A DNA stretch of 64,000 nt from NCBI RefSeq assembly GCF_021372645.1, contig NZ_JAJFUC010000037.1, positions 62,001 through 126,000 on the forward strand, in the 5' to 3' direction. Position 1 is the first letter of the stretch; each line of letters starts with the position of its first letter. The DNA comes from Clostridium sp. (GTDB lineage: Bacteria > Bacillota > Clostridia > Clostridiales > Clostridiaceae). The position numbers were made by a program, and so were the translations under genes. The notes beneath the pieces are model-generated. The model was not told the origin of the DNA and did not search any database. It saw only the letters and a list, made by a program, of their open reading frames with translations. Below are positions 1 through 64,000 of the stretch, one piece after another.

Positions 1-141
1 GCTGATTATCCAATCCGTTTGCTTTTCAATCTATCACGTTTGTCTTTTCAAACTCCGCTGTAGAGAAACGGCTTAAGGAAGTTCCAGCAATTCACCCAAT
101 GTGTGCTTAAAGATTACTCTTTAAGAGACCCTTAAATAATC
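1..141 (-). ncRNA. Putative group I intron, 5' portion (window-truncated)
   Basis: This region begins immediately after the flagellin stop codon on the minus strand. Positions 141-112 form a P1-like hairpin: GATTA pairs with TAATC, and inside it TTTAAG pairs with CTTAAA. At 92-82 the strand reads AATTGCTGGAA, which resembles the conserved P element (J3/4-P4) of group I introns. A GTTTG/CAAAC hairpin follows at 53-38. The strand leaves the window as GATAATCAGC, as expected for the start of the Q element. The flagellin stop is followed by TTGAT, the pentanucleotide known as the target of C. difficile IStrons. The identification rests on motif and hairpin order recognised by eye. The catalytic core (P7, R and S) lies outside the window, so the type and any transposase or TnpB gene cannot be seen. 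Confidence 0.5.
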
Positions 142-143
142 AA

Positions 144-2093
144 TTACCTAAGAAGTTGTAACACTTGTTGAGGTTGATTATTTGCTTGAGCCAACATAGC
201 TTGAGCAGCTTGAGAAAGAATATTATTCTTTGAGAATGTTGACATTTCTTTAGCCATATCAACGTCTCTAATTCTTGATTCAGCAGAAGTTAAGTTTTCT
301 GATGAAGTTCCCAAGTTATTAATTGTGTGTTCTAATCTGTTTTGAGAAGCACCTAAGTCAGCTCTTTGGCCAGATACTGATTTTATAGCATTATCTATAA
401 CCTTAATAGCTGCAGTTGCTTTATCATGATCTGATATATCAAGAGCATATTCTGTATTAGTACTAGTTGTTCCATTAGTTACTGTTGTATCTTTTGTAAA
501 TGCTGCTCCTTCAGTACCTGCTGATGCTCCAGATATGTCTCCAGACACTCCAAGAGCTTTTGATCTCATATCTCCTATTGCAATTTCAAAACTTTGTCCT
601 TGATTAGCTCCAATTTGTAAAGTAGCTTTAAATGTACCACCTGATGCATCTTGACCATCAGTGATTCCACCTAGTAATGTTGCTGCATAGTCTCCTGATA
701 CCTTTAATGTTGGTGTAGCTCCATCTGTTGGAATTGCACCTGTTTGCATCTCAAATGATATTTTATCTGATGCTTGTGAAGCTTGAAGCTTAGATGTCAA
801 GTCTACAGTATTTCCATCCTTATCTACAGCAGTTTTCAATGCTTCATTAAGTGATGCTGTTAAACCAACTATAGTATCAGCTGCTGCAAGACCACCAGCC
901 ACTTTAATTGCAGCATCATTTAAAGTCACAGTGTAATTTGTACCATTTAAAGTAACATCAATTTTTTTACCTTGAGCTGTATCAGCATTTATTTTATCTG
1001 AATCAGTTCCAAAGGATGTTGTTGCTACAGTATTACCAGTAACTTTAGCTGCTGTTCCATCTTGACCTACAGATACAGATGTTCCTTTTGCAGTAGCTAA
1101 AACATCCCAAGTAGCGGAAGCACCAGCATCGTAGTTCATATTTCCAAATCCTAATTGAGCTAACTCAGCTGTTATATCTTTAGTAGTATCTACTTTTCCA
1201 GTTCCATCATTAGCATTTGATGCAAGTGTTAAGTTTTGATCAATACCAGTTCCCTTAGTAGCAAAACTTAGTTCTCCATTATCTTTTACAGTAACATTTA
1301 CCAAACTTCCCAATTTAACCAATCCACTATCATCAGTTAAATTTTCTAATGCTAACTGCATCCCTTCAGCTGTACCAGTTTTTCCAGCAAAATCTATTTC
1401 AGTGCCTGCAACCGTAACTTTTGTTCCACCTGCATATGCCGCTAATACATCTTTATTTGCTTTACCTACAGCGTCACTAAAATCAAATTTAATACCTTTT
1501 GCAATACCAGTTGTATCATCAATTCCTCCAACATATAATCCTAAATCAGCTAAGCCAGCTAATGAGAAAGTATTTGTTGTTTTTACTGCATCTGCATTAA
1601 TATTAGATACGACCGCTGCTTTAGCTCCAGTACCTGTAGCTTCATTACTACCAATTGCTAAAGTATTTGCTGATGCACCACCATTTAATAATTTTTGAGT
1701 ATTAAATTCAGTAGTATTACCTATTCTGTTAATTTCTGATGTTAATTGATTCATTTCTTTTTGTATTGCAGTTCTATCAGAACTAACATTAGTATCATTA
1801 GCTGATTGAGTAGCTAATTCTCTCATTCTTTGAAGAATTGAAGTAGTTTCATTTAATGCACCTTCAGCTGTTTGAATCATTGATATACCATCTTGAGCAT
1901 TAGCTGAAGCTGTATCAAGACCTCTTATTTGTCCCCTCATTTTTTCAGATATAGCTAATCCTGCTGCATCATCTGCTGCACTATTAATTCTAAGACCTGA
2001 AGAAAGTTTTTGCATTGATTTGCTAGCAGTTGCACCATTAGCATTCATTTTGTTTATTGCATTCATACCTGGTAAATTGTGATTAATTATCAT
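144..2093 (-). CDS. fliC: Flagellin, filament subunit with large variable central domain
   Basis: This is the structural subunit of the flagellar filament, exported by the flagellar type III system. The N-terminal D0/D1 region (about residues 1-140) has the usual MIINHNLPGMNA start and the LQRMRELATQSAND stretch. The C-terminal D1/D0 region (about the last 85 residues) ends in VLQLLR. About 420 Thr/Ala/Gly/Asp-rich residues between them form an expanded D2/D3 domain, making the protein about 649 residues against about 275 for minimal clostridial flagellins. The start is the ATG at 2093, preceded by AAGGAGGG. An in-frame upstream ATG lies inside a CsrA-type hairpin and has no ribosome site. 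It is last in the late flagellar cluster, and a group I intron-like sequence follows its stop codon. No convincing sigma-28 promoter is visible directly upstream. Confidence 0.97.
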   Translation of the reverse strand: MIINHNLPGMNAINKMNANGATASKSMQKLSSGLRINSAADDAAGLAISEKMRGQIRGLDTASANAQDGISMIQTAEGALNETTSILQRMRELATQSANDTNVSSDRTAIQKEMNQLTSEINRIGNTTEFNTQKLLNGGASANTLAIGSNEATGTGAKAAVVSNINADAVKTTNTFSLAGLADLGLYVGGIDDTTGIAKGIKFDFSDAVGKANKDVLAAYAGGTKVTVAGTEIDFAGKTGTAEGMQLALENLTDDSGLVKLGSLVNVTVKDNGELSFATKGTGIDQNLTLASNANDGTGKVDTTKDITAELAQLGFGNMNYDAGASATWDVLATAKGTSVSVGQDGTAAKVTGNTVATTSFGTDSDKINADTAQGKKIDVTLNGTNYTVTLNDAAIKVAGGLAAADTIVGLTASLNEALKTAVDKDGNTVDLTSKLQASQASDKISFEMQTGAIPTDGATPTLKVSGDYAATLLGGITDGQDASGGTFKATLQIGANQGQSFEIAIGDMRSKALGVSGDISGASAGTEGAAFTKDTTVTNGTTSTNTEYALDISDHDKATAAIKVIDNAIKSVSGQRADLGASQNRLEHTINNLGTSSENLTSAESRIRDVDMAKEMSTFSKNNILSQAAQAMLAQANNQPQQVLQLLR

Positions 2094-2100
2094 AAAAATT

Positions 2101-2138
2101 CCCTCCTTGATTTTCAAAGTGGACATCCTTGTTCCACT
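2101..2138 (-). promoter_or_regulatory. CsrA-binding sites in the flagellin leader
   Basis: On the mRNA strand AGTGGA (2138-2133) pairs with TCCACT (2123-2118), and the loop and flank read ACAAGGATGT, matching the CsrA consensus RUACARGGAUGU at its last ten positions. A second GGA lies in the Shine-Dalgarno sequence AAGGAGGG (2108-2101). This two-site layout parallels the B. subtilis hag leader, where CsrA blocks translation and FliW relieves it. csrA and fliW are encoded a few kilobases away in the same cluster. The sites are seen in sequence; the regulation is inferred. Confidence 0.7.
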
Positions 2139-2208
2139 ATATTTATAGTTAAACTCTTTGAGTTTACTAACAGTTTTTAGTTGAGAATTGAGAGTGGAAA
2201 GTTGAGAG

Positions 2209-2583
2209 TTATCTCACGCGTTCATTGGCTTTCAAATTCTCTTTTGTTGTTTTGACTATAGATGCAAGTATTTTATTTAGTTCTTTACAGTCATTTATGA
2301 TTGATTCTGATGTTTTCGCATCTAGATAATCAGTTGACTTGAGAAGTTCTAGCCAATAGTCAGTTTCTGATGCTTCCTTTAAGGCTATATTCATCTTCAT
2401 CAAGAAATCTCGTTTACTCGATGCTTGTACTGCTTCTTTTGCATTTGCACCTATACTTGTTCCTGATCTAAGAACTTGTTTTGAAAGAATGTATTCATTC
2501 TTTTCTTTACATAAGTGTTTGTATAAATTAACTATACGTATAGCAAACTTAAAAGCTTTTTCATAGACTAAACTTTCCTTCAA
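2209..2583 (-). CDS. Four-helix-bundle protein (S23/23S rRNA IVS family)
   Basis: This is a 124-residue all-alpha protein with the family hallmarks: YEKAFKFAIRIVNLYKH near the start, then SKQVLRSGTSIGANAKEAVQASS (residues about 35-57) and the KEASETDYWLELL stretch (about 69-81). Relatives form small helical bundles and are encoded in 23S rRNA intervening sequences. They are also related to the accessory protein Avd of diversity-generating retroelements, but no reverse transcriptase is present here. The biochemical role is unknown. Translation starts at TTG (2583), eight bases after AGGAGG. The gene lies between fliT and flagellin in the transcribed direction of the flagellar cluster, bounded by inverted repeats. 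It is not a known flagellar component and is best read as cargo of an inserted element. Confidence 0.85.
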   Translation of the reverse strand: MKESLVYEKAFKFAIRIVNLYKHLCKEKNEYILSKQVLRSGTSIGANAKEAVQASSKRDFLMKMNIALKEASETDYWLELLKSTDYLDAKTSESIINDCKELNKILASIVKTTKENLKANERVR

Positions 2584-2663
2584 CTTTTTAACCTCCTAAA
2601 TTCATTAATATATCTAAAATTTTAGACACACTACCTTGAATTTATTCAGTTAAGAGCTTCTTC

Positions 2664-2788
2664 AGTTGAAAATTGAAAGTGGAAAGTTGATGTTTCTACG
2701 AAAAATCTTAAATTTAATTGTTAGTTTTTCTGAACAAAGTGAAGAAAAACATCCTTAACTCTTCACTCTCCCTTTTCAACTCTCAACT
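2664..2788. repeat. Inverted-repeat element copy adjoining the four-helix-bundle gene
   Basis: The left arm is at 2664-2690 (AGTTGAAAATTGAAAG...) and the right arm at 2755-2788 (TTAACTCTTCACTCTC...). An inner GTTTTTC/GAAAAAC hairpin lies near 2724-2750. It lies upstream of the four-helix-bundle gene in the mRNA sense. The rest of the 360-bp gap between that gene and fliT is AT-rich with no recognisable gene. Confidence 0.6.
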
Positions 2789-2943
2789 GTTAGTCTATAC
2801 TTTTATATTCGATTTAATTACCTATTACTTTAGAGTTTATTTCTAACTTTTTATTTATTATGTTTTAAGTAATAAATATTTAAATCTTATACTTATATAT
2901 TCGTTTGTAAATTTTAATACTTTATAATATTTTTATCTTATTT

Positions 2944-3273
2944 TTAAATATTTTTATTGAATACCCTAGCTTTATTTTCAATACTATTATAATTTGCATT
3001 AGCCTGTCTAGCTTTCTTTAAAGTTTGTATTTCTTTCTTAATTTTCACTTCTTCTTTTTTAACTGAATTCTGTAGTTCTTCTTCTAATTCTAATAGCTTT
3101 AACGAATTTCCAATTGTCTTAATTTCCTCTTTATCGAAGTTAATATTATTAATTGATTTTAAAATATCTTCTCTTTTTTCAATTAAAAAGCTTAATTGTC
3201 CATCTTTTGAGATTTCATCAATTAAAGTTAAGGTTAAAGCTTTATATTCTTCTAAATATTCACGTAAATCCAT
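2944..3273 (-). CDS. fliT: FliT-like flagellar chaperone
   Basis: This is a 109-residue, highly charged, almost entirely helical protein. It begins MDLREYLEEYKALTLTLIDE and has a glutamate/lysine-rich coiled-coil middle (LELEEELQNSVKKEEVKIKK), the size and pattern expected of FliT export chaperones, which bind the cap protein FliD. The start chosen is the ATG at 3273, preceded by AAGAGGAT; the longer reading frame upstream has no ribosome site. It lies directly downstream of fliD in the operon, as expected for its chaperone. Sequence conservation in FliT is low, so the assignment rests on size, helicity and position. Confidence 0.65.
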   Translation of the reverse strand: MDLREYLEEYKALTLTLIDEISKDGQLSFLIEKREDILKSINNINFDKEEIKTIGNSLKLLELEEELQNSVKKEEVKIKKEIQTLKKARQANANYNSIENKARVFNKNI

Positions 3274-3340
3274 AAGTTCTATCCTCTTTACTATTTTATA
3301 TTTAAAATAAGTCATTAAAACAACTAATGTTTCAATAACT

Positions 3341-3422
3341 GTTAATTGAGAGTTGAGAGTTATCGTTCAAAATCTTGAGTTTTCTAATTCATTATCAACT
3401 ATCAATTTTCAACTCTCAACTC
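3341..3422. repeat. Short inverted-repeat element between fliD and fliT
   Basis: The left arm GTTAATTGAGAGTTGAGAG (3341-3359) and the right arm ending TTTTCAACTCTCAACTC (3395-3422) belong to the family also seen at 2179-2788 and 5698-5853. The centre is only about 30 bp, the shortest copy in the window. There is no coding content. Confidence 0.6.
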
Positions 3423-3433
3423 CCTTATTATAT

Positions 3434-5674
3434 TTATGCTTGTCCCAGCATACTAGCTAATGATGATTGTTGTGAATTTAATTTTCCCATAATTGTTTCT
3501 AAATCTGAATATTTTTTGTATAATGCAGTTTCTTTAGTTGATAATTGGGTATTTAACTTCTTTATTAGAGCTGTTTTCTCACTAATGCTTTTAGTTAAAG
3601 TATTATCATATTCTGTACTGCTTCCTACTAATCCAGCTTTTTTAGCTAATGATGACGTACTTGTTTTAAATTCACTCTTCAATGCTGCTGCAAGCTGAGT
3701 AAGTACTCCACCTTTATCTGTAGTTGATGCATCTCTTGTAAATAAATCTTTTACATTTGTTGCATTTTCCTCTAGAGCTTTTGTTAGTTTATCTTCATTT
3801 ATAGTAAACATTCCATTTTTATCAGTATAGTCTTTTACTGGAGTTATTCCCATTTGCTCCAAATACGAACCTGAACCTGACATTACAGATGACATAGCAC
3901 TTTTCATTGCATTTGCTATTCTTTCAAGATCACTATCTCTTCTAAGTAATCCCGTTTGTGACTTTTTCTCCCAAGATGTAATTTGATCTTCACTCATTGC
4001 TTTCTTTTGTTCATCTGTTAAAGGCATATAATCTTTATCTCTTTTTTCAAAAAGCTTTGTATTTATACTTTTCAGCAACGTATTATAATCATTAACAAAA
4101 TTTACAATCTTATCTTTTAATGCAGTAACATCTGTTGATCCTGTTAACGTTACTGAATTATCTGTTCCATTTGTTGTTAAGGTTCCATCCTTATTAATTT
4201 TTATTATTGATCCATCATCATTTGTTAATTCTATTGGATCAGTAATTTCTGTTGTTCCATCGGATTCCATTATTTTTATTGTTCCATCACTTGCTATTTT
4301 TATTTTATTGCTATCCGTATTGTCAAGTGTATATACTGTATCACTTACACTAAGATTATTCTCTTCTAAAAGTTTATTTATTGATGATGATGTTATTTGT
4401 GTACTATTTGTTACAGTTCCATCACCTTTAATTGTCATTTTTGTTCCATCAGTATTTGTAAATTCTACTGTATCTGTAGAATCAAGTGCGTTTTCCCCAT
4501 CCATTATTGTTACTTTACTATTAGCAGGAGTATTATTATCAATACATATTTTTATTTTCACTCCATTATTAAGAGTATATTCTGCTGTATCAGTATTATT
4601 AGCAGTATCATGATTATTTAATGTTTTAGTAATATTATCTCCAAAAAGACTCGTTATTGATGTTGATGTTGATCCTGTTGTTATTTGCGTACTACTTGTT
4701 ATACTTCCATCAGTATTAAAAGTTTTTCCATTGCTCACAAATGATGCATCTATTGTTGTTGTCCCATCATTTCCTATTGTTATTTTACGTCCATTACTAA
4801 GCGTATATGATGTATTACTAATATGCTCTTCTAAAAGATTTGTTATAGATGATGATGTTATATTCGATGTCTTACTTGTTACTCCTTTTAAAGTAAACTG
4901 CACATTATCAATATTAACAGTATTAGATGTTCCACTTAATGTATAAGATGTCCCGCCTTTAGTTATTGTTCCTTGAAGCTCTTTATCTACTGCACTACTA
5001 CCATCAAGCGTAAATCCACCTTCCCCCATTTGATCTGCTGTAAAAACTATACCTTTATTAAATTCACTATAAGTAGCAGTTACATTTAAACTTTTTAATT
5101 TTTGTTGAATTATCAGTTTATCTGCTGCATTTGCTGTAGTGTATGCATTATTCAATTCTGCTTTTTTTGCAGTTAGTTTTGTATTATAATTAGCAATTGT
5201 TGTAGCAGCATTTTCTGCTGCTGTTTTGCCTGCATCACTTCCAACCGCAAACGCATCTAATGTTACTAAATTTGCTCCCGAACCAAATGTCATTGTTTTA
5301 TTTCCAGTTGCACCGTCAGCTAAAATACTTGTTGCTTTCGATGCTAATTGAGTTACATTTACTGTGTAATTGTCAATACTCGCTCCTGCAAATCCTTTTG
5401 CAATTACTTTTGAACTATCACTAGATGTAAAACTTTCTGTTTGATAACTACTTGTCATCATTAAATTTCCAGTTTTTAAAATATCAAAATATTTGTCATA
5501 AAAATCTGATGCATCGCTCATTATTTTTTTATATTGTTCCTGTTGATATTCTAAAACTTTTTTGTTTTGAGTTTCTTTATCAACTTTTGTGGTATAAGTT
5601 GTCATTGCTGACTTAACAAGAGCATCCACATCCAATCCAGAATTAGTTCCTGTTATTCTTTGTATTGTTGACAT
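3434..5674 (-). CDS. fliD: Flagellar filament cap FliD with expanded repeat domain
   Basis: This is the filament-capping protein at the tip, which promotes flagellin folding. The N-terminal FliD domain (residues about 1-115) begins MSTIQRITGTNSGLDVDALV. The C-terminal FliD domain (about 515-746) ends in a coiled coil with GKLNSQQSSLASMLGQA. At 746 residues it is longer than typical FliD (450-600). The excess lies at residues 273-510, where three imperfect units each carry an SSSI-LLEE type helix followed by beta-strand-like TLxNGxKIxI and DGTxT motifs. One cysteine occurs in the insert. The start is supported by AAGGAGTGAG. It sits between fliS and fliT, the usual chaperone-capping block. Confidence 0.96.
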   Translation of the reverse strand: MSTIQRITGTNSGLDVDALVKSAMTTYTTKVDKETQNKKVLEYQQEQYKKIMSDASDFYDKYFDILKTGNLMMTSSYQTESFTSSDSSKVIAKGFAGASIDNYTVNVTQLASKATSILADGATGNKTMTFGSGANLVTLDAFAVGSDAGKTAAENAATTIANYNTKLTAKKAELNNAYTTANAADKLIIQQKLKSLNVTATYSEFNKGIVFTADQMGEGGFTLDGSSAVDKELQGTITKGGTSYTLSGTSNTVNIDNVQFTLKGVTSKTSNITSSSITNLLEEHISNTSYTLSNGRKITIGNDGTTTIDASFVSNGKTFNTDGSITSSTQITTGSTSTSITSLFGDNITKTLNNHDTANNTDTAEYTLNNGVKIKICIDNNTPANSKVTIMDGENALDSTDTVEFTNTDGTKMTIKGDGTVTNSTQITSSSINKLLEENNLSVSDTVYTLDNTDSNKIKIASDGTIKIMESDGTTEITDPIELTNDDGSIIKINKDGTLTTNGTDNSVTLTGSTDVTALKDKIVNFVNDYNTLLKSINTKLFEKRDKDYMPLTDEQKKAMSEDQITSWEKKSQTGLLRRDSDLERIANAMKSAMSSVMSGSGSYLEQMGITPVKDYTDKNGMFTINEDKLTKALEENATNVKDLFTRDASTTDKGGVLTQLAAALKSEFKTSTSSLAKKAGLVGSSTEYDNTLTKSISEKTALIKKLNTQLSTKETALYKKYSDLETIMGKLNSQQSSLASMLGQA
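4145..4858 (-). repeat. Three tandem coding repeats inside fliD
   Basis: The repeats encode residues 273-510 of FliD. Unit 1 (about 273-332) starts SSSITNLLEEH, unit 2 (about 335-428) starts STSITSLFGDN, and unit 3 (about 429-510) starts SSSINKLLEENN. Each runs on through YTLxNxxKIxI to a TxxDGTxT turn. Repeats were recognised by eye at protein level and are diverged. Confidence 0.75.
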
Positions 5675-5697
5675 TTTTTCTCACTCCTTCTTTTTTA

Positions 5698-5853
5698 AGT
5701 TGAGAGTTGAGAATTGAAAGTTGAGAGTTAAAATAACAATTTTCAATTGTTATTTAGTAATCAAATCACAAAGTAATTTGAAAAATATATTTATCAGAAA
5801 TCCCAACAGGATTTCATCCTTAACTCTCCACTCTCCACTTTCAACTCTCAACT
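5698..5853. repeat. 156-bp inverted-repeat element between fliS and fliD
   Basis: The arms at 5698-5730 and 5820-5853 are complementary at about 28 of 33 positions. The left arm matches the arm at 2179-2211 at about 30 of 33. The centre holds a small AACAATTTTCAATTGTT palindrome and a GGATTT segment but no gene. It occupies nearly all of the fliS-fliD gap, so it is transcribed with the operon and could fold as a long hairpin in the mRNA. Confidence 0.7.
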
Positions 5854-5859
5854 ATTTAA

Positions 5860-6234
5860 TTATTTCTTAGCTCTCTTATAAGCTTCTTTCCATGTTTCAT
5901 TTATATCTTCTATAAGTGGAAGGATTTCATCTATAATTTCTAAACTTTTAGTCATATTAGCTTCAATTAACTTTTCTTTAATAAAAGCGTATACCCTAAA
6001 CAATTGAACCGCCCACTCTCCTACTGATGTATCTAAACTTATCATAAGCTCTGAAAATATATCCTGAGTTCTTACTAATGCATCATTTGCTCTTTTTATA
6101 TCTTTATCTACTATAGCTTGTCTGCCTATTTTACAAAACTTAACTGCACCCTCAACTAACATAAGCAGCATTTGTTCTTTTGATGCATGATTTACAGAAT
6201 TGTTTTTATATACATTATATCCATTAGAATACAT
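5860..6234 (-). CDS. fliS: Flagellin export chaperone FliS
   Basis: FliS is a 124-residue helical chaperone that binds the flagellin C-terminus in the cytoplasm and prevents premature polymerisation. Diagnostic features are YKNNSVNHASKEQMLLMLVEGAVKF near the N-terminus (residues about 9-33), the RTQDIFSELMISLD segment (about 55-68) and the final LRETW-like NETWKEAYKRAKK. Length and start (GTAGGAGGAG upstream) fit the family. In B. subtilis FliS also promotes FliW release by flagellin, and FliW and CsrA are encoded just upstream here. It is followed by an inverted-repeat element and then fliD. Confidence 0.95.
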   Translation of the reverse strand: MYSNGYNVYKNNSVNHASKEQMLLMLVEGAVKFCKIGRQAIVDKDIKRANDALVRTQDIFSELMISLDTSVGEWAVQLFRVYAFIKEKLIEANMTKSLEIIDEILPLIEDINETWKEAYKRAKK

Positions 6235-6245
6235 TGTAACTCCTC

Positions 6246-6530
6246 CTACTTCGTTGTATCTAAAATTCTTCCTTTAGAATTCTCTTCATTTATTTCTTGT
6301 ATTTTTTCTGCTTTTATATCTATGTTTTTGCGATTATATTTTATTCCATCTATTGTAATATATCTTTTTTCATGTTCCCCATAATCTTGAGCTCCTATAT
6401 TCTCATGTCTTTCATCTTTTATATCTTTTTTTATATTTATACCTTTACCAGAATGAATCTTATCTTCTTTAATTTCTTCCTGCATTTTTTTTCTAATATC
6501 AGTATCAATCTTATTTAATTTAAATTCCAA
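6246..6530 (-). CDS. Small charged protein of unknown function in flagellar operon
   Basis: This is a 94-residue hydrophilic protein rich in Lys, Glu and Ile with no membrane segment, signal or cysteine. It begins MEFKLNKIDTDIRKKMQ and contains an RYITIDGIKYNRKNIDI segment that could form beta strands. Translation starts at TTG, with AAAGGAGG ten bases upstream, so it is very likely expressed. It lies between flaG and fliS, eleven bases before fliS, which suggests a flagellar role. I do not recognise a family. An uncharacterised operon-specific chaperone or regulator is possible, but nothing in the sequence proves it. Confidence 0.7.
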   Translation of the reverse strand: MEFKLNKIDTDIRKKMQEEIKEDKIHSGKGINIKKDIKDERHENIGAQDYGEHEKRYITIDGIKYNRKNIDIKAEKIQEINEENSKGRILDTTK

Positions 6531-6563
6531 ATAATTATTGCCTCCTTTAATTTTAATATTAAA

Positions 6564-6950
6564 TTAAGCTTTTTTATCTAACAAACCTACTTGTCTCATC
6601 ATACTAGCAACCATATCTAAAATCTTTTTTGGTGGAACTTCTAATACAACTTCTTTAGTCTTTTCATCTATTATCTTTATCATCATTGTTTTCATTTCTT
6701 CATTATAAGTATATTCTGCACGAGTCTTATCATCTTTTAGAAAGTTATTAATTTTTTTTAATGCATCATCTATCTCTTTTTTATCATATTGTTTACTTTG
6801 ATTATTATTATTAACATCTTGTGATTGAGTTTCAACTTTTTGTACTTGTTGTGTTGCCACCTCTGCATTATTTACGCCATATTCTGATGCATTTGAATTT
6901 TGGTAATTATTTAAATTAACTAAATTTTGCCCTACACTCTTAACATCCAT
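6564..6950 (-). CDS. flaG: FlaG family flagellar protein
   Basis: This is a 128-residue protein whose first 60 residues are a Gln/Asn-rich disordered tail (QVQKVETQSQDVNNNNQ). The conserved FlaG domain follows (about 60-128): DALKKINNFLKDD, then FTYNE-like AEYTYNEEMKTMMIKIIDEKT and EVPPKKILDMVASMMRQVG. FlaG homologues influence filament length in several bacteria, but the mechanism is unclear. A GGAGGTAAG site precedes the ATG. Its place between csrA and the fliS/fliD block is typical. Confidence 0.9.
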   Translation of the reverse strand: MDVKSVGQNLVNLNNYQNSNASEYGVNNAEVATQQVQKVETQSQDVNNNNQSKQYDKKEIDDALKKINNFLKDDKTRAEYTYNEEMKTMMIKIIDEKTKEVVLEVPPKKILDMVASMMRQVGLLDKKA

Positions 6951-6986
6951 GTCTACCTTACCTCCATGTTTAATTTTTTAATCCTC

Positions 6987-7205
6987 TTATTTTTTCTTTA
7001 TATTTCCTAACATACTAAAATCAATTTTAGTTGCTTCTTTATTTTCATTTTCTATTTCCTCATATAGCTCTTTTCTTAATATTTGAACATCTTTAGGAGC
7101 CTTTATTCCAATTTTTACACTTCCATCATCTATCTTACTAATAACAATCTCTATATCATCACCAATCATAAGAGATTCACCTTTTTTTCTAGTTATAATT
7201 AGCAT
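6987..7205 (-). CDS. csrA: Translational regulator CsrA
   Basis: CsrA is a 72-residue RNA-binding dimer that represses translation by binding GGA motifs in leaders. The family core is intact: [20 protein letters not shown], then [19 protein letters not shown] with the RNA-contacting Arg44. The C-terminal tail (residues about 55-72) is longer than in enteric CsrA, as in other Firmicutes whose FliW binds the extended C-terminus. GGAGGTAAAAG precedes the ATG. fliW ends 11 bases upstream, so the two are translated together. A strong predicted target is the flagellin leader at 2101-2138. Confidence 0.97.
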
Positions 7206-7216
7206 CTTTTACCTCC

Positions 7217-7636
7217 TTATCCCAAAGGACTTTTTACTTTATATTTAGAATTATCTAATATTATTTGTTCCCCTAAATTATTAGAAGTATTTATAACTAT
7301 AGGTCCTTGCAAATTAGTTGTGATTTTTTTTACATCTGAATTTAATGTTACTGTAGTTAAAATCATTACTTGCTCTGGAGAATTTATTTTTAAATTTTTA
7401 ATTGTTTCTTCACTTAATTTAATTTCATAATCCTTAAAAAATTCATATGGTGAAGTTATGATAAGTGCAATTTCATCTTTTTCTAATGATTGTAACATCT
7501 TAAAAGGTTCATACCCTTGTAAATCTAAAAGAATAAATTTCTTTAATTCATTAAATCCTGGAATTCCTTTGTTAAAAGTAATTATATTATTTTCTTCATA
7601 TTCTATTTCACCATGAATTTTAGAAATAAACTTCAT
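7217..7636 (-). CDS. fliW: Flagellar assembly factor FliW, CsrA antagonist
   Basis: FliW is a beta-barrel protein that binds either CsrA or flagellin, coupling flagellin translation to export. The family signature is present: [28 protein letters not shown] (about residues 9-36 from the second Met), [19 protein letters not shown], and the later [21 protein letters not shown]. The ATG at 7636 is preferred because GGGAGA lies eight bases before it. The in-frame ATG at 7642 is only two bases from that site. The gene sits between flgL and csrA, the standard Firmicutes order. Confidence 0.95.
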
Positions 7637-7652
7637 ATTCATCTTCTCCCAA

Positions 7653-10600
7653 CTATAAATAACTTAATATGGTCATTGGTAATATTTTGGCACTAGTCTG
7701 AAGTGCAGCTGTATATACTGTCTGCATCATAGAATAATTCATTGTAGTTTCTGCAAAGTCTATATCTTCTGTCTTTGATAATATATCCGTCATATTATAA
7801 TTTTGAGTTTCATTGTTTGCTTGTGCTGAATCCATTCTATTTTGCATCGTTCCAACTTCTGATCTTTTTTGCAGCAGATTGGATGTTACAGATTGTATAT
7901 CAGACAAATCAGTAGTGATAATGTCTGCATTAGTTCCTGTTGATCCTAAATCATTTATTATCTTTGATATAAGATCAGAAACATTTATACTCTTTCCTGT
8001 CTTATCTTTAAATTCTAATATATCAGCTGCGTTTTTGTTATAAGCAGTTTTAATTCCTTGGGCAATATCTACGTTCAGATCTGAATCAATTTGTACTAAT
8101 TGCGCCACTTCTTCACTATTTAATATTTTATTAATTTCAGTTTTTCTTTTCTGCGTGGTAGTTGATGCTTGTAATTCATTTTTAAGATCTTTTATTGCTA
8201 TTGCTGACATAGTTAGCTTTTCATTTTCATGAGTTGATGAAATTGTAAGATTTCCTGCTGCATCTGAATAAATCTTGTCATTTGCTGTTAACTCTGTATT
8301 TGGTGTCGTTGATGATGTTGTTACATTACCTTTACTATCAGAATATATAGACTGACCAGAATTTAATACTGTGTTTCCTGTACTATTTGTTGTAATGTTT
8401 CCTGTACTATCTACATATAAAACAGCATCTGAAGTTAATAATGTATTTTTTGTTCCACTTGATGTTGCAGCAGACTTTGTAACATTACCATTACTATCCA
8501 CATATAATGAGTCACTTGATTTTATCAACGTATTTGATGTTGTTGGTGATGCTGTAATATTGTCATCCCCATCCAAATACAAAGTATCTCCTAATACCAT
8601 TTTCGTATTTTCTGTTCCATCTGATGCTGTCGCTGATGTTGTAAGACAATTTGCTGTTTTGTCTAAATATAAAGTAGTACCTGACGTTACTTGTGGTGAT
8701 CCTGCTAAAATCGTTCCGTCTTCTGATGCTATAATATTTCCATTTCCATCTGTGTATAAAGAATTATTTAATATTATCACCTTATTAGCTGTTCCATCTG
8801 ATGCTGTTTCAGATGTTGTAATAGTGCCATTATCATAGTATAAAGATGCATTATTATCTAACTTTTCATTTACTGTAGCTGATGATGTTGTTACATTTCC
8901 TGTAATATCAACATATAAAGCATCACCTGATTTTATTAATACATTGTCGTTTCCATCTTTATCTACCGATGAATTAGTTACATTTCCATTGCCATCTCTA
9001 TATAAAGTATCTATTGAAGTTATTAATGTATTCACATTTCCATCCTTATCTACTGGCAAATTTGTTACATTTTGATTAACATCTATATATAAATTATTTT
9101 GTGAAGTTACCAATGTATTTTGGGTAGTTTCTGATGTTGTTACATTTCCATTTTTATCAACAAATAAAGGATCTTTTAATAAAACAGATTTATTTGCATC
9201 ATAATATAAAGATGACTCAGTATCTAACTTGTGCTTTATAGTAAATGATGCTGTTGTTACATTTCCATCACCATCAGCATCTGCATATAAGGATTCCCCT
9301 GATTTTATAACTTCATTGGCATTTCCATCTTTATCTACAGAAGAATTTGTTACATTTCCATTACCATCTACATATAAAATATCTAATGAATTTATCAATG
9401 TATTATTATTTCCACTTTTATCAATCATTGAAGTTGTTACATTTCCATTAGCATCAGTATATAAATGATTTTCTGAAGTTATCAATGTGTTTTCTGTAGT
9501 TATTGATGTTGTTACATTGCCTTTGTCATCATAATATAAATATGCATTAGTACTTAACTCATTATTTTCTGTAGTCGATAATGTTGTTACGTTTCCTTCA
9601 GAGTTCACATATAAAGAATCTCCTGTTGTTATCGATGTATTTCCATTTCCATTCCTATCCAATGGAGAAATTGTTACATTCCCATTAGTATCTTTATATA
9701 AAGTATCTTCTGAAGTTATTAATGTATTGTTATTTCCGTCTTTATCCACTATTGAATTTGTTACATTTCCATTAGCATCCACGTATAAAATACTATCTGA
9801 AGGTATTGATTTATTTGCTGTAGTTTGCGATTTTATGATATTACCGCTGTTATCATAATATAAAGTCGCATTAGCATCTAAATCATTATTTACTGTAAAT
9901 GATGAAGTTGTTATATTTCCTTCTGAATCTATATACAAAGATTCATCAGATCCTATTAACGTATTACTATTTCCACTAGCATCTGTAGATGAAATTGTTA
10001 CATTTCCACTAGTATCCTTATATAAGGTATCATCTGAAGTTATTACTTCATTATAGTTTCCATTTTCATCTACAACTGAATTTGTTACATTTCCGTTAGA
10101 ATCTTTGTATATGTTATCTTCTGAAGTTACTAATTTATTTTCTGTAATTTTTGAGTTTTTAATATTACCATTGTTATCATAGTATAAAGATACATCCTTA
10201 TATATCCCTTCATTTATTCTAGCCGGTAAGCTAGAAACATTTCCTTTAGCATCTTGATATAATGATTGCCCTGATGCTATCAATGTATTTCCTGAGCTAT
10301 TTGTTGTTACATTCCCTTTAGCGTCTGTATATAAAGTATCAGTTGATGTTATAAGGGTATTAGCTGTATTTTTTAACGTTGTTATATTTTTATTTTGGTC
10401 AACGTATAATGTATCTTCTGACGTAATTAATGTATTTCCCGTACTAGTTGTTGTTATACTTCCTTTAGAATCTACATATAATGATTCTCCTGAATTTACT
10501 ACTGTGTTTTTGTTTCCATCTTTATCAATTGGTGAATTTGTTACATTTCCACTAGTATCTTTATATAAAATATCTTTTGATGTTATCAGCGTATTATCTG

Positions 10601-11465
10601 TGGTTTTTGATGTTGTAACATTTTTATTTTGATCAACATATAAAGTATCTGCTGAAGTTATTAATGTATTTTCTGTATTTTTTGACGTTGTTATATTCCC
10701 ATTAATATCTGTATATAAAGTATCCTCTAATAAAATAGATTTGTTTGCTGTTCCACCTGATGCACTCGATGCTGTTGTAATTTTTCTATCTGAATCTAGA
10801 TATAAAGAACTTCTTTGTACTATTGATGTATTTGCTGTTCCATCTAATGCGCTGGATGCCGTTGTAATTTTTCCATTTGAATCTAAATATAATTTATCAG
10901 TTGAAGTTAATAATGTATTATCAGAAGTCGAAGAATTAGTAACTTCACCAGCTGCATTAAGATACGTAATTATTGCCTTTCCTTCTTTATTAGCATATTG
11001 CAATTTACCATTAGAATCTACAGTAGTAGGTTTGGATCCTGTCTTAGTTCCCCCGAAGATATAAGACCCATCAAAACTAGTGTTTAAAATTTGGGATAAT
11101 TCATTAACCTTTTCTTTTATTTCATCTTGAATTGCAGCTTTTTCATCATCTCCATAAGTTCCATTTCCTGCATTTACAAGTAATGTCTCTATTCTTCCAA
11201 AAATATTACCCATTTGAGATAATGCTGTATCTGTAGTATCTAGCCAATTTGAGGTATCTTTTATATTTTCATTATATTGTTTATTATAAGAAATTTCAGC
11301 ATTCAATTGCATGCTTCTTGATGCTATATAAGGATTATCAGAGGCGTTTTGTATAGTCTTTCCTGACGCTAATTGATTTTGTAATGATTTCATATTATTC
11401 ATATTTTTTTGCATGTTTCTTAAGTAATTTGAACTTAACATGCTGCTTGTTATTCTTGAAGACAT
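7653..11465 (-). CDS. flgL: Hook-filament junction protein FlgL with giant tandem-repeat insertion
   Basis: FlgL (HAP3) joins hook to filament. The N-terminal flagellin-like region (residues 1-165) begins [21 protein letters not shown] and includes [14 protein letters not shown] and the [10 protein letters not shown] segment. The C-terminal region (1086-1270) ends with the normal [12 protein letters not shown]. Together these total about 350 residues, an ordinary FlgL. Between them lie about 920 residues of short repeats built on LYxDxxGNVTxS (about 34 units), giving 1270 residues in all. One cysteine is present in the repeats. The start is supported by ATAGGAGGTAAATTT. There is no frameshift or stop, so the insertion appears to be maintained in frame. 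It should project from the junction as a surface domain. Confidence 0.95.
8211..10973 (-). repeat. FlgL coding-repeat array, about 34 units with 108-residue super-period
   Basis: The array encodes residues about 165-1085 of FlgL. The basic unit is 22-29 residues: a Leu/Ile-Tyr-x-Asp core, a GNVT or GNIT turn, then a Ser/Thr stretch ending NTLITSxD. Units starting at residues 451, 559, 667 and 791 define four larger blocks. The first two are exactly 108 residues, made of 29+29+25+25. The third has a truncated fourth unit (about residue 752) followed by an extra unit at 766. Units outside these blocks are more irregular. Confidence 0.9.
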
Positions 11466-11476
11466 AAATTTACCTC

Positions 11477-13447
11477 CTATCTCTTTAATCCATTTATTAC
11501 TACATCTAATAATTCATCTATTGTTGATATCATTTTTGCATTTGCCTGATATGCGTGCTGATATTGAATTAAATTTGTCATTTCTTCATCTAATGATACT
11601 CCTGAAACCGAATTTTTTTGATCTTCTAAATTAGATAGTATTGCCTCTTGATTATCAACTTGTCTACTGGCCTCTTGGTTAGTTGTTGCAAGATTATTTA
11701 TTATAGATTTATAATAAGAATCAACTGTTGACCCATCTGTTCCAGCTTTCAACTCCAAACATGTAGTAGAATCTGAAAATCCTGTTATTCCTGCTTCGCT
11801 TAGGAAAGTTGCTCTATCCATTGTAGTTAAATCTTCTGTAGATTCTACTTTGCTTAAATTCATTTTTATTGAATTAAGATTAGCTATTGCATTAGCCCTT
11901 TTACCATCTCCCTCACCACTTGTTGATTTTGTATTACAATTTAATAAATTGGGAGTTGTTAGTAAATTATCATTTATTCTTATAGTTTTAGCAGTTATTC
12001 CTTTATCTGTTGTTAAATTTGTTTTTGTAGTATCATCATATGTAACAAATATAAGATCACTACTTGATAAATTAGTATTTGCTGTACCTGTACTTCCTAC
12101 TTGAATTGCGTTAACACTATAAGCCAGTCCTGCTGCAAGCCTGTCTAACTTATCCATGTATCCTTTTGTGATTTCCTGTACTTTTTGATTAGCAGCTATT
12201 GCTCCTCTTATATGGTTGTTATCTACATCATTTTCTCCACTCTTTATTGTGCTTTGACTCTCATCTTGATAAGTTTGGAATGTTCCACCTACTAATTCTT
12301 CAGCAGTTGTTGGTGGCACTGATTTTACTAATGTTGTATATGTTTTTGAACTATCTGCATTTGTTACAACCGTTACTGTTGTTGTAGTTGTTACTGCTGT
12401 TGCTCCACTTCCTGTCGTTACTGTATTTGTTCCCAAAGATGGTGCCGGAGTTTGATCTGTAACTGAAGTTTTGGTCATTCCCATAGCATTACCATCTTTA
12501 TCAGCAATTAAAACTCTATTTTGCAGCAAACTTTCAGCTAAACTTTTAGCCTCATTAGCATCTGCTGCTGTTATCGTAAATGTTTTTGGTGTAGAATTTT
12601 CATTTCCTAATAGGTAATATTCCACCTCAACAGTACCATCCGCTTTACCAACAGCACTTTTAACATATGAAAGCCTTGAATAATCTGTATCATTTGGATC
12701 TGATTTAACTAAAGCTGCATCTGGATACTCTGTTGATGAAAGATTTATAGTATCAAGGCTGTCTCTATCAACTTTTATTCCAAATTCATTACTTAATTTA
12801 TCTAAAAGATTATCTCTTTTATCCATTAAATCATTTGCTGTTTGTCCAACTGCCGAAACACTTCTTATTTGCTTATTTAATTCATTTATTTGATCTAAAT
12901 AACTATTAACATCTGTAACATTAGTTTGAAGAAGTGACTGGCTATCCTCACAAGTCTTTTCAAGTTGATTATAAGTATAGTTTATTGCATCTGCAAGTGC
13001 TGATGCATCCTTAATAGCTACTGTTTTCACATCTGTTTTATCTGGACTTTTTGACACCTCTTGGAATGCATTAAAGAATTGATTTGTAAGCTCTTGTATT
13101 CCTGTATCTGATGGTTCTCCAAAAATATCTTCAACTTTTGATAAAGTTTCACTTGTTTGTGTATAATACCCTGATGTTCCCGTTTCATTTCTTACTTGAT
13201 AATCTATAAAATAATCTCTAATTCTTTGTATAGATGTTATTTCTGCTCCTGTTCCAACTTGTCCAACTGAGCAAGTATCAAATCTTGACATTCCTCCAAA
13301 AGGCTTTGTTGCTTCCGCTACTGCCCTTTGCCTTGAATAACCCTCTGTGTTTGCATTAGCTATATTGTGTGATGTTGTATTTATAGCACCTTGTTGTACA
13401 TTTAATCCCCTTTTCGCAATGGTAAATGTATCAAATAGTCCTGACAT
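11477..13447 (-). CDS. flgK: Hook-filament junction protein FlgK
   Basis: FlgK (HAP1) links hook to FlgL. The N-terminal rod/hook motif begins MSGLFDTFTIAKRGLNVQQ, with TTSHNIANANTEGYSRQ at about residues 24-40. The C-terminus has VSGVSLDEEMTNLIQYQHAY and ends in IDELLDVVINGLKR, both classic. At 656 residues it is somewhat longer than usual. A Thr/Val-rich low-complexity stretch (about residues 345-385) probably accounts for this. The ATG follows GGTAGGAAAAACAT. A perfect CACCCC-T-GGGGTG palindrome lies in the flgN-flgK gap at 13482-13494; its role is unknown. Confidence 0.96.
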   Translation of the reverse strand: MSGLFDTFTIAKRGLNVQQGAINTTSHNIANANTEGYSRQRAVAEATKPFGGMSRFDTCSVGQVGTGAEITSIQRIRDYFIDYQVRNETGTSGYYTQTSETLSKVEDIFGEPSDTGIQELTNQFFNAFQEVSKSPDKTDVKTVAIKDASALADAINYTYNQLEKTCEDSQSLLQTNVTDVNSYLDQINELNKQIRSVSAVGQTANDLMDKRDNLLDKLSNEFGIKVDRDSLDTINLSSTEYPDAALVKSDPNDTDYSRLSYVKSAVGKADGTVEVEYYLLGNENSTPKTFTITAADANEAKSLAESLLQNRVLIADKDGNAMGMTKTSVTDQTPAPSLGTNTVTTGSGATAVTTTTTVTVVTNADSSKTYTTLVKSVPPTTAEELVGGTFQTYQDESQSTIKSGENDVDNNHIRGAIAANQKVQEITKGYMDKLDRLAAGLAYSVNAIQVGSTGTANTNLSSSDLIFVTYDDTTKTNLTTDKGITAKTIRINDNLLTTPNLLNCNTKSTSGEGDGKRANAIANLNSIKMNLSKVESTEDLTTMDRATFLSEAGITGFSDSTTCLELKAGTDGSTVDSYYKSIINNLATTNQEASRQVDNQEAILSNLEDQKNSVSGVSLDEEMTNLIQYQHAYQANAKMISTIDELLDVVINGLKR

Positions 13448-13507
13448 ATGTTTTTCCTACCTTTCTTTTTACAAGCATAAGCACCCCTGGGGTGATGAAT
13501 GAAAATT

Positions 13508-13918
13508 CTATCTCTTCAAGTTTCCATAAGAATTATAAGTTTTAATTTCCCTACTTGGATTAATTATTTGCAGCATTTTATTATTAAATAATATTTGTTG
13601 CTTTAATAACATATCGTTTGTTTCTTTTTTTAATACTACATTATTTAATGTACTTTGTATTTTTCCAAATACTTCTTTTAATTCTTCATTATCCGAATTG
13701 CTTACAATTTCTTTAATACTTTCATCACCTATTAATTTTCTTCTATTAACTTCTTCTTGTGCAATTTTCTTTCCGCACTCATTAATCTTATCAACTAATC
13801 CTTCCAAACCAAATACATCTTTGCTCATTATCATCTTATATTGAGTTTCTAGTAATTCTAAGAGTTTTTGTAGTTCTTCATTTTGGTTTTGCATTAAATT
13901 AATAAGTTCATTTATCAT
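13508..13918 (-). CDS. flgN: FlgN-like flagellar export chaperone
   Basis: This is a 136-residue, almost wholly helical protein. It begins MINELINLMQNQNEELQKLLELLETQYKM and has the FlgN-type KMLQIINPSREIKTYNSYGNL end, in which NP and the Tyr-x-x-x-G motif recur in FlgN/FlgNV proteins. FlgN chaperones FlgK and FlgL to the export apparatus, and both are encoded immediately downstream. GGGGAG precedes the ATG. The start is only two bases past the flgM stop codon, indicating translational coupling. Confidence 0.88.
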   Translation of the reverse strand: MINELINLMQNQNEELQKLLELLETQYKMIMSKDVFGLEGLVDKINECGKKIAQEEVNRRKLIGDESIKEIVSNSDNEELKEVFGKIQSTLNNVVLKKETNDMLLKQQILFNNKMLQIINPSREIKTYNSYGNLKR

Positions 13919-13920
13919 AT

Positions 13921-14196
13921 CTATAAATTGCTCCCCTTCATTGCATTTAATAAACTTTTTGCAGTCAATCTAGCATCAACATTGTATGTTCCACTGTCTA
14001 CTTTATTTTTGATATCAGCCACTTTTTTTGTATTTCCAATATCACTGCTTAATGAATAATCCTTAAGGCTCTTTCCAAGTTCTGAAATTTCAATCCTATC
14101 CACCTCTTTAGTTTTATTCACTTTATCTACAGTCTTACTGGTATTTGAACTATATGCATTTATATATGTTGATCTATTTATTCTATTAATACTCAT
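13921..14196 (-). CDS. flgM: Anti-sigma-28 factor FlgM
   Basis: This is a 91-residue, mostly disordered protein. The N-terminus MSINRINRSTYINAYSSN is followed by the FlgM-type DRIEISELGKSLKDYS (residues about 33-48). The conserved C-terminal sigma-binding part is KKVADIKNKVDSGTYNVDARLTAKSLL (about 58-84). FlgM binds the flagellar sigma factor until it is exported through the finished hook. It is first in the late operon and is preceded by a candidate sigma-28 promoter. GGAGAG lies eight bases before the ATG. Confidence 0.94.
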   Translation of the reverse strand: MSINRINRSTYINAYSSNTSKTVDKVNKTKEVDRIEISELGKSLKDYSLSSDIGNTKKVADIKNKVDSGTYNVDARLTAKSLLNAMKGSNL

Positions 14197-14231
14197 ACTT
14201 CATCTCTCCAATCCTAACTCTATTATTATAA

Positions 14232-14258
14232 TTATCGTACTTTTCCTTTATAAATTTA
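14232..14258 (-). promoter_or_regulatory. Candidate sigma-28 (FliA/SigD) promoter of the flgM operon
   Basis: On the minus strand TAAA (14258-14255) is followed after exactly 15 bases by TACGATAA (14239-14232). The flagellar sigma consensus is TAAA-N15-GCCGATAA, so the -35 is perfect and the -10 matches six of eight. It lies about 35 bases before the flgM start. It is a by-eye match in AT-rich DNA. Confidence 0.55.
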
Positions 14259-14367
14259 TAGAAAAAATTAAGAAAAATAGTTATCTCCTGCTAACTGCTT
14301 TATTCTATTCAAAATTAAAACAGTTTTTTATCTCCTAACTTCTTTACTAAAAGTTCAAGTTATTAAT

Positions 14368-14646
14368 TTAAAATGCCCATTTTATCAGTAATTTTTCCCC
14401 ATGCTTCAAACTAACTTCTTCTCCATTAGTCAAAAAACATACATCTTCTTTCTCTTCTTCTATATTTTCTATACTGCCTATATTTTCTGCAGGATTATCT
14501 TCACCAGTTTCAATTATCTCGTCGTTAATTTTCTTCTTATTTACTTTTTTATTCTTTTTATTTGTTTTTTGTTTCTTTTTCATATCTAAAATTACTGGTG
14601 AATTATTATGTTGACTGCCAACAGTTTTTTCATTTTCCATATCCAA
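14368..14646 (-). CDS. Small charged protein of unknown function
   Basis: This 92-residue frame has a very lysine-rich patch (KKKQKTNKKNKKVNKKK, about residues 23-39), an acidic stretch and a C-terminal segment, NGEEVSLKHGEKLLIKWAF, that looks folded. The frame opens at TTG (14646) and an alternative ATG lies at 14640. Neither has a good ribosome site, which lowers confidence. It stands alone between the fliY terminator and the flgM promoter. No family is recognised. The C-terminal segment argues for a real gene; the rest could be low-complexity sequence. Confidence 0.45.
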   Translation of the reverse strand: MDMENEKTVGSQHNNSPVILDMKKKQKTNKKNKKVNKKKINDEIIETGEDNPAENIGSIENIEEEKEDVCFLTNGEEVSLKHGEKLLIKWAF

Positions 14647-14680
14647 ATTAATTTTATCATCACATTTATCTGGGATGCCT

Positions 14681-14710
14681 AAAACAAAAAAACTCCCTTT
14701 TGGGAGTTTT
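14681..14710 (-). terminator. Rho-independent terminator after fliY
   Basis: On the minus strand AAAACTCCC pairs with GGGAGTTTT around an AAAA loop, followed by TTTTTGTTTT. The stem begins at the fliY stop codon. It ends the fapA-to-fliY operon and separates it from the flgM operon. Confidence 0.85.
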
Positions 14711-15909
14711 TATCTTAATTTCTTTATTCTTTCAACACTACTTACTATATCAGTTATTCTTATTCCAAAGTTCTCATCAACAACAACAACTTCTCCAAGT
14801 GCTATTTGCTTTCCATTAACTAATATTTCAACTGGATCTTCTGCAAGTTTATCTAATTCTATTAATGAACCAGTTCCTAAATTTAAGATATCCTGTATGC
14901 TTTTTTTAGTTCTGCCTAGAACTACAGATATATCTAAAGGAACATCCAATATTAAATCTATATTTTTTATTGGCGGAACATTACTTTGAGGAACTAATTG
15001 TTCAAATGCAGCTTGATGAACTTCTACGGGTTGTTCCATTCTTTGCACTGGTTGTTCATATTGCTGTTGCATTTGATATTGTGGTTCTGGTTCACATTGT
15101 TGCTCTACTCTAACTGGATCTGGACTTCGAATTATTTCTTTATTCACAATTGGTTCACTTGATTTAGCTTTGGCAGGTTCTGGCTTTGCCACTTCTTCTA
15201 CTTTATCTTCACCTGTCATTATAGATACAATATTTTTAGCAGTTGATATTGGGAATATTTGCATTATATTACTATCTACAATATCTCCAATAGTCATCTT
15301 AAATGATACTCTAACTATTGGTTCATCTTCTGATATTTCATCTGAAAGTGGTATAGATCCATCTGTTACTACTTTCGATGTTGGTGGTGATATATCAACT
15401 TTTCTTCCAAACATAGTAGCCATTGATGTTGCTGCTGAACCTATCATTTGATTCATTGCTTCTGACACTGCACTAATTTCTATCTCAGATATTTCGTGGT
15501 TGTCTGTTACATTTCCATCTCCACCCATCATAAGATTTGATATAACTAAACTATCTGAAATTTTTATAATTAAGATATTTCTTCCTACTATACCTGCAAC
15601 ATATTGAATATCTAAAACAATATTAGGAGTTTCAAAACCTTCTTTTATTTCTCTTAAAGTTGTTACGCTTACTACAGGTGTAGTTATATTAACTTGTTGA
15701 TTTATAAGTTGATATAATGCTGTTGAAGCTGATCCCATGGATATATTTCCAATTTCACCCAATAAATCTTTGTCAATGTCAGTTATAGACTCCGATTCTG
15801 ACTTATATTCATCAGATGATGTATTTTCACTTTCACTAGAAGATGTATCTTCTCCTGATAATAATGCATTTATTTCTTCTTGTGATAAAAAGTTATTACT
15901 CATACTCAT
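14710..15909 (-). CDS. fliY: Flagellar motor switch phosphatase FliY
   Basis: FliY is a 399-residue C-ring protein that combines a CheY-P-binding peptide, a CheC-like phosphatase domain and a FliN-type SpoA domain. The N-terminus LSQEEINALLSG matches FliM-type CheY binding. Two phosphatase motifs are intact: LGEIGNISMGSAS (about residue 50) and VSEAMNQMIGSAATS (about 149), each with Glu and Asn in the expected places and a following Pro. A Gln/Pro-rich linker (about 240-310) leads to the C-terminal SpoA domain, which contains DVPLDISVVLGRT and the LNLGTGSLIELDK stretch. The start overlaps the end of fliM, so the two are coupled. It is the last gene of the chemotaxis operon. Confidence 0.95.
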   Translation of the reverse strand: MSMSNNFLSQEEINALLSGEDTSSSESENTSSDEYKSESESITDIDKDLLGEIGNISMGSASTALYQLINQQVNITTPVVSVTTLREIKEGFETPNIVLDIQYVAGIVGRNILIIKISDSLVISNLMMGGDGNVTDNHEISEIEISAVSEAMNQMIGSAATSMATMFGRKVDISPPTSKVVTDGSIPLSDEISEDEPIVRVSFKMTIGDIVDSNIMQIFPISTAKNIVSIMTGEDKVEEVAKPEPAKAKSSEPIVNKEIIRSPDPVRVEQQCEPEPQYQMQQQYEQPVQRMEQPVEVHQAAFEQLVPQSNVPPIKNIDLILDVPLDISVVLGRTKKSIQDILNLGTGSLIELDKLAEDPVEILVNGKQIALGEVVVVDENFGIRITDIVSSVERIKKLR

Positions 15910-16891
15910 TCACTTCCTTATCTGTTATGTCTAAAATAATGACACCCATATTCTTTCCTGCTATACCAGGTTTCGCATAGTAGCACTCTTCATCACTTAC
16001 ATACACTTTTATTGGAGCCGAACTCTTGGTATCAAGCTTAAGTACATCACCTACTGTTAATTTCAGGAAATCATCTACCGTTATATTAGTATGTCCAAGT
16101 TCAGCAGTCACATCAACATCAACTTTGTTAATACCTTTTTCTATTTTTTCTCTTGATTCAGCCATCAAACTTTGATCATCATTTCTGAAGGCGTATTGTA
16201 TTACCAATTTATCTAATATTTTTTCTACACTTAAATAAGGAATGCACATATTTATAAAAGTACTATGCTTATTCATTTCTACTGAAAATGTTATTAATGC
16301 TACTGGATCATTGGGTGCCATGGTCTGATTTACTCCAGGATTTGTTTCAACTGCTTCGATTTCAGGTTCAACATCTAGAATAGATTCCCATGCTAATCTC
16401 AGATTACTTATCATTCCAGCATTTACTTGGTGCATTATATTTTTATCTATCTCTGTGAATTCTTTTGTTTCAATTTTCCTATCTCCTTTTCCTCCAAGTA
16501 AAATATCTATTATCTGAAGTGAAAACTGAGGATTAGTTTCAAGTATTATTGTGCCTGATAATGGTGGCATTTTAAATATTGTAATAATAGTAGGATTTTG
16601 TACAGAATGTATAAATTCCTCATATGATATCTGCTCTACAGTTTCTATTTTTACTTTAACATTTTGTCTTGTTTGACCAGTTAAGTAATTTGAAATGATT
16701 CTTGCATAATTATCATGGATCATTTCAAGAGTTCTTATATGTTCTTTAGAAAATTTTTGAGGACTCCTAAAATCATAAAGTTTAACTTTGTGATTTTCAT
16801 CATCTTTACCAATTTCTTCTGATTCTAATTCCCCTGTAGATAGGGCAGATAACAAGGCATCTATTTCATTTTGCGATAATACATCTGCCAT
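15896..16891 (-). CDS. fliM: Flagellar motor switch protein FliM
   Basis: FliM is a 331-residue C-ring protein that binds phospho-CheY and sets rotation direction. The N-terminal CheY-binding motif VLSQNEIDALLSAL is intact. The middle domain (about 45-225) contains EHIRTLEMIHDNYARIISNYL and a GG linker at GGKGDRKIE. The C-terminal SpoA domain (about 255-331) includes ELGHTNITVDDFLKLTVGDV. GAGGAG precedes the ATG. It overlaps fliY by 14 bases, so the switch proteins are translated together. Confidence 0.97.
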   Translation of the reverse strand: MADVLSQNEIDALLSALSTGELESEEIGKDDENHKVKLYDFRSPQKFSKEHIRTLEMIHDNYARIISNYLTGQTRQNVKVKIETVEQISYEEFIHSVQNPTIITIFKMPPLSGTIILETNPQFSLQIIDILLGGKGDRKIETKEFTEIDKNIMHQVNAGMISNLRLAWESILDVEPEIEAVETNPGVNQTMAPNDPVALITFSVEMNKHSTFINMCIPYLSVEKILDKLVIQYAFRNDDQSLMAESREKIEKGINKVDVDVTAELGHTNITVDDFLKLTVGDVLKLDTKSSAPIKVYVSDEECYYAKPGIAGKNMGVIILDITDKEVNEYE

Positions 16892-16924
16892 ATTTTCTCC
16901 TCATTTCAAAAATTAATTACATAA

Positions 16925-17326
16925 TTAATTTAATAATTTATCAATATCTATTATTGTAAGAAGCTTTTCATCATAGTTTAGTATACCTTTTATATAAGGC
17001 TGTTCCTCATCAGCTTCCTTATCTACTTTTTGTATACTTTTTTCATCTATATCTAAAACTTCTTCAACTTCATCTACTGATATTCCTATTTCTTCATCTT
17101 GAACTGTTAAAATGATTATATTATTTTGTTCTTTACCAGGAGTTACATTCAATAACAAATTTATGTCAACAAGAGATTTAATGCTTCCGCGTAAATTTAT
17201 TAATCCTTTAATATAACTCGGAGCCTTAGGAACTTTTGTAATTCCCATAGTATCATTGATACTTTGAACTCTTTCTGTTTCTACTGCAAAATGTTCTTCG
17301 CCTAATTTGAATACTACTATTTGCAT
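16925..17326 (-). CDS. cheW: Chemotaxis coupling protein CheW
   Basis: This 133-residue single-domain protein couples receptors to CheA. The CheW fold is clear: MQIVVFKLGEEHFAVETERV, VPKAPSYIKGLINLRGSIKSLVDI (about residues 33-56) with the GLINLRG hallmark, and a VDEVEEVLDI segment near 85. Good SD GGGGAG. It is the shorter of two CheW paralogues in this operon; the other is at 22938-23387. An intergenic repeat separates it from the upstream cheY. Confidence 0.95.
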   Translation of the reverse strand: MQIVVFKLGEEHFAVETERVQSINDTMGITKVPKAPSYIKGLINLRGSIKSLVDINLLLNVTPGKEQNNIIILTVQDEEIGISVDEVEEVLDIDEKSIQKVDKEADEEQPYIKGILNYDEKLLTIIDIDKLLN

Positions 17327-17341
17327 TTTCTTAGCCTCCCC

Positions 17342-17462
17342 TTTTCAATTGATAATTGAAAATGTACGATTGACAATTAATGTTCAAATTTCTTTAAAAT
17401 TTGTAAAAATATTTTAAAATCTATTAGATTTTATTCCTTAATTGTCCATTGTTAATTAATTA
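17342..17462. repeat. AT-rich intergenic repeat between cheY and cheW
   Basis: The left part CAATTGATAATTGAAAATG and the right part CCTTAATTGTCCATTGTTAA resemble each other in inverse orientation. The same style of sequence (CAATTGT, CATTGTTAATT) recurs at 34896-34998, 36787-36846, 40493-40530, 45356-45560, 47395-47460 and 48184-48222. It fills the only sizeable gap inside the chemotaxis operon. No gene. Confidence 0.5.
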
Positions 17463-17822
17463 TTAGCCTACAACTTTCTTTATGGCTTCTAAAACTCTAT
17501 CTGCTTGGAATGGTTTTACTATAAAGTCCTTTGCCCCTGCTCTTATTGCATCCATAACCATTGATTGTTGTCCCATTGCAGAACACATGATTACCTTAGC
17601 ATCTGGATCAAATGCTTTTATTTGTTTAACTGCTTCAATACCATCCATGTCAGGCATGGTTATATCCATTGTAACAACATCTGGTTTTTCCTTCTTATAA
17701 AGATCTAATGCAACTATTCCGTTATTTGCCTCTCCTACTATTTCAAAATTATTCTTTTCTAAAATGTCCTTTATCATCATTCTCATAAATGCTGCATCGT
17801 CTACAATTAAAACTCTAGCCAT
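17463..17822 (-). CDS. cheY: Chemotaxis response regulator CheY
   Basis: This 119-residue single receiver domain, phosphorylated by CheA, acts on FliM/FliY. Key residues are the acidic pair in LIVDDAAFMR (Asp8, Asp9), the phosphoacceptor Asp53 in VVTMDITMPDMDG, the Ser/Thr position in VIMCSAMGQ and the Lys in FIVKPFQ. No output domain follows. The start ATG lies 19 bases beyond the cheC stop codon, within the operon. Confidence 0.97.
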   Translation of the reverse strand: MARVLIVDDAAFMRMMIKDILEKNNFEIVGEANNGIVALDLYKKEKPDVVTMDITMPDMDGIEAVKQIKAFDPDAKVIMCSAMGQQSMVMDAIRAGAKDFIVKPFQADRVLEAIKKVVG

Positions 17823-17841
17823 ATAATTTTCCCTCCAAAAT

Positions 17842-18441
17842 TTAATTTATTCCTATAGATTTCAATATTTTTTCTAATGATCCCGGCATGGGGATATAAT
17901 AAAAATGTCCTCCTATCTTTTCTTTTGTTTCATCTAAAAACACAGTCTCAATATCTAATATATATTCATCATATTGATTAGATTCTATAAATGTTGTTGT
18001 GAGTATTGCACCTAACATATCATATGATGTGGCTGGCACTGATGGTGCCATAGCAAGATTAGTTAATTGTGATATGGAATTCATATAAGATGCTGATATT
18101 ATATTGGCTATCTCACATAATACAGAACTACCCATCTCGCTTTCAGGTGACTGCTTGCTTCCAACTAATTTTTCTATTACATTTTCAGCTGTTGGCTTTT
18201 CGAATACCAAAAGAATATTGCCTGCAATATCCCCAAGTACCCTAACAACTGTACCAGCAACTTCACACTCTCCATTTTCTTCAACTATATCTTCTAATCT
18301 TACTATATTCACTGCTGGCACTGTCATATCTACTTTTTTTCCTATCATCATAGAAAGAGCAGTTGCTGCATTTCCTGCACCTATGTTAGAGACTTCTTTA
18401 AGTGCATCTAATTGTAAAGCACTAAAATCACAGTACTCCAC
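17842..18441 (-). CDS. cheC: CheY-P phosphatase CheC
   Basis: This 199-residue protein has two CheC active-site motifs: LKEVSNIGAGNAATALS (about residues 14-30) and LCEIANIISASYMNSIS (about 107-123). Both keep the Glu and Asn that dephosphorylate CheY. In B. subtilis CheC partners with the deamidase CheD, and cheD is in this operon. Translation starts at GTG, preceded by AAGGAGGGG. It lies between cheA and cheY. Confidence 0.96.
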   Translation of the reverse strand: MEYCDFSALQLDALKEVSNIGAGNAATALSMMIGKKVDMTVPAVNIVRLEDIVEENGECEVAGTVVRVLGDIAGNILLVFEKPTAENVIEKLVGSKQSPESEMGSSVLCEIANIISASYMNSISQLTNLAMAPSVPATSYDMLGAILTTTFIESNQYDEYILDIETVFLDETKEKIGGHFYYIPMPGSLEKILKSIGIN

Positions 18442-18474
18442 TTATACCCCTCCTTAAAAATTCTTATCTAGCTG

Positions 18475-20541
18475 TTATAGTAATGCTCCTACATCTAATA
18501 TTAGTGTTACTAAACCATTTCCAAGTATTGTTGCACCAATATATTGATCTAAACTTTTTAATGTTTTTCCCAGTGGTTTTATTACTATTTCTTGTTGTCC
18601 AAGTAATGAATCAACTAATAAACCTATAGTTTTATCCCCTACATTTACTATTATAACAAATTTCTTATCAGTTTCGCTAGCCTCTATATCTAAAGTTTCA
18701 TTTAATCTTACTAATGGAATTACATTTTCTCTGTAAACAATAACTTCTCTTCCATTGCTTTTCTTTATATTTTCTTCCTTATAATCTATTACTCTATCTA
18801 TGAATCCTAGTGATATGGCAAGTGTTTCTTCACCTATTTTTACAAGTAGGGCTTGTATTATTTGTAATGTAAGTGGAAGTTTAATAACAAAAGTTGATCC
18901 TTTGCCTTCTTCACTATATAAATCCACTGTACCTCCGAGTGCTGCAATTTTTGTCTTAACAACATCCATTCCAACTCCTCTACCCGAAATATCTGTTACT
19001 ACTTCATTAGTACTAAAGCCTTGTGCAAAAATTAAGTTTTTAATATCATTATCTGACATTCCGTCTGTATTTATTCCCTTTTTCTCAGCTTTTGCTTTTA
19101 CTCTTTCAAGATTTATTCCCGAACCATCATCTATTACTTTTATTAATGCTTTTGTTCCTTCTTGATATGCAATTAACTTAACTGTTCCAATTGGTGACTT
19201 ACCTTGTGCAATCCTCTTTTCTGCTGATTCTACACCATGATCTGCCGCATTTCTCAATAAATGAATCAGTGGTTCTCCAATTTCATCAATAACAGTTCTA
19301 TCAAGTTCTGTATCAGCACCTTCAATAATAAAGTTGATTTCCTTGTTTAATTCTACTGATATATCTCTTATCATTCTTGGAAATCTATTAAATACTGTAT
19401 CTAATGGCAACATTCTAATCTTCATAACTAAATCTTGAAGATCCGATGTTGTTCTTCCTACTTGCTCTAAAGTTTCATTTAATTCTTGTGATTTATGTGA
19501 AACAACTATTTGTTCTAATCTTGTTCTATAAATTACAAGTTCAGAAACCATATTCATTAAATTATCTATTCTCTCTAAATCAACTCTTACAGATTGATGT
19601 GTTTTTTTAACTTCTTTCTTTTGAGCTGGTTTCTTTTCTAGTACTTTTTCAACTTCAGCCTTTTGTAATACTGGCTTTTCTCTTGAAATTTTTTCTTCTA
19701 TTATTTGTATTTGTTCCACTTCTTTATTTTCTATTTCTTTTTGCACTTCTACTTCAATATCTTCAAATTCAATCAATGCAGTTTCAACTTTTGCTACTTC
19801 TGAAATTCCATTTAAAACAGCTATTATTTCATCAACAGTATTTTTAGTTATTAAAACAAACTTCAATTCAAAATCAAATTCTTCATTTTCAATATCTTGA
19901 GTTGATGGATCTGATTTTAAAATTTCACCATGTTCTTCAAGATCTTTAACAATTAAAAATGCTCTTACAGATTTTAGCAATGTATTTTCACTTAATGTTA
20001 CTTTTATTTCAATTGAATTAAATCCCTTTTCTTTTGCTTGCCTAATTACAGATATATCATATTGATTTAAGTCTAGGTTTAAATCATCATTACCTACAGT
20101 TATAACATCTTTTTCTATGTTTTTTTTAATTTCAATTTGCTCTGATGTCCCATTTTTCTTGCCATTATTTTTTATTTCAACCAAATGTCTAATTATATTA
20201 TCTATTTCTATTTTTTCATCAGATCCTTCTTGAACATTATCAACCATTTTTTCCAACGTATCAAGACAATCAAACAATACTGTTACTACATCTTGAGTTA
20301 CTTTTAATTCTCCTTCTCTAAACTCAGCTAATACATCCTCCATTTTATGTGTAAGTTCTGCAAGATCTGTAAATCCCATAGTTGCTGCCATTCCTTTAAT
20401 TGTATGGGCAACTCTAAAGATTGCATTCACCTTATCTATATCTTCTGGATTTTGTTCTAAATCTAATAGAGATTCATTTAATGTTTGTAAATTTTCTAAC
20501 GATTCTTCTAAAAACATTGACATATATTGGGATGTATCCAT
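18475..20541 (-). CDS. cheA: Chemotaxis histidine kinase CheA
   Basis: This 688-residue kinase has the canonical five domains. The HPt domain carries His46 in FRVAHTIKGMAATMGF. A P2-like CheY-binding domain follows (about 175-280), then a Glu/Lys-rich linker. Next come the dimerisation helix with VRVDLERIDNLMNMVSEL, the ATPase (N box IHLLRNAADHGVES, G boxes DDGSGINLERV and GRGVGMDVV) and the C-terminal CheW-like domain. The start is the ATG at 20541 with AAAGGAGGAG just upstream. A longer in-frame opening overlaps cheR and has no ribosome site. Confidence 0.97.
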   Translation of the reverse strand: MDTSQYMSMFLEESLENLQTLNESLLDLEQNPEDIDKVNAIFRVAHTIKGMAATMGFTDLAELTHKMEDVLAEFREGELKVTQDVVTVLFDCLDTLEKMVDNVQEGSDEKIEIDNIIRHLVEIKNNGKKNGTSEQIEIKKNIEKDVITVGNDDLNLDLNQYDISVIRQAKEKGFNSIEIKVTLSENTLLKSVRAFLIVKDLEEHGEILKSDPSTQDIENEEFDFELKFVLITKNTVDEIIAVLNGISEVAKVETALIEFEDIEVEVQKEIENKEVEQIQIIEEKISREKPVLQKAEVEKVLEKKPAQKKEVKKTHQSVRVDLERIDNLMNMVSELVIYRTRLEQIVVSHKSQELNETLEQVGRTTSDLQDLVMKIRMLPLDTVFNRFPRMIRDISVELNKEINFIIEGADTELDRTVIDEIGEPLIHLLRNAADHGVESAEKRIAQGKSPIGTVKLIAYQEGTKALIKVIDDGSGINLERVKAKAEKKGINTDGMSDNDIKNLIFAQGFSTNEVVTDISGRGVGMDVVKTKIAALGGTVDLYSEEGKGSTFVIKLPLTLQIIQALLVKIGEETLAISLGFIDRVIDYKEENIKKSNGREVIVYRENVIPLVRLNETLDIEASETDKKFVIIVNVGDKTIGLLVDSLLGQQEIVIKPLGKTLKSLDQYIGATILGNGLVTLILDVGALL

Positions 20542-20554
20542 CTTTACTCCTCCT

Positions 20555-21322
20555 TTATATTTTTTTGTATATAAATGTAGATGCTTTTTCAAATCCGTAG
20601 TCTCTATAATTATAAATGCTTTCTGTAGCTCCTACAAATAAAAGCCCACCTTTTTTTAATGAATTACTAAATCTTTTATAAATATCGTGTTTTGTATCAT
20701 TGTTAAAATAAATAACAACATTTCTACATATTATCAAATCAAAACCAGTTTCATATCTATCTAAAATCAAATCATGCTTTTTAAAAGTTACCATATTCTT
20801 AATTTTAGACTCTATATAATATTTATCGTCTTTTATTTTAAAATATTTACTTAAATCAGCATTATTTACACCTTTCATTTCATTTTTTGTGTATTCTCCA
20901 ACTTTAGCTCTTGCAAGTATAGTATCATCTATATCAGTTGCTATTATATTATGCCTTCCACTTGGTGTTAACTTATCTAATATTATTCCTACAGTATATG
21001 GCTCACAGCCTATTGAACAAGCTGCACTCCAAATTTTCAAACTAGGAGTATTAGGTAATAATTCTTTTAAAATTTGTTTTTCCAAATCAACAAACAATTC
21101 TGGATTTCTAAAAAATTCTGTTACATTTATTGTTATAAAATCTAAGAATTTTTGTTTTTGCTCAGGATTATTTTTTATAACCTTTGAATATTCATCTAAT
21201 GTTTTTATTCCAACTCTTGTCATCAAACTATTTATTCTTCTATTAAGTTGTTCAGGTTTATATGCTGATAAATTTATTCCTAATTCTTTATGAACCCATT
21301 TATGAAATTCATTAAAATCCAT
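20555..21322 (-). CDS. cheR: Chemoreceptor methyltransferase CheR
   Basis: This 255-residue enzyme transfers methyl groups from S-adenosylmethionine to receptor glutamates. The N-terminal helical domain includes LNRRINSLMTRVGI. The catalytic domain has TEFFRNPELF (about residue 70), the SAM-binding IWSAACSIGCEPYT (about 98-111), IIATDID (about 127) and FDLIICRNVVIYF (about 192-204). It lacks a C-terminal pentapeptide-binding extension. A GGAGGG site precedes the ATG. Confidence 0.96.
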   Translation of the reverse strand: MDFNEFHKWVHKELGINLSAYKPEQLNRRINSLMTRVGIKTLDEYSKVIKNNPEQKQKFLDFITINVTEFFRNPELFVDLEKQILKELLPNTPSLKIWSAACSIGCEPYTVGIILDKLTPSGRHNIIATDIDDTILARAKVGEYTKNEMKGVNNADLSKYFKIKDDKYYIESKIKNMVTFKKHDLILDRYETGFDLIICRNVVIYFNNDTKHDIYKRFSNSLKKGGLLFVGATESIYNYRDYGFEKASTFIYKKI

Positions 21323-21330
21323 ATTCCCTC

Positions 21331-22422
21331 CTATACTCCATGTACTATTTCTATTATCTTATTAGCTATTTCATTAAGTGGAATTACTAAATCTACTTTT
21401 CCAGTTTCAAATGCAGCTTTTGGCATACCATAAATTGTACATGTAGATTTATCTTCTGATATTGTTATACCACCACTATCTTTTATATTGCTAGTTCCAT
21501 CGGCACCATCTCTACCCATTCCCGTTAAAATTACTGATACTAAATTTCCCCCATATACTTTTATAGCAGAGTTAAATAATTTATCTACAGCTGGTCTTAC
21601 ACCCCATATAGGAGGTTCTTCATTTAGCTTTATTACATTATTAGAACCTATAGTCATATGTTGACCACCTTTAGAAATATATATTGTGTTTTTACTTATC
21701 TTCATTCCTTCACTTGCTTCAATCACTTTCATTTCACAAGCTTTATCTAATCTTTCTGAAAATACTTTTGTAAAACCTTCCGGCATATGTTGAACTACAA
21801 AAACTGGAACTCCTAAGTTTCCTGGAAGTCTAGTTAATACCTCTTGAAGTGCCTTGGGTCCTCCAGTCGATGCTCCGATAACAACTGCATCTATCTTTTT
21901 ATTTTTATGTATAGAGATTGTATTCTCTCTTTTAATACTTTTGTCCTTTATTATTACAGTATTATTATATTTATAGCTTGTCTTATCATTTGTGCTGATT
22001 ATCTTTCTTTTAGAATTCACATTACTTGTTATACTTTTTATTTCTTCTATTAAGTTTTTTTGAACTTTTATTATATCTAAAGAAATGCTTCCTGACGGCT
22101 TAGTTATAAAACTAATAGCTCCATTATCTAAACATTCTAAAGTTAATTCAGATCCTTCTGTTGTTGCACTACTAACCATTAATACTGGATAACTTTTTCC
22201 TAGTCTTTTTAACTCCTTAAGAGTTGCAAGTCCATCTAAATCTCTCATATGTACGTCTAGTGTGATAATATCTGGATTATACTTATCTACCATTTCAACT
22301 AGTTCTCTTCCATCTCTAAATTTAGCTACAACTTCAAAATTATTTTCTGATTCTATCATATCTGATATTGCTTTTCTCATAAATGCTGAATCATCAACAA
22401 CTATAATCTTGATTTTACCCAT
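21331..22422 (-). CDS. cheB: Chemoreceptor methylesterase/deamidase CheB
   Basis: This 363-residue protein has an N-terminal receiver domain (phosphoacceptor Asp56 in IITLDVHMRDLDG) and a C-terminal methylesterase. The esterase has VVIGASTGGPKALQ with the nucleophilic Ser, VVQHMPEGFT with the catalytic His, and ILTGMGRDGADG with the Asp. The linker (about residues 135-178) is longer and more Lys/Ser/Thr-rich than in enteric CheB. Its start codon lies 18 bases downstream of the cheD stop. Confidence 0.96.
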   Translation of the reverse strand: MGKIKIIVVDDSAFMRKAISDMIESENNFEVVAKFRDGRELVEMVDKYNPDIITLDVHMRDLDGLATLKELKRLGKSYPVLMVSSATTEGSELTLECLDNGAISFITKPSGSISLDIIKVQKNLIEEIKSITSNVNSKRKIISTNDKTSYKYNNTVIIKDKSIKRENTISIHKNKKIDAVVIGASTGGPKALQEVLTRLPGNLGVPVFVVQHMPEGFTKVFSERLDKACEMKVIEASEGMKISKNTIYISKGGQHMTIGSNNVIKLNEEPPIWGVRPAVDKLFNSAIKVYGGNLVSVILTGMGRDGADGTSNIKDSGGITISEDKSTCTIYGMPKAAFETGKVDLVIPLNEIANKIIEIVHGV

Positions 22423-22439
22423 CTATCTCACACCTTTCT

Positions 22440-22928
22440 TTATAATTCAATGATCCCATGACCTACAACTTTAAGTACTACTTTTCCATCATTAGCTTGA
22501 ACAATCATAGTTCTTCCTTTGTTTCCTCCAATTTCTTCAGCAACTATCGGAATAGCTTCATCTTTTAAAGTCTTTTTAACTGCTTCACCATTTCGCTTTC
22601 CAATATCACTTATTATACTTTTATCAGAAAAATTAAACATTGAAGCTCCCCCTGCAATCTTTGCTATGAGGTTTCTCTTTTTACAGCCTTGTTCCTCCAT
22701 TTTTTCAATTAGCATCGGAATAGCTAAATCTGCAAATTTCATGGGGTTTGTATTACTTTTAAACTGAGTACTATCTGGAAGCATTATGTGAGCTAACCCC
22801 GCCACTTTAAGAGTTTTATCATATAGGGCTATACCTATACATGAGCCTAATCCGATTGTCATTATTGATCCTGGATCTAGTACTAAATTCAAATCAGCTA
22901 TTCCAACTTTTATCTCTGTAATTACCAT
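22440..22928 (-). CDS. cheD: Chemoreceptor glutamine deamidase CheD
   Basis: This 162-residue enzyme deamidates receptor glutamines. In Firmicutes it also stimulates CheC phosphatase. The catalytic Cys30 is in TIGLGSCIGIALYD and His47 in GLAHIMLPDS. The downstream KIAGGASMF and IGKRNGEAVKKTL segments are typical. GGGGGGG precedes the ATG. With cheC in the same operon this predicts a B. subtilis-like adaptation system. Confidence 0.96.
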   Translation of the reverse strand: MVITEIKVGIADLNLVLDPGSIMTIGLGSCIGIALYDKTLKVAGLAHIMLPDSTQFKSNTNPMKFADLAIPMLIEKMEEQGCKKRNLIAKIAGGASMFNFSDKSIISDIGKRNGEAVKKTLKDEAIPIVAEEIGGNKGRTMIVQANDGKVVLKVVGHGIIEL

Positions 22929-22937
22929 ATTCCCCCC

Positions 22938-23387
22938 CTAGAAGATATTATCTTCATCCTCTGAAGACAATATTTTTTCTAAATCTAATAAAATAACTAT
23001 ATTATTTTCTAATTTTATTAATCCTGCAATATATTTTCTATCAATTGTAGATGTTATAGGAGGTGCAGCTTCCATTAAGTCGCTATTAACATCTCTTACT
23101 TCATAGACATTTTCTACAATAATTCCAAATTTATTTTCTTTTCTTTTTACAACTATTATTTTTCTATTTTCACTTTCTTTATCTTCTCCAAAATTAAACT
23201 TTCTTGATAAACTTATTATTGGAAGTATGGTTTGTTCATAGTTTATTACTCCTTTTACAAAGATAGGTGCATCTGGAAGAACTGTTGGTTCTTGATATCC
23301 CAAAATTCTTTCAACTTCCTTTATATCTGTTGCATAATGCTCTCCATTTAATCCAAATATCAACATTTTAATTTCATTATTTGCCAT
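22938..23387 (-). CDS. cheW: Second CheW-like coupling protein
   Basis: This 149-residue CheW-domain protein contains MLIFGLNGEHYATDIKEVERIL, VLPDAPIFVKGVINYEQTILPII (about residues 36-58) and VENVYEVRDV. GVINYEQ replaces the usual GLINLRG, so it is diverged from the paralogue at 16925-17326. It has no receiver domain, so it is not a CheV. Having two CheW proteins may allow two receptor arrays or fine tuning; this is inferred. It follows fapA by 14 bases. Confidence 0.9.
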   Translation of the reverse strand: MANNEIKMLIFGLNGEHYATDIKEVERILGYQEPTVLPDAPIFVKGVINYEQTILPIISLSRKFNFGEDKESENRKIIVVKRKENKFGIIVENVYEVRDVNSDLMEAAPPITSTIDRKYIAGLIKLENNIVILLDLEKILSSEDEDNIF

Positions 23388-23401
23388 TACTTTTAAACCT
23401 C

Positions 23402-25360
23402 CTATAAATTAAATTTATCAATTGTAATTTGCCCAGTTTTATCTATATATGCTTCTACATTTTTAACTGATTCTTCTAACACAATTTGTCTTTCTTCAAA
23501 GCAAAAAATTGTATTATTATACGCTATGTCAGCCATAATACGACCCGTCTTAGGAACCTTCAATATAGTATTAACTCCAGCGGTGCTTCCTACTGTCTTT
23601 AATTTTATTTCAGAACCAGCACATAAGGTGCCCCCTCTACAAACAGAATTATCACCAGTAAATTCTATATTATTTAATGCTGTTATAGTAGAAGTATATT
23701 GTCCTTTTCCTGTTATAAAAACATTTCCTGATGCCTCTATATTAGCACCTTGTGCATATGATAAATAAATATCTGCTGGGACTACTACTGAATCTTCTAT
23801 TTCTTGAATTTCTTCTTTCAATATTTCTAGAAAATGTTCAAATTCATTAATTTTTTTTATTTTTAATGGTCCAAGTCCTAATAACTTATTTATTATAAAT
23901 GTAGTTATATCATTTTGTTGAATCCCTTGGGACATATTATAATTTAAAATACTTCTAGATATTTTAGGTAGTAACTTAAACTTATTTTCTATTAATATTT
24001 TAATAATTTCACCATATTCCTTAACCCCTAATAAATTGTTTTGCTCTATTTGTTCTGCTGCACAACCCAAGTCATTTAAAATACTTTTGAAATTAATTAA
24101 ATTATCTAAATACTGTCTTCTTTCAACATTTTCACACCCGACAGTTACTGTTGAGTTTAATACATTACCGTTAATAACAATTTCTCCTGAAGCTCTTAAT
24201 ATTGCTGATTCCACATTTTTTCCAACATAAATTTCATTTCCAGCTTTAACTTCCATGGCTTCTGCAACTGCTCCAACTACTTCTACATTCCCAACAAAAT
24301 CTATATTTCCACTTTTTAAATCAACTGCATCTACTTTATATAGCTTGTTCACATTAAAAGTACTACCTTTAAGAGTAGGTTTACCCTCTGTAGTTGCTAT
24401 AATATTATTGTTTTCAATTTTGCATCCTTCTCCAGCTTTTACCACAAGTTTTTTAGCTGTTTTCCTCTTTATAGGAATTCCTAATACGTCTATGCCATCA
24501 TAGCCTACTTTACCTGGTATTATTTGACCTATAACATCACCTATATTTACATTAGAAATTAAGTATCTATTTCTATAATCTACTTTTTCCTCCGAATCCA
24601 TATGTTGAATTAATTCCTCTTCACCTTTAAATAAAGTCTGGATTTCATCTGGTATATCATCTTCAACGTGTAATCCCTTAGCTATTAATTTATTATTTAT
24701 TTGATGTTCATTACATATATTATCAAGTTCATCTTCTATAATTCCATATCGAATACCTTTACTTTTAAGTAATTCTTTTAATTCATTTGGTGTATATTGA
24801 GATGGATACTTATCACCAACTTTTTTCTTTATCAGCGTCAAATTTTTATGATATCCTTGATCAACTAATTCATATTTATGCTGCAAAACAGATTGTATAT
24901 TAATATAAGCTTCCATTTTATCAGTTGTAATCGACACATCTACATTTCTTATAGGTTCTGTTTCTTCAAATTTATATTCAATTTTATCTTCACATGTTAC
25001 TATAGTTATTAGATCACTTTTTTCTCCATTAATAAACAAATTCACGCCTTGACATGACTTTATTGTAATAATCTCATCATTGTTTTGAGATTCTGTTATT
25101 ATTATTTTCCCATTTTCTACCTTAGCCCCAAATTCTTCCTTATCTTCTATTTCTTCTTCATTCACTATTATTTCTTTTTCTTCAAGTTTTATTTCAGTGT
25201 TTTTGCTGTCATTTAATATTTCTATTTCCACTTTCTTTTTGAAAAATCTCTTTTCTTCTTTAGTCACTCTATATTTTAGAGCTTCTTTCGAAATATTCAA
25301 TTCAGAAGATGCCTTTTCAATACATTCTTCTAAAGACGTTGCAGAAAATTTTACGTTCAT
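23402..25360 (-). CDS. fapA: FapA/DUF342 family flagellar assembly protein A
   Basis: This 652-residue cytoplasmic protein starts with a Jag-N-like domain (VKFSATSLEECIEKASSEL, residues about 3-21, with the FFKKKVEIEIL strand after it). A DUF342 region follows (about 130-652) rich in beta-helix-like Gly/Val repeats such as GNVEVVGAVAEAMEVKAGN and GEIVINGNVLNSTVTVG, plus a coiled-coil interruption (about 450-540). FapA proteins are associated with flagellar assembly and polymer-forming folds, but their biochemical function is unclear. It is first in the chemotaxis operon. GGGGGA lies upstream of the ATG. Confidence 0.9.
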   Translation of the reverse strand: MNVKFSATSLEECIEKASSELNISKEALKYRVTKEEKRFFKKKVEIEILNDSKNTEIKLEEKEIIVNEEEIEDKEEFGAKVENGKIIITESQNNDEIITIKSCQGVNLFINGEKSDLITIVTCEDKIEYKFEETEPIRNVDVSITTDKMEAYINIQSVLQHKYELVDQGYHKNLTLIKKKVGDKYPSQYTPNELKELLKSKGIRYGIIEDELDNICNEHQINNKLIAKGLHVEDDIPDEIQTLFKGEEELIQHMDSEEKVDYRNRYLISNVNIGDVIGQIIPGKVGYDGIDVLGIPIKRKTAKKLVVKAGEGCKIENNNIIATTEGKPTLKGSTFNVNKLYKVDAVDLKSGNIDFVGNVEVVGAVAEAMEVKAGNEIYVGKNVESAILRASGEIVINGNVLNSTVTVGCENVERRQYLDNLINFKSILNDLGCAAEQIEQNNLLGVKEYGEIIKILIENKFKLLPKISRSILNYNMSQGIQQNDITTFIINKLLGLGPLKIKKINEFEHFLEILKEEIQEIEDSVVVPADIYLSYAQGANIEASGNVFITGKGQYTSTITALNNIEFTGDNSVCRGGTLCAGSEIKLKTVGSTAGVNTILKVPKTGRIMADIAYNNTIFCFEERQIVLEESVKNVEAYIDKTGQITIDKFNL

Positions 25361-25393
25361 AACTAGTCCCCCATAAAAAACCTTGTTACTTTA

Positions 25394-25422
25394 AGTATAC
25401 CATATCCTAGTTTAATTTTACA
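25394..25422 (-). promoter_or_regulatory. Candidate promoter of the fapA-che-fli operon
   Basis: On the minus strand TGTAAA (25422-25417) and TATACT (25399-25394) are separated by 17 bases, consistent with a housekeeping sigma promoter. It lies about 34 bases before the fapA start. No flagellar sigma match is evident there. Confidence 0.45.
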
Positions 25423-25478
25423 TTTAAAGTTATATTAATCCATTTTATGTTCCATCAAATTACAATTAAACTTGTTTT

Positions 25479-26213
25479 TTAGTGATTTTTTATATATCGG
25501 TTTATCTCATTGTCGTATTCAATCCTTAATTTTCTAATAATAATATTATTAGGATTTAGACTTATATCGTTTACTTCTTTTATTGGCAATATCTTAGGAG
25601 ATGTACCAGAAATAAACATCCCATCTAATTTGTCAATATCTGAATATTTATACTCTACTTCTTTAATCTCAATCCCAATTTTTTTTGCTATTTTTATAAT
25701 TTCGCCTCTAGTAACCCCTGGCAATACTGCTTTTATAGGTGATGTTAAAAGTTCATTATCTTTAACCATAAATATATTAGATTTACTTCCTTCTGTTATA
25801 TATCCATTTTTATCAACTAATATAGCTTCATAGGCATTTTTATCTTTTATTTCGCGGTTTACCTTTTCTCTAAAATTTTCATTAACTATTTTTGCATTAG
25901 GATTTTCTCTTTCACCAAAATATAGTATTGTTTTAACACCACTTTGATACATTTCAGATGAAGGATATGAATGTTCTATAAAAAATATTCTTAATATCTT
26001 TTCATGTACTCCATATGTTATTTTTATATTACCTTCAGATTTATTTTCAGTTTTTATTAAATCATTTATTTCCATATTTATTTCTTCATAACTAAATTTA
26101 AATTCCTTATTAATTAATTCAAATGAGTTTTTCATTCTTCTCAAATGAGTTTCCAGAAAAATTGGTTTGCCATTTATAACTCTAAGTACTTCATATATTA
26201 TTTTATCTTCCAT
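25479..26213 (-). CDS. Class IV PLP aminotransferase/lyase
   Basis: This 244-residue fold-type IV PLP enzyme belongs to the group of branched-chain and D-amino acid aminotransferases and aminodeoxychorismate lyase. It shows the N-terminal LETHLRRMKNSFELI motif, the NREIKDKNAYEAILVDKNG region with the likely PLP lysine, the ITEGSKSNIFMVKD motif (about 165) and LLTSPIKAVLPGVTR. Length (shorter than BCAT) favours aminodeoxychorismate lyase (PabC) or a D-amino acid transaminase, but no pab neighbours settle it. The ATG at 26213 is chosen because TAGGAG is eight bases before it; a GTG nine bases further upstream is possible. Confidence 0.85.
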   Translation of the reverse strand: MEDKIIYEVLRVINGKPIFLETHLRRMKNSFELINKEFKFSYEEINMEINDLIKTENKSEGNIKITYGVHEKILRIFFIEHSYPSSEMYQSGVKTILYFGERENPNAKIVNENFREKVNREIKDKNAYEAILVDKNGYITEGSKSNIFMVKDNELLTSPIKAVLPGVTRGEIIKIAKKIGIEIKEVEYKYSDIDKLDGMFISGTSPKILPIKEVNDISLNPNNIIIRKLRIEYDNEINRYIKNH

Positions 26214-26245
26214 CTTTATCACTCCTATCTATACTTAGTCACATT

Positions 26246-26287
26246 CAAAAAACAACAGTCCAACATGCTTGTATATTGGATCGGTTA
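26246..26287 (-). terminator. Hairpin terminator after the HAD gene (dispersed palindromic repeat)
   Basis: On the minus strand CCGATCCAATAT pairs imperfectly with GTTGGACTG, followed by TTGTTTTTTG. It belongs to a dispersed hairpin family with relatives near 28686-28795, 48660-48732, 50288-50368 and 58604-58660. Confidence 0.6.
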
Positions 26288-26303
26288 TTTTATTTCATGT
26301 TAC

Positions 26304-26942
26304 TTATCTCCACTTCAATATTTCTATCTCATGCTTTTTTCTATAATTTATTAAGTATGGTTTTCCAACTAAATCTAATAATGGTTTGTCTGATAATGAA
26401 TCTGAAAACATGTATGATTCTTTAAAATCCACCTCTATTTTTTCCTTTTTAAGAACTTCTTTTAGTCTTCGTACCTTTTCTTCACCCTTACAATTCTTCC
26501 CTTCCATCTTCCTTGTAAAAATCCCATCACTAAAATTAAATTTAGTTCCTATTATTTTATCAACTTCTTTTATATTATAAAATTCATTAATATAAAATTC
26601 AGGTGATGCTGAAATTAAATATATATCATATCCTTCATTTTTAAGTTTTTTCATCATTTTTAGTGCATCTTCATATAATATTGTTTTTAATTTTTCATTA
26701 TAAAATTTTTTTACAAGCTTTGCTAAATCTTGTTCTTTTATTCCATCTATAAATTTTAAAAATTTTTCTTTTACTTTTCTCTCATCATATATCCTTAAAG
26801 CATACATACTCCCACAATATATAGTTCTAGGTAAAAAACGAATATTTCTTTTATCATTTTTTATTACATATTTAAATAACTCCATTAAGGTTTCTTTTTT
26901 AGTAATAGTATAATCTATATCAAATATAGCAAGTTTTTTCAA
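26304..26942 (-). CDS. HAD-IB family phosphatase (SerB-like)
   Basis: This 212-residue haloacid dehalogenase-superfamily hydrolase has motif I FDIDYTIT with the nucleophile Asp8 and Asp10, a helical cap (about 20-85), motif II YLISASPEF (Ser at about 112), and motif III/IV with a lysine near KGEEKVRRL and the acidic MFSDSLSDKPLLDLVG (about 181-196). This is the HAD-IB pattern shared by phosphoserine phosphatases and related enzymes. The substrate cannot be read from sequence. It starts at TTG, preceded by AAAGGTAGG, and has its own hairpin terminator. Confidence 0.9.
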   Translation of the reverse strand: MKKLAIFDIDYTITKKETLMELFKYVIKNDKRNIRFLPRTIYCGSMYALRIYDERKVKEKFLKFIDGIKEQDLAKLVKKFYNEKLKTILYEDALKMMKKLKNEGYDIYLISASPEFYINEFYNIKEVDKIIGTKFNFSDGIFTRKMEGKNCKGEEKVRRLKEVLKKEKIEVDFKESYMFSDSLSDKPLLDLVGKPYLINYRKKHEIEILKWR

Positions 26943-27078
26943 AATATAATACCTACCTTTTTAATCTTAGTTTATGTTTTAACTTCTAATATTTAATTCT
27001 AAGCACTCAATCTTAAATATTTAGACTATATTCTAAATATTAAGTGTTTAGATTTAAATATTATTTATTAATTAATAC

Positions 27079-27469
27079 TATAGATACTCATAGCCAAAAC
27101 TTTATTTATACTTTAAAATTTAATTATCAATGTTTAATGAACACTAATAATTTAAGATTACACTATGAAAATATACCCAAACTAGAAATAAAGGTCATGC
27201 TTTTGTGGAAGTGTTACATTGAGGATTTAGCTGTAGATATTTCTTTAGTAGAAGTTATTCCAAAGCGCTTGTTCAAAAAGTGAGAATCGAAATTTTACAT
27301 TTCGTTCTTCGAACTTTCTCTGTGAGCGCTTGCCTTTGAGGTTGCATTTTGGGTACAACTTCTGCTATTAGAAATTCACAGCTAAATCCTCACGTAACCT
27401 GAACAAATGCATGACCTTTATTTCAGTGGTTATTTGCATAAGTATGATTTTCACTTTGGGTATCTATAG
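27079..27469. mobile_element. 390-bp inverted-repeat element (MITE-like)
   Basis: The ends are perfect 10-bp inverses, CTATAGATAC (27079-27088) and GTATCTATAG (27460-27469). Inside, a long imperfect inverted repeat pairs 27185-27271 with 27325-27424; both arms contain GAGGATTTAGCTGT and AAAGGTCATGC in opposite orientation. The loop holds the GTGAGA motif that is also seen at 37517 and 45481. It occupies most of the 532-bp gap between aspC and the HAD gene and ends five bases from the aspC stop. No transposase is present. Mobility is inference. Confidence 0.5.
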
Positions 27470-27474
27470 ATTTA

Positions 27475-28668
27475 TTATTTGATTTTGCTTAAAAATGTTG
27501 AAATTCTATCTATTCCATTTTCTATTATATCAATAGATGTTGCATATGATAATCTTATGTAATTATCTAATCCAAAACCTGTTCCAGGTATTACTGCCAC
27601 TCTTTCTTCTTCTAATAATACTTTTGCAAAATCTACTGAATTATTAATAGATTGTTCTTTAAAAGTAGTATTTAAATATGCAGATATATTTACCATTATA
27701 TAAAATGCACCACTTGGTTTTATAATAGATATTTCACTTAATTTTTCCAATTTAGATATCATAAAATTTCTTCTATTTTCAAACTCTTTAATCATATTGT
27801 TTAAATCTTCTATTGGCCCATTCAATGCTTCTATTGCTGCATATTGTGCTATTGTATTTGCATTTGATGTCATATGGCTTTGAATACTAGTCATAAGTTT
27901 AGTTATTTTTTCACTTGCTGCTGCATATCCCAATCTCCATCCTGTCATTGAATATGTTTTAGACACGCCATTTATTACTATTGTTCTCTCGTATGCATCT
28001 TCATTTAAAGCTGCTATACTTATGTGTCTTTCTCCATCATATATTAATTTTTCATAAATTTCATCCGATATAATTAACAAATTATGTTCTTTAGCAAAAT
28101 TCGCTATTTCTAATAATTCTTCTTCATGATAAATGGTTCCAGTTGGATTATTAGGGCTATTTATTAATATTGCTTTCGTTTTATCTGTAATAACTTTCTC
28201 TAAATCAGATATTGTATATTTATAATTATTTTCTTTAGATGTTTCTACAAATACTGGCACTCCATCAGCTAACTTTACTAATTCAGGATAACTAACCCAA
28301 TATGGTACTGGAATTAATACTTCATCTTCTGGATTTAAAATAGCCATAAAAACATTAGCTAAACATTGCTTAGCACCTGTAGAAATTGTTATTTGACTTG
28401 GCTTATATTCTAAATCATTGTCATTTTTAAATTTGTTACATATAGTTTGTTTTAATTCTAATATTCCTCCAGCTGGAGTATATTTAGTTTTTCCATCCTG
28501 CATTGCTTTTATAGCAGCCTGAATTATATTTTCTGGTGTATTAAAATCTGGCTCCCCAGCCCCAAAGCTTACTACATCAATGCCTTGACTCTTTAATTCA
28601 TTAGCTTTAGCAGTAATTGCTAGTGTAATTGACGGATCGATATTTTCCGCTTTTTTAGATAATTGCAT
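27475..28668 (-). CDS. aspC: Class I/II pyridoxal-phosphate aminotransferase (aspartate aminotransferase)
   Basis: This 397-residue fold-type I aminotransferase begins with a family-typical LSKKAENIDPSITLAI. Motifs include VSFGAGEPDFNTPENI (about 36-51), NSPNNPTGTIY (about 170), ISDEIYEKLIYDG (about 198) and the PLP-lysine motif NGVSKTYSMTGWRLGY (about 231-246). The Arg in YIRLSYA near the C-terminus binds the substrate carboxylate. This is the Ib subgroup AspAT of Firmicutes. GGAGGG precedes the ATG, and a promoter candidate lies about 160 bases upstream. It appears monocistronic. Confidence 0.93.
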   Translation of the reverse strand: MQLSKKAENIDPSITLAITAKANELKSQGIDVVSFGAGEPDFNTPENIIQAAIKAMQDGKTKYTPAGGILELKQTICNKFKNDNDLEYKPSQITISTGAKQCLANVFMAILNPEDEVLIPVPYWVSYPELVKLADGVPVFVETSKENNYKYTISDLEKVITDKTKAILINSPNNPTGTIYHEEELLEIANFAKEHNLLIISDEIYEKLIYDGERHISIAALNEDAYERTIVINGVSKTYSMTGWRLGYAAASEKITKLMTSIQSHMTSNANTIAQYAAIEALNGPIEDLNNMIKEFENRRNFMISKLEKLSEISIIKPSGAFYIMVNISAYLNTTFKEQSINNSVDFAKVLLEEERVAVIPGTGFGLDNYIRLSYATSIDIIENGIDRISTFLSKIK

Positions 28669-28823
28669 TGCTTTATTCCCTCCAGTTTAGACATAAAAAA
28701 ATAACTTACTAAAGATGCTATTTATATTTTATTCACACAGTATGACGCAAAATAAGCAAACATACTGGCTAGCTATTTTTGAATATGTCTTAATTCAATT
28801 GTGTAATTTTGTCACATAATAAA

Positions 28824-28852
28824 AATATATCATTAATAAACTTCTTTGTAAA
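28824..28852 (-). promoter_or_regulatory. Candidate promoter of aspC
   Basis: On the minus strand TTTACA (28852-28847) and TATATT (28829-28824) are 17 bases apart. The transcript would have a leader of about 150 bases containing a hairpin (CAGTATG/CATACTG, about 28738-28768) of the dispersed palindrome family. I see no T-box or riboswitch signature in it. Confidence 0.5.
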
Positions 28853-28945
28853 TGTCATAATTAGTTTTACTTAAATTACTAATTTGTTAGGATATAACAT
28901 AAGTAGTTAAACTAAGCTCTTTAACATAATTTACTCATATATATA

Positions 28946-28982
28946 AACAAAAGACCTTAGCAATAAATACTAAAGTCCTTAA
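28946..28982 (-). terminator. Terminator after the DUF1292-like gene
   Basis: On the minus strand AAGGACTTTAG pairs, with one G-U, with CTAAGGTCTTTT, which is followed by GTTT. It begins at the end of the DUF1292-like gene. Confidence 0.65.
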
Positions 28983-28984
28983 TT

Positions 28985-29353
28985 TTATTCTTCTTCGCCT
29001 ACTAATTCATTTTGATAGTAAGCTGATACTCTATCAAATTCTTCTTCATCAGGAACTACAAGCTCCTCTTCATCAAGTCTAAAAAGATAAACTGAATCTT
29101 CTTCTGGATTTTGAGCTAAGTAGTATGATTTTTCTTCAAATTCAAATTCATCAATTATAGGACATGTAACTACATTCCCATTTTCATCTTCTAAATCTAT
29201 AACGAAGTTTTCCTCTTCATCATTACATCCACATCCACATTCATGATCGTCATGGTCACAATTACATCCATGATCTTCATCATGTTGATGTCCACCACAT
29301 CCACATTTGTTTTCTCCATCATTACATCCACATTTTTCTAAATCTTTTTCCAT
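28985..29353 (-). CDS. DUF1292 protein with Cys/His-rich N-terminal extension
   Basis: This 122-residue protein has two parts. The C-terminal 75 residues (NFVIDLEDENGNVVTCPII, then FEFEEKSYYLAQNPEEDSVY) match DUF1292, a small beta-rich family common in Firmicutes and of unknown function. The first 48 residues are unusual: repeated CGC, CGCGG, HQHDEDH, CNCDHDDH and CGCGC clusters, with eleven Cys and six His, which should bind transition metal ions such as zinc or copper. GGAGGT precedes the ATG. It is monocistronic with its own terminator, next to pyruvate:ferredoxin oxidoreductase. Metal storage or sensing is speculative. Confidence 0.85.
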   Translation of the reverse strand: MEKDLEKCGCNDGENKCGCGGHQHDEDHGCNCDHDDHECGCGCNDEEENFVIDLEDENGNVVTCPIIDEFEFEEKSYYLAQNPEEDSVYLFRLDEEELVVPDEEEFDRVSAYYQNELVGEEE

Positions 29354-29504
29354 CTTCTAACCTCCTTTTTGGTTCTAGTTACCTGAAAAAATAACTGTTC
29401 AGATATCTTAATTAATTTTACCCTTAATTGAATAAAATTAAAAGCCTAAAATAAAAATATTTTTTACAATTCTCTAAAAACTTATACCTTCCTCGCCCAT
29501 ACAT

Positions 29505-29542
29505 AAAAAAGGTTGAGGTAAATAAATTACCTCAACCTTTTT
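29505..29542 (-). terminator. Strong terminator after pyruvate:ferredoxin oxidoreductase
   Basis: AAAAAGGTTGAGGTAA pairs perfectly with TTACCTCAACCTTTTT. It has T tracts on both strands but serves the minus-strand oxidoreductase gene that ends at 29558. Confidence 0.92.
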
Positions 29543-29557
29543 AACTTATAATTAATA

Positions 29558-32500
29558 CTATTGTTGATTAGCTAATTTCTTGTATCCTTCTAATCTTTCC
29601 ATAGCATCTTTTTTAGTCTTTTCGAATAAAGCATCTGCTGCTTCTGGGAATGCCTTAGCAAGTGAAGAGTATCTAACTTCTCCCATTAAGAATTCCTTGA
29701 AGTCTGCTGTTGGTTCTTTTGAATCTAATATAAATGGATTCTTTCCAGCTTCTTTTAACTCTGGGTTGAATCTGTACATTTGCCAATATCCACAAGCAGT
29801 TGCTCTCTTAGCTTCTTCTTGGCTGTTACCCATACCAATTCTTAGTCCATGATTAATACATGGTGCATAAGCAATGATTAATGATGGTCCTTTATATGCT
29901 TCTGCTTCTGCAATTGCTTTAATAACTTGGTTCTTATCAGCTCCCATGTTAATTTGAGCTACATATACATAACCATAGCTCATAGCCATCATTCCAAGAT
30001 CTTTCTTCTTAGTCTTCTTACCACTTGCAGCAAATTTAGCTATTGCAGCAGTTGGAGTAGATTTAGATGATTGACCACCAGTGTTTGAGTAAACTTCTGT
30101 ATCTACTACTAATATATTTACGTCTTCTCCTGAAGCTAATACATGGTCAACTCCACCGTATCCGATGTCGTAAGCCCATCCATCTCCTCCAAAGATCCAT
30201 TGAGATCTCTTAACGAAGTAATCTTTTTGAGCTAAAATTGATTTAGCAGCTTCAGTTCCTGATTTTTCTAGAGCAGCAACTAATTTATCAGCTCTTTCTC
30301 TAGTTCCTTCGCCTTCATCAACATTGTCTAACCAATCTTGTAATTCAGCTTTTGCTGGATCATTTGCAGCTATAGCAGCTTTTGCTTCTCCTTCAATTCT
30401 TTCTCTTATAGCTTTAACTCCTAAGAACATACCTAATCCATATTCAGCATTATCTTCGAATAATGAGTTAGCCCAAGCTGGACCGTGTCCTTCTTTATTC
30501 TTAGTATATGGAGTTGAAGGTGCTGATCCACCCCAAATTGATGTACATCCAGTTGCATTAGCAACCATCATTCTATCACCAACTAATTGAGTTATAGCTT
30601 TAACATATGGAGTTTCTCCACAACCTGCACAAGCTCCTGAGAACTCAAGTAATGGTTGCTCAAATTGGCTACCTTTAACTGTTTTCTTATTCATTGGATT
30701 CTTCTTAGCTGAAACTTCATAAGTTAAGTAATCCCAAACTTCAATTTGATCATGTTGAGATTCTTGTGGTTTCATAACTAATGCTTTTCCTGGTGCTGGA
30801 CATATTTGAGCACAATTTCCACAACCTGAACAGTCAAGTGGTGTTACACCCATTGTATATAATAATGGTTCTTCTGTTTTTAATCCCTTAGCAGCTACAG
30901 CCTTATTTGCACTTGGTGCAGCATTGTTTTCTGCATCAGTTAATAAGAATGGTCTTATAGCAGCATGTGGACATACCATTGAACATTGGTTACATTGAAT
31001 ACATTTTTCTGAATCCCATTCAGGAACATTTACTGCAATTCCTCTTTTTTCGAATGCTGCAGTACCATTTTCAAAAGTACCATCTTCCATTCCTGCAAAT
31101 GCTGAAACTGGAAGTTGATCTCCTTCTTGTCTGTTCATTGGAATAACTATATCTTTAACAAACTTAGTAGCATGCTTAACTTCTACTGCTTCATCATCTG
31201 CAACTGTCTTCCAAGCTTCTGGAATATTTATTGCAACAATTGATTCAACACCTCTATCTATAGCAGCGTTATTCATGTTAACAACTTTTTCACCCTTCTT
31301 ACCATAAGAAGATACAACTGAATCTTTTAAGTGCTTAATAGCATCTTCAACTGGGATAATGTTAGCTAACTTGAAGAAAGCTGATTGCATTATCATGTTG
31401 ATTCTTCCACCAAGACCGATTTCTTGAGCAATACCTACAGCATTTAAAATGTAGAACTTAATGTTGTTGTTTGCTAAGAATCTCTTATATGCTGCTGGTA
31501 ATTTTTCTTCTAAATCTTCTGGAGACCAGATAGTATTTAATAAGAAAGTAGAACCTGGTTTTAATCCTTCAAGTACATTGTATTTGTGGATGTATGATTG
31601 GTTAGAACATGAAACAAAGTCTGCTTTGTTTATTAAGTATGGTGACTTAATTGCTTTCTTACCAAATCTTAAGTGAGATACTGTAATTCCTCCTGATTTC
31701 TTTGAATCATAGAAGAAATATGCTTGAGCATACATGTCTGTATTATCTCCAATGATTTTGATTGCACTCTTGTTTGCTCCAACAGTACCATCTGATCCTA
31801 ATCCCCAGAACTTACAAGATGTAGTTCCTTCTGGAGTAGCATCGATATCTTCTGTTACTTCTAATGAAGTATTTGTAACATCATCAACTATTCCAATTGT
31901 AAAGCCGTTCTTTGGTTCAGCTTGTACTAAGTTTGCATAAACTGCAGCAATATGTCCTGGATTTGGATCTTTTGATCCTAGACCAAATCTTCCACCTATT
32001 ATTAATGGAGCATTTTCTTTTCCATAGAATGCATTTCTAACATCTAAGTATAATGGTTCTCCATCTGCACCTGGTTCCTTAGTCTTATCTAAAACAGCAA
32101 TTCTCTTAACAGTGTTTGGAATAGCTGCTATTAATTTTTCTACTGAGAATGGTCTGTAAAGTCTTACTTTAACAACACCAACTTTTTGTCCATGTGCATT
32201 TAAGTAATCTACAGTTTCTTCAGCTACGTCTGTTACTGAACCCATAGCTATGATTACTCTATCAGCATCTGGTGCTCCATAGTAATCGAAGCAATGATAT
32301 TCTCTACCAGTTAATTTAGTAATTTCAGCCATGTAGCTTTCAACTAATTCTGGTAATTCATTGTAGAATTTATTTACAGATTCTCTTTCTTGGAAGTAGA
32401 TATCTGCATTTTGAGCTGTACCTCTAGTTACAGGGTGATTTGGGTTTAAAGCTCTTTCTCTAAATGCTTTAATAGAATCCATATCTACTAATTTAGCTAA

Positions 32501-33067
32501 TTCATCATATTCAAGCACTTCGATTTTTTGAATTTCATGAGAAGTTCTGAAACCATCAAAGAAGTTACAGAACGGAATTCTTGATTTAATAGCAGTTAAA
32601 TGTGCTACTGCTGATAAATCCATTACTTCTTGAACTGATCCTTCTGCAAGCATTGCAAAACCAGTTTGTCTTGCTGCCATAACATCTTGGTGATCCCCAA
32701 ATATATTTAGAGAAGATGTAGCTAATGCTCTAGCTGATACGTGGAATACGCATGGTAACATTTCACCAGCGATTTTATACATATTTGGTATCATTAATAA
32801 TAAACCTTGTGAAGCAGTATAAGTTGTTGTTAATGCTCCAGCTTGTAAAGATCCATGAACAGCACCAGCTGCTCCAGCTTCTGATTGCATTTCCATAACT
32901 TTTACAGGTTGACCGAATATGTTCTTTCTTCCTTGTGCTACCCATTCATCTACATGTTCTGCCATTGGTGATGATGGTGTAATTGGGAATATTGCAGAAA
33001 CTTCTGTAAATGCATAAGATATATGAGCTGCTGCAGTATTACCATCCATAGTTTTCATTTTTCTCAT
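29558..33067 (-). CDS. nifJ: Pyruvate:ferredoxin oxidoreductase
   Basis: This 1169-residue homodimeric-type enzyme oxidises pyruvate to acetyl-CoA and CO2 while reducing ferredoxin or flavodoxin. It is the central step of clostridial fermentation. The N-terminal domain has TMDGNTAAAHISYAF and IFPITPSSPMAE. Two ferredoxin-type motifs, CIQCNQCSMVCP and CSGCGNCAQICP (about 690-760), hold [4Fe-4S] clusters. GACAGCGETPY adds cysteines of the proximal cluster. The thiamine pyrophosphate site is GDGWAYDIGYGG to SNTGGQ (about 970-1010). Length is normal. It has its own strong terminator. A flavodoxin gene, a possible electron acceptor, lies upstream. Confidence 0.97.
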   Translation of the reverse strand: MRKMKTMDGNTAAAHISYAFTEVSAIFPITPSSPMAEHVDEWVAQGRKNIFGQPVKVMEMQSEAGAAGAVHGSLQAGALTTTYTASQGLLLMIPNMYKIAGEMLPCVFHVSARALATSSLNIFGDHQDVMAARQTGFAMLAEGSVQEVMDLSAVAHLTAIKSRIPFCNFFDGFRTSHEIQKIEVLEYDELAKLVDMDSIKAFRERALNPNHPVTRGTAQNADIYFQERESVNKFYNELPELVESYMAEITKLTGREYHCFDYYGAPDADRVIIAMGSVTDVAEETVDYLNAHGQKVGVVKVRLYRPFSVEKLIAAIPNTVKRIAVLDKTKEPGADGEPLYLDVRNAFYGKENAPLIIGGRFGLGSKDPNPGHIAAVYANLVQAEPKNGFTIGIVDDVTNTSLEVTEDIDATPEGTTSCKFWGLGSDGTVGANKSAIKIIGDNTDMYAQAYFFYDSKKSGGITVSHLRFGKKAIKSPYLINKADFVSCSNQSYIHKYNVLEGLKPGSTFLLNTIWSPEDLEEKLPAAYKRFLANNNIKFYILNAVGIAQEIGLGGRINMIMQSAFFKLANIIPVEDAIKHLKDSVVSSYGKKGEKVVNMNNAAIDRGVESIVAINIPEAWKTVADDEAVEVKHATKFVKDIVIPMNRQEGDQLPVSAFAGMEDGTFENGTAAFEKRGIAVNVPEWDSEKCIQCNQCSMVCPHAAIRPFLLTDAENNAAPSANKAVAAKGLKTEEPLLYTMGVTPLDCSGCGNCAQICPAPGKALVMKPQESQHDQIEVWDYLTYEVSAKKNPMNKKTVKGSQFEQPLLEFSGACAGCGETPYVKAITQLVGDRMMVANATGCTSIWGGSAPSTPYTKNKEGHGPAWANSLFEDNAEYGLGMFLGVKAIRERIEGEAKAAIAANDPAKAELQDWLDNVDEGEGTRERADKLVAALEKSGTEAAKSILAQKDYFVKRSQWIFGGDGWAYDIGYGGVDHVLASGEDVNILVVDTEVYSNTGGQSSKSTPTAAIAKFAASGKKTKKKDLGMMAMSYGYVYVAQINMGADKNQVIKAIAEAEAYKGPSLIIAYAPCINHGLRIGMGNSQEEAKRATACGYWQMYRFNPELKEAGKNPFILDSKEPTADFKEFLMGEVRYSSLAKAFPEAADALFEKTKKDAMERLEGYKKLANQQ

Positions 33068-33213
33068 CGCGTTGACCCCTCTTTCTATTTTTAGAACTTA
33101 AATTTTTATATTATAAGTAAGTCTTAAAGACTACCAATAAACATACTAATTTTAGCTAATTAAAATCTTATTTCCAATCTTTACACACATAAGCAATATT
33201 TATAAACCTTATA

Positions 33214-33645
33214 TTATTTTGCTAATTCTTTTCCTAATTCCTTAATAAGATTTACTTGCTTTTTATTTGGTGATTCTTTAATTGCTAAATCTTCAATTAC
33301 ATTAAACCCATAGGATACCATTTCTTCTTTCCATATTTTCATGAAAGTATCTTCAAACCATCCATAAGTTGCAAATAAAATACAATTTTTATTTTTATTT
33401 TCTTGATTTAAATCTTTTAATTGTTTTAGAAATGGTTTCATTTCTTCTTGTTCTATTTTAGTTGAATCCACTGCAGGACTTCCAAAAGCAACAGAGTCAG
33501 CTTCTAAAACATCTTCTATCGTTGCATCTGTAACATGTTTTACAATTACTTCTGCACCTTGTTCTCTAGCACCATCTGCCATCACATTTGCAAGGGCTTC
33601 TATATTTCCCCCACAGCTCCAATAAATGATTGACACTTTTTTCAT
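33214..33645 (-). CDS. Flavodoxin
   Basis: This 143-residue short-chain flavodoxin is a small FMN electron carrier. The phosphate-binding loop is YWSCGGNIEALA (residues about 8-19; Cys replaces the usual Thr, as in clostridial flavodoxins). FGSPAVDSTKIE (about 54-65) and FATYGWFED (about 90-98) form the isoalloxazine-binding loops. The start has GAGGTG upstream. It lies just upstream of the oxidoreductase gene, with a 146-bp gap. Use as an iron-sparing substitute for ferredoxin is known for the family; it is not shown here. Confidence 0.93.
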   Translation of the reverse strand: MKKVSIIYWSCGGNIEALANVMADGAREQGAEVIVKHVTDATIEDVLEADSVAFGSPAVDSTKIEQEEMKPFLKQLKDLNQENKNKNCILFATYGWFEDTFMKIWKEEMVSYGFNVIEDLAIKESPNKKQVNLIKELGKELAK

Positions 33646-33796
33646 TAAAATAGCACCTCATCTTCTAGTTAAATAATTAACTCTTGTTTTTCACTAAAAT
33701 AAACTCACCCTTTTATTATAGCTCACATATTTTTTTTTGCAAGATTTGATTGTGCATTTTGTAATATTTTAAGTGATAATTATATATTTCAGCAAT

Positions 33797-34870
33797 CTAT
33801 TTCTTTATGTTCTCTAATAATACATCTATTATTGCTTCTACTCCATTTTTAGCTTGGCTTCTTTCCATATTATTAATAAGTTCTGTTTTTCTGCCTTTAA
33901 GTTCTAAAATTTTCTTATACAATATATCATCTTTAAGTTCTTCTTCTTCTAACATTAATGAATAACCTTCTTTTTCAAAAGACTTAGAATTTAAAATTTG
34001 ATCTCCTCTACTCGCCTTCTTAGAAAGAGGTATTAATAACGTTGGCTTTTTTAATGTTAAAAATTCAAATATAGAATTTGCTCCCGCTCTTGAAATTATA
34101 TAATCGGCAGTTTTCATAAAGTCTGGTAATTCTTCATTTACATATTCAAACTGCTTATATCCTGCTTTATTTATAAACTTTTCATCTACATTCCCTTTAC
34201 CACAAATATGAATTATATTGAATTCTTTTAAAAGCGCGTTTAAGTTTTTTCTTATTTCTTCATTTATGAGTCTTGATCCAAGACTTCCACCCATAATAAA
34301 CAATACTTCTTTATTATCAGCAAATCCGCATATTTTTCTTCCTTTAGCCTTATCTCCATGAAATATTTCTTCTCTTATAGGACTTCCTGTAAGTATCCCC
34401 TTATTCCCATCTATAAATTTTAAACTTTCTCTAAAAGTTACGCATAACTTATTACAAAATGGTGCTGATAATTTATTAGCAAGGCCTGGAGTCATATCAG
34501 ATTCATGCGCTACTACAGGTATTTTTTTTATAAATGCTGCAATAACAACTGGTACTGCTACAAAACCTCCTTTTGAAAAAATAACATCTGGCTTTTCTTT
34601 TGATAATATTTTTATTGCTTGTGCAACTCCCTTTACTATTTTAAATGGATCCATGAAATTTTTCACATCGAAATATCTTCTTAACTTTCCGCATGAAATT
34701 CCAAAGAAAGGAATTTTTTTTTGTGTTATTATTTCTTTTTCAACACCATCAATACTACCAATATATTTTATTTCAAAACCTTTTTGTTTTAATTTAGGTA
34801 TTAATGCTAAATTAGGAGTTACATGCCCTGCAGTTCCTCCCCCTGTCATTATTATTTTGTATTTATACAA
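33797..34870 (-). CDS. murG: UDP-GlcNAc:undecaprenyl-PP-MurNAc-pentapeptide GlcNAc transferase MurG
   Basis: This 357-residue GT-B glycosyltransferase completes lipid II on the inner face of the membrane. The N-terminal glycine-rich loop [15 protein letters not shown] is canonical, as are [15 protein letters not shown] (about 97-111), [15 protein letters not shown] (about 118-132), [13 protein letters not shown] (about 190) and [12 protein letters not shown] (about 258). It starts at TTG after AAAGGGTG. It is not in the dcw cluster, which is common for one MurG copy in clostridia. An intergenic repeat separates it from recJ. Confidence 0.96.
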
Positions 34871-34895
34871 ACACTATCACCCTTTCTTCTGTTAA

Positions 34896-34998
34896 CAGTT
34901 AAAAGTTAAAACTGTACAGTTATGGATAAAATCCTTTTAGGATTTTTTAATATATTTTTTTCAAACTCCGTAGGAGTTTGTTTCTTAATTGTTAATTG
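34896..34998. repeat. Intergenic hairpin repeat between recJ and murG
   Basis: The left part GTTAACAGTTAAAAGTTAAA and the right part CTTAATTGTTAATTGTTGG belong to the AT-rich repeat family seen at 17342-17462. Two inner hairpins, AAATCCTTTTAGGATTT and AAACTCCGTAGGAGTTT, follow one another. Either could end transcripts of recJ, which stops at 34992 within the repeat. Confidence 0.5.
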
Positions 34999-36770
34999 TT
35001 GGCTATTCTATAATTCTGTACTACAATTTGAATACTTGTATTACCATTATATTCATTAACGTTTGGATAAAATACTAAATCCAACTGTACATCATTATAC
35101 GCCCCATCATAAAGTTTTTGTAGTTCTTTTTTTCCATATTTATCATTTATCACTTCTTCAAACTCACAAATGTCGCCAAAATAAATAGCATCCAAAGCTT
35201 TATTAAATTTGGTTTTCAGCTTAAATTTCAATACATTTTTATTCTTGCCTAATATTGTAGCTTTTAATATATTAATATTTTTCTCAGCAAACAAAGGTTT
35301 AGAATTTGCTTTGCCAAAAGGCTCTAATCGTTCTAACTCATTAATTAATTCATAATTTATTGAATCGAGGGGTAAGGTACAATCTATAGTAACTTTTCTT
35401 AGTAAATCATCATCTTTCAATATTGTATTTTCATTTAATCTTCTTCTGAACTCATCTATATTCTCTTCCTTCAAAGAAAATCCTGCAGCCATAGGATGCC
35501 CACCAAAATTTCCAAGTAAGTCTTTGCATTTAACAAGTTCCTCAAACATATTATATTCTTCTATAGATCTCCCTGAGCCCTTTGCTCCATTTTCACTTTT
35601 TGTTATTATTAAAGTTGGAACATTATATTTTTCTCTTATTCTTCCCGATATTATTCCTGCTAAACTTTCATGCACATCAGAAATATAAATAACAAATACT
35701 TTATCATTTATCATATTATTCTCTTCTACAATTTCTATAGCAGTTTCCACACCCTTCATGGTCATGTCTTTTCTTTCTTCATTTAGCTTAACTAATTCCT
35801 TTGCAAGCTTAGTTGCTTCCTCTTCTTCTTTTGAAAGCAACAGCTGTAGTCCCTTCTTAGCTGAATCTAATCTTCCGCATGCATTTATACATGGTCCTAT
35901 GATAAAACCCAAATGATATACTGATAAAGTTTTCTCATTCATTTCACATTCTCTTATTAATTCTTGAAGACCTAAATTAGTAGTACTATTTATAAATTCC
36001 AATCCTTTTTTAACAAAAATTCTATTTTCATCAATTAAATCTACAACATCACAAACTGTTGCAATTGCAAGAAATTCTATAAATTTATAACATTCCTTTT
36101 TATCTATACTTAATTTTTCATAAAGCACTTCTACAAGTTTAAATGCTACTCCTGCTCCACATAATTGCTTGAATTTATAATTACATTCCTTTTGCTTTGG
36201 ATTTATTATAGCATCTGCACTTGAGCTTATAAATTTTCTAGTTTTATTTTCATCTTCAACAAATGGGATATCATGGTGATCTGTAACTATCACAGTAATT
36301 CCCAACTCTTTAGCATATTTTATTGGATCTATAGCTGATATTCCATTATCACAAGTTAAAATAGTATCTATTCCATCTTCTTTAGCCTGCTTTATTATAT
36401 TAATATTTATTCCATATCCATCTTTTATCCTATCTGGAATTTCATAATCTACATTTGCATTGCACTTTTTTAATGCTGTAAATAAAATATAAACACTTAT
36501 TACACCATCTACATCGTAATCTCCAACAATTCGAATTTTCTTATTTAGTTTAATTTTATCATTAAGTATTTCTATAGCTTTTTCTAAATCTTTCATTTCT
36601 CTTGGATTGTGAAGTTTATCAAAGTCTGGGGTTATATAACTTTTTATCATGTCATCATTTGTAATATCTCTATTTATTATAAGTTTACTCATAAGCTCTG
36701 TAATTCCATATTTATTCGATATTTGCTTATAATCAGCTTTTTTGTTTTTTATAAACCATCTTTCTGCCAT
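34992..36770 (-). CDS. recJ: Single-stranded-DNA exonuclease RecJ
   Basis: This 592-residue DHH-superfamily 5'-3' exonuclease acts in recombination and mismatch repair. Motifs: RIVGDYDVDGVIS (about residue 75), TCDNGISAI, VIVTDHHDIPF with the DHH triad (about 158-168), GAGVAFKLV (about 203) and the DHHA1 motif GGHPMAAGFSL (about 437). The C-terminal OB-like region is present. The start is the ATG at 36770 after GAGGAG; upstream in-frame codons fall within an intergenic repeat. Confidence 0.94.
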   Translation of the reverse strand: MAERWFIKNKKADYKQISNKYGITELMSKLIINRDITNDDMIKSYITPDFDKLHNPREMKDLEKAIEILNDKIKLNKKIRIVGDYDVDGVISVYILFTALKKCNANVDYEIPDRIKDGYGININIIKQAKEDGIDTILTCDNGISAIDPIKYAKELGITVIVTDHHDIPFVEDENKTRKFISSSADAIINPKQKECNYKFKQLCGAGVAFKLVEVLYEKLSIDKKECYKFIEFLAIATVCDVVDLIDENRIFVKKGLEFINSTTNLGLQELIRECEMNEKTLSVYHLGFIIGPCINACGRLDSAKKGLQLLLSKEEEEATKLAKELVKLNEERKDMTMKGVETAIEIVEENNMINDKVFVIYISDVHESLAGIISGRIREKYNVPTLIITKSENGAKGSGRSIEEYNMFEELVKCKDLLGNFGGHPMAAGFSLKEENIDEFRRRLNENTILKDDDLLRKVTIDCTLPLDSINYELINELERLEPFGKANSKPLFAEKNINILKATILGKNKNVLKFKLKTKFNKALDAIYFGDICEFEEVINDKYGKKELQKLYDGAYNDVQLDLVFYPNVNEYNGNTSIQIVVQNYRIANN

Positions 36771-36786
36771 TATTTCTCCTCTCATA

Positions 36787-36846
36787 GACACTACAATTAA
36801 CAACGTACAATCGACAATTATTGTGCATTGTCAATTGTACATTGTA
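36787..36846. repeat. AT-rich intergenic palindromic repeat
   Basis: ACGTACAATCGACAATTATTG and TGCATTGTCAATTGTACATT form an imperfect palindrome. It fills the gap between recJ and the DJ-1/PfpI gene. A partial relative lies at 40493-40530, upstream of parC. Confidence 0.5.
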
Positions 36847-36848
36847 AC

Positions 36849-37400
36849 TTAGCCTATAAACATCTTATATAACATCCCAGAAGAAATCCCTTCAACTGCA
36901 TGCTCATATCCAAGCTTTTCTAATAATTTATAAGAAAATGCCATTGCTGTTGCAGGTCCCCTACTCGTTATTATATTCCCATCAACCACTACAGCCTCTT
37001 CTAAATATTTACAGTTTGGTAATTCATCTTCATATCCTGGATAAGAAGTTATATTTTTACCCTCTGTAATTTCAGCCTTTCCAAGTACTATTGGTCCCGC
37101 ACAAATCGCCCCTATTAATTTACCTTCTTTATTTTGCTTTTTTATAAGTTTTATTACTCTTTCATCATCTCTTAAATTAGTTGCTCCTGGAATACCGCCT
37201 GGAATCACTACCAAATCATATTCCATATCTTCACCCAAGAGCTTATCAGCCTGAACTACTAATCCATGACTTGATTTAACTTGTTTTTCTTTAATTGACA
37301 CTAAATCACAAGTTACATTTGCTCTTCTCATTACATCTGATACTGTTAATGCTTCTATTTCTTCAAAACCATCTGCTAACAATACACATACATTTTTCAT
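36849..37400 (-). CDS. DJ-1/PfpI family protein
   Basis: This 183-residue class I glutamine amidotransferase-like protein has the nucleophile elbow AICAGPIVLGKA (Cys about 99) and the upstream acidic residue of GFEEIEALTVSDVMRRA (about 12-28), as in YajL/ThiJ-type DJ-1 proteins. VVIPGGIPGATNLRDD is also diagnostic. Members have been reported as glyoxalases, chaperones or deglycases; the exact activity here is unknown. It starts with GAGGAGGAG upstream and stands between parC and recJ. Confidence 0.92.
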   Translation of the reverse strand: MKNVCVLLADGFEEIEALTVSDVMRRANVTCDLVSIKEKQVKSSHGLVVQADKLLGEDMEYDLVVIPGGIPGATNLRDDERVIKLIKKQNKEGKLIGAICAGPIVLGKAEITEGKNITSYPGYEDELPNCKYLEEAVVVDGNIITSRGPATAMAFSYKLLEKLGYEHAVEGISSGMLYKMFIG

Positions 37401-37516
37401 TAAAATCTCCTCCTCAATTCAAATGAGGATATTCTAAAATCATCCTTAGAATACCCTCATTCTTCATTTTTTATCTATATATTCATTATAACTCATTTAC
37501 AACTCAGCCACCATAA

Positions 37517-37560
37517 GTGAGAGTCAAGATTTTATATTTTGCTATTTGAACTTCCTCAGC
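37517..37560. repeat. Short dispersed motif upstream of the DJ-1/PfpI gene
   Basis: The sequence GTGAGAGTCAAGATTT...GAACTTCCTCAGC resembles the loop of the element at 27280-27325 and the copy at 45481-45526. Shared features are an initial GTGAGA, an AAATTT-centred small palindrome and a final TTTCTCTG or TTCCTCAG. Function unknown. Confidence 0.4.
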
Positions 37561-37563
37561 GAA

Positions 37564-40479
37564 TTAATTTAAGATTACATCTTTGACTTCATCATCAAGT
37601 GTAATCATCATTATATTTGTTCCTCTACCCGCTCTATTTTGCAGTTTAATGTCATTTATTTTAATTACTGCTTTTTCTTTAGATTTAGAAGTTAACACTA
37701 CTTCAGCTTTATCTGTAGATAAATTTATACTATTTCCCTCATTGCTTATGTAATTACTATGATATTTTCCAAAGATAACTTCATCTTCATCTCTTAAACT
37801 CATTCCCGTAACACCTGAAGCTACTCTCCCCATTGTATTAACATTTTCAACAGGGAATCTTATTCCCATTCCTTTTTTAGTTATCATAACCAAATAACCA
37901 AGTTTTGTTTCGTTCACCTCTACTGAAACCACTTTATCATCTTCAAATTTAAATTTATAACAGGCTTGCTTAAAGAAATCGCCTTCAAATTCTTTTAATA
38001 AGGTCTTCTTCACCATACCTTTTTTAGTAAATGTGTAAACTCCGAACTCTTCATCATAGGAATCAATTGAAACCAAACTGATTATCTTTTCTCCCTTTTC
38101 TAACTTTCCTAAGAATGACTCTACTGGCATCTCTTCACTTATAACATTCTTCATTAAAAATACTGGTAGTTTATACACATATCCTTTATTACTAAACATC
38201 AATAATTGTTTTAATGAATTAGTTTTAACCTTTAGAGAATCTTCTTTCATTCTTCCATAAGCTTTAAGCTTATTCTTATCTGTAATCCCAAGACTTAGTT
38301 CAAAATATTCAATTCCCTCTGTATCTTCTATTTCAATAACTTCATCTTCTTGTGCAAAATTGAATAATTGTATAGGTAATATATTTCTAGAAGTATTCTC
38401 AAGATTTTGCACCTCAAGAGTAAATTCTAAACCTAATTTACTTTTAATTCTTAAGAACGTACTTTCTTTTTCTAATTCTCTTATGGATACATTGATTAGT
38501 TCGTCTTCATCCCTAAGCTTTAGAGCTTGGAGCCTACCATATGCAGTTTGGAATTTTTCTAATGAACTTATCTTAATTCCTCCATGCTTAGTTATAAATC
38601 TAAATGCTTTACTTGGATTAAAATTATCTAAAGATATAGCTCCAACTATCTTTTCGTTATCGAGATTTACAGTTTTAATTACTTGATCTAATCTCTCTCC
38701 TTTTTCCTTCCACTTCATTTCCGGGATATTAATTCCCTTTGTTTGATACATAAACCCTTTATTAGTAAATATAAGTAAAGTATCCTTAGTATTTGAGTTT
38801 ATTAAATATTTTAATGAATCGCCTTCTCTATACTCAATGTCCTCCGGATTAGAACTTGATCTATTATAATTTTTAAGAGGTATTCTCTTAATAAAGCCAT
38901 CTTTTGATAGTGTAATCATGACTTCCTCTACTATAATCAGTTCTTCAATATCAATTTTACTTTCATTATCATCTTTTATAACTGCAGTTCTTCTCTTGTT
39001 TCCATATTTATCACTTATTTCTTTTAACTCAGTTTTAATTACCTTAAAAAGTTCTTTTTCACTAGATAAGATCTTCTCAAGCTTTTTAATAAATCTTTCA
39101 AGCTGTGCATATTCTTTTTCAAATATATCTATTTCAAGACCTGTTAGTCTATATAACATAAGTTCTAATATTGCTTGCGCTTGTGCTTCTGAAAATTCAA
39201 ACTTGCTTATTAAGTTATCAGAAGCATCTTTTTTAGATTTTGAGCCTCTAATAGTTGCTATAATTTCATCTAAAATATTTATCGCTTTAATCAAACCTTC
39301 AACTATGTGAAATCTCTTTTTTGCCGTATCCAGTTCCTTTTGAGTTCTTCTAGTTAAGATTTCTTTTTGGTGTTCAACATAATATTTTATTATAGCCTTT
39401 AAACTCATAGTCTCTGGCTTTCCATTTGCAAGTGCAACCATATTAAAGCTTATGTTACATTGCAAATCAGTCTTTTTAAATAAATATTTTAGCACTTTAT
39501 CTGCAATATCTTTTTCAGTGTTTTTCTTTAATTCAATTACAGCCCTTATTCCATTTCTATCAGATTCATCTCTAATATCTGTTATTGACTCTAATGCTTT
39601 TGCATGTCTTTTATCGCCTGTCATTTCAGATATTAATTGAAGAAGCTTAGCCTTATTTCTCCTATATGGAAATTCAGTTATTACTATTCCTAATCTTCCA
39701 TTCTCCAATTTTTCAATTGAAGTCTTAGCTCTATATGCAACCTTTCCTTCTCCAGTTTCATAAGCTGATAAAATTGATTTTTCTCCAATCAAAATTCCAC
39801 CTGTAGGTAAATCTGGTCCTTTTATATATTCCATAAGTTCTGAAGTGGTTATATCATTATTATCTATGTAAGCCAATACTCCATTCGTTACTTCCTCTAA
39901 ATTATGTGGTGGTATATTAGTTGCAAGACCAACTGCTATACCAAAAGTTCCATTTACCAAAAGATTTGGGTATCTACTTGGCAATACTTTAGGTTCCATT
40001 TCGCTATCTGAGTAATTAGGAATCATATCTACAGTATCTTTTTCAATATCCCGTAGCATTTCCATGGCAATAGGTGAAAGTCTAGCTTCTGTATACCTCA
40101 TTGCCGCTGCCCCATCACCATCTATTGAACCCCAATTTCCGTGGCCTTCTATGAGAGGCACTCTAGTTGAAAATTCTTGAGCCAAAATTACCATAGCTTC
40201 ATATACAGATGAGTCTCCATGAGGATGAAACTTACCTAAAATATCTCCAACTATTCTAGCAGATTTAAAATAAGGTCTGTCTGGAAATGCCTTCAGCATA
40301 TATGCACCGTATAAAATTCTTCTATGTACAGGCTTAAGCCCATCTCTGACATCCGGAAGTGCTCTGTCTTTTGCAACTTCTATTGCATATGGTAAATAAT
40401 TTTCAGGCATTGCTTCTTCTAAAGGAATGCCAATTATATTATTATCTTTAGGTATAATATTATCATTTTTCTTTGCCAT
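37564..40479 (-). CDS. parC: DNA topoisomerase IV subunit A
   Basis: This 971-residue type IIA topoisomerase breakage-reunion subunit carries the catalytic Tyr129 in [40 protein letters not shown] is the winged-helix/quinolone-resistance region (about 68-95). A coiled coil (about 415-490) precedes a beta-propeller C-terminal domain that includes QNRAGRG near residue 950, a degenerate version of the gyrase GyrA box. The ATG at 40479 has AAAAGGAG upstream. It follows parE by 45 bases, so the pair is topoisomerase IV; gyrase normally sits near the origin. Confidence 0.93.
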
Positions 40480-40524
40480 ACTTTTCTCCTTTTTCAACGT
40501 ACAATGCACGGAAATTGTGTATTG

Positions 40525-42477
40525 TTAATTAAATTCTCCGTACTTATACATATAGTTCTTTCTAGGTTCTACAATATCTCCCATCAGTAGTGAAACCATC
40601 TTTTCAGCTTTTGCTGCATCATCTATAGTCACTTGAAGAAGTGTTCTGCTTTCTGGATTTAATGTTGTATCCCACAATTGATCTGGATTCATTTCTCCAA
40701 GACCTTTATATCTTTGAATTAATGCACCTTTTCCTATTTCTTTCTTTGTTTTTTCTAATTCTTCATTACTATAAGCATACTTCATCATAGTTTTACCTTT
40801 TGTTTCTCTATACACCTTATATAAAGGAGGTTGTGCCAAATATAGATGACCATTTGCAATTAATGGTTTCATATATCTATAAATATAAGTCATCCAAAGT
40901 GTTCTAATATGATATCCATCCACATCAGCATCACTCATTATTATTATCTTATCATATTTTAAATCTGCTTCTTTATAGTTATCTAAAGTTCCAGTTCCAA
41001 CAGCTGTATTAAATATTTTCAGTTCTTCTGAAGCTAATACATTTTCAAGCTTTTGTTTTTCTGTATTCATTATTTTACCTTTAGATGGCATTATAGTTTG
41101 GAATCTTCTATCTCTAGCTTGCTTTGCAGAGCCTCCAGCTGAATCTCCTTCCACAACTATAAATTCATTTACGGTTTTATCTTTCAATGTACATACTGCA
41201 ACCTTACCTGCAAGTGGTGCAGTTCCTTTACCTATTTTCTTTTTTTCTGCTTCATTTATTTTCTTAATCTTATCTCTTCTTTTTGCTGCTTCTAATGCAT
41301 TATTTATTAGGCTTGTTGCTAAAGTTTTATTATCTTCAATCCATTCAGAAAATTTAGTATAAACTAAATCATTCATCATAGTATATGCTTCATTATTACC
41401 AAGCTTAGTTTTAGTTTGACCTTCAAAGACAGGATTTGTAATTTTAATTCTTACAATAGCTGTCATACCTTCTCTTAAGTCATCTCCCTCGAATTCTTTA
41501 TCCTTTTCCTTAATCAACCCAAGCCTCTTTGACCATTCTTTAAAAGCTCTTGTCATTCCAGTTTTAAAACCTGTTTCATGAGTCCCTGCTTCTGTTGTAG
41601 GAATATTATTTACATAACTTGCAATATATTCAGTAGTTGAATCTGTAAATTGCATGCAAACTTCTCCATACATTTGAAGATTTCCAACTATTCTTTCACC
41701 ATCAAAAATTATAGGTTCTTCATGAATCGGCGTTTTACTTTCATTTAAATAATTAATAAAATCTAAAAGACCATTTTCTGAATAATATTCTTTAGTAATT
41801 TCTTGCCCTTTTCTTTTATCTATTAATTCTAAAGTTATACCTTTATTTTGAAATGCCAATTCTTGCAATCTACTATCTATTATGTCAAATTTAAAATCAG
41901 TTGTTGAGAAAATTTCTTTATCTGGTTTAAATGTAACTTTTGTTCCGATCTTATCTGTTTTTCCAATTATCTTTAAACTTCCAACTGCTGTTCCTGGCAT
42001 ATCTCTTTTTAATTCTTTATCAAAAACATATTCAAATCTTTGTCTATATATATTACCATTTTGATATACTTCAACTTCTAACCACTTTGATAGAGCATTT
42101 ACAACCGCAGCTCCAACTCCATGAAGACCTCCAGAAGTTTTATAATTTTTATTATCAAACTTCCCTCCTGTATGTAGTTCTGTAAATACCATTTCAACTC
42201 CAGATTTCTTTTTAATCGGATGAATCCCCGTAGGAATTCCTCTTCCATTATCTATTATTGTTACACTTTTATCTTCATTTAGAGCTATAGTTACCTTATT
42301 TCCATATCCATTAGCTATTTCATCTATGGAGTTATCAATTATTTCCCATATACAATGATGTAGCCCCTTGCTTCCTGTAGAACCTATATACATTCCTGGT
42401 CTTACTCTCACTGGTTCTAATTTTTCAAGTGATGTTAAATCCGTGACATCATAAGCATTAGTCTTTTTAAATTCCAT
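40525..42477 (-). CDS. parE: DNA topoisomerase IV subunit B
   Basis: This 650-residue ATPase subunit has the GHKL ATP site with IIDNSIDEIANG (about 46-57), NGRGIPTG and GGLHGVGAAVVNALS (about 113-127). The TOPRIM domain has VVEGDSAGGSAKQARDR (about 440-456) and IIMSDADVDGYHIRTL (about 507-522). The C-terminal IQRYKGLGEMNPDQLWDTT is typical. Length and pairing with parC favour ParE over GyrB. GGAGGA precedes the ATG. Confidence 0.94.
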   Translation of the reverse strand: MEFKKTNAYDVTDLTSLEKLEPVRVRPGMYIGSTGSKGLHHCIWEIIDNSIDEIANGYGNKVTIALNEDKSVTIIDNGRGIPTGIHPIKKKSGVEMVFTELHTGGKFDNKNYKTSGGLHGVGAAVVNALSKWLEVEVYQNGNIYRQRFEYVFDKELKRDMPGTAVGSLKIIGKTDKIGTKVTFKPDKEIFSTTDFKFDIIDSRLQELAFQNKGITLELIDKRKGQEITKEYYSENGLLDFINYLNESKTPIHEEPIIFDGERIVGNLQMYGEVCMQFTDSTTEYIASYVNNIPTTEAGTHETGFKTGMTRAFKEWSKRLGLIKEKDKEFEGDDLREGMTAIVRIKITNPVFEGQTKTKLGNNEAYTMMNDLVYTKFSEWIEDNKTLATSLINNALEAAKRRDKIKKINEAEKKKIGKGTAPLAGKVAVCTLKDKTVNEFIVVEGDSAGGSAKQARDRRFQTIMPSKGKIMNTEKQKLENVLASEELKIFNTAVGTGTLDNYKEADLKYDKIIIMSDADVDGYHIRTLWMTYIYRYMKPLIANGHLYLAQPPLYKVYRETKGKTMMKYAYSNEELEKTKKEIGKGALIQRYKGLGEMNPDQLWDTTLNPESRTLLQVTIDDAAKAEKMVSLLMGDIVEPRKNYMYKYGEFN

Positions 42478-42606
42478 AAAATTCCTCCATTTTGAACACC
42501 AGTTCTTATTTGCTTGTAATTCATCTACTCTATAAAAATATACTTCCTTTCTGCTTTAATGTCAAAAAAACTTAAATAAGTACCTTATACCTACATTCTA
42601 TATCAT

Positions 42607-42647
42607 CAAAAAAGAGTGTACTATAAAAATAATACACTCTAAAAAAA
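42607..42647 (-). terminator. Terminator after the membrane glycosyltransferase
   Basis: On the minus strand AGAGTGTA (42640-42633) pairs with TACACTCT (42620-42613), followed by TTTTTTG. It separates the glycosyltransferase from parE. Confidence 0.85.
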
Positions 42648-42669
42648 CAAAATAGAAATTTTCAAAGTC

Positions 42670-44061
42670 CTATACATCACATATTTCTATCTTTCTAACA
42701 TGTTTTGTATGGCTCCATTCTTTATTATTCTTATTTAAAATACCTTGAATTGTAATTGGTATCCATGTTAATGTATATAATCCATATAACCAGAATCTAA
42801 AGAATAATATTAAGTCTTTCTTTCCTAAGAATATTCCTGTTAATATTAAGAATAATAAGTTATAACCGATTCCTATTAAACTCCCAATCCTCCAATCGCC
42901 TACAATAGAAGCTAAATAAGGAACTACAAAAACATTACTTGAATATAATGCCATCATAACTAAAAAGGATTTTGTAACTTTCTTATCAATTGCTAGTATC
43001 AATGGTGTAATTAAAAATTGAGCGATTGCAAATACTTTAAAGCCTACATCACTAAAGAGTTGGTTTATAATAAATATATTTAACCCACTTTCAGTATTTA
43101 CCTGCATTAATGTTAACACAGCTGAAATACCCACTAGTAATGTTACAAAAGGTTGCAATACATATAATGCACAGTCAAAAACATAAAATTTTCTATCTAC
43201 AATTGCTTTCTTGACTAATTTAAAGAAATACCTTGAAGCAACATCTGTAAATCCTTGCATCCATCTTTTCCTTTGATTCCATGATTGCTTAAGCTTTAAT
43301 GGCTTTTCATCATATATAATAGCATCATGAGCCCAGCCTACTTTTTCTCCGTTTAAGACAAGTTTACAAGTGAACTCTAAGTCTTCTGTTAAGCAAGTAG
43401 CACCCCAACCTAATTTTTTTAATGCATTAGTTTCTACAACAAATCCTGTACCACCAATTTGGTTAGAAAAGCCTACATTTGCTCTAGCTAATTGGAACAT
43501 TCTATTTTGAGTCCAAAAAGCTATAGAATATGCTGCAGCAATCCATGAATCCTCTGGATTTTTGCTATCTATATATCCCTGTACAACTTTGTATCCATCC
43601 TGTAATTTAGAATTAATTTCTTTTAGGAAATCCTTATGTACAAGATTATCTGCATCAAATATAGCAATAGCATCATATTTATTTTCACTCTTAAATAACT
43701 TTGCAAACATCCATTCTAATGCATAACCTTTACCTTTTTTATCCTCTGAAAATCTTTCACAAACATTTACGCCATAACCTTTAGCTATTTTAGCTGTATC
43801 ATCTGTACAATTATCTGCAATAACGAAAACATCATACATGTCTTTAGGATAATCTAGTTTTAACATACTTTCTATAAGACTACTAATAACTACTTCTTCA
43901 TTATGTGCTGCAATTAATAATGCGAACTTATTTTTAGGCGTATAATTTTTCTTTTCTTGTTTTCTAAAAAGACCTATTAATCCTAAAACTAAATAATAAC
44001 ATGTTATTACAAAAACAAAAATTTGAAAGAAAGCTGTTATGGTTAAAATATAATTTCCCAA
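42670..44061 (-). CDS. Membrane-bound family 2 glycosyltransferase
   Basis: This roughly 463-residue protein has an N-terminal membrane helix (about 8-32), a cytoplasmic GT2 domain and about four C-terminal membrane helices (from about 310). GT motifs: FALLIAAHNEEVVISSL (about 46-62), FVIADNCTDDTA, IFDADNLVHKDFL (DxD, about 135), GTGFVVETNAL, ATCLTEDLEFTCKL (TED) and the processive-type QRKRWMQG (QxxRW, about 268). This resembles cellulose synthase-like and poly-GlcNAc synthases; the product is unknown. A TTG start at 44061 is eight bases from AGGAG and is preferred to the GTG at 44070. It is monocistronic with a terminator. Confidence 0.88.
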   Translation of the reverse strand: MGNYILTITAFFQIFVFVITCYYLVLGLIGLFRKQEKKNYTPKNKFALLIAAHNEEVVISSLIESMLKLDYPKDMYDVFVIADNCTDDTAKIAKGYGVNVCERFSEDKKGKGYALEWMFAKLFKSENKYDAIAIFDADNLVHKDFLKEINSKLQDGYKVVQGYIDSKNPEDSWIAAAYSIAFWTQNRMFQLARANVGFSNQIGGTGFVVETNALKKLGWGATCLTEDLEFTCKLVLNGEKVGWAHDAIIYDEKPLKLKQSWNQRKRWMQGFTDVASRYFFKLVKKAIVDRKFYVFDCALYVLQPFVTLLVGISAVLTLMQVNTESGLNIFIINQLFSDVGFKVFAIAQFLITPLILAIDKKVTKSFLVMMALYSSNVFVVPYLASIVGDWRIGSLIGIGYNLLFLILTGIFLGKKDLILFFRFWLYGLYTLTWIPITIQGILNKNNKEWSHTKHVRKIEICDV

Positions 44062-44295
44062 TACATTCACTCCTAATATTTAATGATAATTATTTACATA
44101 CTATACCTATTTAATAATATTTCAATACAAAGAAAAAATCAACCCTATATTTATTAAGATAAAATTAATATTCCCCAAATATTAATACATCCGCCCTCAT
44201 ATTTTGTAGTAGAAACAGATATTAAATAATATTTAATTCTACCTATTTTCACTTCTTTAATCTCATTAATTAAATCTAATATAATTATTTTATTC

Positions 44296-45330
44296 CTATA
44301 TTCTTTTATTTAATTTTCTATAAATAATATATCCTACGAATATACCACCAATAAGGCCTCCAATATGCCCAAAGTTATCAATATTTTTAATACTTAAACC
44401 TATAAATAAATTTATTACTATTATTTGCATTAAACTTGATAAATACTTTTTTTGTATTTTATGTTTCTCTATAATTGCAAATGCTAACAATGCTCCCATA
44501 AGACCAAATATACCACCTGATGCACCTACTGATATGCTATTAGGACTCATAAAATAACTTAATGAACTTGATGTTATACATGAGATAATATATATTATTA
44601 GATATTTTTTAGTGCCATAGATTTGCTGAATTTGAGGTCCTATTATATATAAAGAATACATATTACATGCTATATGAACTAAATTAGAATGTAAAAAGGC
44701 ACTAGTTAATAGCCTCCAAACCTCCCCTTGTTCAATTAATGTATTATACTTAGCTCCAAAACTTATTAACACTGAATTATTTATCACATTTAGTATTTCT
44801 TCTGATACAGTTGAAGATGCACGTACATAATTAGTAATATTATAAATTACAACTTGAGTAATTATGAATATTATTATATTTATTAATATTATAACTAATG
44901 TAAGTATTTTATTTTTTAAAAAATTATCTTTTTTATGAATACTTTTTTCTTCATTTTCTTGTAGAACAGTTTTAAATATTTGTTTTAATGGCATACAAAA
45001 TTCATCACATGAAATAATATTATAGTTTTCCTTATTTATAATGAGTTTATGTGCCATAGATGAATAATCTGTATGTATATATTCCTTATTACATAAAATT
45101 ATCATATTTAAAGAAAATGTCTTTTCTAGTGTTTTTATATACGCAATAGCTTCTGAATAATCTATTTCTTCATTTTTCTCATCGCTTATTAAAACACAAT
45201 ATATACTATCTTTTAGTTCCTTAATACCAAAAAATTTGTCTTTCTTATGAAAATTACTATAATATTGTTTCATATAAAAGCTTTCTCTATTTATTAAAGT
45301 TTCATAAAAATTTTCTTTAAATTTCTTCAT
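44296..45330 (-). CDS. Rhomboid family intramembrane serine protease
   Basis: This 344-residue protein has a cytoplasmic N-terminal domain (about 1-145) and about seven membrane helices. Catalytic Ser lies in ISVGASGGIFGLMGALLAF (GxSG, about residue 271) and His in NIDNFGHIGGLIGG (about 322). The HSNLVHIACNMYSLYIIG helix (about 214-231) carries the conserved His and Asn. The N-terminal extension is typical of Firmicutes rhomboids such as GluP. Its start lies 260 bases from pepF and it appears to be a single gene. The 225-bp gap after it towards the glycosyltransferase holds nothing I recognise. Confidence 0.93.
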   Translation of the reverse strand: MKKFKENFYETLINRESFYMKQYYSNFHKKDKFFGIKELKDSIYCVLISDEKNEEIDYSEAIAYIKTLEKTFSLNMIILCNKEYIHTDYSSMAHKLIINKENYNIISCDEFCMPLKQIFKTVLQENEEKSIHKKDNFLKNKILTLVIILINIIIFIITQVVIYNITNYVRASSTVSEEILNVINNSVLISFGAKYNTLIEQGEVWRLLTSAFLHSNLVHIACNMYSLYIIGPQIQQIYGTKKYLIIYIISCITSSSLSYFMSPNSISVGASGGIFGLMGALLAFAIIEKHKIQKKYLSSLMQIIVINLFIGLSIKNIDNFGHIGGLIGGIFVGYIIYRKLNKRI

Positions 45331-45355
45331 ATTCTTTACCTATTCCTATATAAAT

Positions 45356-45560
45356 TCAATGAACAATTCACAGTTCATGCTCTTTAGATATTCTGTGGGC
45401 AATGCACAATTAAGGAAGACGCTTAAATCGAAAGTTATGGTAACATTTCTAAAAATATATTTTTTTGATTCCTCAGAAAAGTGAGAGCCCAAATTTCATA
45501 TTTGAGCCCTCAAATTTTCTCTGTAACTTTATTCCCTAATTGCCCACAAGGGGCACCCAT
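45356..45560. repeat. Composite intergenic repeat between pepF and the rhomboid gene
   Basis: The outer parts GGGCAATGCACAATTAAGG (45398-45416) and CCTAATTGCCCACAAGG (45535-45551) are inverted relatives. The middle contains a copy of the GTGAGAG motif (45481-45526), in which AAATTTCATATTTGAG can fold. It resembles the nested arrangement at 27079-27469 on a smaller scale. No gene. Confidence 0.5.
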
Positions 45561-45590
45561 AAATGGCATAAATTATACATTATATAAAAT

Positions 45591-47375
45591 TTATTTATCT
45601 ATCATATCTAAAAGTTCATTAAATCTTTTTATAGTAGCTTCTATAGGTATATTTGTAGTCATATCTACTCCTGCATTTTTCAAAATGTTTATTGGATAAT
45701 CACTACCTCCTGATTTTAAGAAACCTTTATATTTTTCTACTGCATTTTCTTTTCCTTCTAAAATTGACTTTGAAAAAGCTGATGCAGCTGCATATCCTGT
45801 AGCATATTGATAAACATAGAAATCAGAATAAAAATGAGGAATTCTTGACCATTCTACATCTACTTCTTTATCTATTATTATTTCACTTCCAAAATATTTA
45901 ACATTTAAATCATGCCATGCCTGATTATAATCTTCTGCTGTTAAAGGCATTCCTTTTTCTAAAGTTTCATGAGTATATAGTTCAAATTCTGCAAACATTA
46001 ATTGCCTAAATACTGTTGTTCTTATTTGTTCTAATTCTTGATTTATCAAATAAAGTTTTTTCTTTTCATCTATTTCTTTTTCAATTAGATAATGAATAAG
46101 TAACGATTCATTTGTTGTTGATGCAACTTCTGCACAAAATAAAGTATAGCCTGCATAATAATATGGTTGCTCTTTTCTTGAATAATATGAATGAATTGAA
46201 TGTCCCATTTCATGAGCTAATGTTGATACATCTCCTAGTTCATTGTTGTAATTTAATAGGACATAAGGCATAGTATCATATCCACCCCATGAATACGCTC
46301 CACCTTTTTTACCTTTGTTTTCGTATATATCTATCCATCCATCTTTTATTCCACTCTTGAATATGTCTAAATATTCTGTTCCTAATGGTTTTAATGCATC
46401 TAATACTATATCTACACCATTATTAAATTCATTTTTTTCTTTTGGTATTTCGATCACAGGGACATATAAATCATACATATGGATTTCATTTAATCCTAGT
46501 AGTTTTTTCTTAATTTTAACATATCTATGAATAGAATCTAAATTATCATTTATAACCTTTATTGCATTTTTATAAACTTCTAAAGAAATGTTATTAGGAT
46601 TTAGTGAAGCTTCTAGTGCACTAGTATAGTTCCTTACCTTACTACTAAAATTAAAGGTTTTGATTGAACAAGTTAATGAAGTAGCTAAAGTATTTTTCAA
46701 CTTATCGTACTCTCCAAATAATCTTTCAAATGCTGCTTTTCTTACATTTCTATTTTTACTTTTTATAAATGAAGAATAATTTCCTTCTGTTAATTCTACT
46801 TTAATTCCTTCTTCATTTTCTATTTGCCCAAATGTCATATCTGCATTAGTTAAAATGTTGTGTATTGCTGAAGGTGCGTCTAAACAATCCGAAGCTGCTG
46901 CTAAGAGTTCTTCCATTTCTTTTGATAATATATGTGGCTTTTCTTTTAATATATCTTTAATTAAAAATTCAAATGTCTTTAATTCATCTAATCTGTTTAT
47001 TTCACTTTCAATAAATTTATCTTCTAAACTTAAAATTTCTGGTACAAAGAAAGCTGTATAACTTGCAAATTCAGCCATATATATATCAACTTTGCTCATT
47101 AAACCTTGATAAGTAGGATTTGAAGTATCTTCATCAGATTTTAAATGTGCATAAATATATAAAGTTTCTGCTTTTCTAGATATTTCTTCATTTAATTTTA
47201 AATATTCTAAAATCTTTTCCCCATTTATTAACTTTCCAGAGTAGTCTTTTAATTTAATTGCTTCATTCTTTACAGCTTCAAAATCTTTTTCCCAGTCTTC
47301 TATATTTTTGTATACCTTATCTATCTTCCACTTGAACTTCTCTTCAATTTCTTCTCTTTTTTTTAACTCACTCAT
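45591..47375 (-). CDS. pepF: Oligoendopeptidase F
   Basis: This 594-residue cytosolic M3 zinc metallopeptidase cleaves short peptides. The zinc-binding helix is STLAHEMGHSIHSYYS (HExxH, about residue 383), with the third ligand Glu in FCAEVASTTNESLL (about 410). The mainly helical N-terminal half and C-terminal YNQAWHDLNVKYFG are standard. AGGTGTG lies before the ATG. No associated operon. Confidence 0.96.
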   Translation of the reverse strand: MSELKKREEIEEKFKWKIDKVYKNIEDWEKDFEAVKNEAIKLKDYSGKLINGEKILEYLKLNEEISRKAETLYIYAHLKSDEDTSNPTYQGLMSKVDIYMAEFASYTAFFVPEILSLEDKFIESEINRLDELKTFEFLIKDILKEKPHILSKEMEELLAAASDCLDAPSAIHNILTNADMTFGQIENEEGIKVELTEGNYSSFIKSKNRNVRKAAFERLFGEYDKLKNTLATSLTCSIKTFNFSSKVRNYTSALEASLNPNNISLEVYKNAIKVINDNLDSIHRYVKIKKKLLGLNEIHMYDLYVPVIEIPKEKNEFNNGVDIVLDALKPLGTEYLDIFKSGIKDGWIDIYENKGKKGGAYSWGGYDTMPYVLLNYNNELGDVSTLAHEMGHSIHSYYSRKEQPYYYAGYTLFCAEVASTTNESLLIHYLIEKEIDEKKKLYLINQELEQIRTTVFRQLMFAEFELYTHETLEKGMPLTAEDYNQAWHDLNVKYFGSEIIIDKEVDVEWSRIPHFYSDFYVYQYATGYAAASAFSKSILEGKENAVEKYKGFLKSGGSDYPINILKNAGVDMTTNIPIEATIKRFNELLDMIDK

Positions 47376-47510
47376 CTTAACACACCTTTCTTATTGAATT
47401 ATTAATATCCAATGTGCAATAGTCAATAATTTATAATTGAACATTGGCAACTAATACTTCTAAATTATAATTTAATGTATAAGTATAACTTAGGAGTTAG
47501 GTATCTACAA

Positions 47511-47912
47511 TTACTCTGTATACTCAGATTCTTTTCCTTTAATAGATTCAAATACTAAATTCATTTCGTTGTCTATTATTGATACAACTTCTTGTATCTT
47601 TTTCTTCATTAAATCATAATCATTCTCATACTTAAATTTTATTATATATGCAGGATTATATTCATCTAAATCTTCTTCTATCTCATAACCTCTTTCTGTA
47701 AATACTTCAATATTAAATAAATCATATATTGCTGAGTATTCCCATTCTTCCACATTTTTATTTGTGTCAAAGTACATATACACAATTTCATCTAATACAT
47801 AAAGCTTTTTTACAAACAAAGCTCCTTCATTTACTTCAAAACTTCCTAATTCTTTTTTTATAAATCCTGTTTCTTTATCTTTTTCTATTAATACTAAACT
47901 TGAAAAATCCAT
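47511..47912 (-). CDS. Conserved-looking protein of unknown function
   Basis: This 133-residue soluble acidic protein begins MDFSSLVLIEKDKETGFIKKELG. It alternates predicted strands (SFEVNEGALFVKKLYVLDEIVYMYFDTN) with a C-terminal helix (DYDLMKKKIQEVVSIIDNEM). WEYSAIYDLFN is a distinctive aromatic segment. There are no metal-binding or catalytic motifs, no signal peptide and no membrane helix. The ATG has GGATGG upstream, a modest ribosome site. It probably belongs to a small Clostridium-specific DUF family, but I cannot name a function. It is followed by a repeat-containing gap before pepF. Confidence 0.8.
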   Translation of the reverse strand: MDFSSLVLIEKDKETGFIKKELGSFEVNEGALFVKKLYVLDEIVYMYFDTNKNVEEWEYSAIYDLFNIEVFTERGYEIEEDLDEYNPAYIIKFKYENDYDLMKKKIQEVVSIIDNEMNLVFESIKGKESEYTE

Positions 47913-48247
47913 AAATTCACCATCCTATTAGTTTTTCTTAGGCAATTCAAATAAAATAACTGCACAAATGCCTTATTTAAAATTATATCAAAAAAGACAT
48001 TTTATAACCATAAAAATAAAATATGCACTTTTAATTATTAGAATTTACTCGTATTGTTATATTTCTTACCTTACATTGTCATTGAGTTTTAATTTTATTA
48101 CATGTAAAAATATGGTAGTATTTTCATATAGTAATTCTTTATCTATAAATACTTTATATTTCTTGTTTATCCCATTTGTTACTTAATTGTTCATTGTTAA
48201 CTGTACATTATTAATTACAATATATATTAAAGGAGGTATTCATTATT
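47913..48247. other. Divergent intergenic region
   Basis: These 335 bp separate a minus-strand gene from the plus-strand island. The region holds AT-rich sequence, an ATTGTTCATTGTTAACTG repeat relative near 48186-48205 and the ribosome site AAAGGAGG at 48229-48236. Promoters for both sides must lie here. The short hydrophobic reading frame at 47968-48186 has no ribosome site and is not called. Confidence 0.5.
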
Positions 48248-48652
48248 ATGAATAATCTGCCACTTCAAGAAGAATCTTTTGTTTATAAAAAAAGACGTAG
48301 GTTTGAAAGAAATATTAAAATAAGACCTAAAAGAAGAGCTATCTTATCATTAATTATTTCTATAGCACTTATAACCACTACTTCTTTTTTCATAACATAT
48401 AATTTATATGTATATAATAATTCCAAGGATCTTGAATTTGCTGTTGAGTATAATTTCACTACAGGCTTTTCATCAGAAAATAAACTTCTTAGAGTTCAAA
48501 AAATGTCTTTAATTTATTATGATGGTGAAACTGCTGTTGTTGAAGCTACTGGACTTTCAAAAAATCAACCTCATAAAAATATTTCTATTAAAGGAAGCTT
48601 TAAAAAAGACAACAATAAAAGCTGGTACTTGGAAAAAATATTCACTCAATGA
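48248..48652 (+). CDS. Small single-span membrane protein of unknown function
   Basis: This 134-residue protein has a strongly basic cytoplasmic N-terminus (YKKRRRFERNIKIRPKRR, about 13-30), one membrane helix (about 32-53: LSLIISIALITTTSFFITYNL) and an extracellular domain of about 80 residues with alternating strands (MSLIYYDGETAVVEATG, NISIKGSFKK). The tail resembles small DUF-type domains that adopt an NTF2- or lipocalin-like fold, but no family is recognised. AAAGGAGG precedes the ATG. It is upstream of znuCB but has a separate 147-bp spacer containing the znu promoter, so a shared function is not established. Confidence 0.82.
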   Translation: MNNLPLQEESFVYKKRRRFERNIKIRPKRRAILSLIISIALITTTSFFITYNLYVYNNSKDLEFAVEYNFTTGFSSENKLLRVQKMSLIYYDGETAVVEATGLSKNQPHKNISIKGSFKKDNNKSWYLEKIFTQ

Positions 48653-48742
48653 TTTTTATATTAAATGAGCAATTCAAGTTAGTATTAAACAAAGTATACT
48701 AATCTTCTGACTTATTATTTTTTCAATATGACTTATGCACTA

Positions 48743-48772
48743 TTGCAAATAATTTGCATTTAAGTGTATAAT
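48743..48772 (+). promoter_or_regulatory. znuCB promoter with 7-1-7 Fur-family operator
   Basis: TGCAAAT-A-ATTTGCA (48744-48758) is a perfect 7-1-7 palindrome, the geometry of Fur, Zur and PerR boxes. It overlaps a -35 (TTGCAA, 48743-48748), which is followed after 18 bases by the perfect -10 TATAAT (48767-48772). Binding would block transcription. Zur is the likely regulator given the transporter; this is inference. Confidence 0.65.
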
Positions 48773-48799
48773 ATAATAATGTTTTAAGGAGTTGGTTAT

Positions 48800-49471
48800 T
48801 TGATTGCTATAAAAAATCTATCATTTTCATATACAAAAGGATCTCAATTGTTGAAAAATGTTAATCTCAATATTCCTAATGGAATTTATTTATCTATTCT
48901 TGGTGAAAACGGAAGCTGTAAAAGTACATTAATAAAGCTTATATTAGGCATTTTAAAGCCAGATTCTGGGAGAATTACTTTAGATTCAAATAAAATTTCT
49001 TATGTTTCACAAAAATTAGATAATTTCAATTCGGAATTTCCAATCACAGTTAAAGAAGCATTATATTGTCATGCAAAGACTATTGGTATAAAAAATTCAA
49101 AAAGCGTTCTAGAATCTTTACACAAAGTTAATATGTGTGAATTTAGTAACAATTTAATTGGAAATTTATCTGGTGGGCAACAGCAAAGAATTTTTATTGC
49201 AAGAGCATTGCTTGGAAATCCAGATTTAATAATATTAGATGAACCATCAACTGGAATAGATGAAAAAAGTCAAAATGAAATTTATCCATTACTCCAAACT
49301 TTGAATAAAGATTTAGGGAAAACTATAATTTCTGTTGAACACAATACTAAGATTGCATTAAAATATTCAACACATATTTTACAAATAGAAAATGGTAATC
49401 CAAAATTATTTACAAAAGAAGATTTTATAAAACATTTAGATGCTGAAGATTCAATTTCTAAAATAATATAG
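48800..49471 (+). CDS. znuC: Zinc/manganese-type ABC transporter ATPase
   Basis: This 223-residue ABC ATPase of the metal (ZnuC/MntB) type has the signature GNLSGGQQQRIFIARAL (about 134-150), Walker B LIILDEPSTGID (about 157-168) and switch His in IISVEHN (about 187-193). The Walker A reads GENGSCKST, with Cys in place of the glycine before Lys; the DNA codon is a clear TGT. The Lys and Ser that bind phosphate remain. It starts at TTG after AAGGAG. It is followed by znuB 21 bases later. No solute-binding protein gene (znuA) is in the window, so the system depends on one encoded elsewhere. Confidence 0.9.
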   Translation: MIAIKNLSFSYTKGSQLLKNVNLNIPNGIYLSILGENGSCKSTLIKLILGILKPDSGRITLDSNKISYVSQKLDNFNSEFPITVKEALYCHAKTIGIKNSKSVLESLHKVNMCEFSNNLIGNLSGGQQQRIFIARALLGNPDLIILDEPSTGIDEKSQNEIYPLLQTLNKDLGKTIISVEHNTKIALKYSTHILQIENGNPKLFTKEDFIKHLDAEDSISKII

Positions 49472-49492
49472 ATATTAGGAAGGTAATTATAT

Positions 49493-50293
49493 ATGTTTGA
49501 ATTAGGTTTTATGCAAAATGCATTTATTGTAGGTTCTATTGTTTCTATACTTTGCCCATTTATAGGACTTTTTATTGTGCTTAGGCGTTATTCAATGATT
49601 GGTGATACCTTGTCGCATTCATCTTTTGCTGGAGTTGCAATTGGTCTTGTTATAGGAACTAATCCCCTTTTAACTGCTTTCTTATTCACTAGTGTTTGTG
49701 CTCTTGTTATAGAGGCTTTAAGAACTTATTATAAGAAATATGCTGAGCTTGTAATGTCCATTGTTTTGACCTTAAGTTTAGGTATCGCGATTACTCTAAT
49801 AAGTAGTGGTAAGGTTTCAGCTAAAGTTGATTCATTTCTCTTTGGGAGTATTTTAACTGTAACAAAATCTGATATCTGGCTAATTACTATCGTAGGTGGA
49901 ATTTGTCTTATAACTCTTTTATTGCTCTATAATAAGTTAATTTATGTGACTTTTGATGAAACTAGTGCGAAAACAGCAGGTATTAATGTTAAATTAGTAA
50001 ACTATATTTTTACATTACTTGTTGGTGCTACAATTTCTCTTTCCATCAGAGTAATGGGTATCCTTGTTGTTTCTTCAATAATAGTTGTCCCTGTAGCAAC
50101 AGCCATGCAACTAAGAAAAGGATTCACTGAAACCCTAATTTTCGCAATCCTATTTGGATTTTTAGATGTTATGATAGGACTAGTACTCTCTTATTACATA
50201 AACAGTGCCCCAGGAGGTACTATAGCATTAACATCAGTTATATTCCTATTACTAACTTTAACTTTCGCGAGATTTTTTAACTATGAAAATTAA
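49493..50293 (+). CDS. znuB: Zinc/manganese-type ABC transporter permease
   Basis: This 266-residue integral membrane protein of the ABC-3 family has about eight hydrophobic helices. Family motifs: LRRYSMIGDTLSHSSFAGVAIG (about residues 30-51), DETSAKTAGINVKLVNYIF (about 157-175) and VVSSIIVVPVATAMQL (about 198-213). It pairs with the adjacent ATPase and a shared operator. It is followed by a bidirectional hairpin terminator facing the convergent phnW. Confidence 0.93.
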   Translation: MFELGFMQNAFIVGSIVSILCPFIGLFIVLRRYSMIGDTLSHSSFAGVAIGLVIGTNPLLTAFLFTSVCALVIEALRTYYKKYAELVMSIVLTLSLGIAITLISSGKVSAKVDSFLFGSILTVTKSDIWLITIVGGICLITLLLLYNKLIYVTFDETSAKTAGINVKLVNYIFTLLVGATISLSIRVMGILVVSSIIVVPVATAMQLRKGFTETLIFAILFGFLDVMIGLVLSYYINSAPGGTIALTSVIFLLLTLTFARFFNYEN

Positions 50294-50305
50294 TAAATAC
50301 ATATA

Positions 50306-50352
50306 AAATAACAAGCCCAATATGCGATGTATATTGGACTTGTTATTTTTTT
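50306..50352. terminator. Bidirectional terminator between znuB and phnW
   Basis: AAAATAACAAG..CCAATAT pairs with ATATTGG..CTTGTTATTTT around GCGATGT, with A and T tracts at the two ends. It can end both the plus-strand znu operon and the minus-strand phosphonate operon. It belongs to the dispersed palindrome family noted at 26246. Confidence 0.88.
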
Positions 50353-50374
50353 GAATATGCTTGAATTACAGGTA

Positions 50375-51499
50375 TTATACAATAGTTGCAAAATATTCTT
50401 CTAATATTTCTATGAATTTGTTCATGTTCTCTGGATATATTTTCCCTATGTTTGCTATTCTAAATGTATTTTCAGAAGATACTTTACCTGGATAAATTGT
50501 AAATCCTTTATTATATAAGTAATCATGCAAATCATCAAAACAATAACCTTCAATTTTGGGTTCAATAATTGAAGTTAAAAGCATAGATGATACTTTTTCA
50601 TTGACTAATTTTTTTAAATTTAATTTGTCTAAGCCATTCCAAAGAATTTTACAACATTCTTTATATCTTTCATATCTATTTTCTATTGTTTCTTCTTTTG
50701 CTTCTATTATAGCTTGTTTTAAAGCATAAAGAACTTGTACTGGTGGAGTAAATCTCATTTGATAGTTGTCTTTAAAATATGAATATTGTTTATATATATT
50801 AAGGTATAGATTTCTTTGTTTAATATTCTTAGTTGTTTCTAAAGATTCCTTATTGGCTATTACAAAGCTTATCCCAGCCATCCCTTGTATACACTTATTT
50901 GAACTTGAAGCTAAATATTTTATATTCATTTCATCCATATCTATAGGAATTCCTGCAAAAGAACTCATAGCATCAACAATCATATCTATTTCATATTTTT
51001 CACAAATACTTCCTATGGATTTTATGTCATTTAATATTCCTGTTGTAGTTTCATGATGAATTACTGCTATATGACTGATAGGCGTTTTATCAGATCTGAT
51101 ACTCTTTGAATTATGTGTTTTTATAATCTCTTCTAATTCATTTAATTTTATTTCTTCTATGGGTGAACTTTTAAATTCTATATAATTCAAATTATATATT
51201 TCTGCTATCTCACACATTCTTTTACCATAAGCACCATTGTTAATTATTATAATTGTCCCATCGTCTACTACTGAGCTCAAAATAGCTTCAACTGATGCTG
51301 TTCCTGAACCTCCAAACAATATAGTAGTATACTTATCATTTGAGCCTACAAAATTAGTAAGCTCTTTTGATACAAATTCCATAACATCTCCAAATTCTTT
51401 TTCTCTCGGACAAATATCTGGTACAACTTGAGCAAACTTTACTGTATCAGAAGTTGTTGCAGGCCCTGGATTTAATAATATATTTCTCTTAATCTCCAA
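50375..51499 (-). CDS. phnW: 2-Aminoethylphosphonate:pyruvate transaminase-type aminotransferase
   Basis: This 374-residue fold-type I class V aminotransferase interconverts phosphonoacetaldehyde and 2-aminoethylphosphonate (AEP). Motifs: ILLNPGPATTSDTVK at the N-terminus, FGGSGTASVEAILSS (about 62-76), VIHHETTTGILND (about 141-153), VDAMSSFAGIP (about 169) and the PLP lysine in YLASSSNKCIQGMAG (about 187-201). PhnW can also serve degradation, but the pepM and ppd genes upstream point to synthesis. It is the last gene of a four-gene operon. Confidence 0.93.
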   Translation of the reverse strand: MEIKRNILLNPGPATTSDTVKFAQVVPDICPREKEFGDVMEFVSKELTNFVGSNDKYTTILFGGSGTASVEAILSSVVDDGTIIIINNGAYGKRMCEIAEIYNLNYIEFKSSPIEEIKLNELEEIIKTHNSKSIRSDKTPISHIAVIHHETTTGILNDIKSIGSICEKYEIDMIVDAMSSFAGIPIDMDEMNIKYLASSSNKCIQGMAGISFVIANKESLETTKNIKQRNLYLNIYKQYSYFKDNYQMRFTPPVQVLYALKQAIIEAKEETIENRYERYKECCKILWNGLDKLNLKKLVNEKVSSMLLTSIIEPKIEGYCFDDLHDYLYNKGFTIYPGKVSSENTFRIANIGKIYPENMNKFIEILEEYFATIV

Positions 51500-51555
51500 T
51501 TTGACTCCTCCCTATAAGGCATATTTAATAAAATCATTATTGAAACTTATATAGT

Positions 51556-52704
51556 TTATTTTCTTTCATATGCCTTGTCTAAAAACTTCATAAAAATTTC
51601 CTTATTTTCAATTGGTGTTGTAGTAGGTCTTCCTAAATCTTTTCGTGCACCTTTTTTTACTTTAATTTCTAATAATACAGGACCTTCTATGTTTGTTATT
51701 TTTTCTGATAAATTTAATAACTCTACTTTCGAGCTGCATGAATAGTATTCCTTATAGCCACAAGCTTTTGCAATAGCTAAAATATCTATTTTAAATCCAA
51801 CTGTTTCTTGTCCTCCTACTGAATCATGTGCTCCGTTATTTATTAATATATGTCTAAAATTCCTAGGTTCTGCATTTCCTATTATAGCTAAACCCCCAAG
51901 ATGCATTAATAAAGCCCCATCTCCGTCAATGCAATAAACATCTTTATCTTTATTGCTTAAAGCAATCCCCAAGGCAATTTGAGAGGCATGCCCCATAGAA
52001 CCTACTGTTAAAAAATCTTTATTATGATTTTCTTTATGTTTTTCTCTTAATTCAAAAAGTTCTCTAGATGCCATTCCTGTTGTTGATACTATTGCTGAAT
52101 TTTCTTTCATCTTAGATACTACAATTTCTATAGCATCTTCCCTAGCCATTTCAAAATCAAAAATAGTATTATTCTTAAGTTTATATTCATCAAAGGTATT
52201 CTTTTTTATTACCAATGCATATGGCTCATTGTTTTCCTTCATATAACTATATGCCTTTTTTACCTTTGATCTCATTACATCATTGCTTGTGGTTTCATCT
52301 AAAATTTCATATTTAATTCCTAACATTTCTAATGTTTCAGTAGTTATTAATCCTTGCTTCTTATGTTGAGGCTCATCTTTCTGATTTGGCTCACCTCTCC
52401 ATCCAATTACTAAAAGCATTGGTATACTATAGACTAATTTATCAGCAAGAGAAGTAAGTGGATTCATCGCATTCCCAACTCCTGAATTTTGCATGTATAC
52501 AAGCGCAATTTTTCTTGTTCCTAAATAATATCCTGAAGCTAATCCTATGGCATTTCCTTCATTAGCTGAAACTATATTCTTTTCACTACTTACATTATCC
52601 TTAATATAAGCACAAAAAGATTTTAATAAAGAATCTGGGACTCCTGTAAAAAAACTTATATCATTATTTAATAGTTCATTATAAAACTCTTTAACTTCAA
52701 CCAT
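51556..52704 (-). CDS. aepY: Phosphonopyruvate decarboxylase
   Basis: This 382-residue thiamine pyrophosphate enzyme converts phosphonopyruvate to phosphonoacetaldehyde, pulling the unfavourable PEP mutase reaction forward. Motifs: FFTGVPDSLLKSFCAY (about 18-33), NEGNAIGLASGYYLG (Glu about 45) and the TPP/Mg motif CIDGDGALLMHLGGLAIIG to LINNGAHDSVGGQ (about 249-289). HAxxGGQ-type residues are conserved in AepY. It lies between pepM and phnW on the same strand with 38- and 56-base gaps. Confidence 0.93.
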   Translation of the reverse strand: MVEVKEFYNELLNNDISFFTGVPDSLLKSFCAYIKDNVSSEKNIVSANEGNAIGLASGYYLGTRKIALVYMQNSGVGNAMNPLTSLADKLVYSIPMLLVIGWRGEPNQKDEPQHKKQGLITTETLEMLGIKYEILDETTSNDVMRSKVKKAYSYMKENNEPYALVIKKNTFDEYKLKNNTIFDFEMAREDAIEIVVSKMKENSAIVSTTGMASRELFELREKHKENHNKDFLTVGSMGHASQIALGIALSNKDKDVYCIDGDGALLMHLGGLAIIGNAEPRNFRHILINNGAHDSVGGQETVGFKIDILAIAKACGYKEYYSCSSKVELLNLSEKITNIEGPVLLEIKVKKGARKDLGRPTTTPIENKEIFMKFLDKAYERK

Positions 52705-52742
52705 TTAATTTAACTCCTTAATTTCAAGTTTGCACAATATTT

Positions 52743-54041
52743 CTACATTCCACCTGGAATTAGAGTGAGAATTTCTTTTATAGGCATGCAATTAACTGAA
52801 GCTTCTTTTGATCTTTCATTTTCTAAGATGCTCTTTGCAGTATTTACCATTGCTGGATATGCACTTCTTAATAAATGATTTGCATAAATAATCACATTAA
52901 TTCCCAGATCTACTAATTCATCTTCTTTCATGAAATTATATGAAGTTGGAACTACTATTAATGGAACTCTATTTTCAAATTCATTATATCTTCTGCAGAA
53001 TTCAGCTACCTCTTTTCCATCTTTTTCTTTGCTATGAATCATAATTCCATCCGTGCCAGCTTCGATATAAGCCTTTGCTCTATTTATTGCATCTTCCATG
53101 CCTGCACCTGCAATTAAACTTTCAATTCTTGAAATTATCATAAAGTCACTTGTTACTCTAGCTTCTCTACCTGCTCTTATCTTGTCACTAAAATGTTCTA
53201 TAGTATCTTGAGTTTGAGTAACATCAGTACCGAATAATGAATTTTTCTTAAGTCCAGTCTTATCTTCAATGATAATTGCTGAAACGCCTAATCTTTCTAA
53301 TGTTTTAACTGTATAAACAAAATGTTCAATTTGCCCGCCTGTATCTCCATCAACAATTATAGGTTTTCTAGTAACTTCTAAAATATCATTAATAGTATTT
53401 AATCTTGATGTTAAATCTACTAATTCTATATCTGGCTTACCTTTAGCAGTTGAATCACATAAGGAACTTATCCACATACCATCAAATTCTTTTATTTTCC
53501 CATCTTTTTCAACTTTAGTTTTTTCAACAATAAGCCCAGTTAATCCATTATGTGCTTCAAGTATCCTAACTGGTTTTTTTGAATAAATTAATTTCTTAAG
53601 ACTTTTCATTCTCATTTGAGGCGTTATACCTATTTGCATTAATTCCTCATCTAATTTCGAAATAGAAACTCCATGAGTATATGGCACTTCAACAAGTTCT
53701 CCTCCCCATTCTTTTATTGCATCTATAACTTTTTCCCTAAGTTCTTTTTGAGAGCCCTCCAACCAATCGTCTCCATGAACAACATAATCCGGTTTAAGTT
53801 CCATAAGATTTGGAACTTGATCTAAACTATCTTGAGGTACTACAGATACAATGCCCTTAATATTACTAACTACTTCTTTTCTTTCTTCATACCTCATTAT
53901 AGGATTTCTCCAATAGCCTCTTATAACATCATCAGTATGTAAGCCTATTATTACATCTCCAAGATTTCTTGCTTCATTTATTACATTCAAATGTCCTTGG
54001 TGAATTATATCAGCACTCATAGCAACATAAACTTTTTTCAT
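52743..54041 (-). CDS. aepX: Cytidylyltransferase-PEP mutase fusion
   Basis: This 432-residue two-domain protein begins with a nucleotidyltransferase of the TagD/GCT type (residues 1-135), with the HxGH motif HQGHLNV (14-20). The C-terminal half (about 150-432) is PEP mutase, which forms the carbon-phosphorus bond. Its hallmark EDKTGLKKNSLFG lies at 259-271 and the Mg-binding DGDTGG at 231-236. This fusion is known in phosphonate gene clusters. The cytidylyl half may activate phosphonate or a polyol phosphate; its substrate is not known. The start overlaps the end of the upstream nucleotidyltransferase by four bases (ATGA), showing translational coupling. Confidence 0.93.
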   Translation of the reverse strand: MKKVYVAMSADIIHQGHLNVINEARNLGDVIIGLHTDDVIRGYWRNPIMRYEERKEVVSNIKGIVSVVPQDSLDQVPNLMELKPDYVVHGDDWLEGSQKELREKVIDAIKEWGGELVEVPYTHGVSISKLDEELMQIGITPQMRMKSLKKLIYSKKPVRILEAHNGLTGLIVEKTKVEKDGKIKEFDGMWISSLCDSTAKGKPDIELVDLTSRLNTINDILEVTRKPIIVDGDTGGQIEHFVYTVKTLERLGVSAIIIEDKTGLKKNSLFGTDVTQTQDTIEHFSDKIRAGREARVTSDFMIISRIESLIAGAGMEDAINRAKAYIEAGTDGIMIHSKEKDGKEVAEFCRRYNEFENRVPLIVVPTSYNFMKEDELVDLGINVIIYANHLLRSAYPAMVNTAKSILENERSKEASVNCMPIKEILTLIPGGM

Positions 54042-54841
54042 ATATTAACACTCTCCTTCATACTTTTCTCTAACTTAGGAAGTATAATTGTTTTTATTCT
54101 TTCAAGATGGTCTTTATCATCAATTTCTCCCCATACTAGATTTTCAATTTTTAAATATCCAACCTTTCTTTTTTGTGCAGCGTCAAATATTGCATTTTCA
54201 TAATCATATTTCTTTGCTTTTTTATTTTCACTTTTAAAAAAGTTATCCTCTTTTTTATAATCATTTATTTTATTATTAAAATCTTTATATTCTTTTAGCA
54301 TCTCTTTATATAACTCTAGTGATATTTTTGAAATTCCAACTAATTCTCCATACACCTGCTCTATTTCTTGCTTATCTTTAGATATCTTGTATAAATTATC
54401 ATTTCTAACTTCCACATAACATTCATCCCCAGAATCTGTCTTTCCACTTAATAAAATGCAATCATCTTTTTCATAATTAATAACCTTAATTAATCCATAA
54501 ACTTCATATATAAGATCACTTTCAAGTAATAAGAAATCTTCCTTTAATTCATCTTCTAATATTGACAGAGAAGTCATACTTCCTGTAGCCTTATATTTTC
54601 TATTTTTCCTTGTTTCTATATAATTATTTTCTTTTGCCAATTCATCATAAAATTCATTTAAATGACCTGTGACTATATAAATTTTTTCTATGCCTAAACT
54701 TCTTAATTTTTCAATAGATCTTTGTACTAAGCTTTTGCCATTTATCTTCATAAGCCCCTTTGGTAACATGTCATTAGTTATATCTTGTAATCTTGATCCC
54801 ATTCCAGCCGCTAAAATTACAGCTGTTTTTACTTTTCTCAT
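54038..54841 (-). CDS. LicC/PntC-like nucleotidyltransferase
   Basis: This 267-residue sugar-nucleotidyltransferase-fold protein has VILAAGMGSRLQDIT (about 8-22) with the following lysine in MLPKGL (Lys28), the metal-binding LLLESDLIYE (about 100) and WGEIDDKDHLERI near the end. This is the pattern of CTP:phosphocholine and CTP:AEP cytidylyltransferases (LicC, PntC). Fused downstream to AEP synthesis genes, CTP:AEP cytidylyltransferase is the most likely role, producing CMP-AEP for transfer to a surface polymer or lipid. No transferase such as LicD is seen in the window. It is the first gene of the operon. Confidence 0.85.
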   Translation of the reverse strand: MRKVKTAVILAAGMGSRLQDITNDMLPKGLMKINGKSLVQRSIEKLRSLGIEKIYIVTGHLNEFYDELAKENNYIETRKNRKYKATGSMTSLSILEDELKEDFLLLESDLIYEVYGLIKVINYEKDDCILLSGKTDSGDECYVEVRNDNLYKISKDKQEIEQVYGELVGISKISLELYKEMLKEYKDFNNKINDYKKEDNFFKSENKKAKKYDYENAIFDAAQKRKVGYLKIENLVWGEIDDKDHLERIKTIILPKLEKSMKESVNI

Positions 54842-54943
54842 TAATTCATAGCACCCCTCTCTATATCTAAAACATTATCTTTAACATACTATTTTCAATA
54901 TCTCTTCTTATCCAACCTAAATATTTGTTTTTTTATTTCCTTA

Positions 54944-55001
54944 GTTCATTTTTTGAACAATACTATACTAACATCTTTCACTGTTCAAAACAATATGTTC
55001 A
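54944..55001 (-). promoter_or_regulatory. Cluster of GTTCA/TGAAC half-sites upstream of the phosphonate operon
   Basis: GTTCA-N5-TGAAC (54944-54958) is a perfect inverted repeat. TGTTCA recurs at 54982-54987 and 54996-55001, and TTGAACA/TGTTCAA (54953-54959, 54982-54988) bracket a TATAGT -10-like hexamer on the minus strand. The spacing suggests an operator for an unknown regulator at the operon promoter. The rest of the 334-bp gap is AT-rich. Confidence 0.4.
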
Positions 55002-55108
55002 TGTAAAAAATTATTTATTTTTATAAATTTATTTTTAAAACAAATTTTCATTTTTAAAATATTTCCACTAAAATTGTTCGCAGATTTTACATACTATTTC
55101 TTAAAGAA

Positions 55109-55153
55109 AAAAGTTGTATCAAAATGATTTCGAATCATTTTGATACAACTTTT
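55109..55153 (-). terminator. Strong terminator after the lipoprotein gene
   Basis: AAAAGTTGTATCAAAATGATT pairs perfectly with its inverse around a 3-base loop. The minus-strand sequence continues TTTTTTC. It ends the lipoprotein transcript and insulates the phosphonate operon. Confidence 0.92.
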
Positions 55154-55175
55154 ATTTAGGTAAAACTATTTTATA

Positions 55176-56156
55176 TTATTTTGCTATAACATTTGTAGTT
55201 GATGGTACAGTTGTATTTGTTGGAGCAGATATATTAGCAAATTCTTCTGCTGTAAGTTTAATTTTGCTAGTTGGAAAAGTAAATGTCCTCACTTCACTCT
55301 TTGTAGCTGTTGATTTCATTACAAATGAAATTTTCCCAAAATCTTTAGATTGTAAATTCATATTAAAGTCTGAAGTATAGCTATTATCTGTAAATACTTC
55401 TTTTGAAGCTATAGTTGAACCAGCTAATGCTGTCTTAATATCCTTTAAGCTTGCATCAAATTGTGCATCATTAACTACTGTTTTGATTTGTGTAATAGCT
55501 TCGGCAGGTAATTTTAATTTAAAAACGTTATTAATATTATCTATGTTATTGCCTGCAGCCTTAACAGCTTTTGCACTTAGATCTACTATTTTATCAGCAT
55601 CAAGATTAATTGTGTATTCTCTTCCATTTTGAACAAAAGGTAAATCAATATCACTATTCTCTCCAAATACTAACTTTTCTAATTGTACCATTGCATCTGG
55701 TTGAGCTGTTAATGCTTTTATTTGATTTACATCCATTTCCACAGATGCTAAATCAATTCCTATATACTCTTCTTTTATCTTAGCTAATCCTTCCGGAACA
55801 GTTTGTCCCATTAAAGCAAATATCCCTTCATAATAACTCTTGTTAATATAACTTGTAGTTCCATCACTATATGCTTTGATTTCTGGGATATTAAATTTAC
55901 CACTTGGATCTTTGAATGTCATATCTACATATGATAAATCCTTTGATTTATATCCAGTAACAGTGAATGTTATTTCTTCCTTTATTCCTTGTGCATCAAC
56001 ATTAACTTTACCTTCTATATTAGATATTGTTGCTTCCCATTTTGCTGTATCGGAAAGTTCGTTTGAATAATTAAGTGTTGCTTGGCTACATCCAGCCATT
56101 GTTCCAACAGTCAAAGCTGCTGTCATAATTAGTGCTAATGTCTTTTTTAATTTCAT
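55176..56156 (-). CDS. Secreted lipoprotein of unknown function
   Basis: This 326-residue protein has a lipoprotein signal: basic KLKK, a hydrophobic core (about 5-18) and the lipobox TMAGC with Cys at about 22. The mature part is soluble, with alternating beta strands and DNxYTSDFNMNL-type motifs, and it ends in a Thr/Val-rich tail. An EGKVNVDAQGIKEEITFTV segment and regular Asp/Lys turns suggest a beta-sheet fold. I recognise no catalytic motif and no family. It has its own terminator, and a 337-bp upstream gap contains only AT-rich sequence plus the terminator of the neighbouring gene. Its proximity to the phosphonate operon may be coincidental. Confidence 0.85.
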   Translation of the reverse strand: MKLKKTLALIMTAALTVGTMAGCSQATLNYSNELSDTAKWEATISNIEGKVNVDAQGIKEEITFTVTGYKSKDLSYVDMTFKDPSGKFNIPEIKAYSDGTTSYINKSYYEGIFALMGQTVPEGLAKIKEEYIGIDLASVEMDVNQIKALTAQPDAMVQLEKLVFGENSDIDLPFVQNGREYTINLDADKIVDLSAKAVKAAGNNIDNINNVFKLKLPAEAITQIKTVVNDAQFDASLKDIKTALAGSTIASKEVFTDNSYTSDFNMNLQSKDFGKISFVMKSTATKSEVRTFTFPTSKIKLTAEEFANISAPTNTTVPSTTNVIAK

Positions 56157-56420
56157 TTTTCTTTCCCCCTGTAAATACTTATTTTTTATAATAAAAATAC
56201 AATTAATGTTAATAATTAACTTTATACCATATTTTTATTATACATAATTCTTCTTAATAAATGCTGGTATAAATATTAAATTTACCTTAATTTATACTTA
56301 AGTTTTCAAAAATAACCACACCTTTAAATAATTCATAGATTCTTAATCCCCATAGATCCTTTCTTTTGCAAACCCCACATAAAATCAAGTAAGATATATA
56401 TTTAATAAAATTTAAATATA

Positions 56421-56466
56421 TTAAAAGTGCCGTAAAGTGATTTATCCAAATCACTTTACGGCACTT
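56421..56466 (-). terminator. Terminator after the deacylase-like gene pair
   Basis: AAGTGCCGTAAAGTGATTT pairs perfectly with its inverse around ATCC. On the minus strand it is followed by TTAATAT, a weak T tract. It lies 28 bases after the stop codon at 56494. Confidence 0.85.
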
Positions 56467-56493
56467 CTATATAATTCAAGCAACTATTTTCCT

Positions 56494-57429
56494 TTATTCA
56501 TGAAGTCTTCTAATTATTTTATATACAACCACATTCTCCATTGCTAATGGTGATGTATGTGCAAAAAATATTATTCCATCTGTTGGTGATATAACTTGTT
56601 CTAAAACTTTACCTTCATAAGGATGAATTATTTCTCCAAGAACATCGCCTCTCTCAACACCATCACCTGGATTCTTTAATCTTCTATATATTCCACCCGC
56701 AGTAGTTTTAACAGAAAGCAAATCATCTTCTTTTAATACACTTGCTATATATCCACTATGACTAGCATATTTTATTACTCCCATTCTTGTTAAGAATCTC
56801 AAAACAGCAACAACTGCATGTTTAGCTGAAACTTCATCAATTTGATCTGTAGCATTGGTATATAATGAGAAGGCGCTTGATTCCCACATTTGCCAGTTAT
56901 AATTTAGTGTCATTTTATCATAAGGTTTAGGCTTACGAATTACCACATATTGAAGACCAAACAAATTTGCAAGACTTGGACTTTGATATCCTGTTTCCAT
57001 CATTCTTATATGAGGTATAAAATCTCCCGGCATATAAAAACTAGTGAATTGGATTCCGTATGGATAGTCTCTTACTTGTTCAAAAACACCATTCGCAATT
57101 CTTTGAGTTGTTTCTCCGTTTGCTTCTCCCGGAAACATTCTATTTATATCAGTATTATCCATTGTCCAAAATCTTTTTCCTATATTCATAGAATGTGGAT
57201 TTACGCAAGGAATAACAAGAATTTCACGGTCTTTTGAAATTGCTCCTTTATGTTCTAACTTAGTCAATGTTTTAATTAACTGAGAACAAGTATATAATTG
57301 TTGGATTTCATTTCCTCTAATTGTACCTACTATGCATGCTGTTTTTTCGCCTTTTCCAAACTTGTATCCTGTTATTCTCATATCATCACGGTGAGGTGAC
57401 TTTAGTGTATATAATATTTCTTTCATCAT
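56494..57429 (-). CDS. AstE/AspA-like protein with degenerate zinc and catalytic site
   Basis: This 311-residue paralogue of the aspartoacylase/succinylglutamate desuccinylase family has the same domain layout as its neighbour at 57426-58373. The fold motifs remain: CVNPHSMNIGKRFWT, DNTDINRMFPGEANGE (about 91-106) and C-terminal VISPTDGIIFFAH. However, the zinc motif HxxE reads IRGNE (His to Arg38), the second His is replaced in FTSF (Thr129 by alignment), and the catalytic Glu aligns with Tyr in FSLYTNA. It is probably not a zinc hydrolase; a regulatory or scaffolding partner of the active neighbour is possible. Start and stop of the two genes overlap by four bases. Confidence 0.85.
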   Translation of the reverse strand: MMKEILYTLKSPHRDDMRITGYKFGKGEKTACIVGTIRGNEIQQLYTCSQLIKTLTKLEHKGAISKDREILVIPCVNPHSMNIGKRFWTMDNTDINRMFPGEANGETTQRIANGVFEQVRDYPYGIQFTSFYMPGDFIPHIRMMETGYQSPSLANLFGLQYVVIRKPKPYDKMTLNYNWQMWESSAFSLYTNATDQIDEVSAKHAVVAVLRFLTRMGVIKYASHSGYIASVLKEDDLLSVKTTAGGIYRRLKNPGDGVERGDVLGEIIHPYEGKVLEQVISPTDGIIFFAHTSPLAMENVVVYKIIRRLHE

Positions 57430-58373
57430 TTTGCACCTCCAATTACCCTTGCAATAAGAGAACCTTCATAAACTACAGGATACTCTCTTAATGTAAATAT
57501 TACTCCATCACAAGGCGAGACAACTTTCTCATCTATTTCACCAGTTAAGGAATTGAAAATTTCTCCAATTTCTTCTCCTTCTTTTATTTTATCTAAATGT
57601 TGTACACAAGGCATAAATACCCCTGACATATTAGCATTTATGAAATTCACTTCTTTTTCAGCAGATATAATAGGCTCTCTAATGGCATTAACTTCTCCTA
57701 ACCAAATATTTAATTTCCTCATCAAATTAAATATTCCATCTACTAATTGGTCACCATATTCCTTTGTAATTCGCATTCCAACTCCCATTTCTACAAGCAA
57801 AGTAGGTATATTCCTATTATTTAAGTTATATGAAAGTGTCGATTCTAAAACAGTTGATTCTGGATGTACCCATATAAAATCTATATTTAATAACTTTGCA
57901 AAAGGTACTAGCTTATCTTTCATATTTTCACTTATTCTAACTTGAGGCACTTCTTTTAAAAATATGTTACTAGCATGTAAATCTATACATATATCTGCAC
58001 TGTCTATATCTTCCATAATTTTTGCTGCAACATGTTCAGCCATAGCACCATTTTCTGACCCTGGAAATATTCTATTCATGTCCAAATCAAATGTTGGCAT
58101 GCCCCTATGTATTGTATCTATTCCAAGTGGATTAAGTGCTGGGTATATATCCACTATGCCATTTAGAAACTGTATATTTTCATTTATTTTTCTAATTAAT
58201 TCATAACATACATACTGTCCTTCAAGCTCATCCCCATGAATCCCTGTAACAATACATATTCTTTTCTCATTTCCCTTTAAATTTGCAAGTTGAATCCTAT
58301 TTTTCTTTATTATCATCTTTTCATCAACTGCAAGTCCTATAGATACTACTGTCTCTACCATATTATCCTCCAT
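57426..58373 (-). CDS. AstE/AspA family zinc deacylase
   Basis: This 315-residue M14-related metal-dependent deacylase has zinc ligands His46 and Glu49 in VTGIHGDELEG and His133 in CIDLHASN. The catalytic Glu195 is in LLVEMGVGM, and DLDMNRIFPG (about 96-105) is intact. Such enzymes remove acyl groups from N-acyl amino acids or amines (aspartoacylase, succinylglutamate desuccinylase, ectoine-ring product deacetylase). The exact substrate is unknown; the neighbouring polyamine and GABA genes hint at an N-acylated amine. The C-terminal barrel domain is present. The stop overlaps the start of the degenerate paralogue by four bases (ATGA), indicating coupling. Confidence 0.9.
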   Translation of the reverse strand: MEDNMVETVVSIGLAVDEKMIIKKNRIQLANLKGNEKRICIVTGIHGDELEGQYVCYELIRKINENIQFLNGIVDIYPALNPLGIDTIHRGMPTFDLDMNRIFPGSENGAMAEHVAAKIMEDIDSADICIDLHASNIFLKEVPQVRISENMKDKLVPFAKLLNIDFIWVHPESTVLESTLSYNLNNRNIPTLLVEMGVGMRITKEYGDQLVDGIFNLMRKLNIWLGEVNAIREPIISAEKEVNFINANMSGVFMPCVQHLDKIKEGEEIGEIFNSLTGEIDEKVVSPCDGVIFTLREYPVVYEGSLIARVIGGAK

Positions 58374-58507
58374 CTAATTAGCATATTGCTTTTCACTTCA
58401 ATTTATTAAATACAGTCTCGAAAACTTCTTATTTCAAGGAATGTATTAGTCTTATTGTAAAAACTATCTAACTAATTATGTTAATTGTAAAAAAATTTTC
58501 ATATATA

Positions 58508-58549
58508 TAAAAACAAGCAAAGAATCTCACTTTGTGAGCTTCTTTGCCT
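58508..58549 (-). terminator. Terminator between gabT and the deacylase pair
   Basis: On the minus strand AAGGCAAAGAA..CTCA pairs with TGAG..TTCTTTGCTT, which is followed by GTTTTTATA. It ends the gabT transcript. Immediately before it (58604-58660) lies a copy of the dispersed AATAACAAG palindrome family. Confidence 0.75.
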
Positions 58550-58663
58550 TAACTTAATATTACTACTTGAAAATTTTATTGTCAATTATTTTTGCTTATA
58601 GATTTAGACATATTGAAAAAATAACAAGTCAGTATGCCAATCTATTTTATATTCTGATTGAGC

Positions 58664-60004
58664 TTATATACTTTCAGCAATTGCTTCTTCTAATGCATCC
58701 ATTCCATATTTAACTTGTTCTTCAGTCATAACTAATGGTGGTAAGAAACGAATTACATTGCTTAAAATTCCTGCTCCTAGAAGTATAACTCCTTTTGTAT
58801 AACATTTTTTAATTATTCTTTTCGCTAAATCTACTGCTGGTTCTTTTGTTGTTCTATCTTTTACAAATTCTAAACCTATCATAGAACCGAGTCCTCTTAC
58901 ATCACCTATAACACTATATTTTTCTTTCATATCATTAAGTCTTCCAGTAATGTATTCTCCAAGTTTAAGTGATTTTTCACATAAATCTTCTTTTTCTATT
59001 TTTTCAATTACTTTAAGTGCAGCTACACAGGCAAGTGGGCTTCCACCATAAGTTCCTCCAATTCCGCCAACACAAGCTGAATCCATTATTTCCTTTTTAC
59101 CAACTACTGCACTTAATGGAACTCCTGCTGCTATTGATTTCGACATAGTTATTATGTCTGGTTTAATGCCATAATGTTCATGAGCAAACATCTTTCCTGT
59201 TCTAGCAAATCCAGCTTGTACTTCATCAACTATAAATACTATACCATTTTGATTACATATTTCTTGCAAGCCTTTCATATATTTTGCAGATGGTACTACA
59301 AATCCACCTTCACCTTGTAGTGGTTCAACAATTAAACAAGCTATCATGTCTGGAGATATTGTTGTCTTAAGCATAGTTCTTAATTTTTCAAGACATTCAT
59401 CTGCATAATCCTCTGGTGAAACCCCAAGAGGTGCTCTATATGCATATGGATAATCAAATTTATAAGTTTCTGGTGCAAATGGTCCAAAACCATTTTTATA
59501 AGGTTTATATTTACTTGTTATAGACATAGTCATATTTGTACGTCCATGGAAAGAACCAGTAGCTGAAAGTATTCCTATTTTCTTAGTATAAGTCTTAGCT
59601 ACTTTTATAGCATTCTCTAAAGCTTCTGCTCCACTATTTGCAAGCATTACTTTTTTCTCATAATCTCCTACTGTTATTTCTGTTAATTTCTTAGAAAGTT
59701 TTACATATGGTTCATAAGTAGCCACATGGAAACAAGGATGTATATATCTATCTGCTTGCTCTTTTATAGCTGCTATTACTTCATCATCACAGTGTCCTAT
59801 ATTTTGTACTCCTATACCTGCTGCAAAGTCAAGAAATACATTTCCATCAACATCTTTAAGTAATGCTCCTTTAGCTTCTTCTACAGCTATATCTACTGTC
59901 ATAGATACTCCATTCGCTACATATTTCTTTCTTTCTTCTATTAATTCCTTTGACTTTGGTCCTGGTATAGCTGTTATTAATTTTACATTTGTTTCTTTTA
60001 TCAT
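58664..60004 (-). CDS. gabT: 4-Aminobutyrate aminotransferase
   Basis: This 446-residue class III PLP aminotransferase transfers the amino group of GABA to 2-oxoglutarate, giving succinate semialdehyde. Motifs: NVFLDFAAGIGVQNIGH (about 56-72), ANSGAEALENAIKVA (about 120-134), FIVDEVQAGFARTGKMFAHE (Asp about 251) and the PLP lysine in ITMSKSIAAGVPLSAV (about 282-297). GGTYGGSPLACVAAL follows. It could also accept other omega-amino acids. The ATG at 60004 is preceded by GGGGGGAT; the upstream in-frame extension has no ribosome site. It is next to a PucR-type regulator. Confidence 0.92.
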   Translation of the reverse strand: MIKETNVKLITAIPGPKSKELIEERKKYVANGVSMTVDIAVEEAKGALLKDVDGNVFLDFAAGIGVQNIGHCDDEVIAAIKEQADRYIHPCFHVATYEPYVKLSKKLTEITVGDYEKKVMLANSGAEALENAIKVAKTYTKKIGILSATGSFHGRTNMTMSITSKYKPYKNGFGPFAPETYKFDYPYAYRAPLGVSPEDYADECLEKLRTMLKTTISPDMIACLIVEPLQGEGGFVVPSAKYMKGLQEICNQNGIVFIVDEVQAGFARTGKMFAHEHYGIKPDIITMSKSIAAGVPLSAVVGKKEIMDSACVGGIGGTYGGSPLACVAALKVIEKIEKEDLCEKSLKLGEYITGRLNDMKEKYSVIGDVRGLGSMIGLEFVKDRTTKEPAVDLAKRIIKKCYTKGVILLGAGILSNVIRFLPPLVMTEEQVKYGMDALEEAIAESI

Positions 60005-60070
60005 TTCTAATCCCCCCAATTTATATTTATTATTTCTCAATTCTAATTTTAGTTTTTAAACATTTATAAA

Positions 60071-60108
60071 GAAAAAAAAGTCTTCATGCTTATATACACA
60101 AAAGACTT
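60071..60108 (-). terminator. Terminator after the PucR-type regulator
   Basis: On the minus strand AAGTCTT (60108-60102) pairs with AAGACTT (60085-60079), which is followed by TTTTTTTC. It lies in the gap between the regulator and gabT, whose promoter must also lie there. Confidence 0.7.
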
Positions 60109-60281
60109 CATTGTCTACTTAATTAATTTTTTATTTTCAGTGATTTTTGATTATTTGTTTAAACTGTCTAAACATCTTTGTTTTAAATTTCTTAACTGTC
60201 TATATAATAATCCTTTTTGATTTTCTTTTCTATGTCCACTAACAATAATATTTTTGTTCATGTTGACCAATGGATCTTTTG

Positions 60282-61496
60282 TTATTTTAATATCTTATTA
60301 ATATATAGCGCTACTTTCACCTTCATACATTGTTCGAAATTATGCAAATCACATCCCAGTGCTTCTTCTATTTTTTTAATACGGTATTTTAATGTATTCC
60401 TATGCATAAATAATTTTTCTGCTGTACTTGTAATGTTGCAGTTCTCATTTAAATAATTTTCTAATATTTGAACTGAAAGAATACTTTTATTATTTTCTAT
60501 AATTGGTCCTAAAATATCAGAATAGTAATTTTCTAAGACACCTTTATCTTCAATACTAAAAAGAATTCTATAAATTCCTATTTCTTTATATTTTCTAATT
60601 GTATTATTTAAGTCTTGGCATTTTCCACTATCAATAGCTAGTTGTGCTTCATTTAATGATTGTTTCATCATTTTCAAATCATCATAAGCATTTCCAATAC
60701 CAACGCTTACTGAAAGTCCGTTTACACGCTTTATTATTGCTTCTTGTATTTCTTTCAAAGCTTTGTCTAACCTATTCATAGAATTTTCTTCTGCTCTATA
60801 AAAAAATATAATTTCATCTTGATGATCAATAATAGGAACCTTCAAAGAATATTTTTCTAATATTCCTTGTACAACTTTTCTAAAGGTAAATTTAATTTTT
60901 GACACATTTATATCATCATCTATTTTTTTTACACTTAAAAATTTTTCAAATTCATCTATACGTATAACACATATGCAACACTTTCTATCAAGGTTATATC
61001 CAAAATAAGCAGCTTTCTGAGCAGCATTTCCTTCTAATTCTCCATCGCCAAACAATATATTACTAAAAAAATGATTCATGGAATTTTCCTCAATACGTGA
61101 TAATATAATAGCATTACTTATTTCTTTAGAAACTTCTACCAATTTAATTTCCCATGGCAATGTAAATAAAGGAATTTCTAATTTATTTGCAATTTCAATA
61201 GACTCACTTGGAATATTCTTTATATACTTACCTATGTTTACAATTAATCCAACACCTTTTTTTTTACTAATCCCTTTAATAAGTTTAGTTAATGCAGTGA
61301 TATCTCCCTTCATCCCAACACCAGTAATAAATACAAGTTCTCCTCCTTGTAGCCACTTTATTCCTTCTAAAGGGTCTTCAAAACACTCTGATACATATAT
61401 CCACTCTATACATCTTTCTAGTCCTAATTTTCCACCAACTAATTGCATTCCTCTAAGAGTTTCTAATTTCAATATATCTTTTACCATAATTGACAT
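60282..61496 (-). CDS. PucR family transcriptional regulator
   Basis: This 404-residue regulator has the N-terminal PucR (purine catabolism regulator-like) domain (about 1-125, with VKDILKLETLRGMQLVGG and WLQGGELVFITGVGM), a central GGDEF-like/CdaR region and a C-terminal helix-turn-helix (about 340-395: LENYLNENCNITSTAEKLF, then MHRNTLKYRIKKIEE). Such proteins often activate neighbouring catabolic genes upon binding a metabolite. The flanking gabT and polyamine transporter genes are the probable targets. The ATG at 61496 has AAAGGGG upstream; a GTG three codons earlier is too close. Confidence 0.88.
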   Translation of the reverse strand: MSIMVKDILKLETLRGMQLVGGKLGLERCIEWIYVSECFEDPLEGIKWLQGGELVFITGVGMKGDITALTKLIKGISKKKGVGLIVNIGKYIKNIPSESIEIANKLEIPLFTLPWEIKLVEVSKEISNAIILSRIEENSMNHFFSNILFGDGELEGNAAQKAAYFGYNLDRKCCICVIRIDEFEKFLSVKKIDDDINVSKIKFTFRKVVQGILEKYSLKVPIIDHQDEIIFFYRAEENSMNRLDKALKEIQEAIIKRVNGLSVSVGIGNAYDDLKMMKQSLNEAQLAIDSGKCQDLNNTIRKYKEIGIYRILFSIEDKGVLENYYSDILGPIIENNKSILSVQILENYLNENCNITSTAEKLFMHRNTLKYRIKKIEEALGCDLHNFEQCMKVKVALYINKILK

Positions 61497-61574
61497 GATA
61501 ATCACCCCTTTCTAAGGCATATGAAAGAATATAGTAATTCAAAGATGTAATGTATATTTTTTCAATATGCTTAA

Positions 61575-61636
61575 CTAAAAAGCAGAAGACACCAAGCTAT
61601 ATGTTACAAAGCTTTATGTATCTTCTGACTTTTTAG
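61575..61636 (-). terminator. Terminator after potD
   Basis: On the minus strand AAAAAGTCAGAAGATACA pairs with TGTCTTCTGCTTTTTAG (one bulge) around a long loop. It ends the potB-potC-potD operon. Confidence 0.75.
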
Positions 61637-61690
61637 CATATTAATGTGTTTTAATAGTTATTTTTTAATCTTCCTAATACTCCTAAAAAA

Positions 61691-62752
61691 CTATTCACTC
61701 ATGAATTCTGACCAGTATTTATCATAAACAACTTCTGCTTCTCCAACTTCTTTTACAGAAACAGCTTTTTTCATTGTTTCTTCTGGTAAATTAAGAGCTG
61801 GATTTTTCTTATATTGATCACTTACCACGTTAAGTGCTTCATCATTTGGACAATTATATGGATATACATCAAGATTTTTTGCCATAACATCTGGCTCTAA
61901 CATATAGTTAATAAATAACTCTGCTTCTTTTTTATGTGCTGCCCCTGTAGGAACACACCATTGATTACTTGCTCTTACATAACCAGTATCAATATTTGCA
62001 ACTGCATATGTGTCTGGTTGTTCATTCATAGCAATTGCTAAATCACCATTATAAATTAAAGCAACACTACACTCCCCATTTAATAAAGATTTTCTTGGAG
62101 CATCTCCATCAAATACTTTTACATTTTCTTTCATTTTCTTTAAGAAATCAGTAGCTTCTTTAATTTGTTTTTCATCTTTTGTATTTGGGTCATATCCTAA
62201 AGAATCTAAAATTAGCGCCATTATTCTTCTAGAAGATGTAATAGAAACTATTGTACCTTTAAGTGCTGGATTTAATAAATCCTTCACAGATTTAATTTCT
62301 ATAGGACATGTCTTTTTGTTATAACCAATTACAGTGTATGATGAAAGATATTCAATTGAGTATTTTTGTTCTGGATCAAATGCTTGATTAAGTGCTGATT
62401 TATTAATATTTTTTATATTTGTAATATTATTAAAGTCTAATTCTTGTATATATTTTTGGTTTATTAAGTTTTCTACTTGGCTATTACCAGCTTGAACAAG
62501 GTCATAGTCCTTGCCGTTACCTGACATTAACTTAGCATTCATTTCATCAGTTGATGTAAAGTAACTTACATTAACTTTAATACCATACTTGTCTTCAAAT
62601 CCTTTTATTGCATCATCAGATATATATTCTGACCAAACAAATAGATTTAATTCCTTTGCATACCCCCCTGCAGTCTTCTCTTCTTGCTTACCACATCCTA
62701 CAAAGGAAAGCATTAATAGCATAACTGAAATTATTGATATAAATTTTTTCAT
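61691..62752 (-). CDS. potD: Spermidine/putrescine ABC transporter substrate-binding lipoprotein
   Basis: This 353-residue extracellular lipoprotein has a signal peptide (MKKFISIISVMLLMLSFVGC, lipobox Cys20), then a PotD-type mature domain with LNLFVWSEYISDDAIKGFEDKYG (about 35-57), DLVQAGNSQVENLI (about 86) and a C-terminal KNPALNLPEETMKK. The Trp/Tyr and acidic residues for polyamine binding are in the expected general places (IYNGDLAIAMNEQPD about 226-240), though I cannot confirm specificity. It is last in the potB-C-D operon, 54 bases after potC. Confidence 0.92.
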   Translation of the reverse strand: MKKFISIISVMLLMLSFVGCGKQEEKTAGGYAKELNLFVWSEYISDDAIKGFEDKYGIKVNVSYFTSTDEMNAKLMSGNGKDYDLVQAGNSQVENLINQKYIQELDFNNITNIKNINKSALNQAFDPEQKYSIEYLSSYTVIGYNKKTCPIEIKSVKDLLNPALKGTIVSITSSRRIMALILDSLGYDPNTKDEKQIKEATDFLKKMKENVKVFDGDAPRKSLLNGECSVALIYNGDLAIAMNEQPDTYAVANIDTGYVRASNQWCVPTGAAHKKEAELFINYMLEPDVMAKNLDVYPYNCPNDEALNVVSDQYKKNPALNLPEETMKKAVSVKEVGEAEVVYDKYWSEFMSE

Positions 62753-62806
62753 AATCTAATTCCTCCTTAATAATTAAAGCATTATATATTTTTTAATAAC
62801 TAACTT

Positions 62807-63601
62807 TTAGGCTCTTTTTCTTTCTAACAATTTTGACACTAATAATCCTAATAAGAATAATCCAATGATAATTGTTGTAAGTGCATTGACTTCTGGAGAT
62901 ATTCCTGCTTTAACCATTGAATATACCTTAACTGGGAAAGTCATACACTTTGTACCTGCAATAAAATTACTTATTATTAAATCATCTAATGAAAGTGTAA
63001 ATGCTAAGAATCCACCTGACATTACCCCTGGCATTATCATTGGTAATGTTACTTTTAAAAATGTTGTTCTTCTGTTGGCCCCTAAATCCATAGAAGCTTC
63101 TTCTACAGATTGATCAAAACCACTTAGTCTTGATTTTATAGTAATGATAACAAATGGAACCGTTAAAGTTGTATGTCCTAAAATAAGTGTTAACATTCCA
63201 AGTGGAAAACTAACTGCACTAAATATTGATAACAATGCAACTGCTAAAACAATTTCTGGAATAACTATTGGAACATATAATGCATTATTTATAACTGATT
63301 TTCCTTTAAAATTAAATCTTGCTAGCCCAACTGCACCTATGGTTCCTATGATAACTGCAAGAATTGTACTTACTACAGCAATAATCATTGTATTTCCAAA
63401 TGTAGATAATAATTCCGAATCATGAAATAATTTTACATACCATTCAGTAGTGAATCCTACCCAATTTGTATTTGCTTTTTGATTATTGAATGAGAAAATT
63501 ACTAAAATAATAACTGGTATGTATATATAAGAATAAACTAACATTGAAAATATTGAAGAACTTAAGCTTTTAATTTTCTTTCTTCTTTCTCTCTTACTCA
63601 T
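62807..63601 (-). CDS. potC: Spermidine/putrescine ABC transporter permease PotC
   Basis: This 264-residue integral membrane protein has about six helices. The EAA loop that contacts the ATPase is EEASMDLGANRRTTFLKVTLPMIMPG (about 168-193 in total; EEASMDLGANRRTT is the core). FSFNNQKANTNWVGFT and SLDDLIISNFIAGT (about 201-214) are PotC-type. The ATG shares one base with the potB stop codon (TAAATG), so both are translated together. Confidence 0.94.
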   Translation of the reverse strand: MSKRERRKKIKSLSSSIFSMLVYSYIYIPVIILVIFSFNNQKANTNWVGFTTEWYVKLFHDSELLSTFGNTMIIAVVSTILAVIIGTIGAVGLARFNFKGKSVINNALYVPIVIPEIVLAVALLSIFSAVSFPLGMLTLILGHTTLTVPFVIITIKSRLSGFDQSVEEASMDLGANRRTTFLKVTLPMIMPGVMSGGFLAFTLSLDDLIISNFIAGTKCMTFPVKVYSMVKAGISPEVNALTTIIIGLFLLGLLVSKLLERKRA

Positions 63602-64000
63602 TTATTTTGCCACCCCCAGATCATCTAGATCTCCAACACGGCTATACATATATAATACTAATAATGTAATAGCAATTAATACTAACGATATAGCTGCACC
63701 AAAAGGCCAGTTCTTAGCTGTTGTAAATTGGTTTTTAATTAAATTACCAATCATCAAGGTTTTTCCACCACCTAAAATATCAGCAGTAAAGTAATATCCT
63801 AGAGATGGTATGAATGTTAATATAACACTAGCAAAAATTCCTGATGATGTAAGTGGAAGAGTTACTTTTATAAATGTTTCATATGGTTTTGCACCAAGAT
63901 CATTTGATGCTTCTATTAATGATTTATCAAGTTTTTCAATAGCACTGTAAAGTGGTAATATCGCAAATGGTAATAATATATAAACTATTCCTACAGTAAC
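63602..64000 (-). CDS. potB: Spermidine/putrescine ABC transporter permease PotB (partial)
   Basis: This is the last 133 codons of an ABC permease open at the window's right edge; the 5' part lies outside. Translated on the minus strand, it begins VTVGIVYILLPFAIL and contains the EAA loop LIEASNDLGAKPYETFIKV. It ends YSRVGDLDDLGVAK. This matches PotB, the partner of PotC, and lies directly before it. potA would be expected further upstream. Confidence 0.9.
   Translation of the reverse strand, partial: VTVGIVYILLPFAILPLYSAIEKLDKSLIEASNDLGAKPYETFIKVTLPLTSSGIFASVILTFIPSLGYYFTADILGGGKTLMIGNLIKNQFTTAKNWPFGAAISLVLIAITLLVLYMYSRVGDLDDLGVAK

What the first reader, a model, noticed from the sequence alone, without database searches (positions are those of the whole stretch)
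8211..10973. FlgL carries about 920 residues of tandem repeats with a higher-order period
A normal FlgL is split by about 34 repeats of 22-29 residues built on LYxDxxGNVTxS. Four blocks of about 108 residues (29+29+25+25) start at residues 451, 559, 667 and 791, showing segmental duplication on top of unit duplication. One block has a truncated unit followed by an extra one. The flanking conserved ends are intact, so a long repeat domain probably projects from the hook-filament junction. It may be adhesive, protective or immune-evasive. I do not recognise the repeat as a known family.
Basis: partly seen in the sequence, partly recalled or inferred. Interest (0 to 1): 0.75.

Follow-up and report, generated by a model that had tools for sequence, protein, structure and literature searches.

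The report
Giant FlgL with amplified surface repeats
A protein at the joint between a bacterium's flagellar hook and its propeller has grown to about three times its usual size by copying one small outer piece some 35 times, and relatives appear to exchange this outer piece for others while keeping the core of the protein.

Summary
flgL (window 7653-11465, minus strand, 1270 aa) has intact FlgL ends and about 35 tandem units, mostly 25 or 29 aa, between residues 168 and 1115. It is not an assembly artefact: the longest exact DNA repeat in the array is 22 bp, and two other genomes of the genus carry similar arrays.

The array does not look like a foreign insert. Its last unit is homologous to a unit present twice in the outer (D2) region of some normal-length FlgLs of the genus. 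On a tree of FlgL cores, unlike D2 'cassettes' sit on close cores, as in the hypervariable region of flagellin. Several motif residues change mainly synonymously while other positions are free, so the units are probably folded.

The four-unit profile matches 3 of 206 family genomes. Four unrelated 660-870 aa FlgLs elsewhere in the phylum also hold internal D2 duplications. Function is inferred: a variable surface coat or arm on the junction ring. The fold could not be predicted because the tool was off. New variant of a known kind.

The parts
7653..11465 (-). flgL, hook-filament junction protein FlgL (HAP3), 1270 aa
   Evidence: ORF; Flagellin_N/C; TIGR02550 over cut-off
11016..11465 (-). conserved N-terminal D0/D1 part, residues 1-150
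   Evidence: residues 4-149 match residues 2-148 of a solved FlgL, 9go6_L; DNA homology with C. chromiireducens ends near residue 166
8121..10964 (-). D2 repeat cassette, residues 168-1115, about 35 units
8274..10892 (-). hairpin-like units, residues 192-1064, consensus LYxDxxGNVTTSxTTxNTLITSxDT (25 aa) or with an extra DKDG-type loop (29 aa)
9789..10112 (-). super-block 1, residues 452-559 (29+29+25+25)
9465..9788 (-). super-block 2, residues 560-667 (29+29+25+25)
9093..9464 (-). super-block 3, residues 668-791, with a truncated 14-aa unit at 753 and an extra unit at 767
8760..9092 (-). super-block 4, residues 792-902 (29+29+25+28)
8121..8273 (-). last unit, residues 1065-1115: hairpin-like part plus a tail that reads as two helices, homologous to D2 units of some normal-length FlgLs
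   Evidence: hmmsearch full-sequence E 7.4e-16 to L011; family search
7653..8078 (-). conserved C-terminal D1/D0 part, residues 1130-1270, and stop

Best explanation
This is FlgL whose exchangeable D2 region has grown by tandem amplification of a native unit of about 25 residues. Shown: the ends are those of FlgL; the last unit is related to D2 units of shorter FlgLs of the genus; unlike D2 cassettes sit on close cores; several motif residues are kept by selection. Inferred: the protein is exported unfolded through the flagellar export channel, joins the ring of 11 FlgL subunits between hook and filament, and shows the array on the outside of the ring. There it acts as a variable surface coat or arm, maintained and exchanged like the hypervariable region of flagellin, most likely because phages, predators or antibodies select for changed surfaces. 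Unit number would change by unequal recombination between units.
For: FlgL identity. Unit homology to normal-length D2. Cassette swap: G037 and G032 FlgL cores are 95.2% (N) and 87.2% (C) identical, their D2s have no match at E<=1e-3, and DNA homology stops near residue 150 and resumes near residue 640, with 81-92% identical DNA on both sides. On a core tree of 30 FlgLs the array, the short unit-type D2 and the B-type D2 interleave; starred branches force at least 3 changes for the array label. Unit 0 and the last unit are reciprocal best matches between the window and both other arrays; middle units of the window protein are more alike among themselves (45.3) than to G003 (24.9) or G037 (31.7). 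Several motif codons vary mostly synonymously. Literature passages: D2 lies outside, and B. cereus FlgL has only D1 (PMC6155364); 11 FlgL per junction and a bulky D2 in C. jejuni (PMC12221982); flagellin variable regions could move between species by recombination with ends in the conserved parts (PMC7018530).
Against: No structure could be predicted, so a folded array is inferred. Median dN/dS between units is 0.68, so constraint is weak overall. The four-unit profile A1 did not match normal-length FlgLs at E<=1e-5, so the native origin rests on the last unit and its likeness to the others. With three array FlgLs, exchange cannot be told from an old array lost several times; on the tree the labels are no more clustered than shuffled ones. 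Within G003 and G037 the middle units are no more alike (20.8, 27.8) than to those of the window, so recent growth is seen only in the window protein. No data on expression, localisation or selecting agent.
Confidence: 0.55

Rival explanations
1. The array is an adhesive or spacing arm: a long repeat stalk at the junction that binds plant polymers, mucus or other cells, with many weak binding units giving avidity.
For: Many S/T/N-rich, acidic units (S+T 28%, N 13%, D+E 115 against K+R 53 in residues 165-1085); surface position inferred from FlgL structures (PMC6155364 passages).
Against: No convincing match to a known binding family (Pfam, NCBIfam, PDB); no distinct non-repeat domain in the middle of the array; position near the cell, not at the filament tip.
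Confidence: 0.2
2. Near-neutral expansion: D2 is dispensable and exposed, so duplications are tolerated and drift, kept only from misfolding.
For: Median dN/dS 0.68 between units; many unit positions with a ratio over 1; D2 slices of only 35-58 aa in the FlgLs of 324-345 aa.
Against: Several motif residues strongly kept; array end units conserved across species; the extra length costs about 840-855 residues per subunit compared with relatives of 414-431 aa.
Confidence: 0.3
3. Mechanical belt: neighbouring D2 arrays pack together and strengthen the junction ring.
For: PMC6155364 proposes that D2 reinforces the junction (passages); a FlgL interface mutant loses filaments under shear (PMC12221982 passages).
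Against: Close relatives manage with D2 of about 125 aa (G032 122, C. chromiireducens 127); array D2 length differs about twofold (983, 731 and 495 aa).
Confidence: 0.12
4. Assembly or frameshift artefact.
For: Draft genome of 105 contigs.
Against: Longest exact repeat 22 bp, best unit pair 83%; one open frame; similar arrays in C. beijerinckii HUN142 and G037.
Confidence: 0.02

Closest known systems
FlgL (HAP3) with a D2 domain, e.g. Xanthomonas campestris FlgL
   Same: Core ends, and an extra domain at the outward D2 position (PMC6155364, passages)
   Different: X. campestris D2 is one beta-sandwich; here about 35 short tandem units and about three times the protein length of relatives
Giant flagellins with tandem DE regions (Bermanella, Oleibacter)
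   Same: A flagellar axial protein over 1000 aa whose outer region grew by internal tandem duplication (PMC6248924, section 14)
   Different: Flagellin, not junction protein; two large copies, not about 35 small ones; vertical inheritance reported there, while here cassettes interleave on the core tree
Flagellin hypervariable region exchange
   Same: Conserved ends and unlike middle parts, exchanged by recombination (PMC7018530, passages)
   Different: That study filtered FlgL sequences out; here a like pattern in FlgL
Other Bacillota FlgLs of 660-870 aa (L085-L088)
   Same: D2 with 2-3 internal copies
   Different: Larger copies (offsets of 127-308 aa); the profile of this unit found nothing in the phylum sample outside the own genome

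Membership tests
FlgL (TIGR02550) | Profile score over the curated cut-off | tested here: met
   223.7 bits against 127.2
FlgL (TIGR02550) | Both flagellin-type ends, N and C | tested here: met
   PF00669 residues 6-142, PF00700 residues 1190-1270
FlgL (TIGR02550) | Gene follows flgK in a flagellar gene cluster | tested here: met
   FlgK (TIGR02492) at 11477-13447, directly upstream on the same strand; FliD at 3434-5674
FlgL (TIGR02550) | Located at the hook-filament junction | not testable with these tools
   needs microscopy
Clostridium FlgL D2 unit (hairpin-like part plus helical tail), defined here | Last array unit homologous to D2 units of normal-length FlgLs | tested here: met
   hmmsearch full-sequence E 7.4e-16 (L011), 8.4e-13 (L014), 1.7e-10 (L012); best single unit 8.7e-10, 1.5e-8, 7.3e-8; for a set of 30 D2 regions with 3 duplicates; best region outside the unit type 0.021
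Clostridium FlgL D2 unit, defined here | Array units other than the last match normal-length FlgLs on their own | tested here: not met
   profile A1 of four units: no match at E<=1e-5 in the genomes of L011, L012 and L014
Phage_cement_2 (PF09956) | Whole-domain match, shared by relatives | tested here: not met
   E 1.8e-5, 25.5 bits just over the cut-off of 24, three stretches, but the best covers 36 of 103 profile positions; not listed for G003 at E<=1, and 18.3 bits, under cut-off, for G037
YD/RHS repeats or choline-binding repeats (resemblance recalled) | Pfam or NCBIfam repeat model match | tested here: not met
   not listed at E<=10 in Pfam or E<=1 in NCBIfam; the scan's filters drop most weak matches
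Giant flagellin | Is a flagellin | tested here: not met
   only the FlgL model is over its cut-off; flagellin models are under theirs
Beta-solenoid repeat protein | Solenoid fold with stacked residue ladders | not testable with these tools

The most novel reading that the evidence does not exclude
Eleven FlgL subunits display eleven repeat arms, forming a collar around the hook-filament junction whose reach is set by unit number. Different Clostridium species swap this collar for other D2 types as an evolving surface organ of the flagellum, distinct from the filament, for evading phages or predators or for attachment.
Probability: 0.2. Interest if true: 0.7.

Novelty: new variant of a known kind. 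Interest (0 to 1): 0.45.

Why it matters
To my knowledge (recalled), surface variation of flagella is studied mainly in flagellin. Here the low-copy junction protein shows like signs (unlike outer cassettes on close cores, and tandem growth), which makes it testable whether FlgL is itself a target of phages, predators or antibodies, and how much extra mass the junction ring and the export channel tolerate.

Tried and rejected
Assembly artefact: rejected. Foreign insertion: thought less likely than amplified native D2. Mobile source of the repeat: tblastn of residues 452-667 found no match in 50,697 phage and 72,556 plasmid records (the low-complexity filter was on and may have hidden matches). 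The four-unit profile A1 matched 3 of 206 family genomes at E<=1e-5 and only the own genome among 398 of the phylum at E<=0.001. PDB by sequence: 2 matches, best E 0.47, taken as chance. PHROGs: best E 0.0016 (G003, 'virion structural protein'), 0.0064 (G037), 0.057 (window), a different family each time. Pfam FliC (PF12445) on G003: E 0.0078, 17 bits, under its cut-off of 23.2. Phage_cement_2: see membership test.

The long frame of G388 was false: its FlgL ORF is 289 aa. G262 (611 aa frame) and G296 (571 aa) of the same list were not fetched. My note of fused double flagellins was wrong for G016, which has two separate ORFs of 404 and 387 aa; G006, G017 and G028 were not checked. An 8-unit alignment (A2) was discarded because overlapping segments put MAFFT out of register. 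Single-linkage grouping of D2 regions was uninformative: 20 of 30 fell into one group, since my D2 slices share a conserved edge.

Paper searches for a long or repeat-bearing FlgL. The rows listed (the best few of up to 125 papers) showed no paper on a FlgL of this kind, and 'giant FlgL' had no hit; only open-licence papers are held. I read passages or one section of four papers, none as a whole.

Full report
What is there. The gene at window 7653-11465 (minus strand) encodes 1270 aa with flagellin-type ends (Flagellin_N 6-142, Flagellin_C 1190-1270) and scores as FlgL (223.7 bits, cut-off 127.2). It follows flgK (TIGR02492), with fliD further along the same strand. The genome is a 3.12 Mb draft of 105 contigs. 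Between residues 168 and 1115 lie about 35 units: 35 motif anchors, less one inside a unit (421), plus an earlier unit at 168. Of the 34 anchor spacings, 13 are 29 aa, 12 are 25 and 3 are 24. Super-blocks start at 452, 560, 668 and 792; the third has a truncated unit (753) and an extra one (767). Ungapped block identities run from 73% (DNA) and 59% (protein) for 452-560 down to 54% and 34% for 452-668.

Not chance and not an artefact. Array autocorrelation is 0.246 against at most 0.129 in 50 shuffles; the longest exact DNA repeat is 22 bp and the best unit pair is 83% identical.

How unusual. In the genus, 53 of 68 genomes have a TIGR02550 match, 51 over the cut-off. In the rows listed (the table was cut), frames that read as FlgL are 501 aa or less except in G000, G003 and G037. 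Other long frames there look like flagellin matches by their score; I looked at two (G038, a flagellin with an insert; G016, two separate ORFs). In the family, 169 of 200 genomes match at E<=1e-30; among the rows listed (also cut) only these three exceed 600 aa, the next being 575. In a phylum sample, 167 of 199 match at E<=1e-15; the window's frame is the longest listed (1286 from stop to stop), then 871, 862 (false), 715, 662, 660 and 611. Of these I fetched five; the four real ones (L085-L088, 870, 714, 662 and 660 aa) each have internal duplications, at offsets of 127-308 aa, with best scores of 67-82 against 30-37 for one shuffle each. Growth of D2 by internal duplication is therefore recurrent in FlgL, and this is its extreme among those seen.

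Origin of the unit. A profile of the last units of the three arrays finds the D2 regions of L011, L014 and L012 at full-sequence E 7.4e-16, 8.4e-13 and 1.7e-10 (best single unit 8.7e-10, 1.5e-8, 7.3e-8) and, more weakly, L027 (4.3e-7), L024 (3.4e-4) and L019 (0.0028), among 30 D2 regions of which 3 are duplicates; the next region scores 0.021. A profile of nine such units (A4) matches 9 of 206 family genomes at E<=0.001; all 12 listed hits lie inside the FlgL frames. Six of the nine genomes gave rows to the profile; G012, G022 and G029 did not. In L011, L012 and L014 the unit, twice per protein, is a hairpin-like stretch plus a tail that reads as two helices; in the window array that tail is seen only in the last unit. 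The fold words are read from sequence, not predicted. Against: the four-unit profile A1, without the last unit, matched no normal-length FlgL at E<=1e-5, so the origin of the other units rests on their likeness to the last one.

Cassette exchange. G037 and G032 FlgL cores are 95.2% (N) and 87.2% (C) identical, but their DNA is homologous only up to FlgL residue about 150 and again from about 640, with flanks 81-92% identical, and their D2s have no match at E<=1e-3. The window's core is 88.5% and 82.3% identical to that of C. chromiireducens FlgL (414 aa), whose D2 (L010, the same protein) has no match at E<=1e-3 to the window's. The G032 D2 instead matches L010 (7.5e-8) and L018 (6.9e-9). On a core tree of 30 FlgLs the types interleave: L011 (unit type) is sister to L018 (B type), and G037 (array) to L005 (the G032 FlgL, B type); starred branches force at least 3 changes for the array, 3 for the short unit type and 4 for B. 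The B label is mine (L004, L005, L007, L010, L018); L013, which matches L005 at 3.8e-5, was left unlabelled. Set aside: 4 duplicates of other rows, L030 (part of the G037 gene), and four loci whose FlgL my motif search missed (L009, L016, L020, L026); genomes without a fetched locus are not in the tree. Against: labels on the tree are no more clustered than shuffled ones (6 changes, shuffled mean 6.6, 83 of 200 as low), and one old array with several losses is not excluded.

Array history. Unit 0 and the last unit are reciprocal best matches between the window and both other arrays, and the last unit also between G003 and G037; unit 0 is not between G003 and G037. Middle units of the window protein are more alike among themselves (mean score 45.3) than to G003 (24.9) or G037 (31.7), which fits anchored ends with later growth in the middle. 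This does not hold for the other two: within G003 20.8, within G037 27.8.

Constraint. Over same-length unit pairs the median dN/dS is 0.68 (143 of 144 pairs usable). By column, one-base codon differences are almost all synonymous at D4, G7, N8, T15 and N17 of the 25-aa unit (10/1, 27/1, 11/0, 11/0, 11/0 synonymous/non-synonymous) and at Y2 and N21 of the 29-aa unit (30/0, 20/0), with low ratios at Y2 of the 25-aa unit (0.08) and N19 of the 29-aa unit (0.04). Columns 5, 6, 12, 13, 16, 22, 23 and 25 of the 25-aa unit have ratios over 1. Counter-signs: N8 of the 29-aa unit (0/22) and T10 of the 25-aa unit (0/21) differ only non-synonymously, and column 20 varies among I, L and V. Pair counts are not independent. 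I read this as selection for a fold with free surface positions.

Mechanism. From passages read: FlgL of B. cereus has only D1; X. campestris FlgL carries a D2 inserted in D1 and exposed outside (PMC6155364). Eleven FlgL form the distal junction layer, about 15 nm wide, and C. jejuni FlgL has a bulky D2 (PMC12221982). The array thus probably lies outside the ring; this is inferred. If each unit were one solenoid coil (0.48 nm rise, recalled), the array would be about 16 nm long; as separate hairpins it would be longer. Both ends of D2 must return to D1, so a single straight arm would need a way back; a like topology puzzle is raised for giant flagellins (PMC6248924, section 14).

Verdict. A real and extreme FlgL: most likely a native surface unit amplified within an exchangeable D2 cassette. 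Its anatomy is well supported, its evolution fairly well, and its function is not shown.

Noticed in passing
window 3434-5674 (-): FliD (746 aa) has about three imperfect tandem repeats near residues 263-500 (best self-match score 65 against 35 for one shuffle); by eye C. chromiireducens FliD (L063) has similar ones.
   Followed up: partly
L081 (G038), frame of 1163 aa: A flagellin-type protein with a large insert holding an HExxH motif, which recalls the proteolytic flagellins (recalled, not tested).
   Followed up: no
L085-L088: FlgLs of 660-870 aa in other Bacillota whose D2 holds 2-3 internal copies of larger domains.
   Followed up: partly
window 2209-2583 (-): Small ORF beside the flagellin gene that looks like a four-helix S23/intervening-sequence protein (recalled, not tested).
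   Followed up: no
L036:5638-6498 (+): ORF of 286 aa on the opposite strand between flagellin genes that looks like a LAGLIDADG homing endonuclease (recalled, not tested).
   Followed up: no
L036:1969-3822 (-): Repeat protein of BspA-like leucine-rich look beside a small flagellin gene (recalled, not tested).
   Followed up: no
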